Assembly: GCF_021287045.1 (NCBI RefSeq)
Contig: NZ_JAJTBG010000008.1
Coordinates: forward strand, 1 to 64,000
Source: Oryzomicrobium sp.
Lineage (GTDB): Bacteria > Pseudomonadota > Gammaproteobacteria > Burkholderiales > Rhodocyclaceae
Length of the DNA stretch: 64,000 bases
Direction: 5' to 3'
Shown: in pieces, positions 1-64,000 of the stretch
How the letters are laid out: every line of letters begins with the position of its first letter
Numbering within the stretch: the stretch's first letter is position 1
Program-made: the position numbers and the translations under genes
The notes under the pieces: generated by a model
Told to the model about the DNA's origin: nothing
Seen by the model: only the letters and a program-made list of their open reading frames with translations
Databases searched by the model: none

Positions 1-52
1 CCGCCCCCAGAACCGCCGCCTTGCGTACTACTAGTTTGCTGGTCTCGCTCAT
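1..52 (-). CDS. 3-hydroxyacyl-CoA dehydrogenase, N-terminus only (runs off left edge)
   Basis: Reading leftward from ATG at 52, the visible codons give MSETSKLVVRKAAVLGA and then leave the window. A short polar leader followed by R-K-x-A-V-L-G-A is how NAD-binding 3-hydroxyacyl-CoA dehydrogenases of the FadB type begin, the GAG being the first part of the GxGxxG dinucleotide loop. It is last in a run of same-strand beta-oxidation genes, downstream of the FadL porin, which supports the call. Only 17 residues are visible, so whether it is a single-domain enzyme or a bifunctional FadB-like protein cannot be told. Confidence 0.6.
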   Translation of the reverse strand, partial: MSETSKLVVRKAAVLGA

Positions 53-79
53 GGTCTTGTCTTCTTGTCGGTATCGAGG

Positions 80-116
80 CCGCGACCGGCCCGGAAACGT
101 CCCGGGCAGGTCGCGG
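80..116 (-). terminator. Strong hairpin between fadL-like gene and the next dehydrogenase gene
   Basis: CCGCGACC (80-87) pairs with GGTCGCGG (109-116) and GCCCGG (89-94) pairs with CCGGGC (102-107), leaving one internal mismatch and a 7-nt loop. No T-tract follows on either strand. It is either a weak or Rho-assisted terminator, or a stabilising or attenuating hairpin between two genes of the same transcript. Confidence 0.4.
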
Positions 117-135
117 TGTGTTGCAGGAGGACGGC

Positions 136-1428
136 TTAGAACTTGATCGAGTACTGAGCCCCGAAGATGTAGGCGCTGTCCTTGTAGGTGCCAACGACAT
201 TCCCCCGGTTGTCGGAGGACTGGTTGTTGTTGATCTTGGCGTCCGGCACCAACAGGTAGGCAAAGCCCACGTCCACCGCCTGGTCCTTGGCCGGCTTCCA
301 CTGGGCGCCGATCGAGAACCAGGTGCGGTCGTTGTCCGGCAGGGAGGCCAGGCGGGTATCCGCCCCCTTGACCGGGGTCTGGTCGTAGGCGATGCCGAAC
401 TTCAGCTTCCAGGCGTCGTTGACCTTGTAGTTAGCGCCGAGAGCAACGCGCCAGGCGTCCTTGAACTCGGTGTGCAGCACTTGAGCGACACCGCTAGGCT
501 GGGCCGCTAAAGAATTCGACAGCACATTGAGCTGCTTGATGGACGACCAGCGGGTCAGGGAGATATCGCCAAGCATCTCCCAGCGGTCGGACAGGGCCTG
601 GGTGACGGAGACGATGAAGGTATCCGGCAGGGTCACACTGACCTTGGCGCTACCGTTGGCGGCAGCAACGCCGCTGCTCAGATTACCTTCCACCTCATGC
701 TTGACCTGGGAACGATAGGACACCCCAACCTTAGTGCTCGGCGACAGGGTGAACAGGGCCCCCACGTTCCAGCCCCAGGCCCAGTCGTCGGCCTTCAGAG
801 TCACGAATTGTGTGCCCAGATAGGAAAGTCCCCCAAACGCAATATTATTCTGGGGGACCACTCGGCGGACGTACTCAACATCCAACTTCTGGTAGCTCAC
901 ACCCGCGCCAAGCGAAACCAACTCGTTGACCTTCCAGGAGATCGACGGGTTGATGTTGATGGTCTTGACGTCGAACTTGATGGATTGGGCCGAGCCCATC
1001 CAATCCGGGCTGTACTCAGTCTTCAGGCCAAAGGGGGCACCCAGGCCGAGGCCGACGGAAATATCCTTGGTGACACCGTAGGCCATGTAGGCGTTGGGCA
1101 CCCAGCCGGTATCACCAGCGTCGCCACCGTTCGAGCCCTGAGCGGGCTGACCACCCAAACCTTTGGAGCCCTCGTTGCTGAACTTGTAGCTCGGCGTGAT
1201 CGCGTTGAAGCCCACCGAAACCGACACCCCCTGGCCCAGGGCACTCATGGCCGCCGGGTTGTAATACTGCACCGAGGCGTTTTCCGCATTGGCCGCAGAG
1301 CCGGCGTAGGCGTTGCCCAGGCCGCTGGCGTTCTGCTCCAGAAGTTGGAAACCCGAAGCACCGGCATAGCCGGAGGACAGGGCGAGAATGGCGGCCGGGA
1401 TGGCGCGCAAAGCAGTCCCTCTTTTCAT
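136..1428 (-). CDS. fadL: Outer-membrane long-chain fatty acid transporter, FadL/OmpP1/TodX family
   Basis: The 430-residue product starts with a signal peptide (MKRGTALRA then a hydrophobic stretch to about residue 24). The mature N-terminus SGFQLLEQNASGLGNAYAG is the hallmark of FadL-family porins: the N-terminal plug of a 14-strand beta-barrel that admits long-chain fatty acids or other hydrophobic molecules through the outer membrane. The family NPAAM motif follows (YYNPAAMSALG, about residues 56-66). The protein ends with a beta-strand closing in Phe, typical of outer-membrane barrels. A good Shine-Dalgarno (AGGAGA) lies about 8 nt before the ATG. The gene sits among beta-oxidation genes, which fits uptake of the substrate they degrade. 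Confidence 0.9.
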   Translation of the reverse strand: MKRGTALRAIPAAILALSSGYAGASGFQLLEQNASGLGNAYAGSAANAENASVQYYNPAAMSALGQGVSVSVGFNAITPSYKFSNEGSKGLGGQPAQGSNGGDAGDTGWVPNAYMAYGVTKDISVGLGLGAPFGLKTEYSPDWMGSAQSIKFDVKTININPSISWKVNELVSLGAGVSYQKLDVEYVRRVVPQNNIAFGGLSYLGTQFVTLKADDWAWGWNVGALFTLSPSTKVGVSYRSQVKHEVEGNLSSGVAAANGSAKVSVTLPDTFIVSVTQALSDRWEMLGDISLTRWSSIKQLNVLSNSLAAQPSGVAQVLHTEFKDAWRVALGANYKVNDAWKLKFGIAYDQTPVKGADTRLASLPDNDRTWFSIGAQWKPAKDQAVDVGFAYLLVPDAKINNNQSSDNRGNVVGTYKDSAYIFGAQYSIKF

Positions 1429-1553
1429 AAGTAAAGTCTCCTCTTTTGATGATGATTGGTTTTGGTGCTTATGGGCGGGGAGCGGGCCCCCCGGGCTTTC
1501 GCCCGCCGGCGGGTGCCGGCGGGATGAAACGGGTTACGACAGGCTGGCCGCGG

Positions 1554-1958
1554 TCATGCCTCCTGGACTGGCGGCAGGGGCCGCTTGTTGCCATCGATGT
1601 CGATGGCGACGTAGGTCAGGGTGGCCTCGGTGACCTTCACCGTGACCGGGGCGGACGGGTTGCGCTCGGCATAGACCTCCACATCCACCGTGATCGAGGT
1701 GGTGCCTTCGCGCACGATGCGGGTGTAGAAACTGACCACGTCCCCTACCGAAATGGGCTGCTTGAACTGAAAGGCGTTCACCGACACAGTGGCGACCCGT
1801 CCCTTGGCGCGGCGCATGGCGACGATGCCGCCGGCCATGTCGACGCGAGCCATTACCCAGCCGCCGAAAATGTCGCCGTTCTGGTTCAGGTCGGCGGGCA
1901 TGGGCACCACCCGCAGGGCGGGCTGGCGGTTAGGCAGGAGGACGGGATCGTTGGACAT
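1554..1958 (-). CDS. Acyl-CoA thioesterase, YciA-like hotdog protein
   Basis: The start was placed at ATG 1958, giving 134 residues. The frame stays open further upstream but overlaps the preceding gene and has no family similarity there. The product is a single hotdog domain: PMPADLNQNGDIFGGWVMAR (about residues 19-38) contains the N-x-x-G-D-I-F-G-G-W signature in which the Asn/Asp residues hydrolyse the acyl-CoA thioester. VEVYAERN and the late strand TEATLTYVAID complete the fold. Such enzymes release free acid and CoA, and here may relieve CoA trapping during beta-oxidation. It lies 25 bp after the FadJ-like gene and before fadL, so it is probably cotranscribed. Confidence 0.88.
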   Translation of the reverse strand: MSNDPVLLPNRQPALRVVPMPADLNQNGDIFGGWVMARVDMAGGIVAMRRAKGRVATVSVNAFQFKQPISVGDVVSFYTRIVREGTTSITVDVEVYAERNPSAPVTVKVTEATLTYVAIDIDGNKRPLPPVQEA

Positions 1959-1983
1959 TTGGGGCTCCGTTGGGCTGGCGCCG

Positions 1984-3969
1984 TCAGCTCCGGGCCGCGG
2001 AACGGATGGAAGTCGCGGACTGGTTTGCGGCGCCCTGGTTGGCGTAATTGAGGGGCCCGCCGGTGAAAGGCGCGAACCCCGTGCCAAATATAACGCCGGC
2101 GTCAGCCAAGTCCGCATCGGCCACGATGCCGTCATCGACCAGTTGTTGCGTTTTCGCCAACAAAGGCGCTACCAGCCGCTCGGCCAGGGCGGCCGGAATG
2201 GCGCCGGCCGTGCCCTTGGCCGGCTTGCCACTAGAAAAATCGTAGAAGCCGCGGCCACTCTTCTTGCCCAGGTTGCCGGCGGCCACCTTGTCGGCCAGGC
2301 AACGCGGCGGTTCCACGTTGCCGCCGGCACCGGCGGCCAAGGTCTTGCCCGCCGCCATGGCGATGTCCAGACCCACGGTGTCGGCCAACTCGATGGGGCC
2401 CATCGGCATGCCGAAGGCTTCCATGGCCGCATCCACGGTTTCCGGGGCGATACCTTCATCGACGCAGCGCATGGCTTCGAGCATGTAGGGGGCCAGCACC
2501 GCGTTCACCAGGAAGCCCGGGGCGCTCTTCACCGGCAAGGGCAACTTGTCGATCTGCTTGACGAAGGCGCAGGCGTTGCGGAAGGCCGTGCCTTCGGTGC
2601 CGCCGGCCTCCACCACCTCCACCAGGGGCATCATCGGCACCGGGTTGAAGAAGTGGATGCCCACCAGCCGCTCGGGCTGCTTCAGCACCGTGCGCAGGTC
2701 CTCGATCTTCAGGCTGGAGGTGTTGGTGGCGAGCACGGCCTCTGGCTTCATGCGCGCTTCCTGGCTCTTCAGCAGGGCGTGCTTGGCATCCAGGTTTTCG
2801 AAGATGGCCTCGATCACCACGTCGGCGTGGGCGGCCCCGGCGCCAGTCGGATCGGGAATCAGGCGGTCCATGGCGGAGCGCACCAGCAGCTTGTCCTTGA
2901 GGCGGCGCTGGAACAGTTTCTTCGCCCGGGCGATGGCCGGGGCGATACGGGACAGCTCCTGGTCCTGCAAGGTGACGGTGATGCCCTTCAGGGCAGCCAC
3001 GGCGGCGATGTCGCCGCCCATCACCCCGGCGCCGACCACGTGCAGGCGCTGGGCCTTGAAGGCGCCATCCTTGCCGAAGCCCTTGAGGCGCTCCTGGAGG
3101 TGGAACACCCGCACCAGGTTCTTGGCCGTGTCGTTGCCGGTGATGCGCGCCATGACCTCGGGGGCGGCCAGGGCGTTGCCGTTGTGGTGCTGCCAGAAAT
3201 CGATGATGGCGTAGGGGGCCGGGTAGTGTTCGGGGCGGGCCTTCTTCGCCACCTGCTTGCGTGCGCCGTTGGCCACCACGCTCTTCAGCGGGCCGTTGAG
3301 CAGGCGGGCCATGAAGGGCAGGCACCGGGCCGGCTTGCCGGACAGCACCAGGCCCCGGGCGGCGTTGTGCATCACCCGGGGGGCGACGCACTCGTCGGCC
3401 AGGCCCAGGCGCTTGGCCTTCTTGGCATCCACATTGCGGCCGGTGAGCATCATGTCCAGGGCCACCTGGGGGCCCACCAGGGCCGGCAGGCGCTTCATGC
3501 CGCCCCAGCCGGGGAAGATGCCAAGCATGACCTCGGGCAGGGCGAACTTGGTGCCCGGCTCATCCACCGCCACCCGGTAGCGGCAGGCCATGGCCAGTTC
3601 CAGGCCGCCGCCCAGGCAGTGGCCGCGCACCAGGGCCAAGGTCGGATAGGGCACGGCGGCGAGGCGCTCGAAGACGTTCCAGCCCAGGGCGACGAAGCCC
3701 TTGGTGGCTTCCAGGGAGGCCAGAGCGGTGAATTCGCCGATGTCGGCGCCGGCGACGAAGCCGGCACTCTTGCCCGAGGCGATGATCAGGGCCTTGGGGC
3801 GCTGGCCGTCGAGGTGGGTGAGCAAGCGGTCGAGCTCTTCAAGCACGGCCTTGGACAGGGTGTTGGCGGATTCGCCGGCCCGGTCCAGGGTGGCCCAGGC
3901 GATGCCGGCGTCGTCGGTGCGCAGTTGCCAGTGGGTCAGCTGGTGCGTGTTCAGGTCGTTCATGTTCAT
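1984..3969 (-). CDS. fadJ: Bifunctional enoyl-CoA hydratase / 3-hydroxyacyl-CoA dehydrogenase, FadJ-like
   Basis: About 660 residues. The N-terminal crotonase domain carries the oxyanion-hole segments SAGFVAGADIGEF and GHCLGGGLELAMACRYR with the catalytic Glu region ALPEVMLGIFPGWGG. The middle has a Rossmann NAD site (VVGAGVMGGDIAAVAALKG). The C-terminal dehydrogenase part has NTSSL and GIHFFNPVPMMPLVEVV. The enzyme performs hydration and NAD-dependent oxidation in beta-oxidation and partners with the thiolase encoded two genes upstream. The start is uncertain: ATGs at 3969 and 3963 and a TTG at 4011 (overlapping the DegV stop) are in frame, none with a clear Shine-Dalgarno. Confidence 0.9.
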   Translation of the reverse strand: MNMNDLNTHQLTHWQLRTDDAGIAWATLDRAGESANTLSKAVLEELDRLLTHLDGQRPKALIIASGKSAGFVAGADIGEFTALASLEATKGFVALGWNVFERLAAVPYPTLALVRGHCLGGGLELAMACRYRVAVDEPGTKFALPEVMLGIFPGWGGMKRLPALVGPQVALDMMLTGRNVDAKKAKRLGLADECVAPRVMHNAARGLVLSGKPARCLPFMARLLNGPLKSVVANGARKQVAKKARPEHYPAPYAIIDFWQHHNGNALAAPEVMARITGNDTAKNLVRVFHLQERLKGFGKDGAFKAQRLHVVGAGVMGGDIAAVAALKGITVTLQDQELSRIAPAIARAKKLFQRRLKDKLLVRSAMDRLIPDPTGAGAAHADVVIEAIFENLDAKHALLKSQEARMKPEAVLATNTSSLKIEDLRTVLKQPERLVGIHFFNPVPMMPLVEVVEAGGTEGTAFRNACAFVKQIDKLPLPVKSAPGFLVNAVLAPYMLEAMRCVDEGIAPETVDAAMEAFGMPMGPIELADTVGLDIAMAAGKTLAAGAGGNVEPPRCLADKVAAGNLGKKSGRGFYDFSSGKPAKGTAGAIPAALAERLVAPLLAKTQQLVDDGIVADADLADAGVIFGTGFAPFTGGPLNYANQGAANQSATSIRSAARS

Positions 3970-4007
3970 GGTCGCGGAGGAATTCTGGAAGTCTGTGAAT
4001 GGCGCGC

Positions 4008-4979
4008 TCAATGCACGGCGCCGGTCTGGGCAGCCGGAGCAGCGCTGCTGACGAAGGCCAGGGACACGGCGCCGGGGCCGACGTTGATCGCCGCCGTGGC
4101 GCTCATCGGCGCCACCAGCAACTGCACGTCCTTGTCCCGGGCGGCCTTAGCCAGCTCGCCGTAGCCGGGCAGGTCGGGCACCGCATCCAGGTCGCCGCCG
4201 TAGCTCAGGCAGACGAAGGGGGCTTCGAGGCCGGTGCGGATCTGGTGGATGGCGTTGTCGAACATCCGCTCCACGCCGCTCTCAAAGCCGCGCACCTTGG
4301 CCACCGGCCCGGTCTCGTCCATGTGACAGTGCAGGATCGGCTTGACGTCGAGCATCGAGCCCAGGGCGTAGGCCCCCCAGGTGACGCTCTTGTCGCCCTT
4401 CTTCTGGGCGCGCTTGAAGATGTGGAACAGGTCGGTGGGCACCAGGTAGGTGTGGGTGCCCGCCACCAGCTTCTGCAAGCGGTCGCCGATCTCGCTGGGG
4501 GTCTTGCCGGCGGCCACCAGGCGGGCCAGCTCGGCCACCTGCACCGCCTGGCCGGTGAACATGTTGCGCGACGAGGCCACCGCCAGGCCGAAGCGCTCCG
4601 GCAGGCCGGCGGCGCGGCGTACGTCCTTGTACTTGGCCAGGATGGTGCGGGAGGCCCGGGTGGCGTTGTCGAAGATGGGGCTGCGCTTGGCGGTGATGGT
4701 CAGGCAGTAGACGAAATCGAAGTCGAGGGCGAGCCGTTCCAAGAACAGGCGCTCGATCTGCTCGACGGTGTAAGGGATGGACTCGGCGAAATCCTCGTCG
4801 CGCTTGTCCAGGTACTTGCGGTAGAACTCCTGGGTCGCCTGGGGGTCCCGCTTGTCCTCGACGATGCGCCCGCCCACGCGCAGGGCGATGGGCAGCACCA
4901 CGATGCTGTGGGCGTCGAGAAAGTCCCGGGGCAGGTCGCAGCAGGAATCCACCACGATGCCGATCCTGAGCTTGGCCAT
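4008..4979 (-). CDS. DegV family fatty-acid-binding protein
   Basis: Starting at ATG 4979 the 323-residue product opens MAKLRIGIVVDSCCDLP, the DegV signature in which a Ser/Thr near the first strand binds a fatty acid carboxylate. ADLFH-like and GAVSLAF segments near the C-terminus complete the two-domain EDD fold. In Gram-positive bacteria DegV/FakB proteins present fatty acids to a kinase. In proteobacteria the role is not established, but the position between thiolase and FadJ-like genes points to fatty-acid binding or handover. The frame is open upstream inside the thiolase gene and that part is not used. Confidence 0.85.
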   Translation of the reverse strand: MAKLRIGIVVDSCCDLPRDFLDAHSIVVLPIALRVGGRIVEDKRDPQATQEFYRKYLDKRDEDFAESIPYTVEQIERLFLERLALDFDFVYCLTITAKRSPIFDNATRASRTILAKYKDVRRAAGLPERFGLAVASSRNMFTGQAVQVAELARLVAAGKTPSEIGDRLQKLVAGTHTYLVPTDLFHIFKRAQKKGDKSVTWGAYALGSMLDVKPILHCHMDETGPVAKVRGFESGVERMFDNAIHQIRTGLEAPFVCLSYGGDLDAVPDLPGYGELAKAARDKDVQLLVAPMSATAAINVGPGAVSLAFVSSAAPAAQTGAVH

Positions 4980-5001
4980 GGCCGTCGTCCCGGGATGGGG
5001 C

Positions 5002-6309
5002 TCAGAGAGTTTCCACCAGCATGGCGCCGCCCTGGCCGCCGCCGATGCAGATCGAGGCGATGCCGCGCCGCTTGCCCTGGCGGCGCAACACGTGCAGCAG
5101 GTGCAGGACGATGCGCGCCCCGGAGGCCCCCACCGGGTGCCCCAGGGCCACGGCGCCGCCGTCCACGTTGAGGCGGGCGGCATCGAGCGTGCCCAGGGGC
5201 TCATCCAGCCCCAGCTCGTCGCGGCAATAGGCGGGGTCGGCCCAGGCGCGCTGGCAGGCCAGCACCTGGGCGGCGAAGGCTTCGTTGATTTCCCAGGCAT
5301 CCAGGTCGTTGAGGCCCAGGCCGTGGCGTTGCAGGATCGGCGTGGCGGCATGGACCGGGCCCAGGCCCATCTGGGCGGGGTCGAGACCGGCCCACTGGCT
5401 GTCGCTGATCTTGCCCAGGGGGTCGAGCTTCCAGCGCTCTACCGCCGCCTCGGAGGCGAGCAGCAGCCAGGCGGCGCCGTCGGTGACCTGGGAGCTGTTG
5501 CCGGCGGTGACGTTGCCGTACTTGCGGTCGAACACCGGGCGCAGCTTCTTCAGGTTGTCCACCGACGAGTCGGGGCGCACGCCGTCGTCCTCGGGGTAGA
5601 GATTGCCCTCGCCGTCCACCAGGGGAACGATCTCGCCCATATGGCCGGCGGCCCGGGCGGCCACGGCGCGGCGGTGGGATTCCACCGCGAAGGCGTCCAT
5701 GTCGGCGCGGGTGATGCCGAAACGGAAGGCCAGGTTCTCGGCGGTCTGGCCCATGGTCAGGCCCAGCACCGGGTCGGTGAGGCCCTTCAACAGGCCGATC
5801 ACCGGCGCCAGGTAGCCGAGTTTGAAGTTGCGCAGGGCGGCCAGCTTCTGCCCGGCGGTCTTGGTGGCATACCAGCGCGACAGCCACACCACCATCTGTT
5901 CGGAAAAGAGCAGGGGCGCCCGGGACAGGGCATCGACGCCGCCGGCCAGGACCAGCTCGGAACGGCCCGACTGGATGTTGGCGATGGCCGAATCCAGGGC
6001 CTGCATGCCCGAGGCGCAGTTGCGCATCACCGTCCAGCCCGGCACCCGGTCGCCGCAGCCGAGGCGCAGCGCCACCATGCGGCCGATGTTGGCCTCATCC
6101 GCCGACGGGGCGGCGCAGCCCAGCACCACTTCCGACAGGTCGGAGGGCAGAAAGGGCTGGCGAGCCAGCAGGGTGCGGCCGGCCTGGGTGGCCAGGTCCG
6201 AGGCCCAGAAGGGGCCGGGGGCGTTGCGCGCCTTGAGGAAGGGGGTGCGGGCCCCGTCCACCACGTAGACGGGCTGGAAGGTCCGGGATTGCTGGGCTTG
6301 CTCGATCAC
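5002..6309 (-). CDS. fadI: Acetyl-CoA C-acyltransferase (3-ketoacyl-CoA thiolase), FadA/FadI-like
   Basis: The 435-residue thiolase has the active-site Cys in MRNCASGMQALDSAI (about residue 97). It also has the C-terminal NVDGGAVALGHPVGASGAR and the second catalytic Cys in ASICIGGGQGGAMLVETL. It cleaves 3-ketoacyl-CoA with CoA to give acetyl-CoA. The start is GTG at 6309, supported by a full AGGAGG (complement of 6317-6322) 7 nt upstream. It forms a functional pair with the FadJ-like enzyme, although DegV is interposed. The length matches trifunctional-complex beta subunits (about 430 residues). Confidence 0.92.
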   Translation of the reverse strand: MIEQAQQSRTFQPVYVVDGARTPFLKARNAPGPFWASDLATQAGRTLLARQPFLPSDLSEVVLGCAAPSADEANIGRMVALRLGCGDRVPGWTVMRNCASGMQALDSAIANIQSGRSELVLAGGVDALSRAPLLFSEQMVVWLSRWYATKTAGQKLAALRNFKLGYLAPVIGLLKGLTDPVLGLTMGQTAENLAFRFGITRADMDAFAVESHRRAVAARAAGHMGEIVPLVDGEGNLYPEDDGVRPDSSVDNLKKLRPVFDRKYGNVTAGNSSQVTDGAAWLLLASEAAVERWKLDPLGKISDSQWAGLDPAQMGLGPVHAATPILQRHGLGLNDLDAWEINEAFAAQVLACQRAWADPAYCRDELGLDEPLGTLDAARLNVDGGAVALGHPVGASGARIVLHLLHVLRRQGKRRGIASICIGGGQGGAMLVETL

Positions 6310-6439
6310 GCTGTCTCCTCCTGCTGCATTCTGTCGGGGCCGCCGTGCACCCAGGTGCTGGGCGCCCTCGCCGGCCGGGCTCTTGGCACGGCCCGGTCCG
6401 GTGAGGTGCGGCGGATTCTGCGGTTGCGTCGCTTACTGT

Positions 6440-8806
6440 TTAGGCGGCCTTCTTTTCCGCCGGCTGGGCGGCACCGGCCACGCCCAGATCGAAGGGGAAG
6501 TCGTCCACCCGGATGACGATGTCGCGCAGGTGGTTGCGGCGCTTGACCACGTCGTACTCGGCGGCACTGATGACCTTGGCCTCGAAGGCGGCGTGGGCGA
6601 TGTCGCGCACGTTAGCCAGCGGGTTGTTATCGAAGCGCCCGGCTTTCTCGGCCTCGCGGATCTTGGCTTCCACCGCCTCGGCGGCAAGGGTCGCCTCCAG
6701 AGCCAATTCGATGGCGCCCACCGGGTCTTCCTCGCGGCGATCGACGAAGGTGTCGGAGGCCAGGCGCTCCCGGGCGGCCGAGGGGTTGATCAGCAGCTTG
6801 GCGACCTGGTGGCCGACGTCGTCGGACGGCACCACGTAGGGGTGGCCCAGGGGGAAGATGATGCGGTTGAGGAACCAGGCCACCAGCTTGTTCGGGTAGT
6901 TGGCGATGACGCCGTCGAAGGCTTCCTGGGCCTGGTACATGGCGTCCCACACCGCCCAATGCACCAGGGGCAGGTCGTCCTTCTGGCGGCCTTCGTCCTG
7001 GAAGCGCTTGAGGGTGGCGGAGATCAGGTACATCTGGGAGAGGATGTCGCCGAGGCGGGCCGACAGCTTCTCGCGCCGCTTCAGGCCGCCGCCCAGCACC
7101 AGCATCGACACGTCGGCGAGGAAAGCGAAAGCCGAGGAGAAGCGGGTGAGCTGCTGGTAGTAGCGCTTCACTTCCGGCGCCACGTCCGCATTCACGCCGA
7201 CGAAGTGGCTGCCGGTCAGGCCCATGCCCAGGGCGCGCAGGCCGTTCTTGATGGTGTAGCCGACGTGGCCGAACAAGGCCTTGTCGAAGTCCAGCAGGCC
7301 GGCCGCCGCATTCGGGTTCTGGGCGGCACGCATTTCGGCGAGCACGTAGGGATGGCAGCGGATGGCGCCCTGGCCGAACAGGATCAGGCTACGGGTGAGG
7401 ATGTTGGCGCCTTCCACGGTGATGCCGATGGGAATCTGCTGATAGGCGCGGCCGAGGAAGTTGGAGGGCCCGAGGCAGATGCCCTTGCCGCCGATCACGT
7501 CCATGCCGTCGTTGACCACTTTGCGGGCCCGTTCGGTGACGTGGTACTTGGCGATGGCGGAGACCACGGAGGGTTTCTCGCCCAGATCCACAGCCCCGGC
7601 GGTCATGGTGCGGGTGGCGTCCACCAGATAGGTGTAGGCGCCGATGCGGGTCAGGGCCTCTTCGACGCCCTCGAACTTGCCCACGGCCATTTTGAACTGG
7701 CTGCGCACCCGGGCGTAACCGCCCACGGCGCGGGCCGTCATCTTGGCCATGCCGGTGTTGGAGGACGGCAGGGAGATGGAGCGGCCGGCGGCCAGGCACT
7801 CCATCAGCATGCGCCAGCCCTGGCCGACCATGGCCGGGCCACCGATGATGAAGTCCAGGGGCATGAACACGTCCTTGCCCCGGGTCGGGCCGTTCATGAA
7901 CACGGCGTTGAGCGGGAAGTGGCGGCGGCCCACGTCCACACCCGGGTGGTCATGGGGAACCAGGGCGCAGGTGATGCCGATGTCTTTCTTGTCGCCGAGC
8001 AGGCCGTCCGGATCGTAGAGACGGAAGGCCAGGCCGAGGATGGTGCACACCGGGGCCAGGGTGATGTAGCGCTTGTCCCAGGTGACGCGCATGCCGAGCA
8101 CTTCCTTGCCCTGCCAGGTGCCCTTGCAGACCACGCCGAAGTCGGGGATCGAGGCGGCGTCGGAGCCGGCCCAGGGGGAGGTCAGGGCGAAGGCCGGCAC
8201 TTCCAGGCCCTTGGCCAGGCGCGGCAGGTAGTGGTTCTTCTGCTCTTCGGTACCGTAGTGCAGCAGCAGCTCGGCCGGGCCCAGGGAGTTGGGCACCATC
8301 ACCGACACGGCCAGGGCCGAGGAGCGGGTGGACAGCTTGGTCATCACCTGGGAGTGGGCGTAGGCCGAATAGCCCAGGCCACCGTACTTCTTGGGAATGA
8401 TCAGGCCGAGGAAGCCCTTGTCCTTGATGTACTGCCAGGTCTCGGCGTCCAGGTCATAACGATGGTGCGACACATCCCAGTCGTTGGTCATGCGGCAGGC
8501 GGTCTCCACCTCGTTGTCGAGGAAGGAGCGCTCTTCGGCCGTCAGCACCGGCTTGGGGTAGGCGTGCATCTTCTTCCAGTCGGGCTTGCCGCGGAACAGA
8601 TCGCCTTCCCACCACACGGTGCCCGCCTCCAGGGCCTCCCGCTCGGTGTCGGACATGGAGGGGAGGATGCGCTTGTAGATCCCAAAAAGAGGCCGGCTGA
8701 TCAGCGCCCGCCGCAGGGGACGGATGCTGATCAGCGCGACAAAAGCCAGCAGTACTCCGAGGAGTACCAGTGTTACCGCTGGCAGAGGGATGACCGAATT
8801 CGTCAT
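6440..8806 (-). CDS. fadE: Membrane-associated acyl-CoA dehydrogenase, FadE type
   Basis: 788 residues, close to E. coli FadE (814) and longer than soluble acyl-CoA dehydrogenases. A single hydrophobic segment near the N-terminus (VTLVLLGVLLAFVALISI) should anchor it in the inner membrane. The flavoprotein core has PKKYGGLGYSAYAHSQV, FALTSPWAGSDAASIPD and VIGGKGICLGPSNFLGRAYQ. It catalyses the first oxidation of beta-oxidation, passing electrons through ETF or the membrane to quinone. ATG at 8806 was chosen because GGAGA sits 5 nt upstream; a TTG four codons earlier has no such site. It is the first enzyme gene after the TetR regulator. Confidence 0.92.
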   Translation of the reverse strand: MTNSVIPLPAVTLVLLGVLLAFVALISIRPLRRALISRPLFGIYKRILPSMSDTEREALEAGTVWWEGDLFRGKPDWKKMHAYPKPVLTAEERSFLDNEVETACRMTNDWDVSHHRYDLDAETWQYIKDKGFLGLIIPKKYGGLGYSAYAHSQVMTKLSTRSSALAVSVMVPNSLGPAELLLHYGTEEQKNHYLPRLAKGLEVPAFALTSPWAGSDAASIPDFGVVCKGTWQGKEVLGMRVTWDKRYITLAPVCTILGLAFRLYDPDGLLGDKKDIGITCALVPHDHPGVDVGRRHFPLNAVFMNGPTRGKDVFMPLDFIIGGPAMVGQGWRMLMECLAAGRSISLPSSNTGMAKMTARAVGGYARVRSQFKMAVGKFEGVEEALTRIGAYTYLVDATRTMTAGAVDLGEKPSVVSAIAKYHVTERARKVVNDGMDVIGGKGICLGPSNFLGRAYQQIPIGITVEGANILTRSLILFGQGAIRCHPYVLAEMRAAQNPNAAAGLLDFDKALFGHVGYTIKNGLRALGMGLTGSHFVGVNADVAPEVKRYYQQLTRFSSAFAFLADVSMLVLGGGLKRREKLSARLGDILSQMYLISATLKRFQDEGRQKDDLPLVHWAVWDAMYQAQEAFDGVIANYPNKLVAWFLNRIIFPLGHPYVVPSDDVGHQVAKLLINPSAARERLASDTFVDRREEDPVGAIELALEATLAAEAVEAKIREAEKAGRFDNNPLANVRDIAHAAFEAKVISAAEYDVVKRRNHLRDIVIRVDDFPFDLGVAGAAQPAEKKAA

Positions 8807-8883
8807 GGCTGTCTCCAATTCGTGGTCTTGGCCGGTGTCCGGCTCTGTTAGGTGAAGGTGGGGGTCAGGCGGAAGCGGGCCGG

Positions 8884-9627
8884 TCAGGCGGCCGCCGAAG
8901 GCGGCACCATTCCGAGGGGTAGCTGGGGCAGCGGGGCGCGCAGGCCGCCGAGGAGGAAGGGCATCAGCCGCGCCTTGAGCTGGCGGGCCGCCTCGGCCTC
9001 CACGTCGGATTCGGACACCTCGAAGCCATCGATCAGGGAAAGCACGTCGGTCTCGGCGATGGCGTAGGACATGGCGCCGAGCATGAAGTGGAAGCGCCAG
9101 GCGATCTCTTCCCTGGGCACGTCGGGCAGGGCGCGGAAGAGTGCATCCTTGAAGCGGCCCATCACCTCGGCGTACTCGCCGGCAAAGAAGGTGCGGATGA
9201 AGGCGGCCGGCTCGGTCATGGTGCGGCCGAGCAGGCGCAGGAAGGTCATGCCGCCCAGGGCCGGCTCCTCGCCCATCTTGAGCAGGGTGCCGAAGAAGGC
9301 TTCGACGATCAGGGAGGGCTTGAGCGGCTTGCCGCCGGCTTCCGCCTCCAGGGCGTCGAGGACTTGCAGGCGCTCGGCGTTGAGCCAGGAGAGGCGGCGG
9401 CGGAACACTTCGCGCAGCAGGTCTTCCTTGGAGCCGAAGTGGTAATTGACCGCCGCCAGGTTCACCTGGGCCTCGCCGGTGATCATGCGCATCGAGGTGC
9501 CGTCGTAGCCGTGGGCCATGAACAGGCGTTCCGCCACGTCGAGGATGCGCTCGGCGGTATCGCTGCTCTGGGCGGCGGATTTGGCATCGGCGGAATTCGG
9601 GGTGGTCATCTTGGCTACGGCGCTCAT
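8884..9627 (-). CDS. TetR family regulator, PsrA/FadR-like
   Basis: The 247-residue product (ATG 9627; the frame extends upstream through the promoter) has an N-terminal TetR helix-turn-helix: TAERILDVAERLFMAHGYDG then MRMITGEAQVNLAAVNYHFGSK. The VNLAAVNYHFGSK recognition helix and the ligand domain with FLRLLGRTMTEP resemble PsrA of Pseudomonas, a repressor of beta-oxidation genes relieved by long-chain acyl ligands. The gene heads a same-strand run of beta-oxidation genes, and a PsrA-type palindrome lies in its own promoter (9653-9670). Autoregulation and control of the downstream cluster are inferred from this arrangement. Confidence 0.88.
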   Translation of the reverse strand: MSAVAKMTTPNSADAKSAAQSSDTAERILDVAERLFMAHGYDGTSMRMITGEAQVNLAAVNYHFGSKEDLLREVFRRRLSWLNAERLQVLDALEAEAGGKPLKPSLIVEAFFGTLLKMGEEPALGGMTFLRLLGRTMTEPAAFIRTFFAGEYAEVMGRFKDALFRALPDVPREEIAWRFHFMLGAMSYAIAETDVLSLIDGFEVSESDVEAEAARQLKARLMPFLLGGLRAPLPQLPLGMVPPSAAA

Positions 9628-9652
9628 GGGTTGCTGCGTGTCCTGGCTATGA

Positions 9653-9670
9653 TTCAAACGTTCGTTTAAA
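9653..9670. promoter_or_regulatory. PsrA/TetR-type operator upstream of the beta-oxidation cluster
   Basis: The palindrome TTCAAACGTTCGTTTAAA lies 26 bp before the TetR start codon. It fits the published PsrA motif G/C-AAAC-N2-4-GTTT-G/C in its CAAAC-N4-GTTT form. The only mismatch is the last base. No second copy was seen before fadE or fadL, which suggests one controlled promoter at the head of the cluster. Confidence 0.65.
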
Positions 9671-9729
9671 TCATAGGGAAGATTATTCCCCGCTGCAAGC
9701 ACCCGGCATCATTTTTCTTTTGCCCAACG

Positions 9730-9753
9730 AAAACGCCCCGCACAGGCGGGGCG
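9730..9753 (-). terminator. Rho-independent terminator of the response-regulator transcript
   Basis: CGCCCCGC (9734-9741) pairs with GCGGGGCG (9746-9753) around a 4-nt loop. On the minus strand it is followed by TTTT (9733-9730). It ends transcription of the gene at 9808-10602 and insulates the TetR promoter. Confidence 0.85.
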
Positions 9754-9807
9754 TCGGAGAAGGCTGGCAGCGGGACGGAACGCCCGCCGCCGCGCGAGTA
9801 CACCGCG

Positions 9808-10602
9808 TCAGGCGGCCATCACCTGTTCGATCAGGCGGCGCACGGTGGCCGGCTCGAAGGGCTTGTCGCACACCGCCGAGACGCCGGCCCGCTCCACCGC
9901 CGCGAGCCGGCCCTGGTCCTGCTCGCTGGTGACCATCAGCACCGGCACCGCGTTCTGCCAGCTCTGGGTGCGGATGTACTCGGTGAGGGCCTTGCCGTCC
10001 ATTTCCGGCATGTTGTAGTCGGTGACCACCAGGTCCACCATGGTCTCGGCCAACAGGCCGATGGCCTCGCGGCCGTTCTCGGCCTCCAGGATGCGCTCGA
10101 TGCCCAGGCTTTCGAGCATGCGGCGGATGTGGCGGCGGGCCATGGGGCTGTCGTCCACCAGCAGCACCCGCAGGGTTTCCACGTCAAGGCTCAACACCTC
10201 GTGGTGGGAGTCGAAACTGAGCACGGCGCGCAGGGCCCGGGCCAGGCGCTCGTCGTCGAAGGGTTTTTCCAGGATGCAGCAGGCGCCCGACTGACGCACC
10301 GGGTCCAGCACCTGGGGCCGGGTTTCGCTGGAAATCAGCACGAAGGGCACCGTCTCCAGCCCCTCCTCGGCCCGCATCGCCGCCACCAGGGCGGTGCCGG
10401 TGCCATCCGGCAGATAGAGGCTGCTCACCACCACCGTGGGCCGCGCCTCACGCAGGGCGGCCAGGGTGGCCTCTTGCGAGGCGAACACATCGACCCGGCT
10501 GGCGCCGGCCCGTTGCAGCATCTGCTCCACCAGGCGGGCCTGGGTCGCCGACGGCTCCACCAGATAAACGGAAACGCCGGCAAACGACGCAACCTGAACC
10601 AT
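9808..10602 (-). CDS. Response regulator with two receiver domains, the first degenerate
   Basis: 264 residues, two CheY-like receiver domains and no output domain. Domain 2 (about residues 145-264) is complete: acidic pair in VLLVDDSPMARRH, phospho-acceptor Asp195 in VVTDYNMPEMDG, and Lys in CDKPF. Domain 1 (about 9-128) keeps the fold and the Lys (LEKPF). It has Glu-Pro in place of the acidic pair (VYLVEPSAT) and Ser-Ser at 60-61 where the phosphorylated Asp should be (VVVSSLYLP), so it cannot be phosphorylated normally. A strong Shine-Dalgarno (GGAGGAG) precedes the start. The partner kinase is not evident nearby; the neighbouring genes are a TAXI protein upstream and the beta-oxidation cluster downstream. 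Confidence 0.88.
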   Translation of the reverse strand: MVQVASFAGVSVYLVEPSATQARLVEQMLQRAGASRVDVFASQEATLAALREARPTVVVSSLYLPDGTGTALVAAMRAEEGLETVPFVLISSETRPQVLDPVRQSGACCILEKPFDDERLARALRAVLSFDSHHEVLSLDVETLRVLLVDDSPMARRHIRRMLESLGIERILEAENGREAIGLLAETMVDLVVTDYNMPEMDGKALTEYIRTQSWQNAVPVLMVTSEQDQGRLAAVERAGVSAVCDKPFEPATVRRLIEQVMAA

Positions 10603-10658
10603 AAGCTCCTCCCTATTTATGTTTTAAGAATGTGGCGGCGAGGATAGCACGGCCCCTG

Positions 10659-12056
10659 TCAGGGCGCGGCTTGCCGGGCGCGGGCGTCCAGGTCGGCGCG
10701 TACCAGGGCGATGTGGGTGCGCAGGGTGTATTGCAGGTCGAGAAAGGTCAGGGGCAGGCGGCGGCGGAACGCCTGTTCCTCGATGCGCGCCAGGCGCTCC
10801 CGGTAGCTCGCCAGCCGGGCCGGATTGAAGCCGGTGCGGATGTCGCTTTCGAGGAACTTCAGTTCGCCGTAGAGGCGGAACACCCGGGAGCGCACCCGCC
10901 ACGTGTAGAGGGCCGGCGCCAGGCGGAACACCGGCAGCAGCAGGGCCAGGAAGGGGATCAAGAGCACCAGCAGACGGTCGGCCAGCACCGCCGCCCAGAA
11001 GGGCAGGTAGCGCTGCAACAGGGGCGGGCCGGATTTGTAGTAGCGCTCGGCCTGGGGCGCCAGGGGAAAGGTCTGCTCCCGGGGAGCGGGGAATTCGCCG
11101 CGCTTCTGGAAGAAGCCCGATTCCCGGTGCACCTCGCTGGCGGCTTCGAGGAACAGGCCGGCCAAGGCCGGATGGAGGTTCTCGTGGATTACCAGGTTGG
11201 CGGTGGGGGCGAGCAGCACCACGTCCTGGGCCGGGTAGTCGCGCACTAGGTCCACCGCCCCCCGGGGCAGGACGATGCGCGACAGGAAGGGAAAGCGCCG
11301 GGTGTAGGCATCGGCCTGGACGAAGCTCATCAGGGCCACGCCTGGGGTGCGCAGCAGGTCCTGGACCATGGGCGCCTCTGGCCCGGCGATCAGGAAGGCC
11401 ACGTCCAGCCGCCCCTGCACCAGGGCTTCGGCCGCTTTCAGCCCGCCCAGGTCGGACAGGTGCGCCGCCACCCGGTTGGCGTCGAGCAATTGTTCGGCCG
11501 GGGGGCGCACGCCGCTGCCCGCACCACCGATGGCGACCCGCTTGCCGGCCAGCTGGGTGAGCCGGGTCAGGGGACCGCCGGGAAAGGCCGCCGGCCGGTA
11601 GAACACCCACAAGGGCTCGTAGTACATGGCGCCGAGGGACAGCAGGGGTGCCGCTTCGCTTTCCGACGAATCCTCGGAAACGCTGCCCGGCGTCGGCAAG
11701 ATGCCGCCCTGGACGAAGCCGATCTTGGCCGGATCGTCCGGGTCCAGCAGCCGGGCCAGGTTGTCGGCGGAACCGGCGGTCTCGCGCACCTCCACGGCGA
11801 TGCCGTTGCGCGCCAGGATGGCCGCGTAGCGCTTGGCAAAGCCGTAGTAGGCCCCGCTCTGGGCCCCGGCGGCGAACACCACATGGCGCGGCGGCGCCGG
11901 CTTGACGTAGTGGAAGGCGATGACGAAGCCGGCCAGCACCAGCAGGATCCAGGGCCAGAAGGTGGCCACCAGGTCCCGCCCGCTGGCGATCAGGGCGAAG
12001 CGGCGGCGCGGCTCGGGCGGCGGCAGGTCCGGCGTGGGAGTGGGCGTCGGAGTCAT
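10659..12056 (-). CDS. Membrane-anchored TAXI family solute-binding protein (orphan)
   Basis: 465 residues. After a Pro/Thr-rich N-terminus there is one transmembrane helix (about 34-50, FWPWILLVLAGFVIAFHYV), then a TAXI-type periplasmic binding domain: VVFAAGAQSGAYYGFAKRYAAIL, RETAGSADNLARL, VAIGGAGSGVRPPAEQLL. A second hydrophobic segment (ADRLLVLLIPFLALLLPVF) precedes a C-terminal part rich in Arg and Leu that should be cytoplasmic. The usual TAXI protein is a free periplasmic subunit of a TRAP transporter; this one is tethered by two helices and has no permease gene beside it. That points to a sensor or accessory role more than transport. Confidence 0.8.
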   Translation of the reverse strand: MTPTPTPTPDLPPPEPRRRFALIASGRDLVATFWPWILLVLAGFVIAFHYVKPAPPRHVVFAAGAQSGAYYGFAKRYAAILARNGIAVEVRETAGSADNLARLLDPDDPAKIGFVQGGILPTPGSVSEDSSESEAAPLLSLGAMYYEPLWVFYRPAAFPGGPLTRLTQLAGKRVAIGGAGSGVRPPAEQLLDANRVAAHLSDLGGLKAAEALVQGRLDVAFLIAGPEAPMVQDLLRTPGVALMSFVQADAYTRRFPFLSRIVLPRGAVDLVRDYPAQDVVLLAPTANLVIHENLHPALAGLFLEAASEVHRESGFFQKRGEFPAPREQTFPLAPQAERYYKSGPPLLQRYLPFWAAVLADRLLVLLIPFLALLLPVFRLAPALYTWRVRSRVFRLYGELKFLESDIRTGFNPARLASYRERLARIEEQAFRRRLPLTFLDLQYTLRTHIALVRADLDARARQAAP

Positions 12057-12274
12057 GGGGAGTCAGCAGAACGGAAAAGGCATGCGCCGGAAAGCCGCTA
12101 CTGGCGCGGGGTTTCAACCATGCCCTCTGGAAAGCCTCGTGGAATCTGGCGGCGCGGGCGTGCATCGCGGAGAAGCCCGCCCAGCCTGGGGTTTGGCGCC
12201 GGGCATGAGGGCAGCACATCCCCCCGGATCGAACGAGGCCGCTGCGCGGCCCGGGGGATCGGAGGATCAGGGAG

Positions 12275-13252
12275 TCAGGGGATCAGCACGGTGGAGCCGA
12301 CCGTCTTGCGCGCCTCCAGGTCGCGGTGGGCCTGGGCGGCATCCTTCAAGGCATAGGTCTGCTTGACCTCGATCTTCACCTTGCCCGACAGCACCACGTC
12401 GAACAGCTCGGCGGCCAGGGGTTCCAGGTCGGCGCGCTTGCCGGTGTAGTCGGCCAGCTTGGGCCGGGTGAAGAACAGGGAGCCCCGGTTGGTCAGCTCG
12501 ATCGGTTCAAAGGCCGGCACCGAGCCGGAGGCGTTGCCGAAGCTGACCATCATGCCCAGGGGGCGCAGGCTGTCCAGGGAGGCCTGGAAGGTGTCCTTGC
12601 CCACCCCGTCGTAAACCACCGCCACGCCTTCGCCGCCGGTCAGCTCGCGCACCCGGGGTGCCACCGCCTCCTTGGAATACAGGATCACGTGATCGGCGCC
12701 GTGGGCCTTGGCCAGGGCCGCCTTCTCGTCGGTGGACACGGTGCCGATCACCGTGGCGCCCAGGGCCTTGGCCCACTGGCAGGCGATCAGCCCTACCCCG
12801 CCGGCGGCAGCGTGGATCAGCACGGTATCCCCGGGCTTGACCCGGTAGGTGCGGCGCAGCAGGTAGGCGGTGGTCAGCCCCTGGAGCATCATCGCCGCCC
12901 CGGTCTCGAAAGAAAGGGCGTCCGGCAGGCGCACCAGCCGGTCGGCGGGGATCAGGCGTACCTCGGAATAGCCGCCCAGGGGGCCGCCGGCGTAGGCTAC
13001 CCGGTCGCCGATCTTGAGGTGGTGCACACCGTCGCCCACCGCCTCCACCGCCCCGGCGCCCTCCAGGCCGATGCCGGAAGGCAGGGGCACCGGGTAGAGG
13101 CCGGTGCGGTGGTAGGTATCGATGTAATTGAGGCCGCAGGCGTGGTGGCGCAGGCGCACCTGGCCCGGTGCCGGAGCGCCGACATCGACGGTTTCCCATT
13201 GCAGGACGTCGGGGCCGCCGGTCTGGTGGAAGCGAATAGCGTGGGTAGTCAT
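12275..13252 (-). CDS. qor: NADPH:quinone oxidoreductase (zinc-independent MDR family)
   Basis: The 325-residue product matches quinone oxidoreductase in length and order: MTTHAIRFHQTGGPDVLQW at the start, GLNYIDTYHRTGLYP, then the NADPH-binding AAAGGVGLIACQWAKALGA (about residues 149-167) and the terminal RKTVGSTVLIP. The Cys/His zinc ligands of alcohol dehydrogenases are absent, as in the Qor group. It reduces quinones or alkenals with NADPH in the cytoplasm. It lies between an alpha/beta hydrolase gene upstream and the orphan TAXI gene downstream, all on the minus strand. The 218-bp gap before the TAXI gene shows no clear signal. Confidence 0.9.
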   Translation of the reverse strand: MTTHAIRFHQTGGPDVLQWETVDVGAPAPGQVRLRHHACGLNYIDTYHRTGLYPVPLPSGIGLEGAGAVEAVGDGVHHLKIGDRVAYAGGPLGGYSEVRLIPADRLVRLPDALSFETGAAMMLQGLTTAYLLRRTYRVKPGDTVLIHAAAGGVGLIACQWAKALGATVIGTVSTDEKAALAKAHGADHVILYSKEAVAPRVRELTGGEGVAVVYDGVGKDTFQASLDSLRPLGMMVSFGNASGSVPAFEPIELTNRGSLFFTRPKLADYTGKRADLEPLAAELFDVVLSGKVKIEVKQTYALKDAAQAHRDLEARKTVGSTVLIP

Positions 13253-13315
13253 GGGGAGGCTCCTGGGTTGGGGCCGCCGGACGGGCGGCGCTGTTGTTAT
13301 AACCGGGACAGGCCG

Positions 13316-14116
13316 CTAGACCGGCGGCTCGGCAAGAAAGGCGTGCAGCAGTTGGGTGAAATGGTCGGGACGACACAGGTTCGACAGGTGGGCCGCCCCT
13401 TCGATCACTTCCAGCCGGGCCACGGGGATGGCGGCGGCGATGGCCTCGGCCATGGCCGGCGGCGTGCCCGCGTCCCGGTCGCCGACCACCACCAGGGCGG
13501 GGCAGCGGATCAGGGGCAGGCGGCCCTTCAGGGTGGGCTCGGCGGCCATGCCGGCGATGGCGTGACAGCAGCCGGCGTAGCCGGCCACCGGGGTGGCGGC
13601 GATGATCGAACCGACCCGCTCCACCAGGGCCGGGCGCTCCTGCCGTACTTCAGCAGTGAACCAGCGCTCCAGGGTGGCCGCCACCAGAGGGGCGACGCCG
13701 CCCTCTTCCACCTGCCGGATGCGCGCCGGCCAGGCCGCCTGGGCCTCGTCCGGATAGGCGGCGGTGGTATCGGCCAGCACCAGCCGGGCGGCCTTAGCGG
13801 GATGGCGCAGGGCCAGGGTCATGGCCACCATGCCGCCGAGGGAGATGCCGACGATGGTGGCGGAAGGGATGAACAGGGCGTGCATGAGGGCCGCCACGTC
13901 GTCGGCCAGGCACTCCAGGGTATAGGGCCCCGGGGGCGCCTCGCTGCCGCCGTGACCGCGCAGGTCCACCGCGACGCAGGTGTGGGTGGCGCGCAGCATC
14001 TCGATCTGGGGCGCCCAGATGGTGTGGTCGGCGCCCAGGGAATGGAGAAAGACCACCGGAGGGCCGTCGCCGCGGTGGTCGTAGGCCAGCTTGATGCCGT
14101 TGACGGAAATTTCCAT
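13316..14116 (-). CDS. Alpha/beta hydrolase, 3-oxoadipate enol-lactonase-like
   Basis: 266 residues. The oxyanion region is VVFLHSLGADHTIW. The nucleophile elbow is GISLGG (Ser about residue 93), the acid is in VVVGDRDAGTP, and the His is in EGAAHLSNLCRP. Overall order and length resemble PcaD, which opens 3-oxoadipate enol-lactone in the protocatechuate/catechol pathway. No other pca genes are nearby, so the substrate is open; a general esterase is possible. Confidence 0.75.
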   Translation of the reverse strand: MEISVNGIKLAYDHRGDGPPVVFLHSLGADHTIWAPQIEMLRATHTCVAVDLRGHGGSEAPPGPYTLECLADDVAALMHALFIPSATIVGISLGGMVAMTLALRHPAKAARLVLADTTAAYPDEAQAAWPARIRQVEEGGVAPLVAATLERWFTAEVRQERPALVERVGSIIAATPVAGYAGCCHAIAGMAAEPTLKGRLPLIRCPALVVVGDRDAGTPPAMAEAIAAAIPVARLEVIEGAAHLSNLCRPDHFTQLLHAFLAEPPV

Positions 14117-14241
14117 GGGACGGGCAGAAGGAGTTGGCGGCGCGGGCTACGACTATAGCGCCAGCCCCGGGGCGCTCCAAGCCCGGCCGGCGGCAGGCCC
14201 CATGGCCCCATGGCCCCACGGCGCCCTGACCGGCTGCCGGC

Positions 14242-15645
14242 TCAGGCCCCGGGCAGTTCGATGCCCTTGAGGCGGCGGTACAGGGTGACGGCGTAGGAGT
14301 CGGTCATGCCCGAGACGAAATCCACCACCTTGAGCAGGCGCAGGTAGGGGTCTTCGTCCGGCTGGCCGTCCTTGCCGAGGAACTGGGCCGGCAGCAGGGT
14401 CAGCACCACCCGGCTGCGGGTAGTGGGCTTGGGCCCGCCCGCCAGCTGGACAGCCTTTTCCTCGACGGCGGCGACGAAGCAATCCAGCAGGCCGGCCAGC
14501 ACCTCGCAGCCGGCCGCTTCCACTTCCATGGCGGCGCGGCAGACGTAGATCTTCTCGTAGGAGATGCGCTCGATCTCGTCCAGGGCCTCCTTGACCCGGG
14601 AATGGGCGAGCAGCTCGTCGTCCCAAGCGCCATCCACGATGGCCGCCTCGTTCTCCAGGAAACAGGCGCCGGCCTCTTCCACCAGGCGGCCGATGGCCTT
14701 GGCGCGCAGGTATTCGATGCGCTCCTTGGGCTCGCGGATGTGGGCCAGGCGGCTGGCCCGGTCCGGCCCACCGGCCACGGTGAGCAGCAGGGATTCGGCG
14801 GTGTCGTAGGTGATCACGCCGAGGCGGGCGGCGTCCTCGAAATCCACCACCCGGTAGCAGATGTCGTCTGCCGCCTCCACCAGGAAGGCCAGGGGATGGC
14901 GCCGCCACGCCCCGGGCGCCTCGTCCCGGGCCACCAGGCCGACGGCTTCGGCGGCTTCGGCGAAGAAGCTGGCGTCGGCCTGGAAGTAGCCGAACTTCTT
15001 GGCGCTGCGCCCGGTCAGGGGCTGCTCGGTCCACGACGGGCAGGGGTACTTGGCGAAGGAGGCCGCCACCGCCGCGGTGAGCTGCAAGCCCCCCGGATTG
15101 GACGGGCTCTGCAACTGGGCGAGCAGACGGAAGCCCTGGGCATTGCCCTCGTAGCGCTCGAAGTCGGCGCGCTGGGCGCCGGTCAGGCCGTGCTTTTCGA
15201 ACAGGCCCGAAGCGCAGAACCAGTCGCGGATGGCGTCCTCCCCGGCGTGGCCGAAGGGCGGGTTGCCGATGTCGTGGGCCAGGCAGGCCGAAGCCACCAC
15301 GGCGCCGAAGTCGGAGGCGTGCAGCTGGTCCTGCAACTGGTGGCGCTGCACCAGGATGCGCCCCACCGCCGTGCCCAGGCTGCGCCCGACGCAGCTCGCC
15401 TCCAGGCTGTGGGTCAGGCGGTTGCGCACGTAGTCGCTCTGGGCCAGGGGAAAGACCTGGGTCTTGTCCTTCATGCGCCGGAAGGCGGCGGAAAAGACGA
15501 TGCGGTCGTAGTCCTGCTGAAAGGCGGTGCGATCCGGCTCGCCCCGGTGGGTGGCGCCGGCGGTGCCGATGCGCTGCACCGAAAGCAGCTTCAGCCAGCG
15601 CTGCGGCAGGTTGGACGGGGCGTCGTCGGGCAGGAGCAGGGGCAT
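14242..15645 (-). CDS. dgt: dGTP triphosphohydrolase-like protein (HD domain)
   Basis: The 467-residue protein has the HD phosphohydrolase motifs in order: R-x-A-F-x-x-D-x-D-R-I-V-F at about 38-51, RLTHSLEAS (His ligand), CLAHDIGNPPFGHAGEDAI (the HD pair), and a later metal Asp in VEAADDICYRVVDFEDA. Such enzymes hydrolyse dGTP to deoxyguanosine and tripolyphosphate and influence dNTP pools. It starts 37 bp after the helicase gene on the same strand, so the two DNA-metabolism genes are probably cotranscribed. Confidence 0.88.
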   Translation of the reverse strand: MPLLLPDDAPSNLPQRWLKLLSVQRIGTAGATHRGEPDRTAFQQDYDRIVFSAAFRRMKDKTQVFPLAQSDYVRNRLTHSLEASCVGRSLGTAVGRILVQRHQLQDQLHASDFGAVVASACLAHDIGNPPFGHAGEDAIRDWFCASGLFEKHGLTGAQRADFERYEGNAQGFRLLAQLQSPSNPGGLQLTAAVAASFAKYPCPSWTEQPLTGRSAKKFGYFQADASFFAEAAEAVGLVARDEAPGAWRRHPLAFLVEAADDICYRVVDFEDAARLGVITYDTAESLLLTVAGGPDRASRLAHIREPKERIEYLRAKAIGRLVEEAGACFLENEAAIVDGAWDDELLAHSRVKEALDEIERISYEKIYVCRAAMEVEAAGCEVLAGLLDCFVAAVEEKAVQLAGGPKPTTRSRVVLTLLPAQFLGKDGQPDEDPYLRLLKVVDFVSGMTDSYAVTLYRRLKGIELPGA

Positions 15646-15682
15646 GGCGGATTCCGGGAAGAAGGACGGGAAACGGGGAGAC

Positions 15683-17953
15683 TTAGACGGGATCGAGCTT
15701 GGCGTATTCCAGGGCCAGCCACTTCACCCCGGCACCGCTGAAATTGACCTGGACCCGGGCGTCGCTGCCCCGGCCTTCGGCGGCGACGATGACCCCGGTG
15801 CCGAACTTGGCGTGCTTGACGCTCTGGCCGATGCGAAGGCCCTTGCCCACGCCCGCATCGCCGGCCGGCGCTGCCGCGGCCCGGGCTTCGCTGCGGGGCA
15901 GGCTGGCGTTCCAGCGGGACTGGGAAGAGGCCCCCCAGCCCGGGTAGGCGGTTTCCCGGGAGGCGACGCTGTTGACCCGGGCGAGCAGCTCTTCCGGCAG
16001 TTCCTCCAGAAACTTGGAGGGCAGGCAGTAGCGGGTCTGGCCGTGCAGCATGCGGGTCTGGGCGTGGGCCAGGTAGAGGCGCTTGCGCGCCCGGGTGATG
16101 GCCACGTACATCAGGCGACGCTCTTCTTCCAGGCCGCCCTCTTCCATCACCGCGTTCTCGTGGGGGAACAGGCCCTGCTCCAGGCCGGAGATGAACACCA
16201 CGTCGAACTCCAGGCCCTTGGCGGCGTGCACCGTCATCAGTTGCACCGCCTCTTCTTCCGCCCCGGCCTGATGGTCGCCGGCTTCCAGGCTGGCGTGCTG
16301 GAGGAAGGCGGCCAGCACCGCCCCCAGGTCGTCGCCATTGACCGGCGTGCCGTCCAGAGTGATTTCACCGCCGGCAAATTCCCGGGCGAAGTTGGCGGCG
16401 GCGTTGATCAGTTCGTCCAGGTTCTCCAGCCGGTCCTGGCCTTCCTTTTCGCCCAGGTAGTGCTGGCGCAGGGTGGACCGTTCGATGACGTGCTCCACCG
16501 CCTCGGGCAGGGGCAGGCTGGCGGTTTCCTGGCGCAGGGTCTCCACCAGGCGGATGAAGGCGGCCACCGCGGTGCCGGCCTTGCCGGTGAGGCTGGCGGC
16601 GGCGTTGTACAGACTGGAATTGGCGGTATGGGCGGCGGCCTGGAGGGCTTCCAGGGAGCGGGCGCCGATGCCCCGGGTGGGGAAGTTCACCACCCGCATG
16701 AAGGCGGTGTCGTCGTCCGGGTTGGCGATCAGGCGCAGATAGGCCAGGGCGTGCTTCACCTCCTGCCGCTCGAAGAAGCGCAGCCCGCCATAGACCCGGT
16801 AGGGCACGCCGTGGCTGAACAGCTCATGCTCCAGCACCCGGGACTGGGCGTTGGAACGGTAGAGCAGGGCGACCTGGCTGCGCTCGGTGCCGTCCCGCAC
16901 CAGTTCGCGGATCTCGTCCACGATGAAGCGGGCTTCGTCCAGGTCGGACATGCCCTCGTACACCCGGATCGGCTCGCCGGCACCGGCGTCGGTCCACAGG
17001 GTCTTGCCCAGGCGTTCCCGGTTGCGGGCGATGAGGGCGTTGGCGGCGTCCAGGATGTTGCCGTGGGAGCGGTAGTTCTGCTCCAGGCGGATTACCGTCT
17101 CCTTGGCGAAGTCGCGCTCGAACTCGCGCATGTTGCCCACTTCGGCGCCGCGGAAGGCGTAGATCGACTGGTCGTCGTCGCCCACGGCGAACACCGCCGC
17201 CGGCGGGGCGTCGGTGGCCCGCTGCTCGAAGCCGGCCATCAGCTTCAGCCAGGCATATTGAAGCCGGTTGGTGTCCTGGAACTCGTCCACCAGGATGTGG
17301 CGGAAGCGGGACTGGTAGTGGGCGCGTAAAGGCTCGTTGCGCGACAGCAGCTCGAAGCAGCGCAGCAGCAGCTCGGCGAAGTCCACCACCCCCTCGCGCT
17401 GGCACTGGGCTTCGTACTCGGCGTAGAGGGCGACGCGGCGCCGGGTGTAGTCGTCCCAGGCCTCGGCCTGGGCGGCGCGGATGCCTTGTTCCTTGTGGCC
17501 GTTGATGAAGTGCATCAGCTCCCGGGGCGGGAATTTCTCGTCGTCCACGTTGAGGTTCTTCAACAGCCGCTTGATCGCCGAAAGCTGGTCCGCCGTGTCC
17601 AGGATCTGGAACAGCTGAGGCAGGCTGGCGTCCTTGTAGTGGGCGCGCAGCAGCCGGTTGCACAGGCCGTGGAAGGTGCCGATCCACATCCCCCGCGGGT
17701 TCACCGGGATCATCGCCCCCAGGCGGGTGACCATTTCCTTGGCCGCCTTGTTGGTGAAAGTCACCGCCAAAATGCCGTGGGGGCTGACCTGGTGGGTGGC
17801 GATCAGCCAGGCGATGCGGGTGGTGAGCACCCGGGTCTTGCCCGAACCGGCCCCGGCCAGGATCAGGGCCGACTGGGCCGGCAGGGTGACGGCCTGGTAC
17901 TGGGGCGGGTTGAGGTTGGCGAGCAAGCCGGATTCGGGAACGGAAAGGGTCAT
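15683..17953 (-). CDS. uvrD: UvrD/Rep-type SF1A DNA helicase
   Basis: 756 residues from ATG 17953. All superfamily 1A motifs are visible: Q motif LNPPQYQAV, Walker A AGAGSGKT (33-40), motif Ia TFTNKAAKEM, Walker B DEFQDTN, motif III GDDDQSIYAFRGA, motif IV EQNYRS, motif V TVHAAKGLEFDVVF and motif VI YVAITRARKRLYLAHA. The length (E. coli UvrD 720, Rep 673) and the C-terminal linker ending in a Tudor-like segment (GIVVAAEGRG...VNFSGAGVKWL) favour UvrD over Rep. The Tudor-like domain in UvrD contacts RNA polymerase. It unwinds DNA 3'-5' in repair and replication. Confidence 0.92.
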   Translation of the reverse strand: MTLSVPESGLLANLNPPQYQAVTLPAQSALILAGAGSGKTRVLTTRIAWLIATHQVSPHGILAVTFTNKAAKEMVTRLGAMIPVNPRGMWIGTFHGLCNRLLRAHYKDASLPQLFQILDTADQLSAIKRLLKNLNVDDEKFPPRELMHFINGHKEQGIRAAQAEAWDDYTRRRVALYAEYEAQCQREGVVDFAELLLRCFELLSRNEPLRAHYQSRFRHILVDEFQDTNRLQYAWLKLMAGFEQRATDAPPAAVFAVGDDDQSIYAFRGAEVGNMREFERDFAKETVIRLEQNYRSHGNILDAANALIARNRERLGKTLWTDAGAGEPIRVYEGMSDLDEARFIVDEIRELVRDGTERSQVALLYRSNAQSRVLEHELFSHGVPYRVYGGLRFFERQEVKHALAYLRLIANPDDDTAFMRVVNFPTRGIGARSLEALQAAAHTANSSLYNAAASLTGKAGTAVAAFIRLVETLRQETASLPLPEAVEHVIERSTLRQHYLGEKEGQDRLENLDELINAAANFAREFAGGEITLDGTPVNGDDLGAVLAAFLQHASLEAGDHQAGAEEEAVQLMTVHAAKGLEFDVVFISGLEQGLFPHENAVMEEGGLEEERRLMYVAITRARKRLYLAHAQTRMLHGQTRYCLPSKFLEELPEELLARVNSVASRETAYPGWGASSQSRWNASLPRSEARAAAAPAGDAGVGKGLRIGQSVKHAKFGTGVIVAAEGRGSDARVQVNFSGAGVKWLALEYAKLDPV

Positions 17954-18082
17954 GGGAGGCGGCGGCCCGGGAGCAACGGCGGGGCCGGGGGCATAGGTGG
18001 GAATCGACAAGGGGAGAATTATAGCCATCCCGCCCTTTCCGGCCGGCGGCGCCCGGGGCCATCGCTGCCCTGCCAATGCTTC

Positions 18083-18170
18083 TTGCATTGCAACATGGCG
18101 TCGTTACCAAACTGAACAAAAGTCAAAAGCACGGCTCAAACAAACGGGTTATAATTCTGCTGCATCGCAC
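18083..18170 (+). promoter_or_regulatory. Promoter with TATAAT and two PHA-regulator-like sites
   Basis: This lies in the 328-bp gap between divergent uvrD and the 120-residue protein gene. A consensus -10 TATAAT is at 18150-18155; no good -35 is seen. Immediately after it, TGCTGCATCGCAC (18158-18170) matches the Herbaspirillum PhbF/PhaR motif TG-N-TGC-N3-GCAA except for the last base. A second site, TGCATTGCAA, is at 18084-18093. A repressor bound at the downstream site would cover the transcription start. The rest of the gap shows nothing else clear. Confidence 0.45.
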
Positions 18171-18281
18171 AATAACCCATCCGGCCCCCACAAGGACGAC
18201 CGGATCGCCGGAACCCCGCATTGCCGTCGGCAACGCATTCTGGCTTTTACACCTCCGTCCAACCGACGAGGAGAAACCAGC

Positions 18282-18644
18282 ATGAACACCCCGAAAATCC
18301 TCCCCTGGGTGGCCCGCAAAGCCGGGATCACCGACGACCACGCCACCAAGCTGTGGAAGCGCGCCGTGCGCGAGGCCGCCACCATCACCGGCTGTAGCGA
18401 AGGCCCGGCGTTCCACAAGCTGTCGGTGGAGCGCTTCCTCGACAACGTGGAAGCCGCCGCCTTCGGCACCGTGCGCCACGGCTACAGCAACACCCCCGCC
18501 CGCCTTTCCTGGTTCTGGCGCCATCAGGGCCGCATGGCCATCTTCGGCCTGATGGCAGCGGAAAACGCCGCACGCTTCTGGCAGAACACCTGGAACGACA
18601 CCGTGACCGGGATGCTGGTACAAAAGCGCAGCAACGGCCGCTGA
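18282..18644 (+). CDS. Conserved-looking small protein of unknown function
   Basis: 120 residues, with strong Shine-Dalgarno GAGGAGA 8 nt before ATG 18282. The N-terminal 45 residues look like a small helical, basic domain (ILPWVARKAGITDDHATKLWKRAVREAATITG). The C-terminal half is aromatic and amphipathic (RLSWFWRHQGRMAIFGLMAAENAARFWQNTWND). No signal peptide or transmembrane helix is evident. The gene has its own promoter and a strong terminator, so it is monocistronic. PHA-regulator-like sites in its promoter hint at a link to polyhydroxyalkanoate granules, but the sequence is not a recognisable phasin. I do not recognise the family. Confidence 0.7.
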   Translation: MNTPKILPWVARKAGITDDHATKLWKRAVREAATITGCSEGPAFHKLSVERFLDNVEAAAFGTVRHGYSNTPARLSWFWRHQGRMAIFGLMAAENAARFWQNTWNDTVTGMLVQKRSNGR

Positions 18645-18697
18645 CGCCGCAGCCCGGAGCGCCCAATGGCGCTCCACGCTGCCCGCCCCGCGCCTTC

Positions 18698-18731
18698 CGA
18701 TGCCCGCCCTCCGGCGGGCATCGGCGTTTTT
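18698..18731 (+). terminator. Strong Rho-independent terminator
   Basis: An 11-bp perfect stem, CGATGCCCGCC (18698-18708) with its complement at 18713-18723, 4-nt loop, then GCG and TTTTT (18727-18731). It closes the small-protein gene and separates it from leuS. Confidence 0.9.
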
Positions 18732-18796
18732 GCCGGCTGCGTTTTGCCCACTGTTTTCCCGGTAGCGCTGGGGGACCGGGGTCCCGGCCGCTATAA

Positions 18797-21463
<2,667 letters not shown>

Positions 21464-21475
21464 CCGGGGAACCCC

Positions 21476-22003
21476 ATGAGGACTTTCCGCACCTGGCTGG
21501 TCGCCCTGACCGCCGTCCTGCTGCTGGCGGCCTGCGGCTTCCAGCTGCGCGGCGCCCAGACCCTGCCGTTCAAGTCGATTTACGTGGCGGTGCCTGACAC
21601 TTCCGAGTTCGGCGCCCTGCTCAAGCGCGCCGTGCGCGCCAGCAACTCCACCACCCTGGCCGAGCGCCGCGAGGATGCCGATGTGGTCTTCAGCATCAGC
21701 CAGGACGCAATGGAGAAGTTCGTCCTGTCGGTGAACAACGCCGGCCAGGCGCGGGAATACGAGCTGCGCTACCGCTTCGGCTTCACCCTCACCGACGCCA
21801 AGGGCCGCAGCCTGATTTCCCCCGCCAGCCTGCTGCAACAGCGGGTGGTGACGGTGAACCCGGCGGTGGCCCAGGAAGTCCTCTCCAAGCAGCAGGAAGA
21901 GGAACTGCTGCGCCAGGACATGCAGCGCGACCTGGTTCAGCAGGTGATGCGCCGCCTGGCCGCGGTGAAGCCCCTGCCCCCGGCGGACGACGGCCAGCAA
22001 TGA
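21476..22003 (+). CDS. lptE: LPS-assembly lipoprotein LptE
   Basis: 175 residues. A lipoprotein signal peptide ends in LLLAACGFQLRG, with Cys20 as the lipidated residue, and GFQLRG directly after the Cys is typical of LptE (RlpB). The rest is the expected alpha/beta plug domain. LptE sits inside the LptD barrel in the outer membrane and helps insert LPS. The leuS-lptE-holA order is a well-known conserved arrangement in proteobacteria, and the stop overlaps the holA start (ATGA), indicating translational coupling. Confidence 0.93.
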   Translation: MRTFRTWLVALTAVLLLAACGFQLRGAQTLPFKSIYVAVPDTSEFGALLKRAVRASNSTTLAERREDADVVFSISQDAMEKFVLSVNNAGQAREYELRYRFGFTLTDAKGRSLISPASLLQQRVVTVNPAVAQEVLSKQQEEELLRQDMQRDLVQQVMRRLAAVKPLPPADDGQQ

Positions 22004-23070
22004 TCCTCAAGGGGGAAGCCCTCGCCGCGCACCTGGACGGGAACCGCCCCCTGGCGTCCCTCTACGTGCTGTACGGGGACGAACCCCTGCTGGTGATCGA
22101 GGCCGGCGACGCCATCCGCGCCGCGGCCCGGCAGCGCGGTTTCACCGAGCGCGACGTGCTGACGGTGCTGCCCGGCTTCAACTGGGGCGAACTGTTCACC
22201 CGGGGCGGCAACCTGTCCCTGTTCGGCGACAAGAGCCTGCTTGACCTGCGCATCCCCTCGGGCAAGCCCGGGCGGGACGGCTCCGAGGCCTTGCAACGCT
22301 ACTGCGGCCAGCTTTCCGACGACAGCCTGATGCTGGTCACCCTGCCGGAACTCAACTGGCAGGACGAGAAATCGGCCTGGTTCAGCGCCCTGGAAAAGGC
22401 CGGGGTGGCGATCAAGCTCAACGCCCCGCACCTCGACGAACTGCCCGCCTGGATCGGCGGCCGGCTGGCCCGGCAGCAGCAGCGCGCCAGCCGCGAGGCA
22501 CTCCACTTCCTGGCGGAACGGGTCGAGGGCAACCTGCTCGCCGCCCACCAGGAAATCCAGAAGCTGGCCCTGCTCTACCCCACGGGCCGGGAAGCGGCGG
22601 AACTCACCCTGGAACAGGTCAAGGACGCAGTGCTGGACGTGGCCCGCTACGACCTGGACAGCCTGCGCGAGGCCCTGCTGGCGGGGGACACGGGGCGCAT
22701 GGCGCGCATCCTGGATGCGCTGCGCCAGAGTGGCGAGGCCCTGCCCCTGGTGATCTGGGCGGTGACCGAAGAGGTGCGCGCCCTGGCCACCCTGGCCCAA
22801 GGCGTGGCGGCGGGGCGGCCGTTGGATGCACTGCTGAAGGAGGCCCGGGTCTGGGGACCGCGCCAGGGGGCGCTCAAGCAGGCCCTGGGCCGGCTGCGGG
22901 ACGATCGCCCGGCGCGGGCGCTGAAACAGGTCGCCCGGGTGGACCGTATCGCCAAGGGGATCGAGGACGGCGACGCCTGGCTGGAACTGCTGCGCCTGGG
23001 GATGGGACTGGGGGCAGGATCGGCCGGGCGGAACGCCCGTAACGCTGGCGGCAGGCCGGGCCTGCGCTGA
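22000..23070 (+). CDS. holA: DNA polymerase III delta subunit
   Basis: 356 residues, near E. coli HolA (343). LYVLYGDEPLLVIEAGDAIRAAA at about residues 20-42 is the domain I opening seen in delta subunits, followed by EVLTVLPGFNWGEL-like and SLFGDKSLLDLRIPSGKPG. The helical lid and collar segments follow (RVEGNLLAAHQEIQKLALLY). Delta opens the beta clamp within the clamp-loader complex. The ATG overlaps the lptE stop by 4 nt. Confidence 0.93.
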   Translation: MILKGEALAAHLDGNRPLASLYVLYGDEPLLVIEAGDAIRAAARQRGFTERDVLTVLPGFNWGELFTRGGNLSLFGDKSLLDLRIPSGKPGRDGSEALQRYCGQLSDDSLMLVTLPELNWQDEKSAWFSALEKAGVAIKLNAPHLDELPAWIGGRLARQQQRASREALHFLAERVEGNLLAAHQEIQKLALLYPTGREAAELTLEQVKDAVLDVARYDLDSLREALLAGDTGRMARILDALRQSGEALPLVIWAVTEEVRALATLAQGVAAGRPLDALLKEARVWGPRQGALKQALGRLRDDRPARALKQVARVDRIAKGIEDGDAWLELLRLGMGLGAGSAGRNARNAGGRPGLR

Positions 23071-23139
23071 ACTGCGGCACCGGCGGCAAGCGCCGGGCCC
23101 GCGTTGTGCGAAATCGAAGGACTCGAAGGACTGCCGGGC

Positions 23140-23412
23140 TTAAGCGCCCGACACCTTGCGCACGTCAGTCTGGTCGGAGAGGTCGACCTCTTCGTCGATG
23201 GGGTCCGGGTCCAGGTCCTCCCACAGGCAGCCGCTTTCCTCCGGGTAGGAGGCCAGGCCGGGCTGGCTGTTGGACTTCACCAGGCATTCGCCGGACGCGC
23301 ATTCGCTCACGACGACCACATGGTTATCGTCGCTGACCTTGCGCTCACCATCCCAGTAACTGCACGTTGCACAGACTTTGATTTCAGCAGGGAGAATCAA
23401 TTTCTTGGACAT
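23140..23412 (-). CDS. Small Cys-rich protein of unknown function
   Basis: 90 residues from ATG 23412 (a TTG nine codons upstream is possible). Five cysteines occur in a spaced pattern: VCATCSYWDGER (CxxC), then SECASGECLVK (CxxxxC), then ESGCLWED. The C-terminus is acidic. The CxxC...CxxxxC spacing suggests binding of zinc or an Fe-S centre, but no family is recognised and no transmembrane helix is present. It is convergent with holA and divergent from proA. The AT-rich stretch just upstream (AAAATAAAAAATTA, 23437-23451) may hold its promoter. Confidence 0.65.
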   Translation of the reverse strand: MSKKLILPAEIKVCATCSYWDGERKVSDDNHVVVVSECASGECLVKSNSQPGLASYPEESGCLWEDLDPDPIDEEVDLSDQTDVRKVSGA

Positions 23413-23717
23413 GACGGCAAACGTCGTGATGACGGGCAAAATAAAAAATTACGGCGCAAGAAACCACACGCCAACCATGGTCTTGCAAGAATATCCCGTT
23501 AGACCCGGGAGACGAAAGAGGTTCCCGGTTTTTCTCTGATCTGACGCAAAACGGACAATACGGCCGTCCGACGGCAAAGGTACGCTGCCCTGGCGCCGCC
23601 GGCAACACCCCGCCGCGACCATTACGTTTACCGGCCCTTCCCTCGTCTTTCCGGCCCGTTCGTCGCCCCTTCGGCCGCTTTCCGCCCGGCCATCCCCGAT
23701 TTCGGCGCCCCCTGGGG

Positions 23718-23745
23718 TTGCCCCAGCCGCCGCCCGCCCTATAAT
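23718..23745 (+). promoter_or_regulatory. Sigma-70-type promoter of proA
   Basis: TTGCCC (23718-23723), a 16-bp spacer, then consensus TATAAT (23740-23745), 58 bp before the proA ATG. The rest of the 391-bp gap 23413-23803 contains only an AT-rich patch near 23440-23455 and no further clear signal. Confidence 0.65.
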
Positions 23746-23803
23746 CGAAAGCTTCCCCACCAGTCGCGCCGGCCGCCCCAGGCGGCCGCGCCGGAAGCCT
23801 TCG

Positions 23804-25060
23804 ATGGACATTCACGCGTACATGCAGACCCTGGGCCAGCGCGCCCGGGCCGCCTCCCGGGCCGTGGCCCGGGCCGACACCGGCCTCAAGAACAAGGCCC
23901 TCGCCACCATTGCCGCCGCCCTGCGCCGCGACGCGGAAAAACTGCTCGCCGCCAACGCCGAGGACGTGGCCGCCGCCAAGGCCAACGGTCTGGAGCCGGC
24001 CATGGTCGACCGCCTGACCCTGTCGGCCAAGACCATCGCCGCCATGGCCGAGGGCGTCGAACAAGTCGCCGCCCTGCCCGATCCGGTGGGCGAAATCTCC
24101 GACCTGAAGTTCCGCCCCTCCGGCATCCAGGTGGGCAAGATGCGCGTGCCCCTGGGGGTCATCGGCATCATCTACGAGGCCCGCCCCAACGTGACGGTGG
24201 ACGCCGCCGCCCTGTGCCTCAAGTCGGGCAACGCCTGCATCCTGCGCGGCGGTTCCGAAGCCATCCGCAGCAACCGGGCCATCGCCGCCTGCGTCCAGGA
24301 AGGCCTGGCCGCCGCCGGTCTGCCCGCCGACGCGGTGCAGGTGGTGGACACCACCGACCGGGCCGCCGTGGGCGAATTGATCACCATGCGCGAGTACGTG
24401 GATGTGATCGTGCCGCGCGGCGGCAAGGGCCTGATCGCCCGCCTGCTGGCCGAATCCCGGGTGCCGATGATCCAGCACCTGGACGGCAACTGCCATGTCT
24501 ATGTGGACGACAAGGCCGATCCGGAAAAAGCCCTGAAGATCGTCGAGAACGCCAAGACCCAGCGCTACGGCACCTGCAACACCGCCGAGTCCCTGCTGAT
24601 CGCCCGGGCCATCGCCCCGACCCTGCTGCCGCGCATCGCCGCCATGCTTCAGGGCAAGGGGGTGGAAATCCGTGGCTGCGCCGAGACCGCTGCCCTGGTG
24701 CCGAACACCGTGCCGGCCAGCGACGAGGACTACGCCACCGAATTCCTCGCCCCGATCATCGCCGTCAAGGTGGTGGCCGGCCTGGACGAGGCCATGGACC
24801 ACATCGCCCGCTACTCGTCGAACCACACCGAGGCCATCGTCACCGAGGACTACACCCGGGCGCTGACCTTCCTGCGCGAAGTGGATTCGGCCTCGGTCAT
24901 GGTCAACGCCTCGACCCGTTTCGCCGACGGCTTCGAATACGGCCTGGGCGCCGAGATCGGCATCTCCACCGACAAGATCCACGCCCGGGGCCCGGTGGGC
25001 CTGGAAGGGCTGACCAGCCAGAAGTGGGTGGTGCTGGGCACCGGCCAGGTGCGCGGCTGA
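23804..25060 (+). CDS. proA: Gamma-glutamyl phosphate reductase
   Basis: 418 residues, the usual length. The aldehyde-dehydrogenase-type fold shows [29 protein letters not shown], the catalytic Cys in the motif [13 protein letters not shown] (about residue 256), and the terminal [16 protein letters not shown]. It reduces gamma-glutamyl phosphate with NADPH to glutamate semialdehyde, the second step of proline synthesis. proB is not in the window. The gene appears monocistronic with its own promoter. Confidence 0.96.
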
Positions 25061-25220
25061 GGCCGGCAGCCCAGCCATCCGCAAATCGTTTTGAGCAACA
25101 TCGCCGGCCCGCCTCCCGCGGGCCGGCGCGCAGTACCGGCAAGGCAGAGGGACGCCACCGCTCACGGGGTGAAGCGGCGGCGCAAAACACATAACAACCC
25201 CGATGACCGTTGAGGAGACT

Positions 25221-25859
25221 ATGAACCATCCCCTGCCTGAGGCGTCCCGCCGGACGCCGCGGGGCGCGGGGCGCCGCTTTGCGCCCGCCGCCTCCACCCT
25301 TGCCCTGTCCCTATCCCTCTTCCTCGCCGCCGGCGCCGTCCAGGCCGCCGAGTTCGGCGGCGTTGCCTTCGACGACCGCGTCAAGGTCGGCGCCAGCGAG
25401 CTCCAGCTCAACGGCGGCGGCCTGCGCACCAAGGTGTTCTTCAAGGTGTACGCCATGGCCTTGTACCTGCCGGAAAAGGCCGCCACGGCCGACGCCGTGC
25501 TGGCCGCCAAGGGCCCCCGGCGCATCGGCATCAGCCTGCTGCGCGACCTGTCGGCCCAGCAGTTCGCCGACGCCCTCAACGAGGGCATCGTCAAGAACAC
25601 GGCGGACGCCGAGCTGGCGGCCCTCAAGCCCAAGGTGCAGGCGTTCACCGACACCCTGCTGTCCCTGGGCGAGGCCAAGAAGGGCACCAGCGTGGTCCTC
25701 GACTACACCCCGGAGAAGGGCACCCAGCTGCTGGTCAACGGCAGCGCCAAGGGCGCCCCGATCCCCGGCGAGGACTTCAACCGGGCCCTGCTGCGCATCT
25801 GGCTCGGCGCCAAGCCGGCTCAAGACGACCTGAAAGAGGGGCTGCTCGGCAAGAAGTAA
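25221..25859 (+). CDS. Chalcone isomerase-like periplasmic protein
   Basis: 212 residues from ATG 25221, preceded by GAGGAG at about 7 nt. An N-terminal signal peptide (basic start, LALSLSLFLAAGAVQAAEFGG, cleavage after AQA-like VQA) sends it to the periplasm. The mature domain has FFKVYAMALYLPEKAATADAVLAAKGPRRIGISLLRDL and EDFNRALLRIWLG, characteristic of the chalcone-isomerase-like family common in betaproteobacteria. The plant enzyme's activity is not expected; related folds bind fatty acids. Its physiological role is unknown. Confidence 0.85.
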   Translation: MNHPLPEASRRTPRGAGRRFAPAASTLALSLSLFLAAGAVQAAEFGGVAFDDRVKVGASELQLNGGGLRTKVFFKVYAMALYLPEKAATADAVLAAKGPRRIGISLLRDLSAQQFADALNEGIVKNTADAELAALKPKVQAFTDTLLSLGEAKKGTSVVLDYTPEKGTQLLVNGSAKGAPIPGEDFNRALLRIWLGAKPAQDDLKEGLLGKK

Positions 25860-25886
25860 GGCGCTGTCTCGAACAGTGTTCCAGCA

Positions 25887-25921
25887 ACGGCGGCCCGGTG
25901 GATTCGGGCCGCCGTTTTTTT
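25887..25921 (+). terminator. Rho-independent terminator
   Basis: An 11-bp stem ACGGCGGCCCG (25887-25897) pairs with 25905-25915 across a 7-nt loop and runs into T7 (25915-25921). It closes the chalcone-isomerase-like gene. The remaining 240 bp to the IclR gene hold the palindromic repeat described separately. Confidence 0.92.
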
Positions 25922-25997
25922 GTGCACCACATTTTTTTTCCGGCGGACACCCGGCCGGAACGCCGCGCTGGGCGGGCATCTTCAGGCCCCCATGGTG

Positions 25998-26062
25998 AAA
26001 CCCCGCGTCCCTATTGGATTTCCAAGGCACCATGCCGGAAAGCCAATAGGGACGCGGGGTTT
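25998..26062. repeat. Long palindromic intergenic repeat, copy 1
   Basis: Perfect 20-bp arms (25998-26017 and 26043-26062, right arm beginning CCAATAGGGACG) enclose an inner stem TTTCC...GGAAA and GGCA...TGCC around a 3-nt loop, giving one continuous hairpin about 65 nt long. The right arm recurs exactly at 55221-55240, where the left arm is degenerate. This is a REP/intergenic-palindrome type element located between a terminator and a convergent gene. Confidence 0.75.
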
Positions 26063-26164
26063 GCTTTTTCCGACGTTCAGGATTGGCTGTTCGCCTGCCC
26101 CGGCCGTCCGAACTGCCGCCCCGGGCGAACGCCGCCAACGTGCGAGGTGGCACCGGAACGCCGC

Positions 26165-26992
26165 CTACCCCGCCGCCGCCTCGATCGAGCGGGCCAGGTA
26201 CACCAGGCGCGGCCCTAGGTCTTCCTCGATGCGCTGGGGCGTCAGGGCGAAGGCCGGGCCGGACAGGGACAGGGCCAGCACCTCGCCGTCCGGACAGGTG
26301 AGGGGCGCGGCCACGGCGTTGGTGTCGCGCTGCCATTCGCCGATGGACACGCAGTAGCCCCGGGCCGCCACGTCGGCGAAGGCCTTGTCCAACCCGGCCC
26401 GCTGTTCGGCCCAGGCGTCGCCCTCGCGGCGGGCCAGCTGGTCCATCAGGAAGCCCCGCTCGGCCGCCGGCAGGGCGGCCAGGAAGGCGCGGCCGATGGA
26501 GGTGGTGGCCATGGGCATCTGCATGCCGACGCTGACCTTGAGGGTAGTCAGGGAACGGGGCCGGCAGTTTTCCAGGTAGATCATGGCCAGCCGGTCCCGG
26601 GTGGCCAGGGACACCAGGGCGCTGGAGTAGTCGGCCAGATCCTGCATCAGCGGCCGGGCCTGCTCGCGCACGCCGATGTTGCCCAGGGCCACGTAGCCCA
26701 GGGCCAGCACCGAGGGGCCGACCCGGTAGCGGCCGGCGGTGCCCGCGGCCTCGTCCCAGCGCAGGTAGCCCAGGGTGGTGAGGGTGTAGGTGAGCCGGGA
26801 CACGGTGGATTTGGCCAGGCCGGTGCGGGCGGCGATCTCGCCGTTGCTCAGGCCGCCCCGGTCCCGGGCGGTGAAGCAGCGCAGGATGGCCAGCCCCCGC
26901 TCCAGGGCGGTGACCCGGTTGCGGTCGGCCGCCCCGGGCTCGTCATTCTGCACAGCGGAATCGCCATCCAGCTTGTTGGCAATTTTTCCCAT
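26165..26992 (-). CDS. IclR family transcriptional regulator of the glutarate cluster
   Basis: 275 residues. The N-terminal winged helix has VTALERGLAILRCFTARDRGGLSNGEIAARTGLAKSTVSRLTYTL (a long, typical IclR opening); the GAF-like effector domain follows (MQDLADYSSALVSLATRDRLAMIYLENC). ATG 26992 follows GGAAG at 5 nt; an ATG four codons earlier is possible. It is divergent from gcdH, and a GTTCCG-N5-CGGAAC palindrome lies between them. It probably senses an acid or CoA intermediate of glutarate or aromatic breakdown. Confidence 0.88.
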   Translation of the reverse strand: MGKIANKLDGDSAVQNDEPGAADRNRVTALERGLAILRCFTARDRGGLSNGEIAARTGLAKSTVSRLTYTLTTLGYLRWDEAAGTAGRYRVGPSVLALGYVALGNIGVREQARPLMQDLADYSSALVSLATRDRLAMIYLENCRPRSLTTLKVSVGMQMPMATTSIGRAFLAALPAAERGFLMDQLARREGDAWAEQRAGLDKAFADVAARGYCVSIGEWQRDTNAVAAPLTCPDGEVLALSLSGPAFALTPQRIEEDLGPRLVYLARSIEAAAG

Positions 26993-27049
26993 CGCCACTT
27001 CCATTTCGTTTTGTTTTTTGCCAAGATGATTCCACTTTATTAAATCACA

Positions 27050-27066
27050 GTTCCGCACAACGGAAC
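27050..27066. promoter_or_regulatory. Candidate IclR operator
   Basis: The perfect inverted repeat GTTCCG-CACAA-CGGAAC lies in the iclR/gcdH divergent region, 58 bp from the regulator start and 124 bp from gcdH. IclR-family regulators often bind GTTCCG/CGGAAC-type half sites with short spacers. The surrounding 198-bp gap is AT-rich near the regulator (TTTATTAAATCA). Confidence 0.6.
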
Positions 27067-27190
27067 AACCGACAGAACAAGTAACGCCACTGCGCCCCAC
27101 CCCGACCGCGCACCGCCCGACCCGCCGCCGCACCGAACCGCTTCCCGAGGCCGCCGCGCCCCGGGCCAAAATCGAGACGAGGAGACATCC

Positions 27191-28378
27191 ATGGCCGAAA
27201 AAGCCCGCTTCCAGTGGGAAGACCCCTTCCTGTTCCGCGACCAGTTGAGCGACGAGGAGCGCCTGATCGCCGACACCGCCCATGCCTACTGCCAGGACAA
27301 GCTGATGCCCCGGGTGCTGCTGGCGCACCGGCACGAGACCTTCGACCGGGACATCTTCACCGAGATGGGCGCCCTGGGCTTTCTCGGCTGCACCATCGAG
27401 GGCTACGGCTGCGCCGGGCTGTCCAACGTCGGCTACGGCCTGATCGCCCGGGAGGTGGAGCGGGTCGATTCCGGCTACCGCTCGGCCATGAGCGTCCAGT
27501 CGTCCCTGGTCATGTACCCGATCTGGGCCTACGGCTCCGAAGCCCAGCGCGAGAAGTACCTGCCCAGGCTGGCCAGCGGCGAATGGGTCGGCTGCTTCGG
27601 CCTGACCGAGCCCAACGTCGGCTCCGACCCGGGCGGCATGCTCACCCGGGCCAAGAGCGTGGATGGCGGCTTCGTCCTGCACGGCGCCAAGATGTGGATC
27701 ACCAATTCGCCCATCGCCGACGTCTTCGTGGTGTGGGCCAAGCTCGACGGCGACCGGGCCGAGGACGTGCGCGGCTTCATCCTGGAAAAGGGCATGAAGG
27801 GCCTCTCGGCGCCCAAGATCGAGGGCAAGTTTTCCCTGCGCGCCTCGATCACCGGCGAGATCGTCATGGACGAGGTGTTCGTCCCGGCCGAGAACCTGCT
27901 GCCCAAGACCGGCGGCTTGAAGTCGCCCCTGGGCTGTCTGACCAAGGCCCGTTTCGGCATCGCCTGGGGCGCCCTGGGCGCCGCCGAGTTCTGCTGGCAC
28001 GCGGCGCGCAGCTACACCCTGGAGCGCAAGCAGTTCGACCGCCCCCTGGCGGCCAACCAGCTGATCCAGAAGAAGCTGGCCGACATGCAGACCGAGATCG
28101 CCCTGGGGCTGCAATCGGTGCTGCGCGTCGGCCGCCTGATGGACGAGGGCCGCGCCACCCCGGAAATGGTGTCGCTGATCAAGCGCAACTCCTGCGGCAA
28201 GTCCCTGGACATCGCCCGGGTGGCCCGGGACATGCACGGCGGCAACGGCATCTCGGACGAGTACCACGTGATCCGCCATGTGCTCAACCTGGAGGCGGTG
28301 AACACCTACGAGGGCACCCACGACGTGCACGCCCTGGTGCTCGGCCGCGCCCAGACCGGCATCCAGGCCTTCTTCTGA
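27191..28378 (+). CDS. gcdH: Glutaryl-CoA dehydrogenase
   Basis: 395 residues, the standard length. [36 protein letters not shown] at the start is diagnostic for GcdH. The flavin site is in [15 protein letters not shown], the Arg of [13 protein letters not shown] helps the decarboxylating reaction, and the catalytic Glu is in [11 protein letters not shown] (about residue 370). It oxidises and decarboxylates glutaryl-CoA to crotonyl-CoA, passing electrons to ETF. It serves lysine/glutarate or anaerobic aromatic degradation. The CoA-transferase gene begins 8 bp downstream. Confidence 0.95.
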
Positions 28379-28386
28379 GCACCGCC

Positions 28387-29643
28387 ATGGGCGCCAGCGC
28401 AACCGCCAGCCAGGCTCCGGCCGCCGCCGGGGCCCTGGCCGGCATCACCGTCCTCGACCTGTCCCGGGTGCTGGCCGGCCCCTGGGCCACCCAGCTGCTC
28501 GCCGACCTGGGCGCCACCGTGATCAAGGTGGAACGCCCCGGCGCCGGCGACGACACCCGGGCCTGGGGACCGCCCTGGCTGGCCGATGGCGACGGCCAGC
28601 CGACCACGGACGCGGCCTACTTCCTGTGTACCAACCGCAACAAGCAGTCGGTGACGGTGGATTTCACCCGGCCCGAGGGCCAGGCCCTGGTCAAGCAACT
28701 GGCCGCCCGGGCCGACGTGGTGGTGGAGAACTTCAAGGTCGGCGGGCTGGCGCCCTACGGCCTGGACTACGCCAGCCTCGCGGCGCTCAACCCGAGACTG
28801 GTCTATTGCAGCATCACCGGCTTCGGCCAGGACGGGCCCTACGCGCCCCGGGCCGGCTACGACTTCCTGATCCAGGGCATGGGCGGGTTGATGAGCCTGA
28901 CCGGCCGCCCCGATGGGGAGGAGGGCGAAGGGCCACAGAAGGTGGGGGTGGCCCTCACCGACATCCTCACCGGCCTCTACGCCGCCAACGCCATCCAGGC
29001 GGCGCTGCTGCACCGGGCCGCCAGCGGCGAGGGCCAGCACATCGACGTGGCCCTGCTCGACGTGCAGGTGGCCTGCCTGGCCAACCAGGCCCTCAACTAC
29101 CTGGTGTCGGGCGCCGTGCCCAAGCGCATGGGCAACGCCCACCCCAACATCGTCCCTTACCAGGACTTCCCCACCGCCGACGGCGACATGATCCTGGCCA
29201 TCGGCAACGACGGCCAGTTCGCCCGCTGGTGCGCAGTGGCCGGGCACCCGGAGTGGGCCCACGACCCGCGCTTCGCCACCAATCCGGCCCGGGTGCGCCA
29301 CCGCGCCGAGCTGATCCCCCTGATGCGCCAGGTCACCGTGACCCGCACCACCGACGCCTGGATCGCCGCCCTGGAAGCCGAAGCCGTGCCCTGCGGCCCG
29401 ATCAACACCCTGGACCGGGTCTTCGCCGACCCCCAGGTGCAGCACCGCGGCCTCAAGCTCGACCTGCCCCACGCCGCCGGCGGCCGCGCCCCCGGGGTGG
29501 GCAATCCCCTGCACCTGTCGGCCACCCCGGTGGCCTACCGGCAGGCGCCGCCGGTCCTGGGGGAACACACTGACGCCGTACTGACATCAATGGGCTATAG
29601 TCCCCAGGACATCGCCGCCCTGCGGGCCGGCGGCGTCGTGTGA
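28387..29643 (+). CDS. Class III (CaiB/BaiF) CoA-transferase, probably acting on glutarate
   Basis: 418 residues from ATG 28387. Family III features: ITVLDLSRVLAGPWATQLLADLGATVIKVERPGAGD at the start, the catalytic Asp in GYDFLIQGMGGLMSLTGRPDGE, and HIDVALLDVQVACLANQALNYL. Such enzymes move CoA between carboxylic acids. The gene pair gcdH - class III transferase matches the succinate/glutarate CoA-transferase arrangement of glutarate catabolism (gcdG in Pseudomonas, SUGCT in animals). The substrate is inferred from this context. Confidence 0.85.
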   Translation: MGASATASQAPAAAGALAGITVLDLSRVLAGPWATQLLADLGATVIKVERPGAGDDTRAWGPPWLADGDGQPTTDAAYFLCTNRNKQSVTVDFTRPEGQALVKQLAARADVVVENFKVGGLAPYGLDYASLAALNPRLVYCSITGFGQDGPYAPRAGYDFLIQGMGGLMSLTGRPDGEEGEGPQKVGVALTDILTGLYAANAIQAALLHRAASGEGQHIDVALLDVQVACLANQALNYLVSGAVPKRMGNAHPNIVPYQDFPTADGDMILAIGNDGQFARWCAVAGHPEWAHDPRFATNPARVRHRAELIPLMRQVTVTRTTDAWIAALEAEAVPCGPINTLDRVFADPQVQHRGLKLDLPHAAGGRAPGVGNPLHLSATPVAYRQAPPVLGEHTDAVLTSMGYSPQDIAALRAGGVV

Positions 29644-29795
29644 GGTCTGAGGCCTGAGCCGGGGCCGCCACGCCACCCCTCTTATTCACCTTTCTTCTTC
29701 ACCCCCTTCGCGGAGCAAGGCACCACCCCAGTCCCACCCCTCTCTTCCGTAACCGCAGTGTTCAGGTCCACCTAAAAAATCAACGGAGACAAACC

Positions 29796-30755
29796 ATGAG
29801 CAAACTGCTTCACACCCTGTTGTTGTCCACCACCCTCGCCCTCGGCACGCTCGGCACCACTGCGGCCCGGGGCGCGGAATTCATCAACGTGCTGACCGGC
29901 GGCACCAGCGGGGTGTATTACCCCATGGGCGTGGCCCTCTCCCAGATCTACGGCAAGGCCCTGCCCAACGCCAAGGCCTCGGTCCAGGCCACCAAGGCCA
30001 GCGCCGAAAACCTCAACCTGCTCCAGGCCGGCCGCGGCGAAATCGGCTTCACCCTGGGCGACGCCCTCTCGGACGCCTGGAAGGGCGACGAGGAGGCGGG
30101 GTTCAAGACGCCCCTGAAGAAGCTGCGCACCGTGGCCGGCATCTACCCCAACTACATTCAGATCGTCGCCAGCGCCGATTCCGGCATCCGCACCCTGGCC
30201 GACCTCAAGGGCAAGCGCATCTCGGTGGGGGCGCCCAAGTCCGGTACCGAGCTCAACGCCCGGGCCGTGCTCAAGGCTGCCGGCCTGACCTACAAGGACT
30301 TCGCCAAGGTCGAGTACCTGCCCTTCGGCGAGTCGGTGGAGCTGATGAAGAACCGCCAGCTCGACGTCACCCTGCAATCCGCCGGCCTCGGCGTCTCGGC
30401 CCTGCGCGACCTGGCCACGGCACAGAAGATCGTGGTGGTGCCGGTGCCCGCCGAGGTGGTGGCCAAGATCGGCGACGCCGCCTACCAGCCCGGCGTGGTG
30501 CCGGCCAAGACCTACGAAGGCCAGAACGCCGACGTGACCACGGTGAAGATCCAGAACTTCCTGGTCACTCACGAGGGCGTGCCCGCCGACACGGTGTATG
30601 CCATGACCAAGTCGATGTTCGACAACCTGGACCAGCTCACCGCCGCCCACGCCGCCGCCAAGGCGATCAGCAAGGCGGATGCGGCCAAGAACCCACCGGT
30701 GCCGCTGCATCCGGGGGCCGAGCGCTACTACCGGGAAGCCGGTCTGCTCAAGTAA
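29796..30755 (+). CDS. TAXI family TRAP transporter substrate-binding protein
   Basis: 319 residues with a Sec signal peptide (MSKLLHTLLLSTTLALGTLG, cleavage near ARGAEF). The mature TAXI domain has INVLTGGTSGVYYPMGVALSQIYGKALPNA, ATKASAENLNLLQAGRGEIG and GKRISVGAPKSGTELNARAVL. It captures a dicarboxylate in the periplasm for the fused TRAP permease encoded next. Placement directly after gcdH and its CoA-transferase suggests glutarate or a related acid as the ligand. A 2-oxoacid such as 2-oxoglutarate, known for some TAXI proteins, is the main alternative. Confidence 0.9.
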   Translation: MSKLLHTLLLSTTLALGTLGTTAARGAEFINVLTGGTSGVYYPMGVALSQIYGKALPNAKASVQATKASAENLNLLQAGRGEIGFTLGDALSDAWKGDEEAGFKTPLKKLRTVAGIYPNYIQIVASADSGIRTLADLKGKRISVGAPKSGTELNARAVLKAAGLTYKDFAKVEYLPFGESVELMKNRQLDVTLQSAGLGVSALRDLATAQKIVVVPVPAEVVAKIGDAAYQPGVVPAKTYEGQNADVTTVKIQNFLVTHEGVPADTVYAMTKSMFDNLDQLTAAHAAAKAISKADAAKNPPVPLHPGAERYYREAGLLK

Positions 30756-30787
30756 GCGGCGATCCACTCTCCGGCCCCGCCAAACCC

Positions 30788-30840
30788 CGCGCCAGTCCTT
30801 GATCTCCACGGCATACCCCTGAAGATCGAGAACTGGCGCG
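30788..30840 (+). other. Intercistronic hairpin between TAXI protein and TRAP permease
   Basis: CGCGCCAGT (30788-30796) pairs perfectly with ACTGGCGCG (30832-30840), with an inner stem GATCT (30801-30805) / AGATC (30823-30827). No T-tract follows, so it is more likely an mRNA-stabilising or attenuating structure that lets the binding protein be made in excess over the permease. Confidence 0.5.
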
Positions 30841-30931
30841 GCCTCCAGGCCACCCACCTCCGAACACCGCGCCCCGCCTGGCTTTCCGCCATGCCAGTTT
30901 CGCAGCAACAAACCCCCGCAGAGGTTTGACC

Positions 30932-33061
<2,130 letters not shown>

Positions 33062-33080
33062 CCGGCGAGCCATCCCGGCC

Positions 33081-33563
33081 ATGGCCGCAGCGCTGGCCCT
33101 GTGCCTGGCCCTGGCGGGGGAACCCGCCAGGGCCGCCCCCGCCCGGACGACGGTCCTGCCCGCCGCCACCGCCACCCTGGCCTGGACCCACTCCATCGAG
33201 AAGATTCGCTGGGACGAGGACTGGGCGGTCGCGGACCCGGCCACTTCCGCAGCCCTTTCCACTGTCACCGCCTCCGCCCCGCCCACGGCCGCCCCCGGGG
33301 TGACGATCACCGAGGCCCGCATCCGCGGCAGCGGCGCCGGCATGGAGATTCCCGAAGGCGCCGTGCTGCGCGACGGGGTCTGGCACTACCGCCCCGGCCT
33401 GCCGCCCCTGCCGGCGGTGCGCCTGACCCAGTCGCCCTACGTGCCCCCCTACACCCTGTGCGTGGCCGGCGACTGCCGCCCCCTGCCCGGCTGGCTGGCC
33501 GGCGGCGGTACGATCCCCGATAATGCGGTGATCGAACTGCGCCCCTGCCCGGCTTCGCCATGA
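33081..33563 (+). CDS. DUF1850 protein of TAXI-TRAP systems
   Basis: 160 residues with a signal-like hydrophobic start (AAALALCLALAGEPARAA). The conserved segment WTHSIEKIRWDEDW (about 35-48) is the DUF1850 hallmark (H-S-[IV]-E-K), and a later GMEIPEGAVLRDGVWHY fits the family. DUF1850 genes are regularly found beside TAXI-TRAP permeases; the role is unknown, perhaps a periplasmic accessory. The stop overlaps the ogt start by 4 nt. Confidence 0.82.
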   Translation: MAAALALCLALAGEPARAAPARTTVLPAATATLAWTHSIEKIRWDEDWAVADPATSAALSTVTASAPPTAAPGVTITEARIRGSGAGMEIPEGAVLRDGVWHYRPGLPPLPAVRLTQSPYVPPYTLCVAGDCRPLPGWLAGGGTIPDNAVIELRPCPASP

Positions 33564-34078
33564 CCGCTTCCCCCACGCCCTACCAGGCCATCGTCGCCAT
33601 GCCCCCCGCCCACCCGGTGTTCGCCCTGGGCATCCGTTGCGACCGGGACTGCATCACCGAGATCGACTTCCTCCCGCCGGAAGCCGCCGCGGCGGCGCCC
33701 CGGATCGACTCGCCCCTGGCTGCCCTGGCGGTGCGGCAGCTGGAAGCCTACGCTGCCGACCCCGGCGCCCCCTTCACCCTGCCCCTGGCCCCCTGCGGCA
33801 CGCCGTTCCAGCGCCGGGTGTGGGACGGCATCGCCGCCATCCCGCCGGGGGAAACCGTCACCTACGGCGCCCTGGCCAAGACCGTGCACAGCGCCCCCCG
33901 GGCCGTGGGCGGTGCCTGCGGCGCCAACCCCTACCCCCTGGTGGTGCCCTGCCACCGGGTGGTGGCCGCCAACGCCGGCTTCAACGACGGTCTGGGCGGC
34001 TTCGCCCGGGAACGGGGTGGCTTCCTGCTCGCCATCAAGCGCTGGCTGCTCACCCACGAGGGCATCCTGCCGGCATGA
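33560..34078 (+). CDS. ogt: Methylated-DNA-[protein]-cysteine S-methyltransferase
   Basis: 172 residues. The active-site motif PLVVPCHRVV holds the acceptor Cys131, preceded by the helix-turn-helix FQRRVWDGIAAIPPGETVTYGALA. It repairs O6-methylguanine and O4-methylthymine by a suicidal methyl transfer. The N-terminal domain is short, as in Ogt, not Ada. Starts and stops overlap with both neighbours (ATGA with DUF1850 and with xerD), so it is translationally coupled to functionally unrelated genes. Confidence 0.93.
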   Translation: MTASPTPYQAIVAMPPAHPVFALGIRCDRDCITEIDFLPPEAAAAAPRIDSPLAALAVRQLEAYAADPGAPFTLPLAPCGTPFQRRVWDGIAAIPPGETVTYGALAKTVHSAPRAVGGACGANPYPLVVPCHRVVAANAGFNDGLGGFARERGGFLLAIKRWLLTHEGILPA

Positions 34079-35034
34079 GCGCGGCCCGTACCAGCGCCGC
34101 CACTGCCTCCCCGGCGGCGGCCGAGCCCGTTCCGCCCCGCCCGGAAGACCTGGCCGAGATCGACCTGTTCTGCGACGCCCTGTGGCTGGAGGACGGCCTG
34201 GCCAAGGCCACCCTGTCGAGCTACCGGGCCGACCTGACCGGCCTGTCCCGCTGGCTGGCGGAACGGGACGGCGCGCCCCTGGCCGCCGCCGGCGCCACCG
34301 ACCTGGGCCGCTACCTGGCCCACCTGGCCGCCGGGCACAAGGCCACTTCCCAGTCGCGCCACCTGTCCACCCTGCGCCGCTACTACCGCTGGTTGGCCGT
34401 GCGGGGCCGGCGCGCCGACGACCCCACCGCCACCCTGGCCATGCCCGGCCGGGCCGAGCGCCTGCCCAAGGTGCTCTCGGAAGAGAACGTGGAGGCCCTG
34501 CTGGCCGCCCCGGACGTGACCACCCCCCTGGGCCTGCGCGACCGGGCCATGCTGGAAACCCTCTACGCCACCGGCCTGCGCGTCTCGGAACTGGTGGGGT
34601 TGCGCCTCTTCGAAGTGAACTTCGACATGGGGGTGGTGCGGGTGCTGGGCAAGGGCGCCAAGGAACGTCTGGTGCCCCTGGGCGAACTGGCCCTGGAATG
34701 GCTGGAGCGCTACCTGGCCGAGGCCCGGCCCGGCCTGATGGGGCAGCGCAGCGGCGACGACCTGTTCGTCACCGCCCGGGGCGCTGCCATGACCCGGCAG
34801 ATGTTCTGGACCCTAATCAAGCGCTACGCCCCCCAGGCCGACATCGACCCGGCCCGCCTGTCGCCCCACGTGCTGCGCCACGCCTTCGCCACCCACCTGC
34901 TCAACCACGGCGCCGACCTGCGGGTGGTGCAACTGCTGCTCGGCCACGCCGACATCTCCACCACCCAGATCTACACCCACGTCGCCCGGGAACGGCTGAA
35001 GACCCTGCACGCCCAGCACCATCCCCGGGGCTGA
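34075..35034 (+). CDS. xerD: Tyrosine site-specific recombinase XerD
   Basis: 319 residues including about 20 extra N-terminal residues. The core-binding domain has [23 protein letters not shown]; the catalytic domain has the Arg in [12 protein letters not shown], HxxR in [20 protein letters not shown], HxxH/W in [17 protein letters not shown] with the Tyr nucleophile. LxxExGLSxxTxxSYxxDL is typical of XerD. With XerC it resolves chromosome dimers at dif. It is a housekeeping gene, unrelated to the element integrase at 52135-53445. Confidence 0.93.
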
Positions 35035-35049
35035 GACGCCGGCCCGGCC

Positions 35050-35080
35050 GCCGGCGGGCAGCCCGCCGGCTGGTATGCTA
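35050..35080 (+). promoter_or_regulatory. Hairpin after xerD and extended -10 promoter for the kinase gene
   Basis: GCCGGCGGG (35050-35058) pairs with CCCGCCGGC (35062-35070) over a 3-nt loop, without a T-tract. Immediately after it TGGTATGCT (35072-35080) reads as an extended -10 element. The kinase gene would then start transcription near 35087, which argues against the in-frame ATG at 35075 as start codon. Confidence 0.4.
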
Positions 35081-35131
35081 TGGGGATCGCGCCCTCTTCC
35101 CCCGGCCCGCGCCTTGCCCGAACTCCTCGCC

Positions 35132-37336
35132 GTGACCACCCATCCCGCAGCGCCGCCCCCGGCCCCGCCTTCCGAAGCGGTCGAGCCGGGCACGGGCACG
35201 CCGCCCTTCTTCCCCACCCTGAGCGGCTACGCCGGAGGCCAGGACGACCCGCGCGCGCCCAACCCGGTGCTGTACGCCTACGGGCTGTTCACCGTCTTCC
35301 TGGTGCTGATCGCCTTCGTGGTGGACATCCTGGTGGCCCGGGACCAGGAGCTGAAGGCCGGCGAACAGGCCCTGACCCAGCACGCCCGCCTGCTCGCCGA
35401 GCACGCCGCCCGCTCCTTCGACAGCGTCGAGGTGCTGCTCGACGAACTCAACCGCGACCTCTCCAGCGGCCACCGCTGGTGGGACTGGTCCGACGCCCGG
35501 GGCCACGAATTCCTGCGCGTGCGCATGACCCGCACCCTGCCCCAGATCCGCCACCTGATCGTCTTCGACGACAAGGGCACCCAGCGCTTCTCCGGCTCGT
35601 TCTACCCGGCCAACCCGATCAACATCGCCGACCGGGTCTATTTCGAGCGCCTCAAGTCCGGCGAGGCCCGCACTCGCTACGGTCCCTACATCGGCCGCAA
35701 CAGCAACCGCCACACCTACGCCGTGGCGCGCCGCCTGGAGCGGCCCAACCGCAATTTCGCCGGGGTGCTGATGGCCGCCCTGGAACCCCAGTATTTCGAG
35801 GATTTCTGCTGGAGCACCCGGCCCGAGGATTCATTCCAGGCCGCCCTGGTCAACAGCGCCGGCATCCTGGTGGCCCTGTGCCGCCAGGACGCCGAGGATC
35901 AGGACGAATACCTGGGCCGCGACTTCCGCGAGGTGATGGCCGACCGGGATTTCCGCCACGCCAGCCCTTTGGCCGAGACCCTGCGCAGCGAGCGCCACCT
36001 GCTCGCCCAGGTGGAAGTGCCGGGCTACGACGACCTGCGCATCGTCACCGTGCGCACTACCGAGAGCACCCTCCGCCAGGTCCAGGTGATGGCCCTGGTG
36101 GGGGTGGCGGCCATCTCCCTGCTCATCGCCGGCCTGCTCGTCCGCCGCCAGTTCATCGGCCTGCGGGCGCTGACCGTGGAACTGACCGGCCACCGGGACA
36201 ACCTGGCCCAGCGGGTGCGCCAGGCCACCCGTGAGATCGAGACCCGCCGCCGCGACGCGGAGCGGGCCAACCGGGCCAAGACCCGCTTCCTCGCCGCCGC
36301 CAGCCACGATCTGCGCCAGCCCCTGCACGCCCTGCGCATGTTCCTTTCCGACCTGCGCCAGACGCACCTGGCGCCGGAGCAGCAGGCGGTGCTCAAGCGC
36401 ATCGAGGTGGCCACCGGGGCCATGGGCGACCAGCTGGAAAGCCTGCTGGAAATCTCCCGCCTCGACCTGACCCGCATCGACCCGGAACGCCACACCCTGC
36501 CGGTATCCGAGCTGTTCACCAGCCTGGCCGCCACCTACGCCCCCCTGGCCGAGGCCGCCGCAGTGGCGTTGAGCTTCCACGCACCGCGCCGCGGCCTGGG
36601 GCTGATCGAGACCGACCCTGCCCTGCTGTCGCGCCTGCTCGGCAACCTGATCGACAACGCCATCAAGTTCACCCCGGGCGGCCACGTCATGGTCTGCGCC
36701 CGGCGCCACGGCCCCGAGCACCTGCGCATCGAGGTGCGGGACAACGGTATCGGCGTGCCCCTGGAGCACCAGGACGGCATCTTCGAAGAGTTCTACCAGG
36801 TCGGCAACGCCGCCCGCCAGGCGGAAAAGGGCCTGGGCCTGGGCCTGGCCATTGTGCGCCGCCTCTCGGACCTGCTCGGCCACCGCATCCGCTTCGCCTC
36901 GCGCCCCGGTGTCGGCACGGTCTTCGGCGTGGTCATTCCCAGTCCCCTGCGCCCGCGCCTCGGCGCCGCGCCCCGGGGGCCGGGCGTCACCGTGCTGTCG
37001 GCTTTCCCCCCCAACGAGGACGAGCGCGCCCTGTTGGCAACCCTGACCGGCTGGGGCTACGCTATCCGCCACGAGGAACTGCCCCTGCCGCCGGGCCGGC
37101 TCCTGCCGGGGCGCAACGACCCCTACGCGGTCACCCTGTACTGCAAGCGCCAGCCCGGTCCCTTCGCCGACGAAGAGACCGCCACCCTGCTACAGGCCAC
37201 GGTGATCGTCGTCGCCCCGGAGCGGGATGCCCACCCGGCCCTGCCCAACGTCCTCAACCGCCCCCTGCGCCCGGCCCGCCTGCGCGCCCTGCTGCGCAGC
37301 CTGGCCTCCCACCCGGAATCCGGCGCGGGCGAGTAG
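35132..37336 (+). CDS. Membrane sensor histidine kinase with a degenerate C-terminal receiver-like domain
   Basis: About 734 residues from GTG 35132 (ATG 35075 and TTG 35114 are alternatives; the former lies in the likely promoter). A first TM helix ([23 protein letters not shown]) is followed by a periplasmic sensor domain of double-PAS/Cache type with [20 protein letters not shown], then a second TM helix ([18 protein letters not shown]). A coiled segment leads to the phospho-acceptor His in [19 protein letters not shown] and the ATPase motifs [29 protein letters not shown]. The last 110 residues have receiver-like layout but no phosphorylatable Asp at the expected place. The signal is unknown; no dedicated regulator follows. 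Confidence 0.85.
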
Positions 37337-37358
37337 CCCGCCCCGATGGAGAAGCACC

Positions 37359-37865
37359 ATGTCACGCCACGACGACCCCACCCACGGGAACGCCCCGGAA
37401 ACGCCGGCCACCCGCTTCCTGAAGAGCCAGCACGTACCCTATTCCGCCCACCTGTACGCCTACGAGGAGCACGGCGGCACCAAGGTGTCCGCCCGGGAGC
37501 TGAACGTGGACGAGCACGCGGTGGTGAAGACCCTGGTGTTCGAGGACGAGAACAAGAAGCCCCTGATCGTGCTGATGCACGGCGACCGCAAGGTGTCGGC
37601 CAAGGAACTGGCGCGCCAGATCGGCGCCAAGCACGTGGAGCCCTGCAAGCCCGAGGTGGCCAACCGCCACACCGGCTACCTGGTGGGCGGCACCAGCCCC
37701 TTCGGCACCAAGAAGGCGATGCCGATCTACATCGAGAAGAGCATCCTCGGCCTGGCCCTCATCTACATCAACGGCGGGCGGCGCGGCTTTCTGGTGGGGG
37801 TCCATCCCCACGACGTGCTGCGGGTGCTGACCCCCAAGCCGGTGTCCGCCGCTCTGGAGAAGTAA
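37359..37865 (+). CDS. ybaK: Cys-tRNA(Pro) deacylase YbaK/EbsC
   Basis: 168 residues from ATG 37359 with GGAG upstream. ATRFLKSQHVPYSAHLYAYEEHGGTKVSARELNVDEHAVVKTLVFEDE is the family opening, and GGTSPFGTKKAMPIYIEKSIL contains the conserved GxxSPxGxxK substrate loop and catalytic Lys region. It hydrolyses Cys mischarged on tRNA-Pro. It lies 22 bp after the kinase gene and converges with folB. Confidence 0.93.
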   Translation: MSRHDDPTHGNAPETPATRFLKSQHVPYSAHLYAYEEHGGTKVSARELNVDEHAVVKTLVFEDENKKPLIVLMHGDRKVSAKELARQIGAKHVEPCKPEVANRHTGYLVGGTSPFGTKKAMPIYIEKSILGLALIYINGGRRGFLVGVHPHDVLRVLTPKPVSAALEK

Positions 37866-37886
37866 CGCGGCCGGACTGCGGTGCGA

Positions 37887-38237
37887 TCAGGCGGAGCGCT
37901 CGATCACCACGCCGACGCGCCGCACCCCGGGCATCATGCCCAGCTTGGCGATGGACACCTGGACCCACTGGGCACCGAAGTCCTCCAGCAGTAGGGTGGC
38001 GACGAATTCGGCCAGCTTTTCGATCAGGCCGAACTGGCGGGTGCCCAGCTCCTGGCGCAGGCGGCCCACCACCTCGGCGTAGTTGATGGTGTCGTGGATG
38101 TCGTCGCTGGCCCCGGCCGATGCGGTCGACAGGCCGATCTTCAGCGACAGCTCGACGGTCTGGCGCATCTCCCGTTCCCGCGGATAGATGCCGATCAGGG
38201 TGTCGATGCGCAGCTCGTCGATGAAGATGATGTCCAT
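37887..38237 (-). CDS. folB: Dihydroneopterin aldolase
   Basis: 116 residues from ATG 38237. The sequence MDIIFIDELRIDTLIGIYPRERE carries the start of the tunnel-fold domain; DTINYAEVV and the Glu/Lys of FGLIEKLAEFVATLLL form the pterin site. It converts dihydroneopterin to 6-hydroxymethyl-dihydropterin in folate synthesis and is probably also epimerase-competent. It is divergent from plsY with 111 bp between; a TAGAAT at 38301-38306 is a possible plsY -10 but lacks a -35. Confidence 0.93.
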   Translation of the reverse strand: MDIIFIDELRIDTLIGIYPREREMRQTVELSLKIGLSTASAGASDDIHDTINYAEVVGRLRQELGTRQFGLIEKLAEFVATLLLEDFGAQWVQVSIAKLGMMPGVRRVGVVIERSA

Positions 38238-38348
38238 GGAAGGTCCGGGTCGGCCACCCGCCCGGCAGGGCCGGCGGCGCGATGTTGCGGTGGGGAAGTG
38301 TAGAATCCGGCGGATTTTACCTGCCGCCCTTCCGGGCCACCTATCTTT

Positions 38349-38981
38349 ATGCCCCCTGCCACCGCCCTCGCCGCTGCCGCCCCCGCCCTGCTGCTGTTCC
38401 TGGCCGCCGGCTACCTGCTCGGCTCCCTGCCCTTCGCCGTGATCGTCTCCCGGGTCTTCGGCCTGGCCGACCCGCGCAGCTACGGCTCGGGCAACCCGGG
38501 GGCGACCAACGTGCTGCGCTCGGGCAACAAGAAGGCGGCCCTGTTCACCCTGCTCGGCGACGCCCTCAAGGGTGTGGCGGCGGTGGTGCTGGCGCGCAGC
38601 CTGAACGCCCCTGAACTGGTGGTGGCGCTGACCGGTCTGGCCGCCTTCCTCGGCCACCTGTTCCCCCTCTTCCTCAAGTTCAAGGGCGGCAAGGGCGTGG
38701 CCACCGCCGCCGGCGTGCTGCTCGCCCTGGACCCGGTGGTGGGCCTGGCCGCCCTGGGCACCTGGCTGGCCGCGGCCGTAGTGACGCGCTACTCGTCCCT
38801 GGCCGCCCTGCTCGCCGCCCTGGCGGCGCCCCTGGCCGTGGGCCTGAGCGGTGGCGGCGGCGGCCAGCTGCTGGTGGTGGCCGTCATGGCCCTGGGCCTG
38901 ATCGCCAAGCACTGGGCCAACATCCAGCGCCTGATGGCTGGCCAGGAACCGAAGATCGGCGCCAAGAAGAAGGCCGCCTGA
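38349..38981 (+). CDS. plsY: Acyl-phosphate:glycerol-3-phosphate acyltransferase PlsY
   Basis: 210 residues, five or so membrane helices. The conserved loops are [40 protein letters not shown] (motif 1), [26 protein letters not shown] (motif 2) and a final loop near [10 protein letters not shown]. It makes lysophosphatidic acid from glycerol 3-phosphate and acyl phosphate in the inner membrane. The divergent folB-plsY and nearby tsaD arrangement is common in proteobacteria. Confidence 0.95.
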
Positions 38982-39025
38982 CGCGGATTCCGCCCAGGCG
39001 CCGATCCAGCGCCAACAAAAAAACG

Positions 39026-39052
39026 AAGGCCGCCCGAGGGGGCGGCCTTTTT
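39026..39052. terminator. Bidirectional terminator between plsY and tsaD
   Basis: A 10-bp stem, AAGGCCGCCC (39026-39035) with 39040-39049, has TTTTT on its right and an A7 run (39017-39023) on its left. It therefore serves both convergent genes. Confidence 0.92.
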
Positions 39053-39099
39053 CATGGCGATTGCGCGACAGCGATGGTTGCGGAAGATGGCCCCGGAAT

Positions 39100-40188
39100 T
39101 CAGTCCGCCGGGCTCATCAGTTCGGCCAGGGGCCAGCGCGGCCGCACCGCGAAGGTGCCGGCGGGGCGCGCCGCCCCGGCGTCGGCGGCCAGGCGCAGGG
39201 CGCCGGCCAGGGCGATCATCGCCCCGTTGTCGGTGCAGAATTCCAACTCGGGGTAATGGACCCGCAGGCGGCGGCGCCGCGCCGCCTCGTCGAGCATGGC
39301 ACGCAACTGGCGGTTGGCCCCCACCCCGCCGGCCACCACCAGCCGGTTCAAGCCGGTCTGCTTGAGGGCCTTGAGGGATTTCTTGACCAGCACTTCGACG
39401 ATAGCGTCTTGGAAGCCCCGGGCCAGATCGGCCCGCTGGGCGTCGTCCAGTTCGCCGCGCTCGCCGCCCATGTCGCGCACCCGGGTCAGCACCGCGGTCT
39501 TCAATCCGGCGAAGGAAAAATTCAGGTCGTCGGAATGGAGCATCGGCCGGGGCAGGGCCACCTGGTCCGGCCGCCCGTCCTCCGCCAGCCGGGCCAGGGC
39601 CGGGCCGCCCGGGTAGGGCAGGCCGAGCAGCTTGGCGGTCTTGTCGAAGGCCTCGCCGGCGGCGTCGTCCAGGGTTTCCCCCAGAAGGGTGTAGCGGCCA
39701 ACGCCATCGACCCGCATCAGCTGGGTATGCCCCCCGGACACCAGCAGGGCGACGAAGGGGAAGGTGGGGGCATCGGTGGACAACAGGGGCGACAACAAAT
39801 GCCCCTCCAGGTGGTGCACCGGCACCACCGGCTTGCCCAGGGCCGTGGCGAGGGCTTCGGCGAAGGCGCAACCCACCAGCAGGGCGCCGGCCAGGCCGGG
39901 GCCCTGGGTGTAGGCGACGGCGTCGACCTCGGCCAGGGCCTTGCCGCTGCGGGCCAGGGCCTCGCGCAACAGGGGCACCACCCGGCGGATGTGGTCCCGG
40001 GACGCCAGTTCCGGCACCACGCCGCCATAGGCGCGGTGCAGGGCGATCTGGGAATGGAGGGTATGGGCGAGCAGACGGGACGATGCCGGGACCGATGTCC
40101 CCGAGGCCGCCGGCCCGTTTCCGGACCCGACCTCCACCAGGGCAACGCCGGTCTCGTCGCAGGAGGATTCGAGGCCGAGCACTAGCAT
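39100..40188 (-). CDS. tsaD: tRNA N6-adenosine threonylcarbamoyltransferase TsaD
   Basis: 362 residues from ATG 40188 (upstream in-frame codons are not family-like). [19 protein letters not shown] at the start and the metal His pair in [12 protein letters not shown] are characteristic. [10 protein letters not shown] and [13 protein letters not shown] complete the ASKHA ATPase fold. With TsaB and TsaE it attaches threonylcarbamoyl to A37 of ANN-decoding tRNAs. Its divergent position opposite rpsU is a widely conserved arrangement. Confidence 0.95.
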
Positions 40189-40311
40189 GGCGGCGATTTT
40201 ACCCCAGCGGGGCGGGCAGGCACGGGCCGCCTTGCGCGGCGCGGGCGTCGCAGGCATGCGTTCCCTGGCAGGCGGGGCGCAGCGCCAGATGGGGCCAAGA
40301 TGTTGACCTAC

Positions 40312-40341
40312 TTGAAATTTATTGACTTTTCCCTTTATACT
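40312..40341 (+). promoter_or_regulatory. Promoter of the rpsU-dnaG-rpoD operon
   Basis: TTGAAA (40312-40317), 18-bp spacer, TATACT (40336-40341), 43 bp before the rpsU ATG, within a conspicuously AT-rich patch. A nearer TTGACT (40322-40327) is too close to the -10 to serve as its -35. Confidence 0.6.
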
Positions 40342-40383
40342 TGCCGACTTTCTCTGTCGAAAACCAATCGGGGACCGATTTCA

Positions 40384-40596
40384 ATGCCTTCTATCCGCGT
40401 CAAGGAAAACGAGCCGTTTGAGGTGGCGATCCGCCGCTTCAAGCGCACTGTCGAAAAAACCGGTCTGCTGACCGAACTGCGTGCCCGCGAGTTCTACGAA
40501 AAGCCCACCGCCGAGCGCAAGCGCAAGGCCGCCGCCGCCGTCAAGCGTCACCACAAGCGCATCCGCAGCCAGCAGCTGCCGCCGAAGCTCTACTGA
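40384..40596 (+). CDS. rpsU: 30S ribosomal protein S21
   Basis: 70 residues, highly basic: [21 protein letters not shown] and the K/R-rich tail ending PPKLY are typical of bS21. It binds late in the small subunit near the anti-Shine-Dalgarno region. It is the first gene of the macromolecular synthesis operon. Confidence 0.96.
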
Positions 40597-40671
40597 TATC
40601 GACGCTCGTTCCTGACGCCCCGGGCCCGGCACCCCGTGCCCGCCCCGGCCCGTCGGACACGATCCGCCGCG

Positions 40672-40707
40672 AAGCCGCCGATCCCCGATCGGCGGCTTTC
40701 GGCGTTT
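40672..40707 (+). terminator. Attenuator-like terminator after rpsU
   Basis: A 12-bp perfect stem (AAGCCGCCGATC 40672-40683 with 40687-40698) with a 3-nt loop. The T-tract is weak (TTT then CGGCG then TTTT), which fits partial termination letting some transcripts run on into yqeY, dnaG and rpoD. Confidence 0.75.
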
Positions 40708-40748
40708 TGGGGCTCGCCGCCCCGCCCCTCTCCGCGAAAGTCTCCGCC

Positions 40749-41195
40749 ATGAGCCTCAAGATCCGCATCAGCGACGACATGAAATCGGCCATGAAGGCCA
40801 AGGACGCGCCCCGCCTGGGCGCCCTGCGCCTGCTCCTGGCGGCGATCAAGCAAAAGGAGGTGGACGAGCGCATCGAGCTGACCGACGCAGACGTGGCCGC
40901 CGTGGTGGAAAAGCTGCTCAAGCAGCGCCGCGACAGCATCACCCAGTACGAGGCCGCCGGCCGCGAGGACCTGGCCGCCGCCGAGCGCTTCGAGGCCGAG
41001 GTGTTGACCGCCTACCTGCCGGCCCAGCTGTCGGCAACCGAGATCCAGGCGGCAGTGGCTGCCGCCGTGGCCGCCAGCGGCGCCGCCGGCCCGGCCGACA
41101 TGGGCAAGGTGATGGCCATCCTCAAGCCCCAGCTGGCCGGCAAGGCCGACATGGGCGAGGTGTCCCGGCAGGTCAAGGCCGCCCTGGCCGGTTGA
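40749..41195 (+). CDS. GatB/YqeY domain protein
   Basis: 148 residues from ATG 40749. MSLKIRISDDMKSAMKAKDAPRLGALRLLLAAIKQKEVDER and FEAEVLTAYLPAQLS are standard YqeY features; the helical tail resembles the tRNA-binding end of GatB. The biochemical role of stand-alone YqeY is unsettled. Its place between rpsU and dnaG is common in betaproteobacteria. Confidence 0.93.
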   Translation: MSLKIRISDDMKSAMKAKDAPRLGALRLLLAAIKQKEVDERIELTDADVAAVVEKLLKQRRDSITQYEAAGREDLAAAERFEAEVLTAYLPAQLSATEIQAAVAAAVAASGAAGPADMGKVMAILKPQLAGKADMGEVSRQVKAALAG

Positions 41196-41223
41196 CCCCA
41201 CCCCAGCCCGCCCCGGAGCGCCG

Positions 41224-43008
41224 GTGATTCCCGAATCCTTCATCCAGGATTTGCTGCAGCGGATCGACATCGTCGATGTCATCGATCCCCTGGTACCGCT
41301 GAAGAAGGCGGGGTCCAACTACGCCGCACGCTGCCCCTTCCACAACGAGAAATCCCCCTCCTTCACCGTCAGCCCATCGAAGCAGTTCTACCACTGCTTC
41401 GGCTGCGGCGCCCACGGCTCGGCCATCGGCTTCCTGATGGAATACCAGGGGCTGTCCTTCGTCGATGCGATCAAGGCCCTGGCGGACCGGGTCGGCCTGC
41501 AAGTGCCCCAGGAGCCGCGCCGCGGCGGCGGCCACGGCGACTTCGAATCCGCCCCCCGCCCCGCCGCCCAGACCCGGGCCCTGACCGATCTGCTGGCCTC
41601 GGCCGCGCGCTACTACTACGAGCAGCTCAAGCGCTCCGACAAGGCCATCGGCTACCTCAAGCAGCGCGGTCTGTCCGGCGAAATCGCCGCCAAGTTCGGC
41701 ATCGGCTACGCCCCCGAGGGCTGGCAAAACCTGGAGGAGATTTTCCCCAACTACCAGGACGCCCAGCTACAGGCCGCCGGCCTGGTCATCAAGAACGACC
41801 AGGGCCGCCTCTACGACCGCTTCCGCGACCGGATCATGATCCCCATCGTGAACCAGAAGAACGAGGTGATCGGCTTCGGCGGTCGGGTGTTGGGCAGCGG
41901 CGAACCCAAGTACCTCAACTCCCCGGAAACCCCGGTGTTCGAAAAGGGGCGCGAATTGTTCGGCCTGCCCCAGGCCCGGGTCGGCCTGCGGGAAACCGAC
42001 ACGGCAATCGTGGTCGAAGGCTACATGGACGTGATCGCCCTGGCCCAGCACGGCGTGGGCAACGCCGTGGCCACCCTGGGCACCGCCACCACCGCCACCC
42101 ACATCCAGAAACTGTTCCGCCAGGTGGAGCGGGTGGTTTTCTGCTTCGACGGCGACGCCGCCGGCCGCAAGGCGGCGTGGCGCGCCCTGGAGAACGCCCT
42201 GGATTCGCTCTCGGACCAGAAGACGGTGGCCTTCGTCTTTCTCCCGCCGGAGCACGATCCGGACAGCTACGTGCGCGAGCGCGGCAAGGACGCCTTCCAG
42301 GCCACGGTGGCCCAGGCCACGCCGTTGTCGGACTTTCTCATCCAGCACCTGTCGGCCGAGGCCGACCCCCACACCGCCGAGGGACGGGCCAAGCTGGTGG
42401 CCGAGGCCAAGCCCCTGCTGCTCAAGCTCACCGCCCCCCTGCTGCGTCTGCAACTGGTCAAGCGGCTCGCCGACACCACCGGCTTTTCCCAGCAGGAAGT
42501 GGAGCGGCTGTGCGAGTTGCGCCACATCGCCCCGCCGGCGCCGGCCCGGGTGCCGCGCCAGGCGCCGTCGCTGATGCGCGGGCTGATCGAGGTGCTGCTG
42601 CAAAAACCCGAGCTGGCGCGGGACCTGCCCCTCACCCTGCTGCCCGGCGGTGACCCGGAAGCCCGGGCGGTGCTACGCCTGGCCCAGGCCATCCTGGCCG
42701 CCGAGGCGCCGCTACCCTACGCTACGTTGATCGAGCGCCTGCGCGGCAGCAGCGAGGAAGCCCTGATCCGCGAGGTGGCCGGGCGCCTGCTGCAACAGGC
42801 GCCGGCCGAGGGCTCGGACGAGACCGCGGTGCTCGACGAAGTATGGCGGGGCTACCTGGACCAACTCACCCGGGACCAGCTCGACCAGGAATTTCAGCGT
42901 CTGACCAAGAAGGCCCAGGAGGCCGGACTGGATGCGGACGAAAAGCAGGAATACGCCCGCCTGGTGGTGGAAATGAACCGCCTCGGGCGCATCAGCCGCC
43001 GCCGCTAG
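41224..43008 (+). CDS. dnaG: DNA primase
   Basis: 594 residues from GTG 41224. The N-terminal zinc finger uses Cys37, His40, Cys58 and Cys61 (CPFHNEKSPSF...HCFGCG). The TOPRIM domain shows VVEGYMDVIALAQHG and CFDGDAAGRKAAWRAL; the last 150 residues form the DnaB-binding region. It synthesises RNA primers at the replication fork. It is cotranscribed with rpsU and rpoD. Confidence 0.96.
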   Translation: MIPESFIQDLLQRIDIVDVIDPLVPLKKAGSNYAARCPFHNEKSPSFTVSPSKQFYHCFGCGAHGSAIGFLMEYQGLSFVDAIKALADRVGLQVPQEPRRGGGHGDFESAPRPAAQTRALTDLLASAARYYYEQLKRSDKAIGYLKQRGLSGEIAAKFGIGYAPEGWQNLEEIFPNYQDAQLQAAGLVIKNDQGRLYDRFRDRIMIPIVNQKNEVIGFGGRVLGSGEPKYLNSPETPVFEKGRELFGLPQARVGLRETDTAIVVEGYMDVIALAQHGVGNAVATLGTATTATHIQKLFRQVERVVFCFDGDAAGRKAAWRALENALDSLSDQKTVAFVFLPPEHDPDSYVRERGKDAFQATVAQATPLSDFLIQHLSAEADPHTAEGRAKLVAEAKPLLLKLTAPLLRLQLVKRLADTTGFSQQEVERLCELRHIAPPAPARVPRQAPSLMRGLIEVLLQKPELARDLPLTLLPGGDPEARAVLRLAQAILAAEAPLPYATLIERLRGSSEEALIREVAGRLLQQAPAEGSDETAVLDEVWRGYLDQLTRDQLDQEFQRLTKKAQEAGLDADEKQEYARLVVEMNRLGRISRRR

Positions 43009-43046
43009 CGCCCCTTGCCCCGACTGCGGGGAAGACGGCTAAGCGG

Positions 43047-43055
43047 TGGTATAAT
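43047..43055 (+). promoter_or_regulatory. Internal extended -10 promoter for rpoD
   Basis: TGGTATAAT in the 80-bp dnaG-rpoD gap is a consensus -10 with the extended TGn element, 34 bp before the rpoD start. No -35 is evident, which an extended -10 can tolerate. It would let rpoD be expressed apart from rpsU and dnaG. Confidence 0.55.
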
Positions 43056-43088
43056 TAAGAGTTTTTCGAATCGATCGGATAAAGGGTC

Positions 43089-45059
<1,971 letters not shown>

Positions 45060-45077
45060 CGGCGCCAACCGCTTGAC

Positions 45078-45117
45078 GGGCCGTTAGCTCAGTCGGTTAG
45101 AGCAGGGGACTCATAAT
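45078..45117 (+). pseudogene. 5' half of a CAU-anticodon tRNA gene, interrupted by the element
   Basis: The acceptor strand GGGCCGT, D-arm and 5' anticodon strand GGGGA are followed by the loop ACTCATAAT, after which similarity stops. The missing 37 nt lie at 53688-53724. Rejoined, the halves give a 77-nt tRNA with consistent pairing (anticodon stem GGGGA/TCCCT, T-stem GCAGG/CCTGC, encoded CCA) apart from a G1-U72 wobble. C4-G69 and C5-G68 favour tRNA-Ile2 (lysidine type) over elongator tRNA-Met. Confidence 0.88.
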
Positions 45118-45132
45118 AGAACGGGCTAAACT

Positions 45133-45222
45133 GCAAGAGCTTGCGAAAAACGTAGCAGTAGCAAGCACTTGCAGCGAGCACGCAAAGCGCAGAGAATCGA
45201 CGGTGTAACCAAAATGTACGCC
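45133..45222. repeat. Left-end repeats: candidate integrase/excisionase arm sites
   Basis: GCAAG-AG-CTTGC (45133-45144) and GCAAG-CA-CTTGC (45161-45172) are 12-bp inverted repeats spaced 28 bp apart. ATGTACGCC (45214-45222) follows. A related CAAG-TC-CTTG occurs at 53605-53614, and ATGTACGC recurs near both ends. They fill the 119 bp between the left core and the intact tRNA gene, which otherwise has no coding content. Confidence 0.5.
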
Positions 45223-45236
45223 GCGCAAACAGTTTC

Positions 45237-45313
45237 GGGCCTATAGCTCAGTTGGTCAGAGCAGGCGACTCATAATCGCTTGGTCGCAGGTTCAAGTCCT
45301 GCTGGGCCCACCA
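45237..45313 (+). tRNA. tRNA with CAU anticodon, tRNA-Ile2-like, carried by the element
   Basis: A complete 77-nt cloverleaf: acceptor GGGCCTA/TGGGCCC, D-arm GCTC/GAGC, anticodon stem GGCGA/TCGCT with loop CTCATAA, T-arm GCAGG-TTCAAGT-CCTGC, discriminator A and encoded CCA. The anticodon arm and variable loop match E. coli tRNA-Ile2, whose C34 is turned into lysidine by TilS to read AUA. It differs from the split host tRNA at 11 of 77 positions, including paired compensatory changes, so it is a distinct functional-looking gene, not a duplicate. Elongator Met is the alternative identity. Confidence 0.9.
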
Positions 45314-45316
45314 TCC

Positions 45317-45349
45317 AAAGCCCCGCGCCGCAAGGCTCCGGGGCTTTTT
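45317..45349 (+). terminator. Terminator after the element's tRNA gene
   Basis: AAAGCCCCG (45317-45325) pairs with CGGGGCTTT (45339-45347), followed by a T-run to 45349. It would end transcripts entering from rpoD after the replacement tRNA. Confidence 0.85.
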
Positions 45350-45388
45350 CTTTGCCTGCCACCCAGAGTCGAGGGTCGGTTACACGGC

Positions 45389-45396
45389 GCGTACAT
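45389..45396 (-). repeat. Inverted copy of the ATGTACGC end repeat
   Basis: GCGTACAT, the reverse complement of ATGTACGC, lies 280 bp from the left core between the tRNA terminator and the XRE gene. Nothing else is evident in the 140-bp stretch 45350-45489. Confidence 0.4.
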
Positions 45397-45489
45397 GCCG
45401 CCCTTAGGCCACGCTGCGAATGTGGTCGCCGCCACCCTATTGAGCCGGGGCCATTAGCGGCCTGTGCCGCCCCACAGCGCCACGGATTC

Positions 45490-45744
45490 CTACCCACGTT
45501 GCCGCAGGTACTCTTTTTCCGCCTCCTGCACCAAATCCGCAGCAGAAACCCCCAGCGCTTGCCCCAATCCGATCAATGTCGTGATGGTAGGCTGCCTGAC
45601 GCCTCGCTCAAGGCGCGATACGAACGTCCGATCAACATCTGCACGGTGGGCAAGCTCTTCCTGAGAGATGTTCCGATCCGATCTATATCGTCGTAGAACC
45701 TCCCCAAAAATCTTGCCAATGTCTGTTATTTCCGTGCTCGTCAT
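45490..45744 (-). CDS. XRE-family helix-turn-helix repressor
   Basis: 84 residues, a single Cro/CI-type domain: FGEVLRRYRSDRNISQEELAHRADVDRTFVSRLERGVRQPTITTLIGLGQALGVS. It ends shortly after, so it lacks a sensor or cleavage domain. It is divergent from the zinc-ribbon protein gene, and three CCTATAG(G) boxes lie between them, so it most likely represses that promoter and its own. Confidence 0.88.
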   Translation of the reverse strand: MTSTEITDIGKIFGEVLRRYRSDRNISQEELAHRADVDRTFVSRLERGVRQPTITTLIGLGQALGVSAADLVQEAEKEYLRQRG

Positions 45745-45770
45745 AGCCCACGAGCATGGTTTTCATGTAG

Positions 45771-45807
45771 CCTATAGTCCACGGCCTATAGGCACGGTGC
45801 CTATAGG
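45771..45807. promoter_or_regulatory. Triple operator for the XRE repressor
   Basis: CCTATAG (45771-45777) and two perfect palindromes CCTATAGG (45785-45792 and 45800-45807) occur at 14-15 bp spacing in the 80-bp divergent gap, like operators of small phage repressors. They end 17 bp before the zinc-ribbon protein ATG. Confidence 0.7.
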
Positions 45808-45824
45808 CTTCAGCAGAGGATGCT

Positions 45825-46355
45825 ATGGCGCTGATCAAATGTCATGAATGCGGGACTGAGGTAAGCTCGAAAGCGAAGGCTTGCCCCTCCTGTGGCGCGA
45901 AGCCAAAAAGAAAATCGTCGATTCTGAAATGGGGTGCGGGGATATTCGTCGCCTTCATAGCCTATGGCGCGTACGTGGATTCAAACATGACGCCAGAACA
46001 GAAGGCGGCCAGAGCTGAGGAACGCGCAGCCCGAGAAGCGGAAGACTCAAAACAGGCAGCCGAGAAAAAGGCTCGCGACGATGAAAAAGCGTGCAGCAAT
46101 CAGACGACGGCGTTCGTTATGTCGCAATCGTTTGTCAAACAGCGCCTGAAAGCACCGGCTAGCGCGGACTTCCCCTATGTAACAGACGATGGCGTAAAGA
46201 CCAGCTATCGCGGAGATTGCACCCATGAAGTTCTGGCCTACGTTGATTCGCAGAACAGCTTTGGGGCCAAGATCAGGACGAAGTATTACGTCAAGCTGAA
46301 GAACCAGAAAGGAACTGACGATTGGCGACTACTCGACATCAAGATTAGCGAGTAG
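45825..46355 (+). CDS. Zinc-ribbon membrane protein of unknown function
   Basis: 176 residues. An N-terminal zinc ribbon MALIKCHECGTEVSSKAKAC-PSC (Cys6, Cys9, Cys20, Cys23) is joined by a basic linker to one membrane helix (ILKWGAGIFVAFIAYGAYV, about 33-51), then a charged coiled segment (about 56-88) and a C-terminal domain with two Cys (ACSNQTT..., YRGDCTHEV) ending in beta-strand-rich VDSQNSFGAKIRTKYYVKL. The ribbon should face the cytoplasm and the C-terminal domain the periplasm. It is the first gene under the triple operator; function not recognised. Confidence 0.8.
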   Translation: MALIKCHECGTEVSSKAKACPSCGAKPKRKSSILKWGAGIFVAFIAYGAYVDSNMTPEQKAARAEERAAREAEDSKQAAEKKARDDEKACSNQTTAFVMSQSFVKQRLKAPASADFPYVTDDGVKTSYRGDCTHEVLAYVDSQNSFGAKIRTKYYVKLKNQKGTDDWRLLDIKISE

Positions 46356-46463
46356 CCAGTACGTCGGACACGCCACACGACCTGGCAGCCAGCAAGGCGC
46401 AGTTATTGGCAGCGCCAGCGCTCCGCGCGAAAATGGCGGGCATCCCTACAACGAGTCTGATAA

Positions 46464-46982
46464 ATGCCGATGTCCTCAACCCAGATCGGAGCAATAGGCG
46501 AAAACCTGCTGGTCAATGCAGTGATGAAGGCCAGCGACGGGCGCTTGTCGCCGTTCCAACCCCTTGCCGACGATGACGGGCTGGACGTGCTTTTCTTCGA
46601 CAAGGTGACGGGCAACTCGGTCGCCATCCAGTTGAAGTGCCGCACCGTGTCCATCCGCAAGCGCAACTCCGAGGAGCGCGGCAACGTCGTCCATTTCCAA
46701 GTCCGGCAAGCCACGTTCAACGAGGCACGGCGCGCCTACCTTGTCGCCGCTCTGTTTAACGAGGAGCTGACTCACTTTGTAGCCACATGGTTCATACCGA
46801 TGGCGCTGCTGCCCGAGGTGGGCAAGGACATATCCGGGAAATGGGTCATTCGTCCCAGCAAGGCGGAAGGTAGCGCTGACCGCTACACTCCATATCGGTG
46901 CCTGACCGCCGAGGAACTGGCGAACCGAATCATTGCCGTGTGCGAGGGTAAGCAAGCCGCGCCCGGTGCGCCGGACTGTTGA
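46464..46982 (+). CDS. PD-(D/E)XK nuclease-like protein
   Basis: 172 residues. IGAIGENLLVNAVMKA (Glu in the first helix), then DDDGLDVLFFDKVTG (Asp of the core strand) and VAIQLKCRT (Q-x-K) reproduce the E...D...QxK pattern of restriction-like nucleases such as DUF4365/mrr-type proteins. The rest reads as an alpha/beta domain with a helical C-terminus. It follows the zinc-ribbon gene by 108 bp on the same strand, so both may form the cargo module of the element. Catalysis and target are unproven. Confidence 0.65.
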   Translation: MPMSSTQIGAIGENLLVNAVMKASDGRLSPFQPLADDDGLDVLFFDKVTGNSVAIQLKCRTVSIRKRNSEERGNVVHFQVRQATFNEARRAYLVAALFNEELTHFVATWFIPMALLPEVGKDISGKWVIRPSKAEGSADRYTPYRCLTAEELANRIIAVCEGKQAAPGAPDC

Positions 46983-46989
46983 TTTTCGG

Positions 46990-47217
46990 TCAGCGCAACA
47001 AGCCCCAGCCAGCAGTCCCGGCGCGTGCGGTGCCGTCGTCGATCCAGTTCATCAGGCAGTGCAACACCACAGGGCCATCAACCGGGCACATGCGGCCGTC
47101 CGCAATGGCAGCGCCGAGCGTGTCGCTGACCCAGCCGCGCATCTCGTCGCTGGCACCTTGCGAGCGCTCCAGCTTCTTGAGTCGGACAAGCATGCCCTTG
47201 GCGCTGCTGATACTCAC
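46990..47217 (-). CDS. Small protein of unknown function
   Basis: 75 residues from GTG 47217, last gene of the minus-strand run in the element. It begins with a basic amphipathic helix (AKGMLVRLKKLERSQ) and contains MRGWVSDTLGAAIADGR and a single Cys pair (CPVDGPVVLHC). No family is recognised. Its start is 4 nt after the preceding stop, supporting it as a real coupled gene. Confidence 0.55.
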   Translation of the reverse strand: MSISSAKGMLVRLKKLERSQGASDEMRGWVSDTLGAAIADGRMCPVDGPVVLHCLMNWIDDGTARAGTAGWGLLR

Positions 47218-47221
47218 GTGA

Positions 47222-47404
47222 TTACTCCCACGACTCGCGCAGCGCCTCGCCCAGCTTGAAAGCGCGGAGCAGGTTCAAGTCGGACATGGTTTGCCGGTCT
47301 GCGTGCGCCTCGATGCGGCGCTGTTGAATCTGTTGCAGGTCGCTGGGCGTTACCGTGTGCTTCACGGGCGTGTTCTCGCGCGGGTCGGTGTGCAGGTTCT
47401 TCAT
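47222..47404 (-). CDS. Small protein of unknown function
   Basis: 60 residues, mostly charged, with no membrane segment (DLQQIQQRRIEAHADRQTMSD, LLRAFKLGEALRESWE, both helical). The start overlaps the previous stop in ATGA form, which is the main reason to accept it. Not recognised. Confidence 0.5.
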   Translation of the reverse strand: MKNLHTDPRENTPVKHTVTPSDLQQIQQRRIEAHADRQTMSDLNLLRAFKLGEALRESWE

Positions 47405-47616
47405 TGCAGCGCCCCCTTACGGCATGCCCGCGCGCTTACCAGTGAGAGCAGTTGGGCAGCTTCCACGCGCACCGCAGGGTCAGGGCAGTCGCGGATCACC
47501 TCAAGGCAGGTCTGCACAATCAGCTTGAGGCTGGCTTTGCGCTGCTGGGGCGTATCCCACATGGGCACCGTTCGCCAACCGTGCTGCGGAATGCTGTCGG
47601 TGTCGAAAATGCTCAT
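47401..47616 (-). CDS. Small protein of unknown function
   Basis: 71 residues. The N-terminus (FDTDSIPQHGWRTVPMWDTPQQRKA) is followed by a helical part LKLIVQTCLEVIRDCPDPAVRVEAAQLLSLVSA, which reads like a small HEAT/ARM-type helical hairpin. It overlaps both neighbours by 4 nt, so it is part of a tightly coupled operon. Not recognised. Confidence 0.55.
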   Translation of the reverse strand: MSIFDTDSIPQHGWRTVPMWDTPQQRKASLKLIVQTCLEVIRDCPDPAVRVEAAQLLSLVSARACRKGALQ

Positions 47617-48086
47617 TGGTTCTTTTCCTCCAGCGCGATAAGGCGCGCTTCCAATTCATCAACGGCACGGATGCCCGCAACCGACTGGATGCAGTCGATC
47701 AGGAGTTTCCCCGTGTCAGGGTCTATCGCACCCTCGCTGACACCCTTCAGAATCTGCCCAGCCTGCTCCGATAGCGGACGATCTTGCGACAATTCAAACT
47801 CCACCGTAGGCGCACGCGAGCGCAATGGGGGCTGGGCGCGTTGCAGCAACAGGTTCATCGCGGTCATGTCGCCCGCCTTCGCTGCATCAACGAGGACTTG
47901 CAGCAGCTCGGCCTTGTTCTCATCGAAGGCGCGGGCCACGAAGTTGGTTTTGTTCCGCGCGCCTTTTGGACGGCCAGCCGGGTTGCCGCTCACCCCGGGC
48001 TTGAACCCGCCACGGCGCGGCGGCTCCTGCGCAGCAGGGGAGTCCTGCCACGTCTTGAGCCATTCAGGCGATTGGGTTTCGGACAC
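47613..48086 (-). CDS. DUF5681-like phage/element protein
   Basis: 157 residues from GTG 48086, chosen because GGAGG lies 8 nt upstream. FKPGVSGNPAGRPKGARNKTN (about 30-50) is the basic GRPKGxRNK segment of DUF5681 proteins found in prophages and islands, often near terminase or replication genes. The rest is helical and acidic. A DNA-binding role is plausible from the basic motif but not shown. Confidence 0.65.
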   Translation of the reverse strand: MSETQSPEWLKTWQDSPAAQEPPRRGGFKPGVSGNPAGRPKGARNKTNFVARAFDENKAELLQVLVDAAKAGDMTAMNLLLQRAQPPLRSRAPTVEFELSQDRPLSEQAGQILKGVSEGAIDPDTGKLLIDCIQSVAGIRAVDELEARLIALEEKNQ

Positions 48087-48132
48087 CTTGATTACCTCCG
48101 CTTGATGTTGTTGATAGCAGGAGCCAACAAGG

Positions 48133-48849
48133 TCACTGGCCAATGTCCTTGAGGACGAAGGCTTGCTCGGCTGCCGTCTTCGCTTCACGAAGAGCCTTGG
48201 CCTTGTGCGGGGGCGCGCCAACTGCACGAGCCATTGACTCAAACACCAGACCCGCGCGTTCTTCGATCATTTGCTTCGCGCCCTTCATAGCCTTGAGGCG
48301 CTGCGCCAGTTCAGGCGAGTTGCGTTCGTGGTAGTGACGAACATAGACCGCTTGGAAATTCGCATCGAGGCCGGACAGGTAAGGCGGAGACCCCAGCACT
48401 GCGCCAAGCGTGACATGATCGGCAGCATCCAGCGCCTGCTGGATAAAAGCGTGGCGCTTCTCGGTCGGCATGTCCCGCACGAAGGCGCGAATCTCACCGG
48501 CGATGCTGGCCGCTGCTTTCGATTCAATGGGCGTAGTGAGCTGCTGCTCCAGCGCCACGATTGCCTTGTCCAAGTTCGAGCGGGTCACGTCAAAGCTCTT
48601 GGTGATGCGGGCGAGGTGCTTCTGTGCAAAGTCATCCGTGTGGATGATCTGCTGCGCTTCGTTCCAGGTGGGATTCGCGGCAGCCGCCTCCTTCGCCGCC
48701 AAAACAGCACGCACGCCTTCATAGGCGGTGCTGAACGCGGTCATGGTCGGCGCGAGATACGGCGCGGTCTGCTCGTCAAAGCCGTCAATGCTCTTCACGT
48801 TCTCGGGGTGAAGCGAGGGCGAAATTCGGTGATCCACGTTGTCTGTCAT
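48133..48849 (-). CDS. Element protein of unknown function, helical
   Basis: 238 residues with AAGGAG 8 nt before the ATG. It is predicted helical and Ala/Glu/Gln-rich in the middle (FDVTRSNLDKAIVALEQQL, AASIAGEIRAFVRDMPTEKRHAFIQQAL), with no membrane helix, Cys cluster or nucleotide motif. It is first in the minus-strand run 48849-46990. Position and composition suggest a phage-type structural or scaffold protein, or a regulator of replication; I do not recognise the family. Confidence 0.6.
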   Translation of the reverse strand: MTDNVDHRISPSLHPENVKSIDGFDEQTAPYLAPTMTAFSTAYEGVRAVLAAKEAAAANPTWNEAQQIIHTDDFAQKHLARITKSFDVTRSNLDKAIVALEQQLTTPIESKAAASIAGEIRAFVRDMPTEKRHAFIQQALDAADHVTLGAVLGSPPYLSGLDANFQAVYVRHYHERNSPELAQRLKAMKGAKQMIEERAGLVFESMARAVGAPPHKAKALREAKTAAEQAFVLKDIGQ

Positions 48850-49030
48850 GGTGCAAACTCCTTGATAAAAGGCGCGTAACTGGTACGCATTGCATACACG
48901 CTAGGACTCTCTGCCGCAGGTCCGCAAGCAAAAGCAGCGCAAAAACAACGTCTTACAGTTCATTAAAAAACAGAGAACAAGGTCTTCCATGTAATTGGGT
49001 CGGCATGTCAGCACGAGCGAAGTGGCGGCA

Positions 49031-49146
49031 GCGCTGCCCCCTTGCTCCCCTTCGTACCCCTTGCCCAAAACGGCCACATACACTTACTGGACTAGCTTTC
49101 GCATAAGAAATAGCGAGGGGGCTAAAGGGTGCGAAGGGGGCAGCGC
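49031..49146. other. Repeat-rich noncoding region, candidate replication origin of the element
   Basis: A perfect 13-bp inverted pair (GCGCTGCCCCCTT 49031-49043, complement 49134-49146) encloses further copies of GCGARGGGGGC: direct at 49113-49122 and 49131-49141, inverted at 49036-49045. A second inverted pair is CCCCTTCGTACCC (49047-49059) with GGGTGCGAAGGGG (49127-49139). It ends 7 bp from the primase-helicase stop. The remainder of the 303-bp gap 48850-49152 is AT-richer (GTTCATTAAAAAACAG near 48958). Iterons beside a replication gene are typical of P4-like and plasmid origins. Confidence 0.45.
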
Positions 49147-49152
49147 GTCGGT

Positions 49153-51534
49153 TCATGTGCGGCACAGTTCGCGCTCAATCTCAAGCGTGCTGGCCTGCTT
49201 CCACCGCTGTGGGTTCCGCAGTACCCAGACCTTCTGCTTTGGCCTACCGCCCAGCGTCAGCGGCTTAGCGATTCGCTCAATACCCGCCTTCGCTGCAATA
49301 GGTGCCAGCAGCTTCCACCGCCTGCTAGCTTCGGGCGACAAGCTAGGCGGCTCGCCGTAGATGAACTGGAATAAGTGATCCGCCAGAACAAGATCGCGGG
49401 TGCAGGACGCAACCAGTTCAGCGGCTCGCTCATCCTCGTGCGTCATGCTGGTAGCGACGACCGATTGCTTGGCCTCGTTCATCACGGCGCGCTCGCCGGG
49501 GTTGAACGCCGATATGTCACGCCTCAGCAGAAGCTCGCGCACCGACGCGACAAACGCCGAATCTCCCAGCGCGCGGTAGAGCTTCGAGTAATAGTCCGCT
49601 CCCCGTGGTTCGCTCGGGTTGCGGATTACGTTCCAGCGGCGGTCGTCCGCGTGCAGCGGTAGCGCTGACTCGTAGTTGGAGAACAGCAGCCAGCGGCAGC
49701 AATTCACTTCGCTATGCTGGATGCCGTACTTGGCATTGATGAAGCGCTCCGAGGTCGTCACCATCGACTTGAGCTTTTCGGAGTGCTGCCACCGCTCGCC
49801 CGTGCCGCCCTCGTTAATCTCATCGACGACCGCCAGCAGCTTGCGCGATAGCTGACCGTTGAAGCCGTTCTGGAAAGTGCCTTTCAGGTCGTAGTCCAGC
49901 GCCACATGCCCAGACCAGACGCACGCCATCAGCGACGCGAGCCAGTTGCGGCCCACGCCCTGCGACGTGGCGATCATCAGATAGTGCGCGTGCGGCAGTT
50001 CGCCCGGCTTCTGCTCAATGTGTGCAAGCCAATCAAGGAAGCGCTCGCGCTCCGCCTCGTCGGGCACCAGATAGCGGACATGATCGACAAACGGCTGCAC
50101 CCGTGCCTGCCAGTCGGCGGGCGGGTTGTGGGGTTTCGGCTTCCACAGGTTCATGGCTGGCCGACCGTCAGGGCTGGCGCAAAACTCACCCGCGCGAGGG
50201 TCGAACGTCAGCGTATAGACAACGATGCGCCGTTCATCCTGCTGCCAGATATTGAACGTCGGCACCCACTTCATTTCGCCCGTCTTCTTGTCCTCAATCT
50301 CCGTCCTGTTGTGCGCTAGCAGGGTGCCCATGACATTCGGCGGCACTCGTATGGCGGGCATGTCGCGGAAGGTGACAAGGGGCTTCTCCGCAGCCACGAA
50401 CACCAGCGACTGAAGCATCATGTCCAGCTTCATTGACGGCGCGCGCGTGGCGCTCAGGTCAATTTCGCCTTCGCCAATCTGCTTGAAGCGAAAACGCTGC
50501 TTCTCTCTGCTCTCCGCAAGTGCCGCGTCAATGGCAGCGTTGAGCGCTGGCATCTGCGCCTTGATAGCGTCGGCCCGCTGCTGCTCAATGGCCTGCCTTC
50601 CGCGTATCACGCTCAACGTGCGGTTGATGTAACGATCATCCTTGACTGCCTTTTCGCGCTTGCCCAGCGCTGAGTCCCGGAAGCACCGCCTCACCTGCTC
50701 ATTGCTCTCGCTGTAGAAGGCAATGATGCTCAACAGCGCCAAATCGGCTTCGCTCTGCGATGTGTAGTCCTCTTGCCACTGCCCCTGCCACAGCTTGCAG
50801 AACTTCTCCGCGTTGCTGGCGCTGACCGCGCGGAGCAAGACATGCCAGTCGTCGGCGTCTTCCGGTAGCTCTACCATTCCCGACACTGCGGGCTGCTCGT
50901 GCCCGATGGAGTCCAGGAGCGCGGCGAGCTGCTGCGGGCGGGCTGCAATGGGACGGTCAAGCACGACATCGCCGGTACAGATGATGAAACGCTCCTGCGA
51001 ATAAACCTCTACGCCGTCTTTGCGCCTGCCCTTGCCTATGTTCCCTTCGATCCAGATATGGAAGCCCCTGCCCGACTGCGAGCGCTCGGTGTAGCTGTCG
51101 AAGACGCGGATGCCGTTGTGGTATCCCTCGACGACCTGCGGCGCGGTGCCGTCCTTCACGTCAAGGTCAATGCAAGCGAACGGGTCGGACTCATGCAGCA
51201 TGTATCCGACATACAGACCCTTGGCGGCGGCTGCTCGGCATGCCGTGTCAAAGTCCGTCCATGTGCTGGGGTCGGTGCTGCTCGCGGCGCGACCGTCAGC
51301 GGTCAGCGGGCGCTTGTCAGTACCAGCCAGCACCCATTGCGGGCGGTCGCGTAGCGCCGCCGGTATGTGTCCCCAGCGCTCGGGCTGCGGGGCGGCTGGG
51401 GCCACGTTTGCATGCTGGTCGCCGCTAGGGTACTGGCACGCTGGCGGTGCGGCCTGTACGCCGTTTTGCGCGGGCTGCATTCCATCTTGCATTTCGCATG
51501 ACGGCTGCCCTACGCTTTTTTCGTGTTGATTCAT
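49153..51534 (-). CDS. Primase-polymerase / SF3-type helicase replication protein
   Basis: 793 residues. The N-terminal archaeo-eukaryotic primase domain has the metal Asp pair in FACIDLDVKDG (Asp123, Asp125) and the SGRGFHIW motif (His159). A central linker precedes a DUF5906-like SF3 helicase: the P-loop region reads IATSQGVGRNWLASLM, Walker B is LLAVVDEINE, then WLLFSNYE and the Arg finger DDRRWNVI. The usual Walker A Lys-Ser/Thr is Arg-Asn here. The protein would prime and unwind the element's own origin. Start at ATG 51534 has AGGAGG 8 nt upstream. Confidence 0.85.
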   Translation of the reverse strand: MNQHEKSVGQPSCEMQDGMQPAQNGVQAAPPACQYPSGDQHANVAPAAPQPERWGHIPAALRDRPQWVLAGTDKRPLTADGRAASSTDPSTWTDFDTACRAAAAKGLYVGYMLHESDPFACIDLDVKDGTAPQVVEGYHNGIRVFDSYTERSQSGRGFHIWIEGNIGKGRRKDGVEVYSQERFIICTGDVVLDRPIAARPQQLAALLDSIGHEQPAVSGMVELPEDADDWHVLLRAVSASNAEKFCKLWQGQWQEDYTSQSEADLALLSIIAFYSESNEQVRRCFRDSALGKREKAVKDDRYINRTLSVIRGRQAIEQQRADAIKAQMPALNAAIDAALAESREKQRFRFKQIGEGEIDLSATRAPSMKLDMMLQSLVFVAAEKPLVTFRDMPAIRVPPNVMGTLLAHNRTEIEDKKTGEMKWVPTFNIWQQDERRIVVYTLTFDPRAGEFCASPDGRPAMNLWKPKPHNPPADWQARVQPFVDHVRYLVPDEAERERFLDWLAHIEQKPGELPHAHYLMIATSQGVGRNWLASLMACVWSGHVALDYDLKGTFQNGFNGQLSRKLLAVVDEINEGGTGERWQHSEKLKSMVTTSERFINAKYGIQHSEVNCCRWLLFSNYESALPLHADDRRWNVIRNPSEPRGADYYSKLYRALGDSAFVASVRELLLRRDISAFNPGERAVMNEAKQSVVATSMTHEDERAAELVASCTRDLVLADHLFQFIYGEPPSLSPEASRRWKLLAPIAAKAGIERIAKPLTLGGRPKQKVWVLRNPQRWKQASTLEIERELCRT

Positions 51535-51549
51535 ATGCAGTACCTCCTG

Positions 51550-51582
51550 AGCGGCAGCGGTGTGCAGACCCTGCCGCTTTTT
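51550..51582 (+). terminator. Plus-strand terminator-like hairpin between xis and the primase gene
   Basis: AGCGGCAG (51550-51557) pairs with CTGCCGCT (51571-51578), followed by TTTTT (51578-51582) on the plus strand. Genes here run on the minus strand, so it would stop antisense transcripts; on the minus strand the same hairpin lies just upstream of the primase AGGAGG and may modulate its translation. Confidence 0.5.
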
Positions 51583-51687
51583 CTTTGGTGGCGTACTGTG
51601 CAGTTACTCGACGCGCCGGGACTGGCGCTAAAGGGTTGGCACGCTTCTAAAAATTCGCTGCTGAACATGGTTGCTGGCGTTGCATGT

Positions 51688-51912
51688 TCAGTACGATTGC
51701 AAGCCTTGGTGGCTGGTGCCAGTGCGGGTGCGCTCGTCCAAGTAGGCAAGCAAGTCCGACTCGGCATAGCGCACCAGTGCGCCCACCTTGCGGAACTTCG
51801 GCCCCTTCTTCTCGTAGCGCCAAATCTCTAGGGTGTTCTTCTTCACGCCGAGCAGTTCGGCAGCCTGCGCGGTGTTGAGCAGCTTGATCGCTGTGGAGGT
51901 AGCAGTAGTCAT
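51688..51912 (-). CDS. AlpA/excisionase-like helix-turn-helix protein
   Basis: 74 residues. IKLLNTAQAAELLGVKKNTLEIWRYEKKGPKFRKVGALVRYAESDLLAYLDER is a MerR-like HTH_17 domain as in AlpA and many recombination directionality factors. It probably bends the element ends and favours excision, or activates the integrase. It lies between int and the primase gene on the same strand with GAGGA upstream of the ATG. Confidence 0.85.
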   Translation of the reverse strand: MTTATSTAIKLLNTAQAAELLGVKKNTLEIWRYEKKGPKFRKVGALVRYAESDLLAYLDERTRTGTSHQGLQSY

Positions 51913-52075
51913 GACAAGTCCTCATCGACTTGCCTTACCGCATGCGGGGAGTTAGTTGGCGCAACGGCAAGGCATGGCTTGTCGTCTGGTTCGCGCTGCC
52001 CACTGACGAAATTCGGGCGTGCTAGGCGCTTCTGAAGTGCCTAGCCAGGGGGCGTTGCACCCCCTAGGCTTTTTT
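51913..52075 (+). ncRNA. Structured region upstream of xis, candidate small RNA or leader
   Basis: Nested inverted repeats: GACAAG (51913-51918) with CTTGTC (51978-51983), CTTGCC (51929-51934) with GGCAAG (51966-51971), and palindrome CCGCATGCGG (51938-51947). They are followed by a long hairpin 52021-52045 (11-bp stem) and a terminator 52039-52075. On the plus strand it could be a small RNA ending in T6; on the minus strand the first stems fold the xis leader with its GAGGA and AUG near the base. No open frame is convincing. Function is inference only. Confidence 0.35.
52039..52075 (+). terminator. Terminator mutually exclusive with the preceding hairpin
   Basis: GCCTA (52039-52043) pairs with TAGGC (52065-52069) and GGGGG with CCCCC (52048-52052 with 52060-52064), then TTTTTT (52070-52075). 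The stem shares 52039-52045 with the alternative hairpin 52021-52045, so only one can form at a time, as in attenuators. Confidence 0.6.
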
Positions 52076-52116
52076 ATATGCTATGGCGCTTAGTGCTTGA
52101 TAGCAAACACTTTTTT

Positions 52117-52132
52117 ATCGGGCTAGCCCGAT
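52117..52132. repeat. 16-bp perfect palindrome at the integrase 3' end
   Basis: ATCGGGCTAGCCCGAT directly after the int stop, flanked by T and A runs. It may be part of the int transcript end or a binding site; no strand-specific T-tract fits minus-strand termination. Confidence 0.4.
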
Positions 52133-52134
52133 TT

Positions 52135-53445
52135 TCAGGCCCGCATTGGGATCACATTTTCACCCTTGGCAGCGTCCTTGGCTATCTGCCCCTGCTGCAC
52201 TATCCACGCGCTGATCTTCTGCATAGCGGGCAGCAGCACGGCGGGGTCGGGGTTGTTCGCGTAGGAGGTGCCATGCACGTCGCTAGCAAGGTGGTTGAGC
52301 AACTGCCGCCGCTGGTCACTATCAACGCCGACGATCTGCGCAATGTCCTCGAACGTGCGACGCATAGCGTGCGGGTGCAGGTGCGTTCCCGCCGTCTCTG
52401 ACACTGTCTCAAACATCGCTCGCGGGTCGAAGATGTACCCCTTCTTGCCTCGCATGGCAGGGAAGACGAAGTTGTTACCCTTGAGGCGATTCTCATAGCG
52501 ACGGGTCAGCAGCGTGTGCAGTGCGTCGCTGAGCGGCAGGGTCACAGGGTTGTGGTTCTTGGTCACCGCGAGGTGAAATGTGGGCACCTTGCCATCTAGC
52601 TTCACCCTGTCCCATGTCAGTTCGCGCGCTTCCGATACACGGGTGCCGGTCAGCAACATGAACGCGATAAGGTCAGCGCTGACACAGGTTGTGGTGATAT
52701 TCCGCTCGGGGTCGCTGTGCTGCTCCAGCAGCACCCACACCGCGCCTATCTTGTCTCGCGGAACGCGGGTGGCGCGGGGCTTCTCCTTGTTCCACTGCGC
52801 CATGCCCCCTTGCTTGAACATCTGCGACACAGGGTTGATCGGCAGGATCGGATAAGAGCCGTCAGCGGTGGCGTTCTTCTCGCGTGCCCAATTGAGCAGG
52901 GCGCGAAGGTTGCGGAATGCCTGATTGGTCTGCACGGGTGCGGTCTTGGACAGTTCGCGGAAGCGCTTGATGCAAGCATCTCGGCTGATACTTGCCACGG
53001 GTTCATCTGCCCAGTCGGAGAAGGTGCCTTCCACACAGCGCCGAATGTCGGCCTTGCTGCTGGGTCGTAGCGGGCCGTTTTTCGTGCGCTTGTGCTCGAT
53101 GTAGTCCTCCATCACTTCGCGGAGCGTTTCGGACTGCGCGGCGACCTTCTTTTTCTCAACCTGCGGGTCAAGCCCGTCCAGCATTTCCAGCCGCTTCACT
53201 TGGGCACGCTTACGCGCCTCGTCACAGCTCAGCAGCTCAGCGGAACCGAGGGTGAAGCGCCTGTCCTTTCCTGACCCATTCACGCGCCCGCGAACGATGT
53301 AGCTCTTGGCACCTGCGGCAGTGATGCGCAGCCCCAGCCCTTGAGTCTCGGTATCCCAATAGAAGGCTTGATCCTTGTCGGTGGGCGCTGGTAGCGCCTT
53401 CACTTTGAGGTTCGTAAATTTGAATCTGGTTTGTAGAATGCTCAT
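52135..53445 (-). CDS. int: P4-type tyrosine integrase
   Basis: 436 residues. An N-terminal arm-binding domain (FKFTNLKVKALPAPTDKDQAFYWDTETQGLGLRIT) begins with the DUF4102-like segment; the core-binding domain spans about 115-205. Catalytic residues are Arg in LTGTRVSEARELTW, Lys in VTKNHN, HxxR in HPHAMRRTFEDIA, and Tyr in HGTSYANNPD. It recombines attP with the tRNA anticodon-loop site. It is transcribed away from the right end, which lies 233 bp upstream of its start; that gap holds repeats described separately. Confidence 0.95.
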   Translation of the reverse strand: MSILQTRFKFTNLKVKALPAPTDKDQAFYWDTETQGLGLRITAAGAKSYIVRGRVNGSGKDRRFTLGSAELLSCDEARKRAQVKRLEMLDGLDPQVEKKKVAAQSETLREVMEDYIEHKRTKNGPLRPSSKADIRRCVEGTFSDWADEPVASISRDACIKRFRELSKTAPVQTNQAFRNLRALLNWAREKNATADGSYPILPINPVSQMFKQGGMAQWNKEKPRATRVPRDKIGAVWVLLEQHSDPERNITTTCVSADLIAFMLLTGTRVSEARELTWDRVKLDGKVPTFHLAVTKNHNPVTLPLSDALHTLLTRRYENRLKGNNFVFPAMRGKKGYIFDPRAMFETVSETAGTHLHPHAMRRTFEDIAQIVGVDSDQRRQLLNHLASDVHGTSYANNPDPAVLLPAMQKISAWIVQQGQIAKDAAKGENVIPMRA

Positions 53446-53539
53446 ATCGGCGTGCTCCTGCTAGTGGAACGTCGGTCACGCGCCCGGGAGTGTTCGCAGC
53501 ACTCGCCGGGCGCACTCGTTACAAGCTCTCGGAAGAGCC

Positions 53540-53640
53540 ATGTACGCACAATGTACGCGACGCAGGTAGAAGCACGCAATAGCGCATGGTACTAAATAAA
53601 ACGCCAAGTCCTTGATTTATATAGGAATGCAGGCGTACAT
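53540..53640. repeat. Right-end repeats: candidate integrase arm sites
   Basis: ATGTACGC at 53540-53547 and 53551-53558 (direct, 11-bp period, one helical turn) and its inverse GGCGTACAT at 53632-53640, with CAAG-TC-CTTG at 53605-53614. The same octamer occurs at 45214-45221 and inverted at 45389-45396, so five copies lie within 310 bp of the two junctions. The int promoter presumably also lies here. Confidence 0.55.
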
Positions 53641-53678
53641 AAAAGCGGGTAAAGCATGGTAAAATCGCTGTCCGCACA

Positions 53679-53724
53679 ACTCATAATCCCTTGGTCGCAG
53701 GTTCGAGCCCTGCACGGCCTACCA
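53679..53724 (+). pseudogene. 3' half of the split CAU tRNA gene (right junction)
   Basis: Starts with the shared core ACTCATAAT (53679-53687), then the 3' anticodon strand, variable loop, T-arm GCAGG-TTCGAGC-CCTGC, acceptor strand ACGGCCT, A and CCA. Bases just before the core (TCCGCACA) do not pair as an anticodon stem, so no tRNA is rebuilt at this end. Pairs only with the half at 45078-45117. Confidence 0.88.
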
Positions 53725-53729
53725 TCCCG

Positions 53730-53758
53730 AAGCCGCCTGGTCCGCCAGGCGGCTTTTT
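53730..53758 (+). terminator. Original terminator of the split tRNA gene
   Basis: AAGCCGCCTGG (53730-53740) pairs with CCAGGCGGCTT (53745-53755), 4-nt loop, then a T-run. It is now separated from its promoter by the element. Confidence 0.9.
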
Positions 53759-53766
53759 CATGCCCG

Positions 53767-54099
53767 CTACTCGGCCAGCACCCAGCCCTGGTCGCCCTTG
53801 ACGAAGCGGCCCTTGCCCAGACCCTCCTGCACCCCCACCACCGGCAGCTCGGTGCGATAGCTGAAGTCGCACACGTAGCCCGGCGCCTCGGGACTCTTCT
53901 GGCAGGCCACTTTCTTGGCGGACAGCACCTTGACGGTCTGGGCCAGGTCGCCGCCGATGAAACGTCCCGTGCTGCTCTGCACGCTCTTTTCGTAGGCCTG
54001 GCGGATATCCTCGTCGCCGGGCTCGGCGGCGCAGCCCGCCAGGGTCAGGATGGCGGCAATGGCGGCGGCAGAAGCCGGCCGAAAATGGGGAAGGCGCAT
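53767..54099 (-). CDS. Small lipoprotein of unknown function
   Basis: 110 residues from ATG 54099. Lipobox LTLAGCAAEPGDE puts the lipidated Cys at residue 22, with Ala and Glu next rather than an inner-membrane Asp at +2. The mature part has two further Cys (VACQKSPEAPGYVCDFSY) that could form a disulphide, and ends in GQGxW-like KGDQGWVLAE. It is convergent with the tRNA terminator and divergent from gluQ with 100 bp between. Family not named. Confidence 0.75.
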   Translation of the reverse strand: MRLPHFRPASAAAIAAILTLAGCAAEPGDEDIRQAYEKSVQSSTGRFIGGDLAQTVKVLSAKKVACQKSPEAPGYVCDFSYRTELPVVGVQEGLGKGRFVKGDQGWVLAE

Positions 54100-54199
54100 C
54101 GCGGGCGATCTCAGATAACGGGCGGAAGTGCCAGACTGCCGCCCCCGGCGCCGCCTGGCAAGCAGGGCGCCAGTAAAGGCCCACGGTAAAATCCGCCCC

Positions 54200-55165
54200 A
54201 TGCCCGTCTCGATGCCCCCCACCTCGCCCAGCTCCGCCGCTCACTACGTCGGCCGCTTCGCCCCCTCCCCCACCGGGCCGCTGCACTTTGGCTCTCTGGT
54301 GGCAGCCGTGGGCAGCTACCTGGACGCCCGCGCCCACGGCGGGCAATGGCTGCTGCGCATCGAGGACGTGGATACGCCCCGGGTGGTGCCCGGCGCCAGG
54401 GACGGCATCCTGCGCACCCTGGAATCCTTCGGTTTCGCCTGGGACGGCCTGGTGCGCAACCAGAGCGATCCGGAGCGGCGTTCCGCCTACCAGGCCGCCC
54501 TGGACCGGCTGACCGCCGCCGGCCTGGCCTACCCCTGCGCCTGCACGCGCCGCGCCATCGCCGCCGCATCCCCCCACGCCTCGGTGGATGGCGCCCCGGT
54601 CTATCCGGGTACCTGCCGCGACCATCCGCCGGCGGGGCCCGGCCCCTTCGCCTGGCGGCTGCGCCTGCCCGCGGCGGGCAGCCCGGACGATGCCATCTCG
54701 GTGGCCGACCGCCTGCAAGGCGCCATCGCCCAGCACCTGGCCGAGGATGTGGGCGACTTCGTGCTCAAGCGCGCCGACGGGGTCTACACCTACCAGCTGG
54801 CGGTGGTGGTGGACGATGCCGACCAGGGCGTCACCCACGTGGTGCGCGGCGCCGACCTGATCGACTCGACCCCGCGCCAGGTGGCCCTGCAACGGGCCCT
54901 GCGCCTGCCCACGCCGTCCTACCTGCACCTGCCGGTGGCGGCCAACGCCGCCGGGGAAAAGCTCTCCAAGCAGACCCTGGCCCCGGCCCTGCCGCAGTCA
55001 CGCGAACTAGCCCAGGAGTTGGCCCGGGCCCTGGCCTTTCTCGGCCAACAGCCGCCGGCGGAACTGGCCGCCGCCCCCCTGGACGCGCTGTGGGCCTGGG
55101 CCCACGAACACTGGTCCCTGGCCCGGGTGCCGGCCCGGCGCAGCATCGTGCTGGCCGACGATTGA
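54200..55165 (+). CDS. gluQ: Glutamyl-Q tRNA(Asp) synthetase
   Basis: 321 residues from ATG 54200, with TAAAAT 10-15 bp upstream possibly a -10. The catalytic core YVGRFAPSPTGPLHFGSLVAAVGSYLDAR (HIGH-like), a zinc-type pair in YPCACTRRAI, and KLSKQTLAPAL (KMSKS-like). It lacks the anticodon-binding domain of GltX, as expected. It attaches glutamate to queuosine in tRNA-Asp. An in-frame ATG four codons later is an alternative start. Confidence 0.93.
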   Translation: MPVSMPPTSPSSAAHYVGRFAPSPTGPLHFGSLVAAVGSYLDARAHGGQWLLRIEDVDTPRVVPGARDGILRTLESFGFAWDGLVRNQSDPERRSAYQAALDRLTAAGLAYPCACTRRAIAAASPHASVDGAPVYPGTCRDHPPAGPGPFAWRLRLPAAGSPDDAISVADRLQGAIAQHLAEDVGDFVLKRADGVYTYQLAVVVDDADQGVTHVVRGADLIDSTPRQVALQRALRLPTPSYLHLPVAANAAGEKLSKQTLAPALPQSRELAQELARALAFLGQQPPAELAAAPLDALWAWAHEHWSLARVPARRSIVLADD

Positions 55166-55175
55166 GCCCTCGGCG

Positions 55176-55240
55176 AAAGTCCGCGCCCCTGGCCGATCTC
55201 CAGGGGTACTGCCCGGAAAGCCAATAGGGACGCGGGGTTT
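55176..55240. repeat. Palindromic intergenic repeat, copy 2 (one arm degenerate)
   Basis: The right arm 55221-55240 is identical over 20 bp to 26043-26062, and GGAAAG before it also matches. The left arm (AAAGTCCGCGCCCCTGGC from 55176) has diverged but can still pair in part. It sits 11 bp after the gluQ stop. The rest of the 236-bp gap to the clsB-like stop shows no other signal. Confidence 0.7.
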
Positions 55241-55401
55241 CAAATAGGGGATAAGCCAGCCTTCCCGGTGCCGGCAAGGCAGTGCGCCCAGCAACCAAGA
55301 GCAGGCGAAGGCACAACAGAGCCGGGTGAAACCGGGCCGATGCTTAAGCTTGGCGCTGCATCCCCGGCCCACGGCCGCGGGAGAACGCAAGCACCGACGC
55401 C

Positions 55402-56589
55402 TCAGTAGCGGTCGCCCAGGCCGACCAGGGACAGCCCCACCCGCACCAGGTAGTAGGCGGTCCAGCGCAGGCTGCGCCCGACCCAGCCGAGGCGGCGCCA
55501 GTCGCCGGCCCGCACCTCCCGGGAATCCCCGTCCAGGGCCTGGGCCAGGTGGCCGCGCAGCTCCCGGGCAAAGCCCCGGTCCAGCACCGCCACGTTGGCC
55601 TCCCGGGCCAGCAGCAGGCTGAAGGGGTCCATGTTGGCCGAGCCCACCGTGGCCCACTGGCTGTCCACCACCCCCACTTTGGCGTGGAGGAAGCTCGCCC
55701 GGTATTCGAAGATGCGCACCCCGGCGTCGAGCAGGGCGCCGTAGAGGGCCTGGGTGGCGTAGTGCTGGAGGCGGTATTCGACCCGCCCCTGGAGCAGCAC
55801 GATCACGCTCACCCCGCGCTGCGCCGCCTCCACCAGGGCGTGGCGCAGGCGCCGGCCGGGCAGGAAGTAGGCGTTGGCGATGACCACCTCGCTGCGCGCC
55901 GCGGCGATGGCCTCCAGGTAGGCCTCGGGGATGTCGCGGCGGTGGCGCAGGTTGTCCCGGATCAACAGGGCGGCGCGCTGCCGCCCCGCGGGCGGATCGT
56001 CGCCGCCGCAGGGCGGGTCGGCGCACAGCCGGCCGACCCGGTAGCGGTGGCGGAAATTGGCCCAGACGACGATCTCCCACACCCGGACCATGGTATGGCG
56101 CACCGCCTCCACCAGGGGGCCGTCCACCGCCACCGCGAAGTCGTAGCGCGGCGCCGTATGGCCGGGCACGTTGAAATCGCTCTCGAGGTTGATGCCGCCG
56201 ACGAAGGCGGTGGTGCCATCGATCACGGCCAGCTTGCGGTGCAGGCGGCGCAGGCGGTGGCGCTTGAGGCGGAAGCGGCCGCGCAGGCTGGCGATCTCGG
56301 GTCGGTAGACGAGGACGTGGACGCCGTCGGCGACCATGCCCGGAGCCAGGGTGCGGGGGAATTCGCCGCCGCCGAAGCCGTCCACCAGCACCTGCACCGC
56401 CACCCCGCGCCGCGCCGCCCGGGACAGGGCGGCGGCCACGGCCAGGCCAACGTCGTCGTCGGCGAAGATGTAGGTTTCGAGGAAGATTTCGTGCTGCGCC
56501 GCGTCGATGGCGGCAATCAGCGCGGGGAAGTATTCCACCCCGCATTTGAGGAGCTTCAGCCGGTTGTCGGGTTGAAACTCGGTCGGCAC
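55402..56589 (-). CDS. clsB: Cardiolipin synthase B-type phospholipase D protein
   Basis: 395 residues from GTG 56589. Two phospholipase D motifs: HRKLAVIDGTTAFVGGINLE (about residues 117-136) and HAKVGVVDSQWATVGSANMD (about 300-319). Each contributes His and Lys to the transphosphatidylation site. It lacks the two N-terminal membrane helices of ClsA, as ClsB does, and ends in a hydrophobic, Arg-rich tail. It makes cardiolipin from phosphatidylglycerol. It follows the EEP nuclease by 5 bp, the ybhP-clsB arrangement seen in enterobacteria. Confidence 0.88.
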   Translation of the reverse strand: MPTEFQPDNRLKLLKCGVEYFPALIAAIDAAQHEIFLETYIFADDDVGLAVAAALSRAARRGVAVQVLVDGFGGGEFPRTLAPGMVADGVHVLVYRPEIASLRGRFRLKRHRLRRLHRKLAVIDGTTAFVGGINLESDFNVPGHTAPRYDFAVAVDGPLVEAVRHTMVRVWEIVVWANFRHRYRVGRLCADPPCGGDDPPAGRQRAALLIRDNLRHRRDIPEAYLEAIAAARSEVVIANAYFLPGRRLRHALVEAAQRGVSVIVLLQGRVEYRLQHYATQALYGALLDAGVRIFEYRASFLHAKVGVVDSQWATVGSANMDPFSLLLAREANVAVLDRGFARELRGHLAQALDGDSREVRAGDWRRLGWVGRSLRWTAYYLVRVGLSLVGLGDRY

Positions 56590-56594
56590 CGGGG

Positions 56595-57416
56595 CTACCC
56601 GTGGGGCAGGAGACGCGCCGCCAGCAAGGCGTGGTCGGAAATACGCGACCAGGGACGGCCGGAATGGACCTGGGCGTCGGCAACGGCGAAGCCGCGCACG
56701 TAGATGCGGTCGAGGCGGAACAGGGGCAGGGCCGCCGGGAAGCTGCGCGAAGGCTTGCCCTGGGCGCGGGAGAAGGCCTCGCGCAGGCCGAGGCGCTGGG
56801 CCAGCAGGCCGTCGGCCCGGTTGCGCCAGTCGTTGAAGTCGCCGGCGATGATCAGGGGGGCGTCCCGGGGCACCAGCTCCTCGATGCGCCCGGCCAGCAG
56901 GTCGAGCTGGTGGCGCCGCGAGTGGCCGAGCAGGGACAGATGCACGCACACGCAGTGCAGCGAACGCCCGTCCCAGGTGGGCACGGCGATCTCGCAGTGA
57001 AGCAGGCCACGGCGCTCGAAGCGGTGGTGGGTCACGTCCTGGTTGTGGGCGTGCACGATGGGGAAGCGGGACAGCACGGCGTTGCCGTGGTGGCCGTGGT
57101 CGTACACCACGTTGCGCCCGTAGGCCGACTCCTGCCACACGTCCTCGGCCAGGAACTCGTGCTGGGGCGCCTCGGGCCAGCCATCGTGGCGCTCCTCGTG
57201 GTGGCGGTGCTGGCCCTGCACTTCTTGCAGGAACAGGATGTCCGGCGCCAGGCCGCGCAGCTCCTGGCGCAGTTCATGGACCATCAGGCGCCGGTTGAAC
57301 TGGGAGAAGCCCTTGTGGATGTTGTAGGTGGCGATCGAGATCGGCGGCAGGGGCGCGCGGGCGGCCCGGCCGGCGGCCGGCGCGGCAACATAGGGATTCG
57401 GCCGGTGGGCGTTCAT
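56595..57416 (-). CDS. Endonuclease/exonuclease/phosphatase family protein, YbhP-like
   Basis: 273 residues. Metal and catalytic motifs: ISIATYNIHKGFSQF (Asn), FLQEVQG (Glu), HLSLLGHSRRHQL, IIAGDFNDWRN (Asp/Asn) and SRISDHALLAARL (terminal Asp-His). The preceding 25 residues are Pro/Ala-rich with no clear signal. The gene sits directly upstream of clsB, as ybhP does, so a role in phospholipid or membrane metabolism is likely; a nuclease role cannot be excluded. Confidence 0.88.
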   Translation of the reverse strand: MNAHRPNPYVAAPAAGRAARAPLPPISIATYNIHKGFSQFNRRLMVHELRQELRGLAPDILFLQEVQGQHRHHEERHDGWPEAPQHEFLAEDVWQESAYGRNVVYDHGHHGNAVLSRFPIVHAHNQDVTHHRFERRGLLHCEIAVPTWDGRSLHCVCVHLSLLGHSRRHQLDLLAGRIEELVPRDAPLIIAGDFNDWRNRADGLLAQRLGLREAFSRAQGKPSRSFPAALPLFRLDRIYVRGFAVADAQVHSGRPWSRISDHALLAARLLPHG

Positions 57417-57438
57417 CGCAGCGCTGCGGGCCGGCGGC

Positions 57439-58548
57439 TCAGGACACCGCCAGCATGCGGTCCAGGGCCAGGCGGGCCAGTTCAGCCTCGTGGGCCGGCA
57501 CCGAAATGCGGTTAACCACCTTGCCTGCCACCAGGTTTTCCAGGGTCCAGGCCAGGTGCTGGGGGTCGATGCGCTGCATGGTCGAGCACATGCAGATGGT
57601 GGTGGCCATGAACTGGACGATCTTGTCGTCCGGCGCCACTTCCCGGGCCAGGCGCTCCACCAGGTTGAGCTCGGTGCCCACCAGCCAGCGGGTGCCCTTG
57701 GGCGCTTCCTTGATGGTCTTGACGATGTGCTCGGTGGAGCCGACGTGGTCGGAGGCGGCGCACACCTCGAAGTTGCACTCCGGGTGGGCGATGACGATGC
57801 CGTCCGGGTGCTTGGCGCGGAAGGCGTCGATGTGGCTCTTCTGGAACATCTGGTGCACCGAGCAGTGGCCCTTCCACAGCAGGATCTTGGCGTTCTTGAT
57901 CTGCTCCGGGGTGAGGCCGCCGTATTCCAGGTCCGGGTCCCACACCACCATGTCGGTGAGCGGCATGCCCAGCTGGTGACCGGTCCAGCGGCCCAGGTGC
58001 TGATCAGGGAAGAACAGCACCTTGGGCCGGCGGGCGAAGGCCCATTCGGCGATGGTACGGGCGTTCGACGAGGTGCACACGATACCGCCGCGCTCGCCGC
58101 AGAAGGCTTTCAGGTCGGCCGCCGAATTGATGTAGGTGACCGGGGTGACCTGGTTGGCCGGGTCCTCGCCGAGCACTTCGCCCAGCTCGCGCCAAGCCCG
58201 GGTGACCTTGGCCAGGTTGGCCATGTCGGCCATGGAACAGCCGGCGGCCAGGTCGGGCAGGATGGCGATCTGGTTGGGCTTGGACATGATGTCCGCCACC
58301 TCGGCCATGAAGTGCACGCCGCAGAAGACGATGTAGTCGCTCTCGGCCTGGGCGGCCAGGCGCGACAGCTTGAGGGAATCACCGGTCAGGTCGGCGTGCT
58401 GGTACACGTCGGCCCGCTGGTAGTGGTGGCAGAGCAGCACCGCCTTCTTGCCCAGCGTGGCCCGGGCGGCGCGGATGCGCTCTTCGCACTCGGCGTCGGA
58501 CAGGGTGTTGTAACGGTCGAAGGAGGGGTTGAAGGCAATGGTTTGCAT
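57439..58548 (-). CDS. nadA: Quinolinate synthase A
   Basis: 369 residues from ATG 58548 (GTG 58560 is possible). LGKKAVLLCHHYQRADVYQHADLTGDSLKLSR and FCGVHFMAEVADIMSKPNQ are characteristic. The [4Fe-4S] ligands should be Cys in FCGVHF, GCSMAD or ECNFEVC, and CMCSTMQ, as in the ~360-residue NadA form. It condenses iminoaspartate with dihydroxyacetone phosphate to quinolinate for NAD synthesis. nadB and nadC are not in the window. Confidence 0.95.
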   Translation of the reverse strand: MQTIAFNPSFDRYNTLSDAECEERIRAARATLGKKAVLLCHHYQRADVYQHADLTGDSLKLSRLAAQAESDYIVFCGVHFMAEVADIMSKPNQIAILPDLAAGCSMADMANLAKVTRAWRELGEVLGEDPANQVTPVTYINSAADLKAFCGERGGIVCTSSNARTIAEWAFARRPKVLFFPDQHLGRWTGHQLGMPLTDMVVWDPDLEYGGLTPEQIKNAKILLWKGHCSVHQMFQKSHIDAFRAKHPDGIVIAHPECNFEVCAASDHVGSTEHIVKTIKEAPKGTRWLVGTELNLVERLAREVAPDDKIVQFMATTICMCSTMQRIDPQHLAWTLENLVAGKVVNRISVPAHEAELARLALDRMLAVS

Positions 58549-58576
58549 CGAATCGGTCACTTCTTGCAGTCGTGAA

Positions 58577-59029
58577 TCAGCTCTGGACCCAGGGCAGGCC
58601 GGCGAAGCGCCAGCCGCCTACGGTGTTGCGCCGGCCGTCGGCGCTCTTGTCGCCCTCGAACCCTTCCAGGATGTTGCAGGCGCTGGTGTAGCCGGCCTGG
58701 GCCGCCGCCGTGGCCGCGGCGTTGGAACGCCCGCCGCTGCGGCACAGAAACAGCACCAGGGCCTCCCGGTCCACCTCGCGCTTGAGGCGCTCCAGGAAGT
58801 GGGGGTTGCGCCCCCCGTCCGGGTACAGGTTCCACTCGATCTCCACCGCGCCGGGCACGCGCCCGACCCAGTCCCACTCGGCCTTGGTGCGCACGTCCAC
58901 GAGCACGGCGCCGGGAGCGAGCTTCCACACCTCGTAGGCTTCCGCCGGGGTCAGGGCCCCGGCGTAGGGCAGGTTCTGGTCCTCGGCGCGGGCCTTGGCC
59001 AACGCCAGCAATTCGTTCAAACGCCCCAT
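58577..59029 (-). CDS. Rhodanese-like sulfurtransferase
   Basis: 150 residues, one rhodanese domain. VLVDVRTKAEWDWVGRVPGAVEIEW opens it and the active-site loop is LCRSGGRS with Cys96. No signal peptide, so cytoplasmic. Transcribed towards nadA 28 bp away; a sulfur supply for the NadA iron-sulfur cluster is possible but speculative. Confidence 0.9.
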   Translation of the reverse strand: MGRLNELLALAKARAEDQNLPYAGALTPAEAYEVWKLAPGAVLVDVRTKAEWDWVGRVPGAVEIEWNLYPDGGRNPHFLERLKREVDREALVLFLCRSGGRSNAAATAAAQAGYTSACNILEGFEGDKSADGRRNTVGGWRFAGLPWVQS

Positions 59030-59260
59030 GGCAAACCTCGCGGTGCTCAGTGGATGTGGATGGATTGTCGAGCCGCCTGCGCGGCGGTGCGCGGGTCCCG
59101 ATCAGATGGGGAAGCGGTGCGGCCGGACAAGGGGTTGCAAGTATAAATCAGGCGCCCGCCCCCGGCGTCGCCGGGATGGAGGAACGGGGTGGCGCGGCCA
59201 GGCGAAGGTGAAGCGAAGGCGCGTAGACGAGATTGGAGGATGCCTGAGGGCCGGGCCTCC

Positions 59261-59360
59261 GCGATACGATTTGGTGCAAATTTACGGCAGAATCCGGCCC
59301 CTTGCCGTTTGCGCACCAATTTGGTGCATAAACGACGAATGGCGCACCGATTTTGTGCAC
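59261..59360 (+). promoter_or_regulatory. NtrC-binding enhancer sites upstream of glnA
   Basis: GCGCACCAATTTGGTGCAT (59311-59329) and GCGCACCGATTTTGTGCAC (59342-59360) match the NtrC consensus TGCACC-N5-GGTGCA and are 31 bp apart, three helical turns. A weaker site, with a good right half TTGGTGCA, is at 59261-59279. They lie 64-180 bp upstream of the sigma-54 promoter within the 486-bp gap 59030-59515; nothing else is evident in 59030-59260. Confidence 0.8.
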
Positions 59361-59423
59361 GGTCAGCTACTCCCGGCAGCAGGATTCCGTTATGGCACAA
59401 TGGCGTGGGTTTATCGGCCGGAC

Positions 59424-59439
59424 TGGCATGGAACCTGCT
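59424..59439 (+). promoter_or_regulatory. Sigma-54 promoter of glnA
   Basis: TGGCATG-GAAC-CTGCT fits the -24/-12 consensus TGGCACG-N4-TTGCW with two mismatches, 77 bp before the glnA start and downstream of the NtrC sites. Expression would rise under nitrogen limitation. Confidence 0.75.
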
Positions 59440-59515
59440 CAATCCGGTCCGCAAACGAATTACCGCAATCCTGAATTCTGCCGGGCACCGGCACCTTGCT
59501 TAGGAGATGTTGCAC

Positions 59516-60928
59516 ATGACGACCCCCCAGGACGTGATCAAGATGGTCAAGGAAAACGACGTCAAGTTCGTCGATTTCCGCTTTACCGATACCCGTGGCA
59601 AGGAACAGCACGTCGGCGTGCCCATCAGCCACTTCGATGAGAGCAAGTTCGAGGAAGGCCACGCCTTCGACGGCTCCTCCATCGCCGGTTGGAAGGGCAT
59701 CCAGGCCTCCGACATGCTGCTGATGCCGGACGCCGACACCGCCTACATCGACCCCTTCTTCGACGAGCCCACCCTGGTCCTGACCTGTGACGTGGTGGAA
59801 CCCGCCGACGGCAAGGGCTACGACCGCGACCCCCGCTCCATCGCCAAGCGCGCCGAGGCCTACCTGAAGTCCTCCGGCATCGGCGACACCGCCTTCTTCG
59901 GTCCGGAACCCGAATTCTTCATCTTCGACTCGATCGAGTGGAAGACCGACATGTCCGGCACCTACAGCAAGATTTCCTCCGAAGAGGCCCCCTGGTCCTC
60001 CGACGACAAGTCCGAAGGCGGCAACGCCGGCCACCGTCCCGCGGTGAAGGGCGGCTACTTCCCGGTTCCCCCGGTCGACCGTCTCAACGACATCCGCGCC
60101 GCCATGTGCCTGGCCCTGGAATCCCTGGGCGTGCCCGTGGAAGTGCACCACCACGAAGTGGCCACCGCCGGCCAGTGCGAGATCGGCACCAAGTTCTCCA
60201 CCCTGGTCAAGCGCGCCGACTGGACCCAGATCCAGAAGTACGTGATCCACAACGTGGCCTACCAGTACGGCAAGACCGCCACCTTCATGCCCAAGCCCAT
60301 CGTTGGCGACAACGGTTCCGGCATGCACGTGCACCAGTCCATCTGGAAGGACGGCCAGAACCTGTTCGCCGGCAACGGCTACGCCGGCCTGTCCGAAATG
60401 GCCCTGTACTACATCGGCGGCATCATCAAGCACGCCCGCGCCCTGAACGCGATCACCAACCCGCTGATCAACTCCTACAAGCGCCTGGTGCCCCACTTCG
60501 AAGCCCCGGTGAAGCTGGCCTACTCCGCCAAGAACCGCTCCGCCTCGATCCGCGTGCCCCACGTGGCTTCCACCAAGGCCCGCCGCATCGAAACCCGCTT
60601 CCCGGACCCGGGCGCCAACCCCTACCTGTGCTTCGCCGCGCTGCTGATGGCCGGCCTGGACGGCATCCAGAACAAGATCCACCCGGGCGAGCCCGCGGAC
60701 AAGAACCTGTACGATCTGCCGCCGGAAGAAGACGCCAAGATCCCGACCGTCTGCCACAGCCTGGACCAGGCTCTGGAAGCCCTGGACCAGGACCGCGAGT
60801 TCCTGACCCGCGGCGGCGTGTTCTCCAACGACTGGATCGATGCCTACATCGCCCTGAAGATGGAAGAAGTGACCAAGCTGCGCATGGCTGTGCACCCCCT
60901 GGAGTTCGAGCTGTACTACTCCATCTAA
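59516..60928 (+). CDS. glnA: Glutamine synthetase type I
   Basis: 470 residues from ATG 59516, with AGGAG 9 nt upstream; the in-frame ATG at 59507 abuts that site and is rejected. [17 protein letters not shown], the metal-binding [14 protein letters not shown] and the [12 protein letters not shown] loop are typical. NLYDLPPEE near the C-terminus contains the Tyr adenylylated by GlnE. It assimilates ammonium into glutamine as a dodecamer. Its regulators ntrB and ntrC follow. Confidence 0.97.
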
Positions 60929-60951
60929 GAGGTCGCGCGACCGCAGTAGCG

Positions 60952-60980
60952 AAAGGGACGGGGCAACCCGTCCCTTTTTT
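60952..60980 (+). terminator. Rho-independent terminator of glnA
   Basis: GGGACGGG (60955-60962) pairs with CCCGTCCC (60967-60974) over a 4-nt loop, flanked by AA/TT, then T6 (60975-60980). It separates glnA from the ntrBC genes. Confidence 0.93.
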
Positions 60981-61101
60981 CTTTGGTCATTCCCGCCCGA
61001 TGACGGCCCGATTTGCATGGCCTACCATCGACAGCCCCATGCTCACGGTTGCCCGCATCCGGCAACGCCCCTACACTTGCCCCATGCGCAACGAGGCCCC
61101 C

Positions 61102-61569
61102 ATGAAAACCGCGTCCCTGCTCGTTTCTGCCGCCCTGCTGCTGGCAGCCGGCGGTGCCCAGGCCCAGATCTTCCGCTGCACCGATACCGAGGGGAACACC
61201 GTCATCTCCAACGTGCAGCAGGGCAAGAACTGCAAGAAGGTCGCCACCGACCCGGTATCGTCCATGCCCCCGCCTAAGGCCGCCCCGGCGCCCCGGGCCC
61301 CCAGCCCGTCCGGCTTCCCCCGGGTGGACGACGCCACCCAGAAGGCCCGCGACGGCGACCGCCGCCGCATCCTCGAACAGGAACTGGCCAGCGAGCAGAA
61401 GAGCCTGGAAGAGGCGCGCAAGGAACTGGCCGACCAGGAAGCGGTGCGCAACGGCGACGAGCGCAACTACCAGAAGGTGCTCGACCGCCTCCAGCCCTAC
61501 AAGGACAAGGCCCAGTTGCACGAGCGCAACATCGAGGCCATCCGCAAGGAGCTGGCTAACCTGCGCTGA
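61102..61569 (+). CDS. DUF4124 periplasmic protein with coiled coil
   Basis: 155 residues from ATG 61102 (GAGG 6 nt before; an ATG at 61084 is less likely). Signal peptide MKTASLLVSAALLLAAGGAQA, then the short DUF4124 domain IFRCTDTEGNTVISNVQQGKNC. A Pro/Ala-rich linker follows, then an 80-residue charged coiled coil (RRRILEQELASEQKSLEEARKELADQE...). DUF4124 proteins beside ntrBC are common in betaproteobacteria; the function is unknown. Confidence 0.85.
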   Translation: MKTASLLVSAALLLAAGGAQAQIFRCTDTEGNTVISNVQQGKNCKKVATDPVSSMPPPKAAPAPRAPSPSGFPRVDDATQKARDGDRRRILEQELASEQKSLEEARKELADQEAVRNGDERNYQKVLDRLQPYKDKAQLHERNIEAIRKELANLR

Positions 61570-61615
61570 GTTTCCGATTCTCCGACGTGGCCCGCTCCTT
61601 GCTCCGTTCCGAGCC

Positions 61616-62743
61616 ATGAACGCCACGCCGCCTTCCAACGCCGCCAACGCCTCCGGCCCCGCCGCCCAGCCCACGACCTTGCCCTCCTTCCCCGGCCTGG
61701 ACATGCTCTCCGCCGCGGTCCTCGTCCTCGACGCGGACTGTCGGGTCTGCTACGTCAACCCGGCGGCGGAAAACCTGCTGGCCTGCTCCCTGCGCTCCCT
61801 GTTCGGGCGGCCCCTCAACGCCACCGTACAATTCGGCGTCGGCCTGCAAGCGGCCCTGGGCAACGCCATCGCCAACAACTGGGGCTACACCGGCCAGAAC
61901 ATCGAGCTGCGGCGCGACGGCCGCGAAATCCTCCACGTGGACTGCACCGTCACGCCGGTGGAGCCCCCGCCCAACCTGCCCGCCGCCCGCCTGCTGCTGG
62001 AACTGCGCCCCATCGACCAGCAACTCAAGGCCCACCGCGAAGAGCGCCTGATCGAGCAGCAGCTCGCCAACCGGGAGCTGATCCGCAACCTGGCCCACGA
62101 GATCAAGAACCCCCTGGGCGGCATCCGCGGTGCCGCCCAGTTGCTCGAACGGGAGCTGGTGGACCTCCCCAACGCTCCGGCCCTCAAGGAATACACCCAG
62201 GTCATCATCAAGGAGGCGGACCGCCTCCAGGACCTGATGCAGCGCCTGCTCTCGCCCCACCGGCCGATGCAGCCCGGCCCCACCAACATCCACGAAATCC
62301 TGGAAAGGGTGCGCAGCCTGCTGCTGGCCGAATACCCGGGGGGGCTCACCGTGCGGCGCGACTACGACACCAGCCTGCCCGAGCTGGTGGCCGACCGGGA
62401 ACAGCTTATCCAGGCCCACCTCAACATCGCCCGCAACGCCGCCCAGGCCATGGACGGCCAGGGCGAGATCGTGCTGCGCACCAGGGCGGTGCGCCAGGTG
62501 ACCCTGGCCAAGAAGCGCTACCGTCTGGCCATCGAGGTGCAGATCGAGGACAACGGCCCGGGCATCCCGGACGCCATCCGCGAAAAGATGTTCTACCCCC
62601 TGGTCTCGGGCCGGGAGGGCGGATCGGGGCTGGGGCTGACCCTGGCCCAGAGTTTCATCCAGCAACATCAGGGCACCATCGAGTGCGACAGCCGGCCGGG
62701 GCGGACCTGCTTCACCCTGTGCCTGCCGGTGGAAGAGGCCTGA
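61616..62743 (+). CDS. ntrB: Nitrogen regulation sensor kinase NtrB (GlnL)
   Basis: 375 residues. An N-terminal PAS domain (LDMLSAAVLVLDADCRVCYVNPAAENLL), phospho-acceptor His in IRNLAHEIKNPLGGIRGAAQLLE, and ATPase motifs NIARNAAQAM, DNGPGIP and GGSGLGLTLAQSF. No membrane helices, so cytoplasmic, as expected for a kinase controlled by PII. It phosphorylates or dephosphorylates NtrC with nitrogen status. Confidence 0.95.
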   Translation: MNATPPSNAANASGPAAQPTTLPSFPGLDMLSAAVLVLDADCRVCYVNPAAENLLACSLRSLFGRPLNATVQFGVGLQAALGNAIANNWGYTGQNIELRRDGREILHVDCTVTPVEPPPNLPAARLLLELRPIDQQLKAHREERLIEQQLANRELIRNLAHEIKNPLGGIRGAAQLLERELVDLPNAPALKEYTQVIIKEADRLQDLMQRLLSPHRPMQPGPTNIHEILERVRSLLLAEYPGGLTVRRDYDTSLPELVADREQLIQAHLNIARNAAQAMDGQGEIVLRTRAVRQVTLAKKRYRLAIEVQIEDNGPGIPDAIREKMFYPLVSGREGGSGLGLTLAQSFIQQHQGTIECDSRPGRTCFTLCLPVEEA

Positions 62744-62762
62744 CCGAAGCCGGCCCGGGGCC

Positions 62763-62778
62763 TGGCAAGCTCCTTGCA
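62763..62778 (+). promoter_or_regulatory. Sigma-54-like promoter upstream of ntrC
   Basis: TGGCAAG-CTCC-TTGCA fits the -24/-12 consensus with one substitution, 40 bp before the ntrC ATG in the 75-bp ntrB-ntrC gap. It would give ntrC a nitrogen-responsive promoter of its own. Confidence 0.6.
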
Positions 62779-62818
62779 TCATCGTTGGGCAACGCCAACA
62801 CAACTCAGGGAAGACTTC

Positions 62819-64000
62819 ATGAAACCTGTCTGGATCGTCGATGACGACCGCTCCATCCGCTGGGTGCTGGAAAAGGCCCTGGCCCGGGAATCCATCGCCT
62901 TCCGCAGCTTCGCCTCGGCCAACGAGGTGCTGGCCGAGCTGGACCGGGGCTGCGAGCCGCCCCAGGTGCTGCTCTCCGACATCCGCATGCCCGGCGCCTC
63001 GGGCCTGGACCTGCTCACCCGCATCAAGTCGGCCTGGCCCGGCCTGCCGGTGATCATCATGACCGCCTACTCGGACCTGGAGTCGGCGGTGGCGGCCTTC
63101 CAGGGCGGCGCCTTCGAATACCTGCCCAAGCCCTTCGACGTGGATCAGGCCATCGAGCTGATCCGCCGGGCCGTGGACGAGTCGATGCACCAGAATGGTG
63201 CGGCCGAGGAACCCAGCCTCACGCCGGAGATTCTCGGCACCGCCCCATCGATGCAGGAAGTCTTCCGCGCCATCGGCCGCCTGTCCCATTCCCACGCCAC
63301 GGTGCTGATCACCGGCGAGTCCGGCGCCGGCAAGGAACTGGTGGCCCGCGCCCTGCACCGCCACAGCCCCCGGGCCGACAAGCCGTTCATCGCCCTCAAC
63401 ACCGCGGCCATCCCCAAGGACCTGCTCGAATCCGAGCTGTTCGGCCACGAACGCGGCGCCTTCACCGGGGCCACCGCCCAGCGCCGCGGCCGCTTCGAGG
63501 AAGCCGCCGGCGGCACCCTGTTCCTCGACGAAATCGGCGACATGCCCCCGGAGCTGCAAACCCGCCTGCTGCGGGTGCTGTCCGACGGCCACTACTACCG
63601 GGTCGGTGGCCACCAGCCGCTCAAGGCCAACGTGCGGGTCATCGCCGCCACCCACCAGAACCTGGAAACCCGGGTCAAGGAAGGCTTGTTCCGGGAAGAC
63701 CTGTTCCACCGCCTCAACGTCATCCGCGTCCGCCTGCCGGCCCTGCGCGAGCGGCGCGAGGACATTCCCCTGCTGGCCCGCCACTTCCTGGCCAAGAGCG
63801 CCCAGGATCTGGGGGTGGAGGCCAAGCGCCTGTCCGACGGCGCCCTCAAGCACCTGATGGGCCTGGACTTCCCGGGCAACGTGCGCCAGCTGGAAAACCT
63901 CTGCCACTGGCTGACGGTGATGGCCCCGGGCCAGACCGTGGAAGTCACCGATCTACCCCCGGAAATCCGCGAGGCCCAGGCCAGCAACGGCGGCGGCAGC
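62819..64000 (+). CDS. ntrC: Nitrogen regulator NtrC (GlnG), 3' end outside window
   Basis: 394 residues visible. Receiver domain: acidic pair in VWIVDDDRSIRW, phospho-acceptor Asp54 in LLSDIRMPGASG, Lys in LPKPF. AAA+ domain: Walker A GESGAGKE, the sigma-54 contact GAFTGA in HERGAFTGATAQRRGRFE, Walker B GGTLFLDEIGD, and Arg-rich RVIAATHQNLE. The Fis-type HTH lies beyond the edge. It activates sigma-54 promoters such as glnA upstream. It follows ntrB by 75 bp. Confidence 0.95.
   Translation, partial: MKPVWIVDDDRSIRWVLEKALARESIAFRSFASANEVLAELDRGCEPPQVLLSDIRMPGASGLDLLTRIKSAWPGLPVIIMTAYSDLESAVAAFQGGAFEYLPKPFDVDQAIELIRRAVDESMHQNGAAEEPSLTPEILGTAPSMQEVFRAIGRLSHSHATVLITGESGAGKELVARALHRHSPRADKPFIALNTAAIPKDLLESELFGHERGAFTGATAQRRGRFEEAAGGTLFLDEIGDMPPELQTRLLRVLSDGHYYRVGGHQPLKANVRVIAATHQNLETRVKEGLFREDLFHRLNVIRVRLPALRERREDIPLLARHFLAKSAQDLGVEAKRLSDGALKHLMGLDFPGNVRQLENLCHWLTVMAPGQTVEVTDLPPEIREAQASNGGGS

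Follow-up and report, generated by a model that had tools for sequence, protein, structure and literature searches.

The question raised by this locus is how a bacterium copes with an integrative element that cuts its tRNA-Ile2(CAU) gene in two and restores it at neither end. The window, i.e. the whole analyzed stretch of 64,000 nucleotides of Oryzomicrobium sp., contains an element of 8.57 kb which interrupts the anticodon loop of this host gene behind rpoD (43089..45059, + strand; NCBIfam NF004208 RpoD, 938.6 bits versus a cut-off of 555), located directly upstream of the target tRNA. The 5′ half of the gene (45078..45117, +) terminates with a 9-bp core ACTCATAAT (45109..45117, +), an exact copy of which (53679-53687) begins the stretch comprising core and 3′ half (53679..53724, +). 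Past this right junction follows the host gene gluQRS (54200..55165, +; NF004314). The halves match each other by stem pairing and, when rejoined, gave a sequence of 77 nt that ARAGORN called as a CAU tRNA. ARAGORN and an Rfam search at gathering level, both applied to the whole window, called a single tRNA, located inside the element at 45237-45313, and none at either junction. In addition, beyond the 9-bp core the left half passes into an unrelated spacer, and a 3′ part borne by attP is absent. Thus, two claims of an earlier note on this DNA, that the halves share a core and rejoin into a proper tRNA and that the target is rebuilt at neither end, were confirmed, as were its coordinates. The split host gene accompanied by a spare tRNA is a real arrangement.

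The fit of the halves was also determined in relatives. In each of eight carrier loci with both ends in hand, the host halves formed all 12 pairs of the acceptor and anticodon stems, with G-U counted as a pair; G186, G563 and G638 were set aside because one end is missing or doubtful. When left and right halves were re-paired, two out of 40,320 arrangements reached 12/12 pairing in all eight loci, the tie being due to two hosts with identical stems. We concluded that the half-to-half fit goes beyond chance.

The inner gene (45237..45313, +; Rfam tRNA 72.8 bits) is the proposed replacement. As the note had stated, it is complete and distinct from the rejoined host gene, to which it is identical at 66 of 77 positions. 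Its place just inside the left end was likewise verified, but the spacer between left core and inner tRNA (45118..45236) measures 119 bp instead of the 120 bp given there. The tRNA tools labelled the inner tRNA as Met(CAU); we assigned it to Ile2 by its loop and by what we take to be its likeness to known Ile2 genes. It is followed by a terminator-like 9-bp inverted repeat and T-rich DNA (45317..45347, +) similar to the DNA that follows the rpoD-linked gene in G091. A terminator scan made no call there, because the loop exceeds the length permitted by the scan. A promoter scan disclosed no sigma-70 promoter-like site for the inner tRNA and none for the host gene either.

In the genome of the strain 48 tRNA matches were obtained. 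Three CAU tRNAs were recognized by ARAGORN on the covering loci, the initiator Met, the elongator Met and the inner Ile2, while the other tRNAs in short stretches (leucine, serine, others) named by this program did not include a CAU tRNA. Hence, in the draft genome (98.66% complete, 26 contigs), where a gap might hide a further gene, the inner copy is the only intact tRNA-Ile2 found, an outcome that the note had named as support, and no second intact Ile2 gene was found that would speak against a replacement.

Further evidence came from relatives carrying the element. The element tRNA was identical (79/79) in L103, L105, L106 and G563, whose host halves differ. Between the window and Azoarcus taiwanensis, the element tRNA and the spacer showed one (of 77) and two (of 119) differences, respectively, compared to 4/40 and 7/46 in the host halves. 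A constant element tRNA beside varying split host genes indicates that the tRNA is cargo of the element and does not belong to the host. By searching for tRNA-Ile2 3′ parts, with a pattern in 14 genomes and ARAGORN on the fetched loci, nine carriers were obtained (G000, G033, G057, G186, G259, G413, G508, G563 and G638), in each of which the sole complete gene with a CTCATAAT loop sits inside or behind an extra 5′ half. The spacing from core to core was 159-160 bp in the window type and 116-117 bp in a second type, B; single cases exhibited other values (154 bp in the viral contig L131, much less in L067 of G186). In L067, 23 bp separate a half from a complete tRNA; a further 3′ half of G186 fits the left half poorly by eye. 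BREX or restriction genes were present in two islands of the same order, and the integrases encountered, all at tRNA-Ile2, were of three dissimilar kinds. The note's main proposal, a replacement of the whole gene, is supported by the sole Ile2 copy found and by the inheritance of this tRNA with the element across hosts.

Relatives without the element were less uniform. Seven rpoD-linked tRNA-Ile2 genes lacking a 5′ half, from other genera of the family, were identical to the inner tRNA at 72-74 of 77 positions, compared to 64-70 for the joined halves. Anyone with just the window sequence might therefore take the inner gene for the native one. The tRNA-Ile2 of G047 is even closer to the inner one (75/77), but its contig does not contain rpoD. 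To the note, an inner-type tRNA at rpoD in element-free relatives would have counted against its reading; such likenesses do exist, but they fit this objection only loosely, and the relatives with the element show that the tRNA moves with it. Genes of this group may rather have been the source of the element's copy. The same likeness would suit the idea that nothing was replaced, the inner tRNA being the native gene linked to rpoD and the upstream half an old duplicate or scar. We regard this as very improbable in view of the full stem complementarity of the halves, the near-identity of spacer and inner tRNA in A. taiwanensis and the recurrence of one constant tRNA in four further hosts whose halves differ. 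Moreover, in the element-free G042 of the same genus the tRNA-Ile2 lies just behind rpoD and, once spliced, is slightly nearer to the joined halves (69/77) than to the inner gene (66/77), a small gap. The G042 gene carries an insert in the same anticodon loop that is used by the element, with a weak match to a group I intron; the intron in the pre-tRNA-Ile of Azoarcus sp. BH72 presumably has this anticodon-loop position, too. The permissive intron search covered L195, while the window was searched at gathering level; as this search gave the tRNA alone, the idea that the window contains a group I intron was rejected.

Alternatively, the element might descend from an island of the ordinary kind that restores its tRNA: attP would once have contained the 3′ half, and the restored gene would have been destroyed later by tandem insertion or deletion. 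Tandem islands do occur at this site: in A. taiwanensis the window-type element is followed, past its right junction, by a B-type integrase gene, and across separate contigs two islands seem to be stacked there, the newcomer having also split the spare tRNA of the earlier island. G540 moreover has a relative of the B integrase; it belongs to a canonical island in tRNA-Ile2, and the 3′ half occurs again in identical form at a distance of 22.6 kb. Yet in the window, L103, L105 and L106, for which both ends are in hand, the element shares just the short core with the tRNA at each end, and the layout of 159-160 bp is repeated in several hosts, which leaves a lost restoration with hardly any probability. 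Both canonical restoration and a native inner gene were considered and, on the grounds given for each, rejected. It also appears most unlikely that the tRNA serves mainly defence or translation, e.g., against tRNA-cutting defences, and is placed beside the junction incidentally. While such a role has been proposed for phage tRNAs in PMC10865867, the isotype equals that of the split gene in the carriers seen, and for two types of integrase the tRNA lies next to the junction at a constant position.

Among these readings, the replacement of the whole host tRNA-Ile2 gene by the element's own copy is, on the sequences compared, in all likelihood the right one. The tyrosine integrase would act on the host's single tRNA-Ile2(CAU) gene by recombining attP and the anticodon loop ACTCATAAT (9 bp). 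As attP lacks the tRNA 3′ half, the host gene would stay split at both junctions; a complete tRNA-Ile2 would be supplied 119 bp inside the left end, on the side of the host promoter, and take over as the AUA-decoding isoleucine tRNA. The inner tRNA is presumably expressed and charged, a cell deprived of it would probably die, and the element may still be mobile. Losing the element other than by clean excision would probably be costly to the cell.

The remaining genes of the element were analyzed by family profile and PHROG searches. Inward from the left end there are an Xre-like HTH repressor (45490..45744, −; PF01381, phrog_5823), a zinc-ribbon protein without assigned function (45825..46355, +; PF13240, phrog_13160) and a 172-aa protein for which no family was found (46464..46982, +). 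Three small ORFs of 75 aa (46990..47217, −), 60 aa (47222..47404, −) and 71 aa (47401..47616, −) are 50%, 74% and 51% identical, respectively, to their counterparts in the A. taiwanensis element. They are followed by a DUF5681 protein (47613..48242, −; PF18932), a 238-aa protein, likewise with no family found (48133..48849, −; 66% identical to its A. taiwanensis counterpart), a primase/helicase (49153..51534, −; DUF5906, PHROG DNA primase), an excisionase-like HTH protein (51688..51912, −; HTH_17, phrog_66), which we take to be AlpA-like, and a tyrosine integrase with an arm-binding domain (52135..53445, −; PF00589, PF13356). GTAAA-type motifs are repeated at the right end (53619..53678); by eye, with seven right ends side by side, they were taken as candidate arm sites of the integrase. 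Ten element ORFs (all but the 75-aa ORF) were scanned and gave no match to a virion or lysis family, several of them matching nothing, and the searches recognized no packaging gene. Relatives of the integrase were not found in viral contigs; matches to phage records (41 for the integrase, 725 for the primase) were all below 60% identity. The element possesses an integrase, an AlpA-like regulator and a primase, a module that we assume to be a mark of P4-like or PICI satellites. Overall, it has the look of a satellite or a small island and not of a phage.

Similar strategies have been reported. tRNA-dependent lysogeny, a precedent absent from the note, was described in 2024 in actinobacteriophages and tested by tRNA deletion (Guerrero-Bustamante & Hatfull, PMC10865867). 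Its common cores comprise 8-17 bp in Table 2 of that paper, and tRNA-Ile2-CAT is the target of two Gordonia phages, OneUp with a core of 10 bp and Mollymur with one of 9 bp. Shared with the window are the tyrosine integrase at an attB within a host tRNA gene (recombination being predicted from PF00589 and PF13356), the short core (9 bp here), two junctions that are not rebuilt and a tRNA of the same isotype on the element. Unlike the phages, our element resides in a host of the Azoarcus family, is 8.57 kb in size with no virion gene recognized and is described by its sequence alone. By the ten ORFs scanned it does not look like a temperate phage, which this lysogeny requires; given the missing virion and lysis matches, it works like such lysogeny rather than being an instance of it. 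In Sinorhizobium meliloti, phage-related sequences replace tRNA-Leu(UAG) (PMC11476347); there, too, the host tRNA is inactivated and the substitute resembles that of other taxa, but the sequences are alphaproteobacterial and the tRNA is another one. Islander-type islands (PMC4383910) have a tyrosine integrase, a tRNA target and a tRNA fragment at one end as well, and the attachment site is anticodon-centred in about half of those listed; unlike our element, they restore the target from a fragment borne by attP. PICI and P4-like satellites (PMC10111431), among which there are PICIs in tRNA-Ile2 and for which addiction through damage to the displaced fragment was suggested, resemble the element in size, integrase/AlpA-like/primase genes, tRNA-Ile2 site and the idea of addiction. 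The differences are that no helper or packaging gene was identified here and that a whole gene is replaced instead of a fragment damaged. Finally, the group I intron in the pre-tRNA-Ile of Azoarcus sp. BH72 (PMC3984707) interrupts a tRNA gene of this kind in the same family, and the G042 insert occupies the loop that the element uses. The intron, however, is a few hundred nt of self-splicing RNA, whereas the window harbors an 8.57-kb integrase element with no intron match at gathering level.

The replacement strategy itself is thus already known from some viruses of bacteria. New are the satellite size of an element with no virion gene recognized, the same-order islands, two of them with BREX or restriction genes, and the use of tRNA-Ile2 by three dissimilar integrases. 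This suggests that replacement of a whole essential tRNA extends beyond actinobacteriophages to small islands and defence islands of the Azoarcus order, where islands with dissimilar integrases appear to have hit the same tRNA repeatedly. Elements of this kind may be misplaced or overlooked by island finders that look for a restored tRNA together with a fragment, and the sole tRNA-Ile2 of a bacterium can be foreign property. More tentatively, and with somewhat less than even probability, the loop of the single-copy tRNA-Ile2 could be a contested docking site at which islands, including those for anti-phage defence, hold the tRNA hostage. The conserved CTCATAA loop as core would allow one element to enter hosts with diverged tRNAs, and the complete tRNA as cargo would make any loss except clean excision lethal, an addiction without toxin. 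A newcomer would split the previous spare tRNA and bring its own, rendering the cell's tRNA-Ile2 serially foreign. Where a group I intron occupies this loop, it would split the core and shield the site. If the addiction holds true, it would explain how a defence island is retained without a toxin-antitoxin pair.

The distribution of the arrangement was studied by integrase and pattern searches. Relatives of the integrase were detected in 11 of 297 genomes; in eight of them, and in a second match of G259, identity did not exceed 46%. These nine loci, reaching at most 1.5 kb beyond the gene, did not contain a ACTCATAA site, so the tRNA-Ile2 target seems specific to the close group. A double-core pattern, which covers core-to-core spacings of about 110-170 bp and thus leaves shorter layouts such as L067 outside the survey, matched six of 399 genomes of the order, five of them with a tRNA half and a complete CAU tRNA; the match in G491 was judged to be chance, and a reversed-pattern control hit one genome. 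In the class sample five of 369 genomes matched, including that of the strain itself. Three of the other four did not contain a tRNA-Ile2 half, and in the fourth, G811, the complete CAU tRNA has a degraded tRNA-like copy behind it. As the reversed control matched six genomes of this sample, no signal stands out beyond the order. Among viral contigs 37 stretches were obtained, of which L131 and L147 were accepted, while others were judged by eye to be chance or other layouts. In three viral contigs, L138, L145 and L144, a core without tRNA half precedes a complete CAU tRNA.

Directly behind rpoD, the window has a host CAU tRNA gene whose 5′ half (45078-45117) is parted from the 3′ half (53679-53724) by 8.57 kb of foreign DNA; gluQRS lies beyond. 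As the earlier note had described, the tRNA gene is split at a common core: both halves contain ACTCATAAT and, when rejoined, give a 77-nt tRNA. The complete CAU tRNA reported inside the element was placed at 45237-45313 by both ARAGORN and Rfam at gathering level, and it was the only tRNA of the window detected by either. At the right end of the element lies the gene for a tyrosine integrase. Further genes encode an excisionase-like protein, a primase and a repressor, and several others small proteins without known function; the ten proteins scanned yielded no matches to virion families. The earlier finding is real and its reading was largely right.

We also determined whether the inner gene has a counterpart elsewhere in the genome, a draft of 26 contigs with a completeness of 98.66%. 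RF00005 gave 48 tRNA matches, and ARAGORN, run on loci covering all of them, disclosed three CAU tRNAs, of which two are Met tRNAs (initiator and elongator) and the third is the inner gene, whose loop reads CTCATAA. The expectation that the element carries the single intact tRNA-Ile2 was thus borne out in this 98.66%-complete draft. The tools labeled the inner tRNA Met(CAU); on account of the CTCATAA loop and its likeness to known Ile2 genes we take it to be tRNA-Ile2, a tRNA in which lysidine at C34 and TilS have a role. We propose that the integrase recombines within the conserved CTCATAA loop, that the host tRNA-Ile2 gene would be destroyed upon integration, and that the complete gene of the element, which shares the orientation of the host gene and lies just within the end that faces rpoD, would take over. 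Its transcription may start from a promoter of its own or from that of the host; a sigma-70 promoter scan for the inner tRNA found nothing.

Carriers in other hosts were used to decide whether the inner gene is cargo or native. The element of Azoarcus taiwanensis, a member of the same family, has an integrase 91% identical to that of the window and differs at 2 of 119 spacer positions and at 1 of 77 positions of the inner tRNA; the host halves of the two bacteria show 4/40 and 7/46 differences. A more distant group (integrase identity 67-77%) comprises UBA2250 (L103), Eoetvoesiella caeni (L105) and BP4.bin85 (L106). These three and a left end in genome G563 harbor another element tRNA-Ile2, identical at 79/79 bases in all four, unlike their split host genes, which differ. 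Within each of the host genes of eight carriers, 12/12 stem positions pair, a value reached by only 2 of 40,320 shuffled combinations of the halves. Judged by these comparisons, the tRNA travels with the element and the halves stay with the host. In E. caeni (L105, 8671), a second, slightly altered 3′ half of tRNA-Ile2 was seen approximately 1 kb past the right junction, perhaps the trace of an earlier element.

Twenty stretches from relatives, nearly all best matches to the query, were also analyzed. All 18 stretches that contain rpoD have a complete CAU tRNA a short way behind it, and three of the 18 (L053, L060 and L067) exhibit an additional 5′ half; since the stretches were picked by similarity, these counts are not frequencies. 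L067 (genome G186, 9324-10139) has a complete tRNA-Ile2 23 bp behind a 5′ half and, approximately 0.7 kb downstream, another 3′ half, which together look like the remnant of another arrangement. Of the 199 genomes listed, just one other, G042, belongs to the same genus. Its tRNA-Ile2 gene lies just behind rpoD and carries a 254-bp interruption of the anticodon loop (L195, G042:C1:3033002-3033255). This insert matched Intron_gpI with partial coverage of the model (Rfam E 6.9e-6; 31.7 bits, short of the gathering score of 50). The joined exons give a CAU tRNA identical at 69/77 positions to the rejoined host gene of the window, compared to 66/77 for the inner tRNA. As this insert and the integrase elements occupy the same anticodon loop, an intron there would conceal the attachment core.

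A second island type, type B, shows this arrangement at tRNA-Ile2 as well; here the integrase gene immediately follows the inner tRNA, and the core-to-core distance is 116-117 bp. We found such islands in G057 (28.6 kb), G508 (19.7 kb) and G413 (19.1 kb), and one on the viral contig of L147. The type-B integrase has hardly any similarity to that of the window (27-32% over 69-80 residues). Ten chosen proteins of these islands were scanned by PADLOC. The seven from G057 (L187) disclosed BREX genes, namely BrxC (in part), PglX, BrxH, PglZ and BrxA, and a SIR2-HerA pair; the two from G508 (L188) were assigned to PDC-S06 and a type IIG restriction enzyme, and the one from G413 gave no match.

In A. 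taiwanensis (L185, G033:C100, 4925-5721), the window-type element adjoins, at its right junction, the 3′ half of a type-B tRNA, with the same letters as in G057, instead of the host 3′ half that would fit. Next to it begins a type-B integrase gene that looks truncated by eye. A separate contig contains a type-B right end with a fitting host 3′ half. As the assembly leaves these contigs separate, we infer the order: rpoD, host 5′ half, window-type element, B tRNA 3′ half, B island, host 3′ half. The window-type tRNA was the only complete Ile2 seen. Apparently, the islands are stacked and the tRNA was replaced serially; the array suggests that the loop of the spare tRNA is itself an attachment site.

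Relatives of the type B integrase occurred in 24 of 349 genomes of the host's order, Burkholderiales in GTDB. ARAGORN called an adjacent tRNA in 14 of 25 loci. When 400 bp upstream were inspected in these 14 loci and G057, a 5′ tRNA fragment was present in G508, G413 and G057 and in none of the remaining 12, barring chance matches of 8-9 bases and a complete neighbouring tRNA-Lys gene at L205. Among the 12 is the canonical island of G540, which sits at tRNA-Ile2 and has the identical 3′ half repeated 22.6 kb away. The replacing arrangement may accordingly derive from restoring ancestors.

The mechanism is known in kind. As tRNA-dependent lysogeny it has been described and tested in actinobacteriophages, with tRNA-Ile2-CAT among the Gordonia phage cases; the authors considered it plausible elsewhere and named prophage Lj965 of Lactobacillus johnsonii (PMC10865867). 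Further articles note a tRNA-Leu replacement in S. meliloti (PMC11476347), prophages not using tRNA-dependent lysogeny (PMC12429752), and PICIs in tRNA-Ile2 along with the idea of addiction through fragment damage (PMC10111431). Judged by titles and abstract openings, the articles retrieved on tRNA-dependent lysogeny included no work on islands or satellites of Betaproteobacteria, and other literature searches revealed nothing nearer than these precedents. Our data contribute the group of hosts, the types of element, the defence genes they carry and a tRNA replacement that seems to have been serial.

The viral contig G1048 spans 35.9 kb and includes tail genes. The layout at tRNA-Ile2 recurs on it, and its integrase, of a third kind, has 21% identity to that of the window; the right tRNA half adjoins the integrase at the low end (L242). 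Stretch L131 of G1048 contains a tRNA half and a complete tRNA and is probably the other end, since the contig stops approximately 110 bases past this tRNA. By eye, the two halves have 15 bp in common (CCGACTCATAATCGG), compared to 9 bp in the window. The viral contigs L138 and L145 contain the core GACTCATAAT without a tRNA half, 111-113 bp ahead of the core within a complete CAU tRNA; these are possibly attP sites of free phages pursuing the same strategy.
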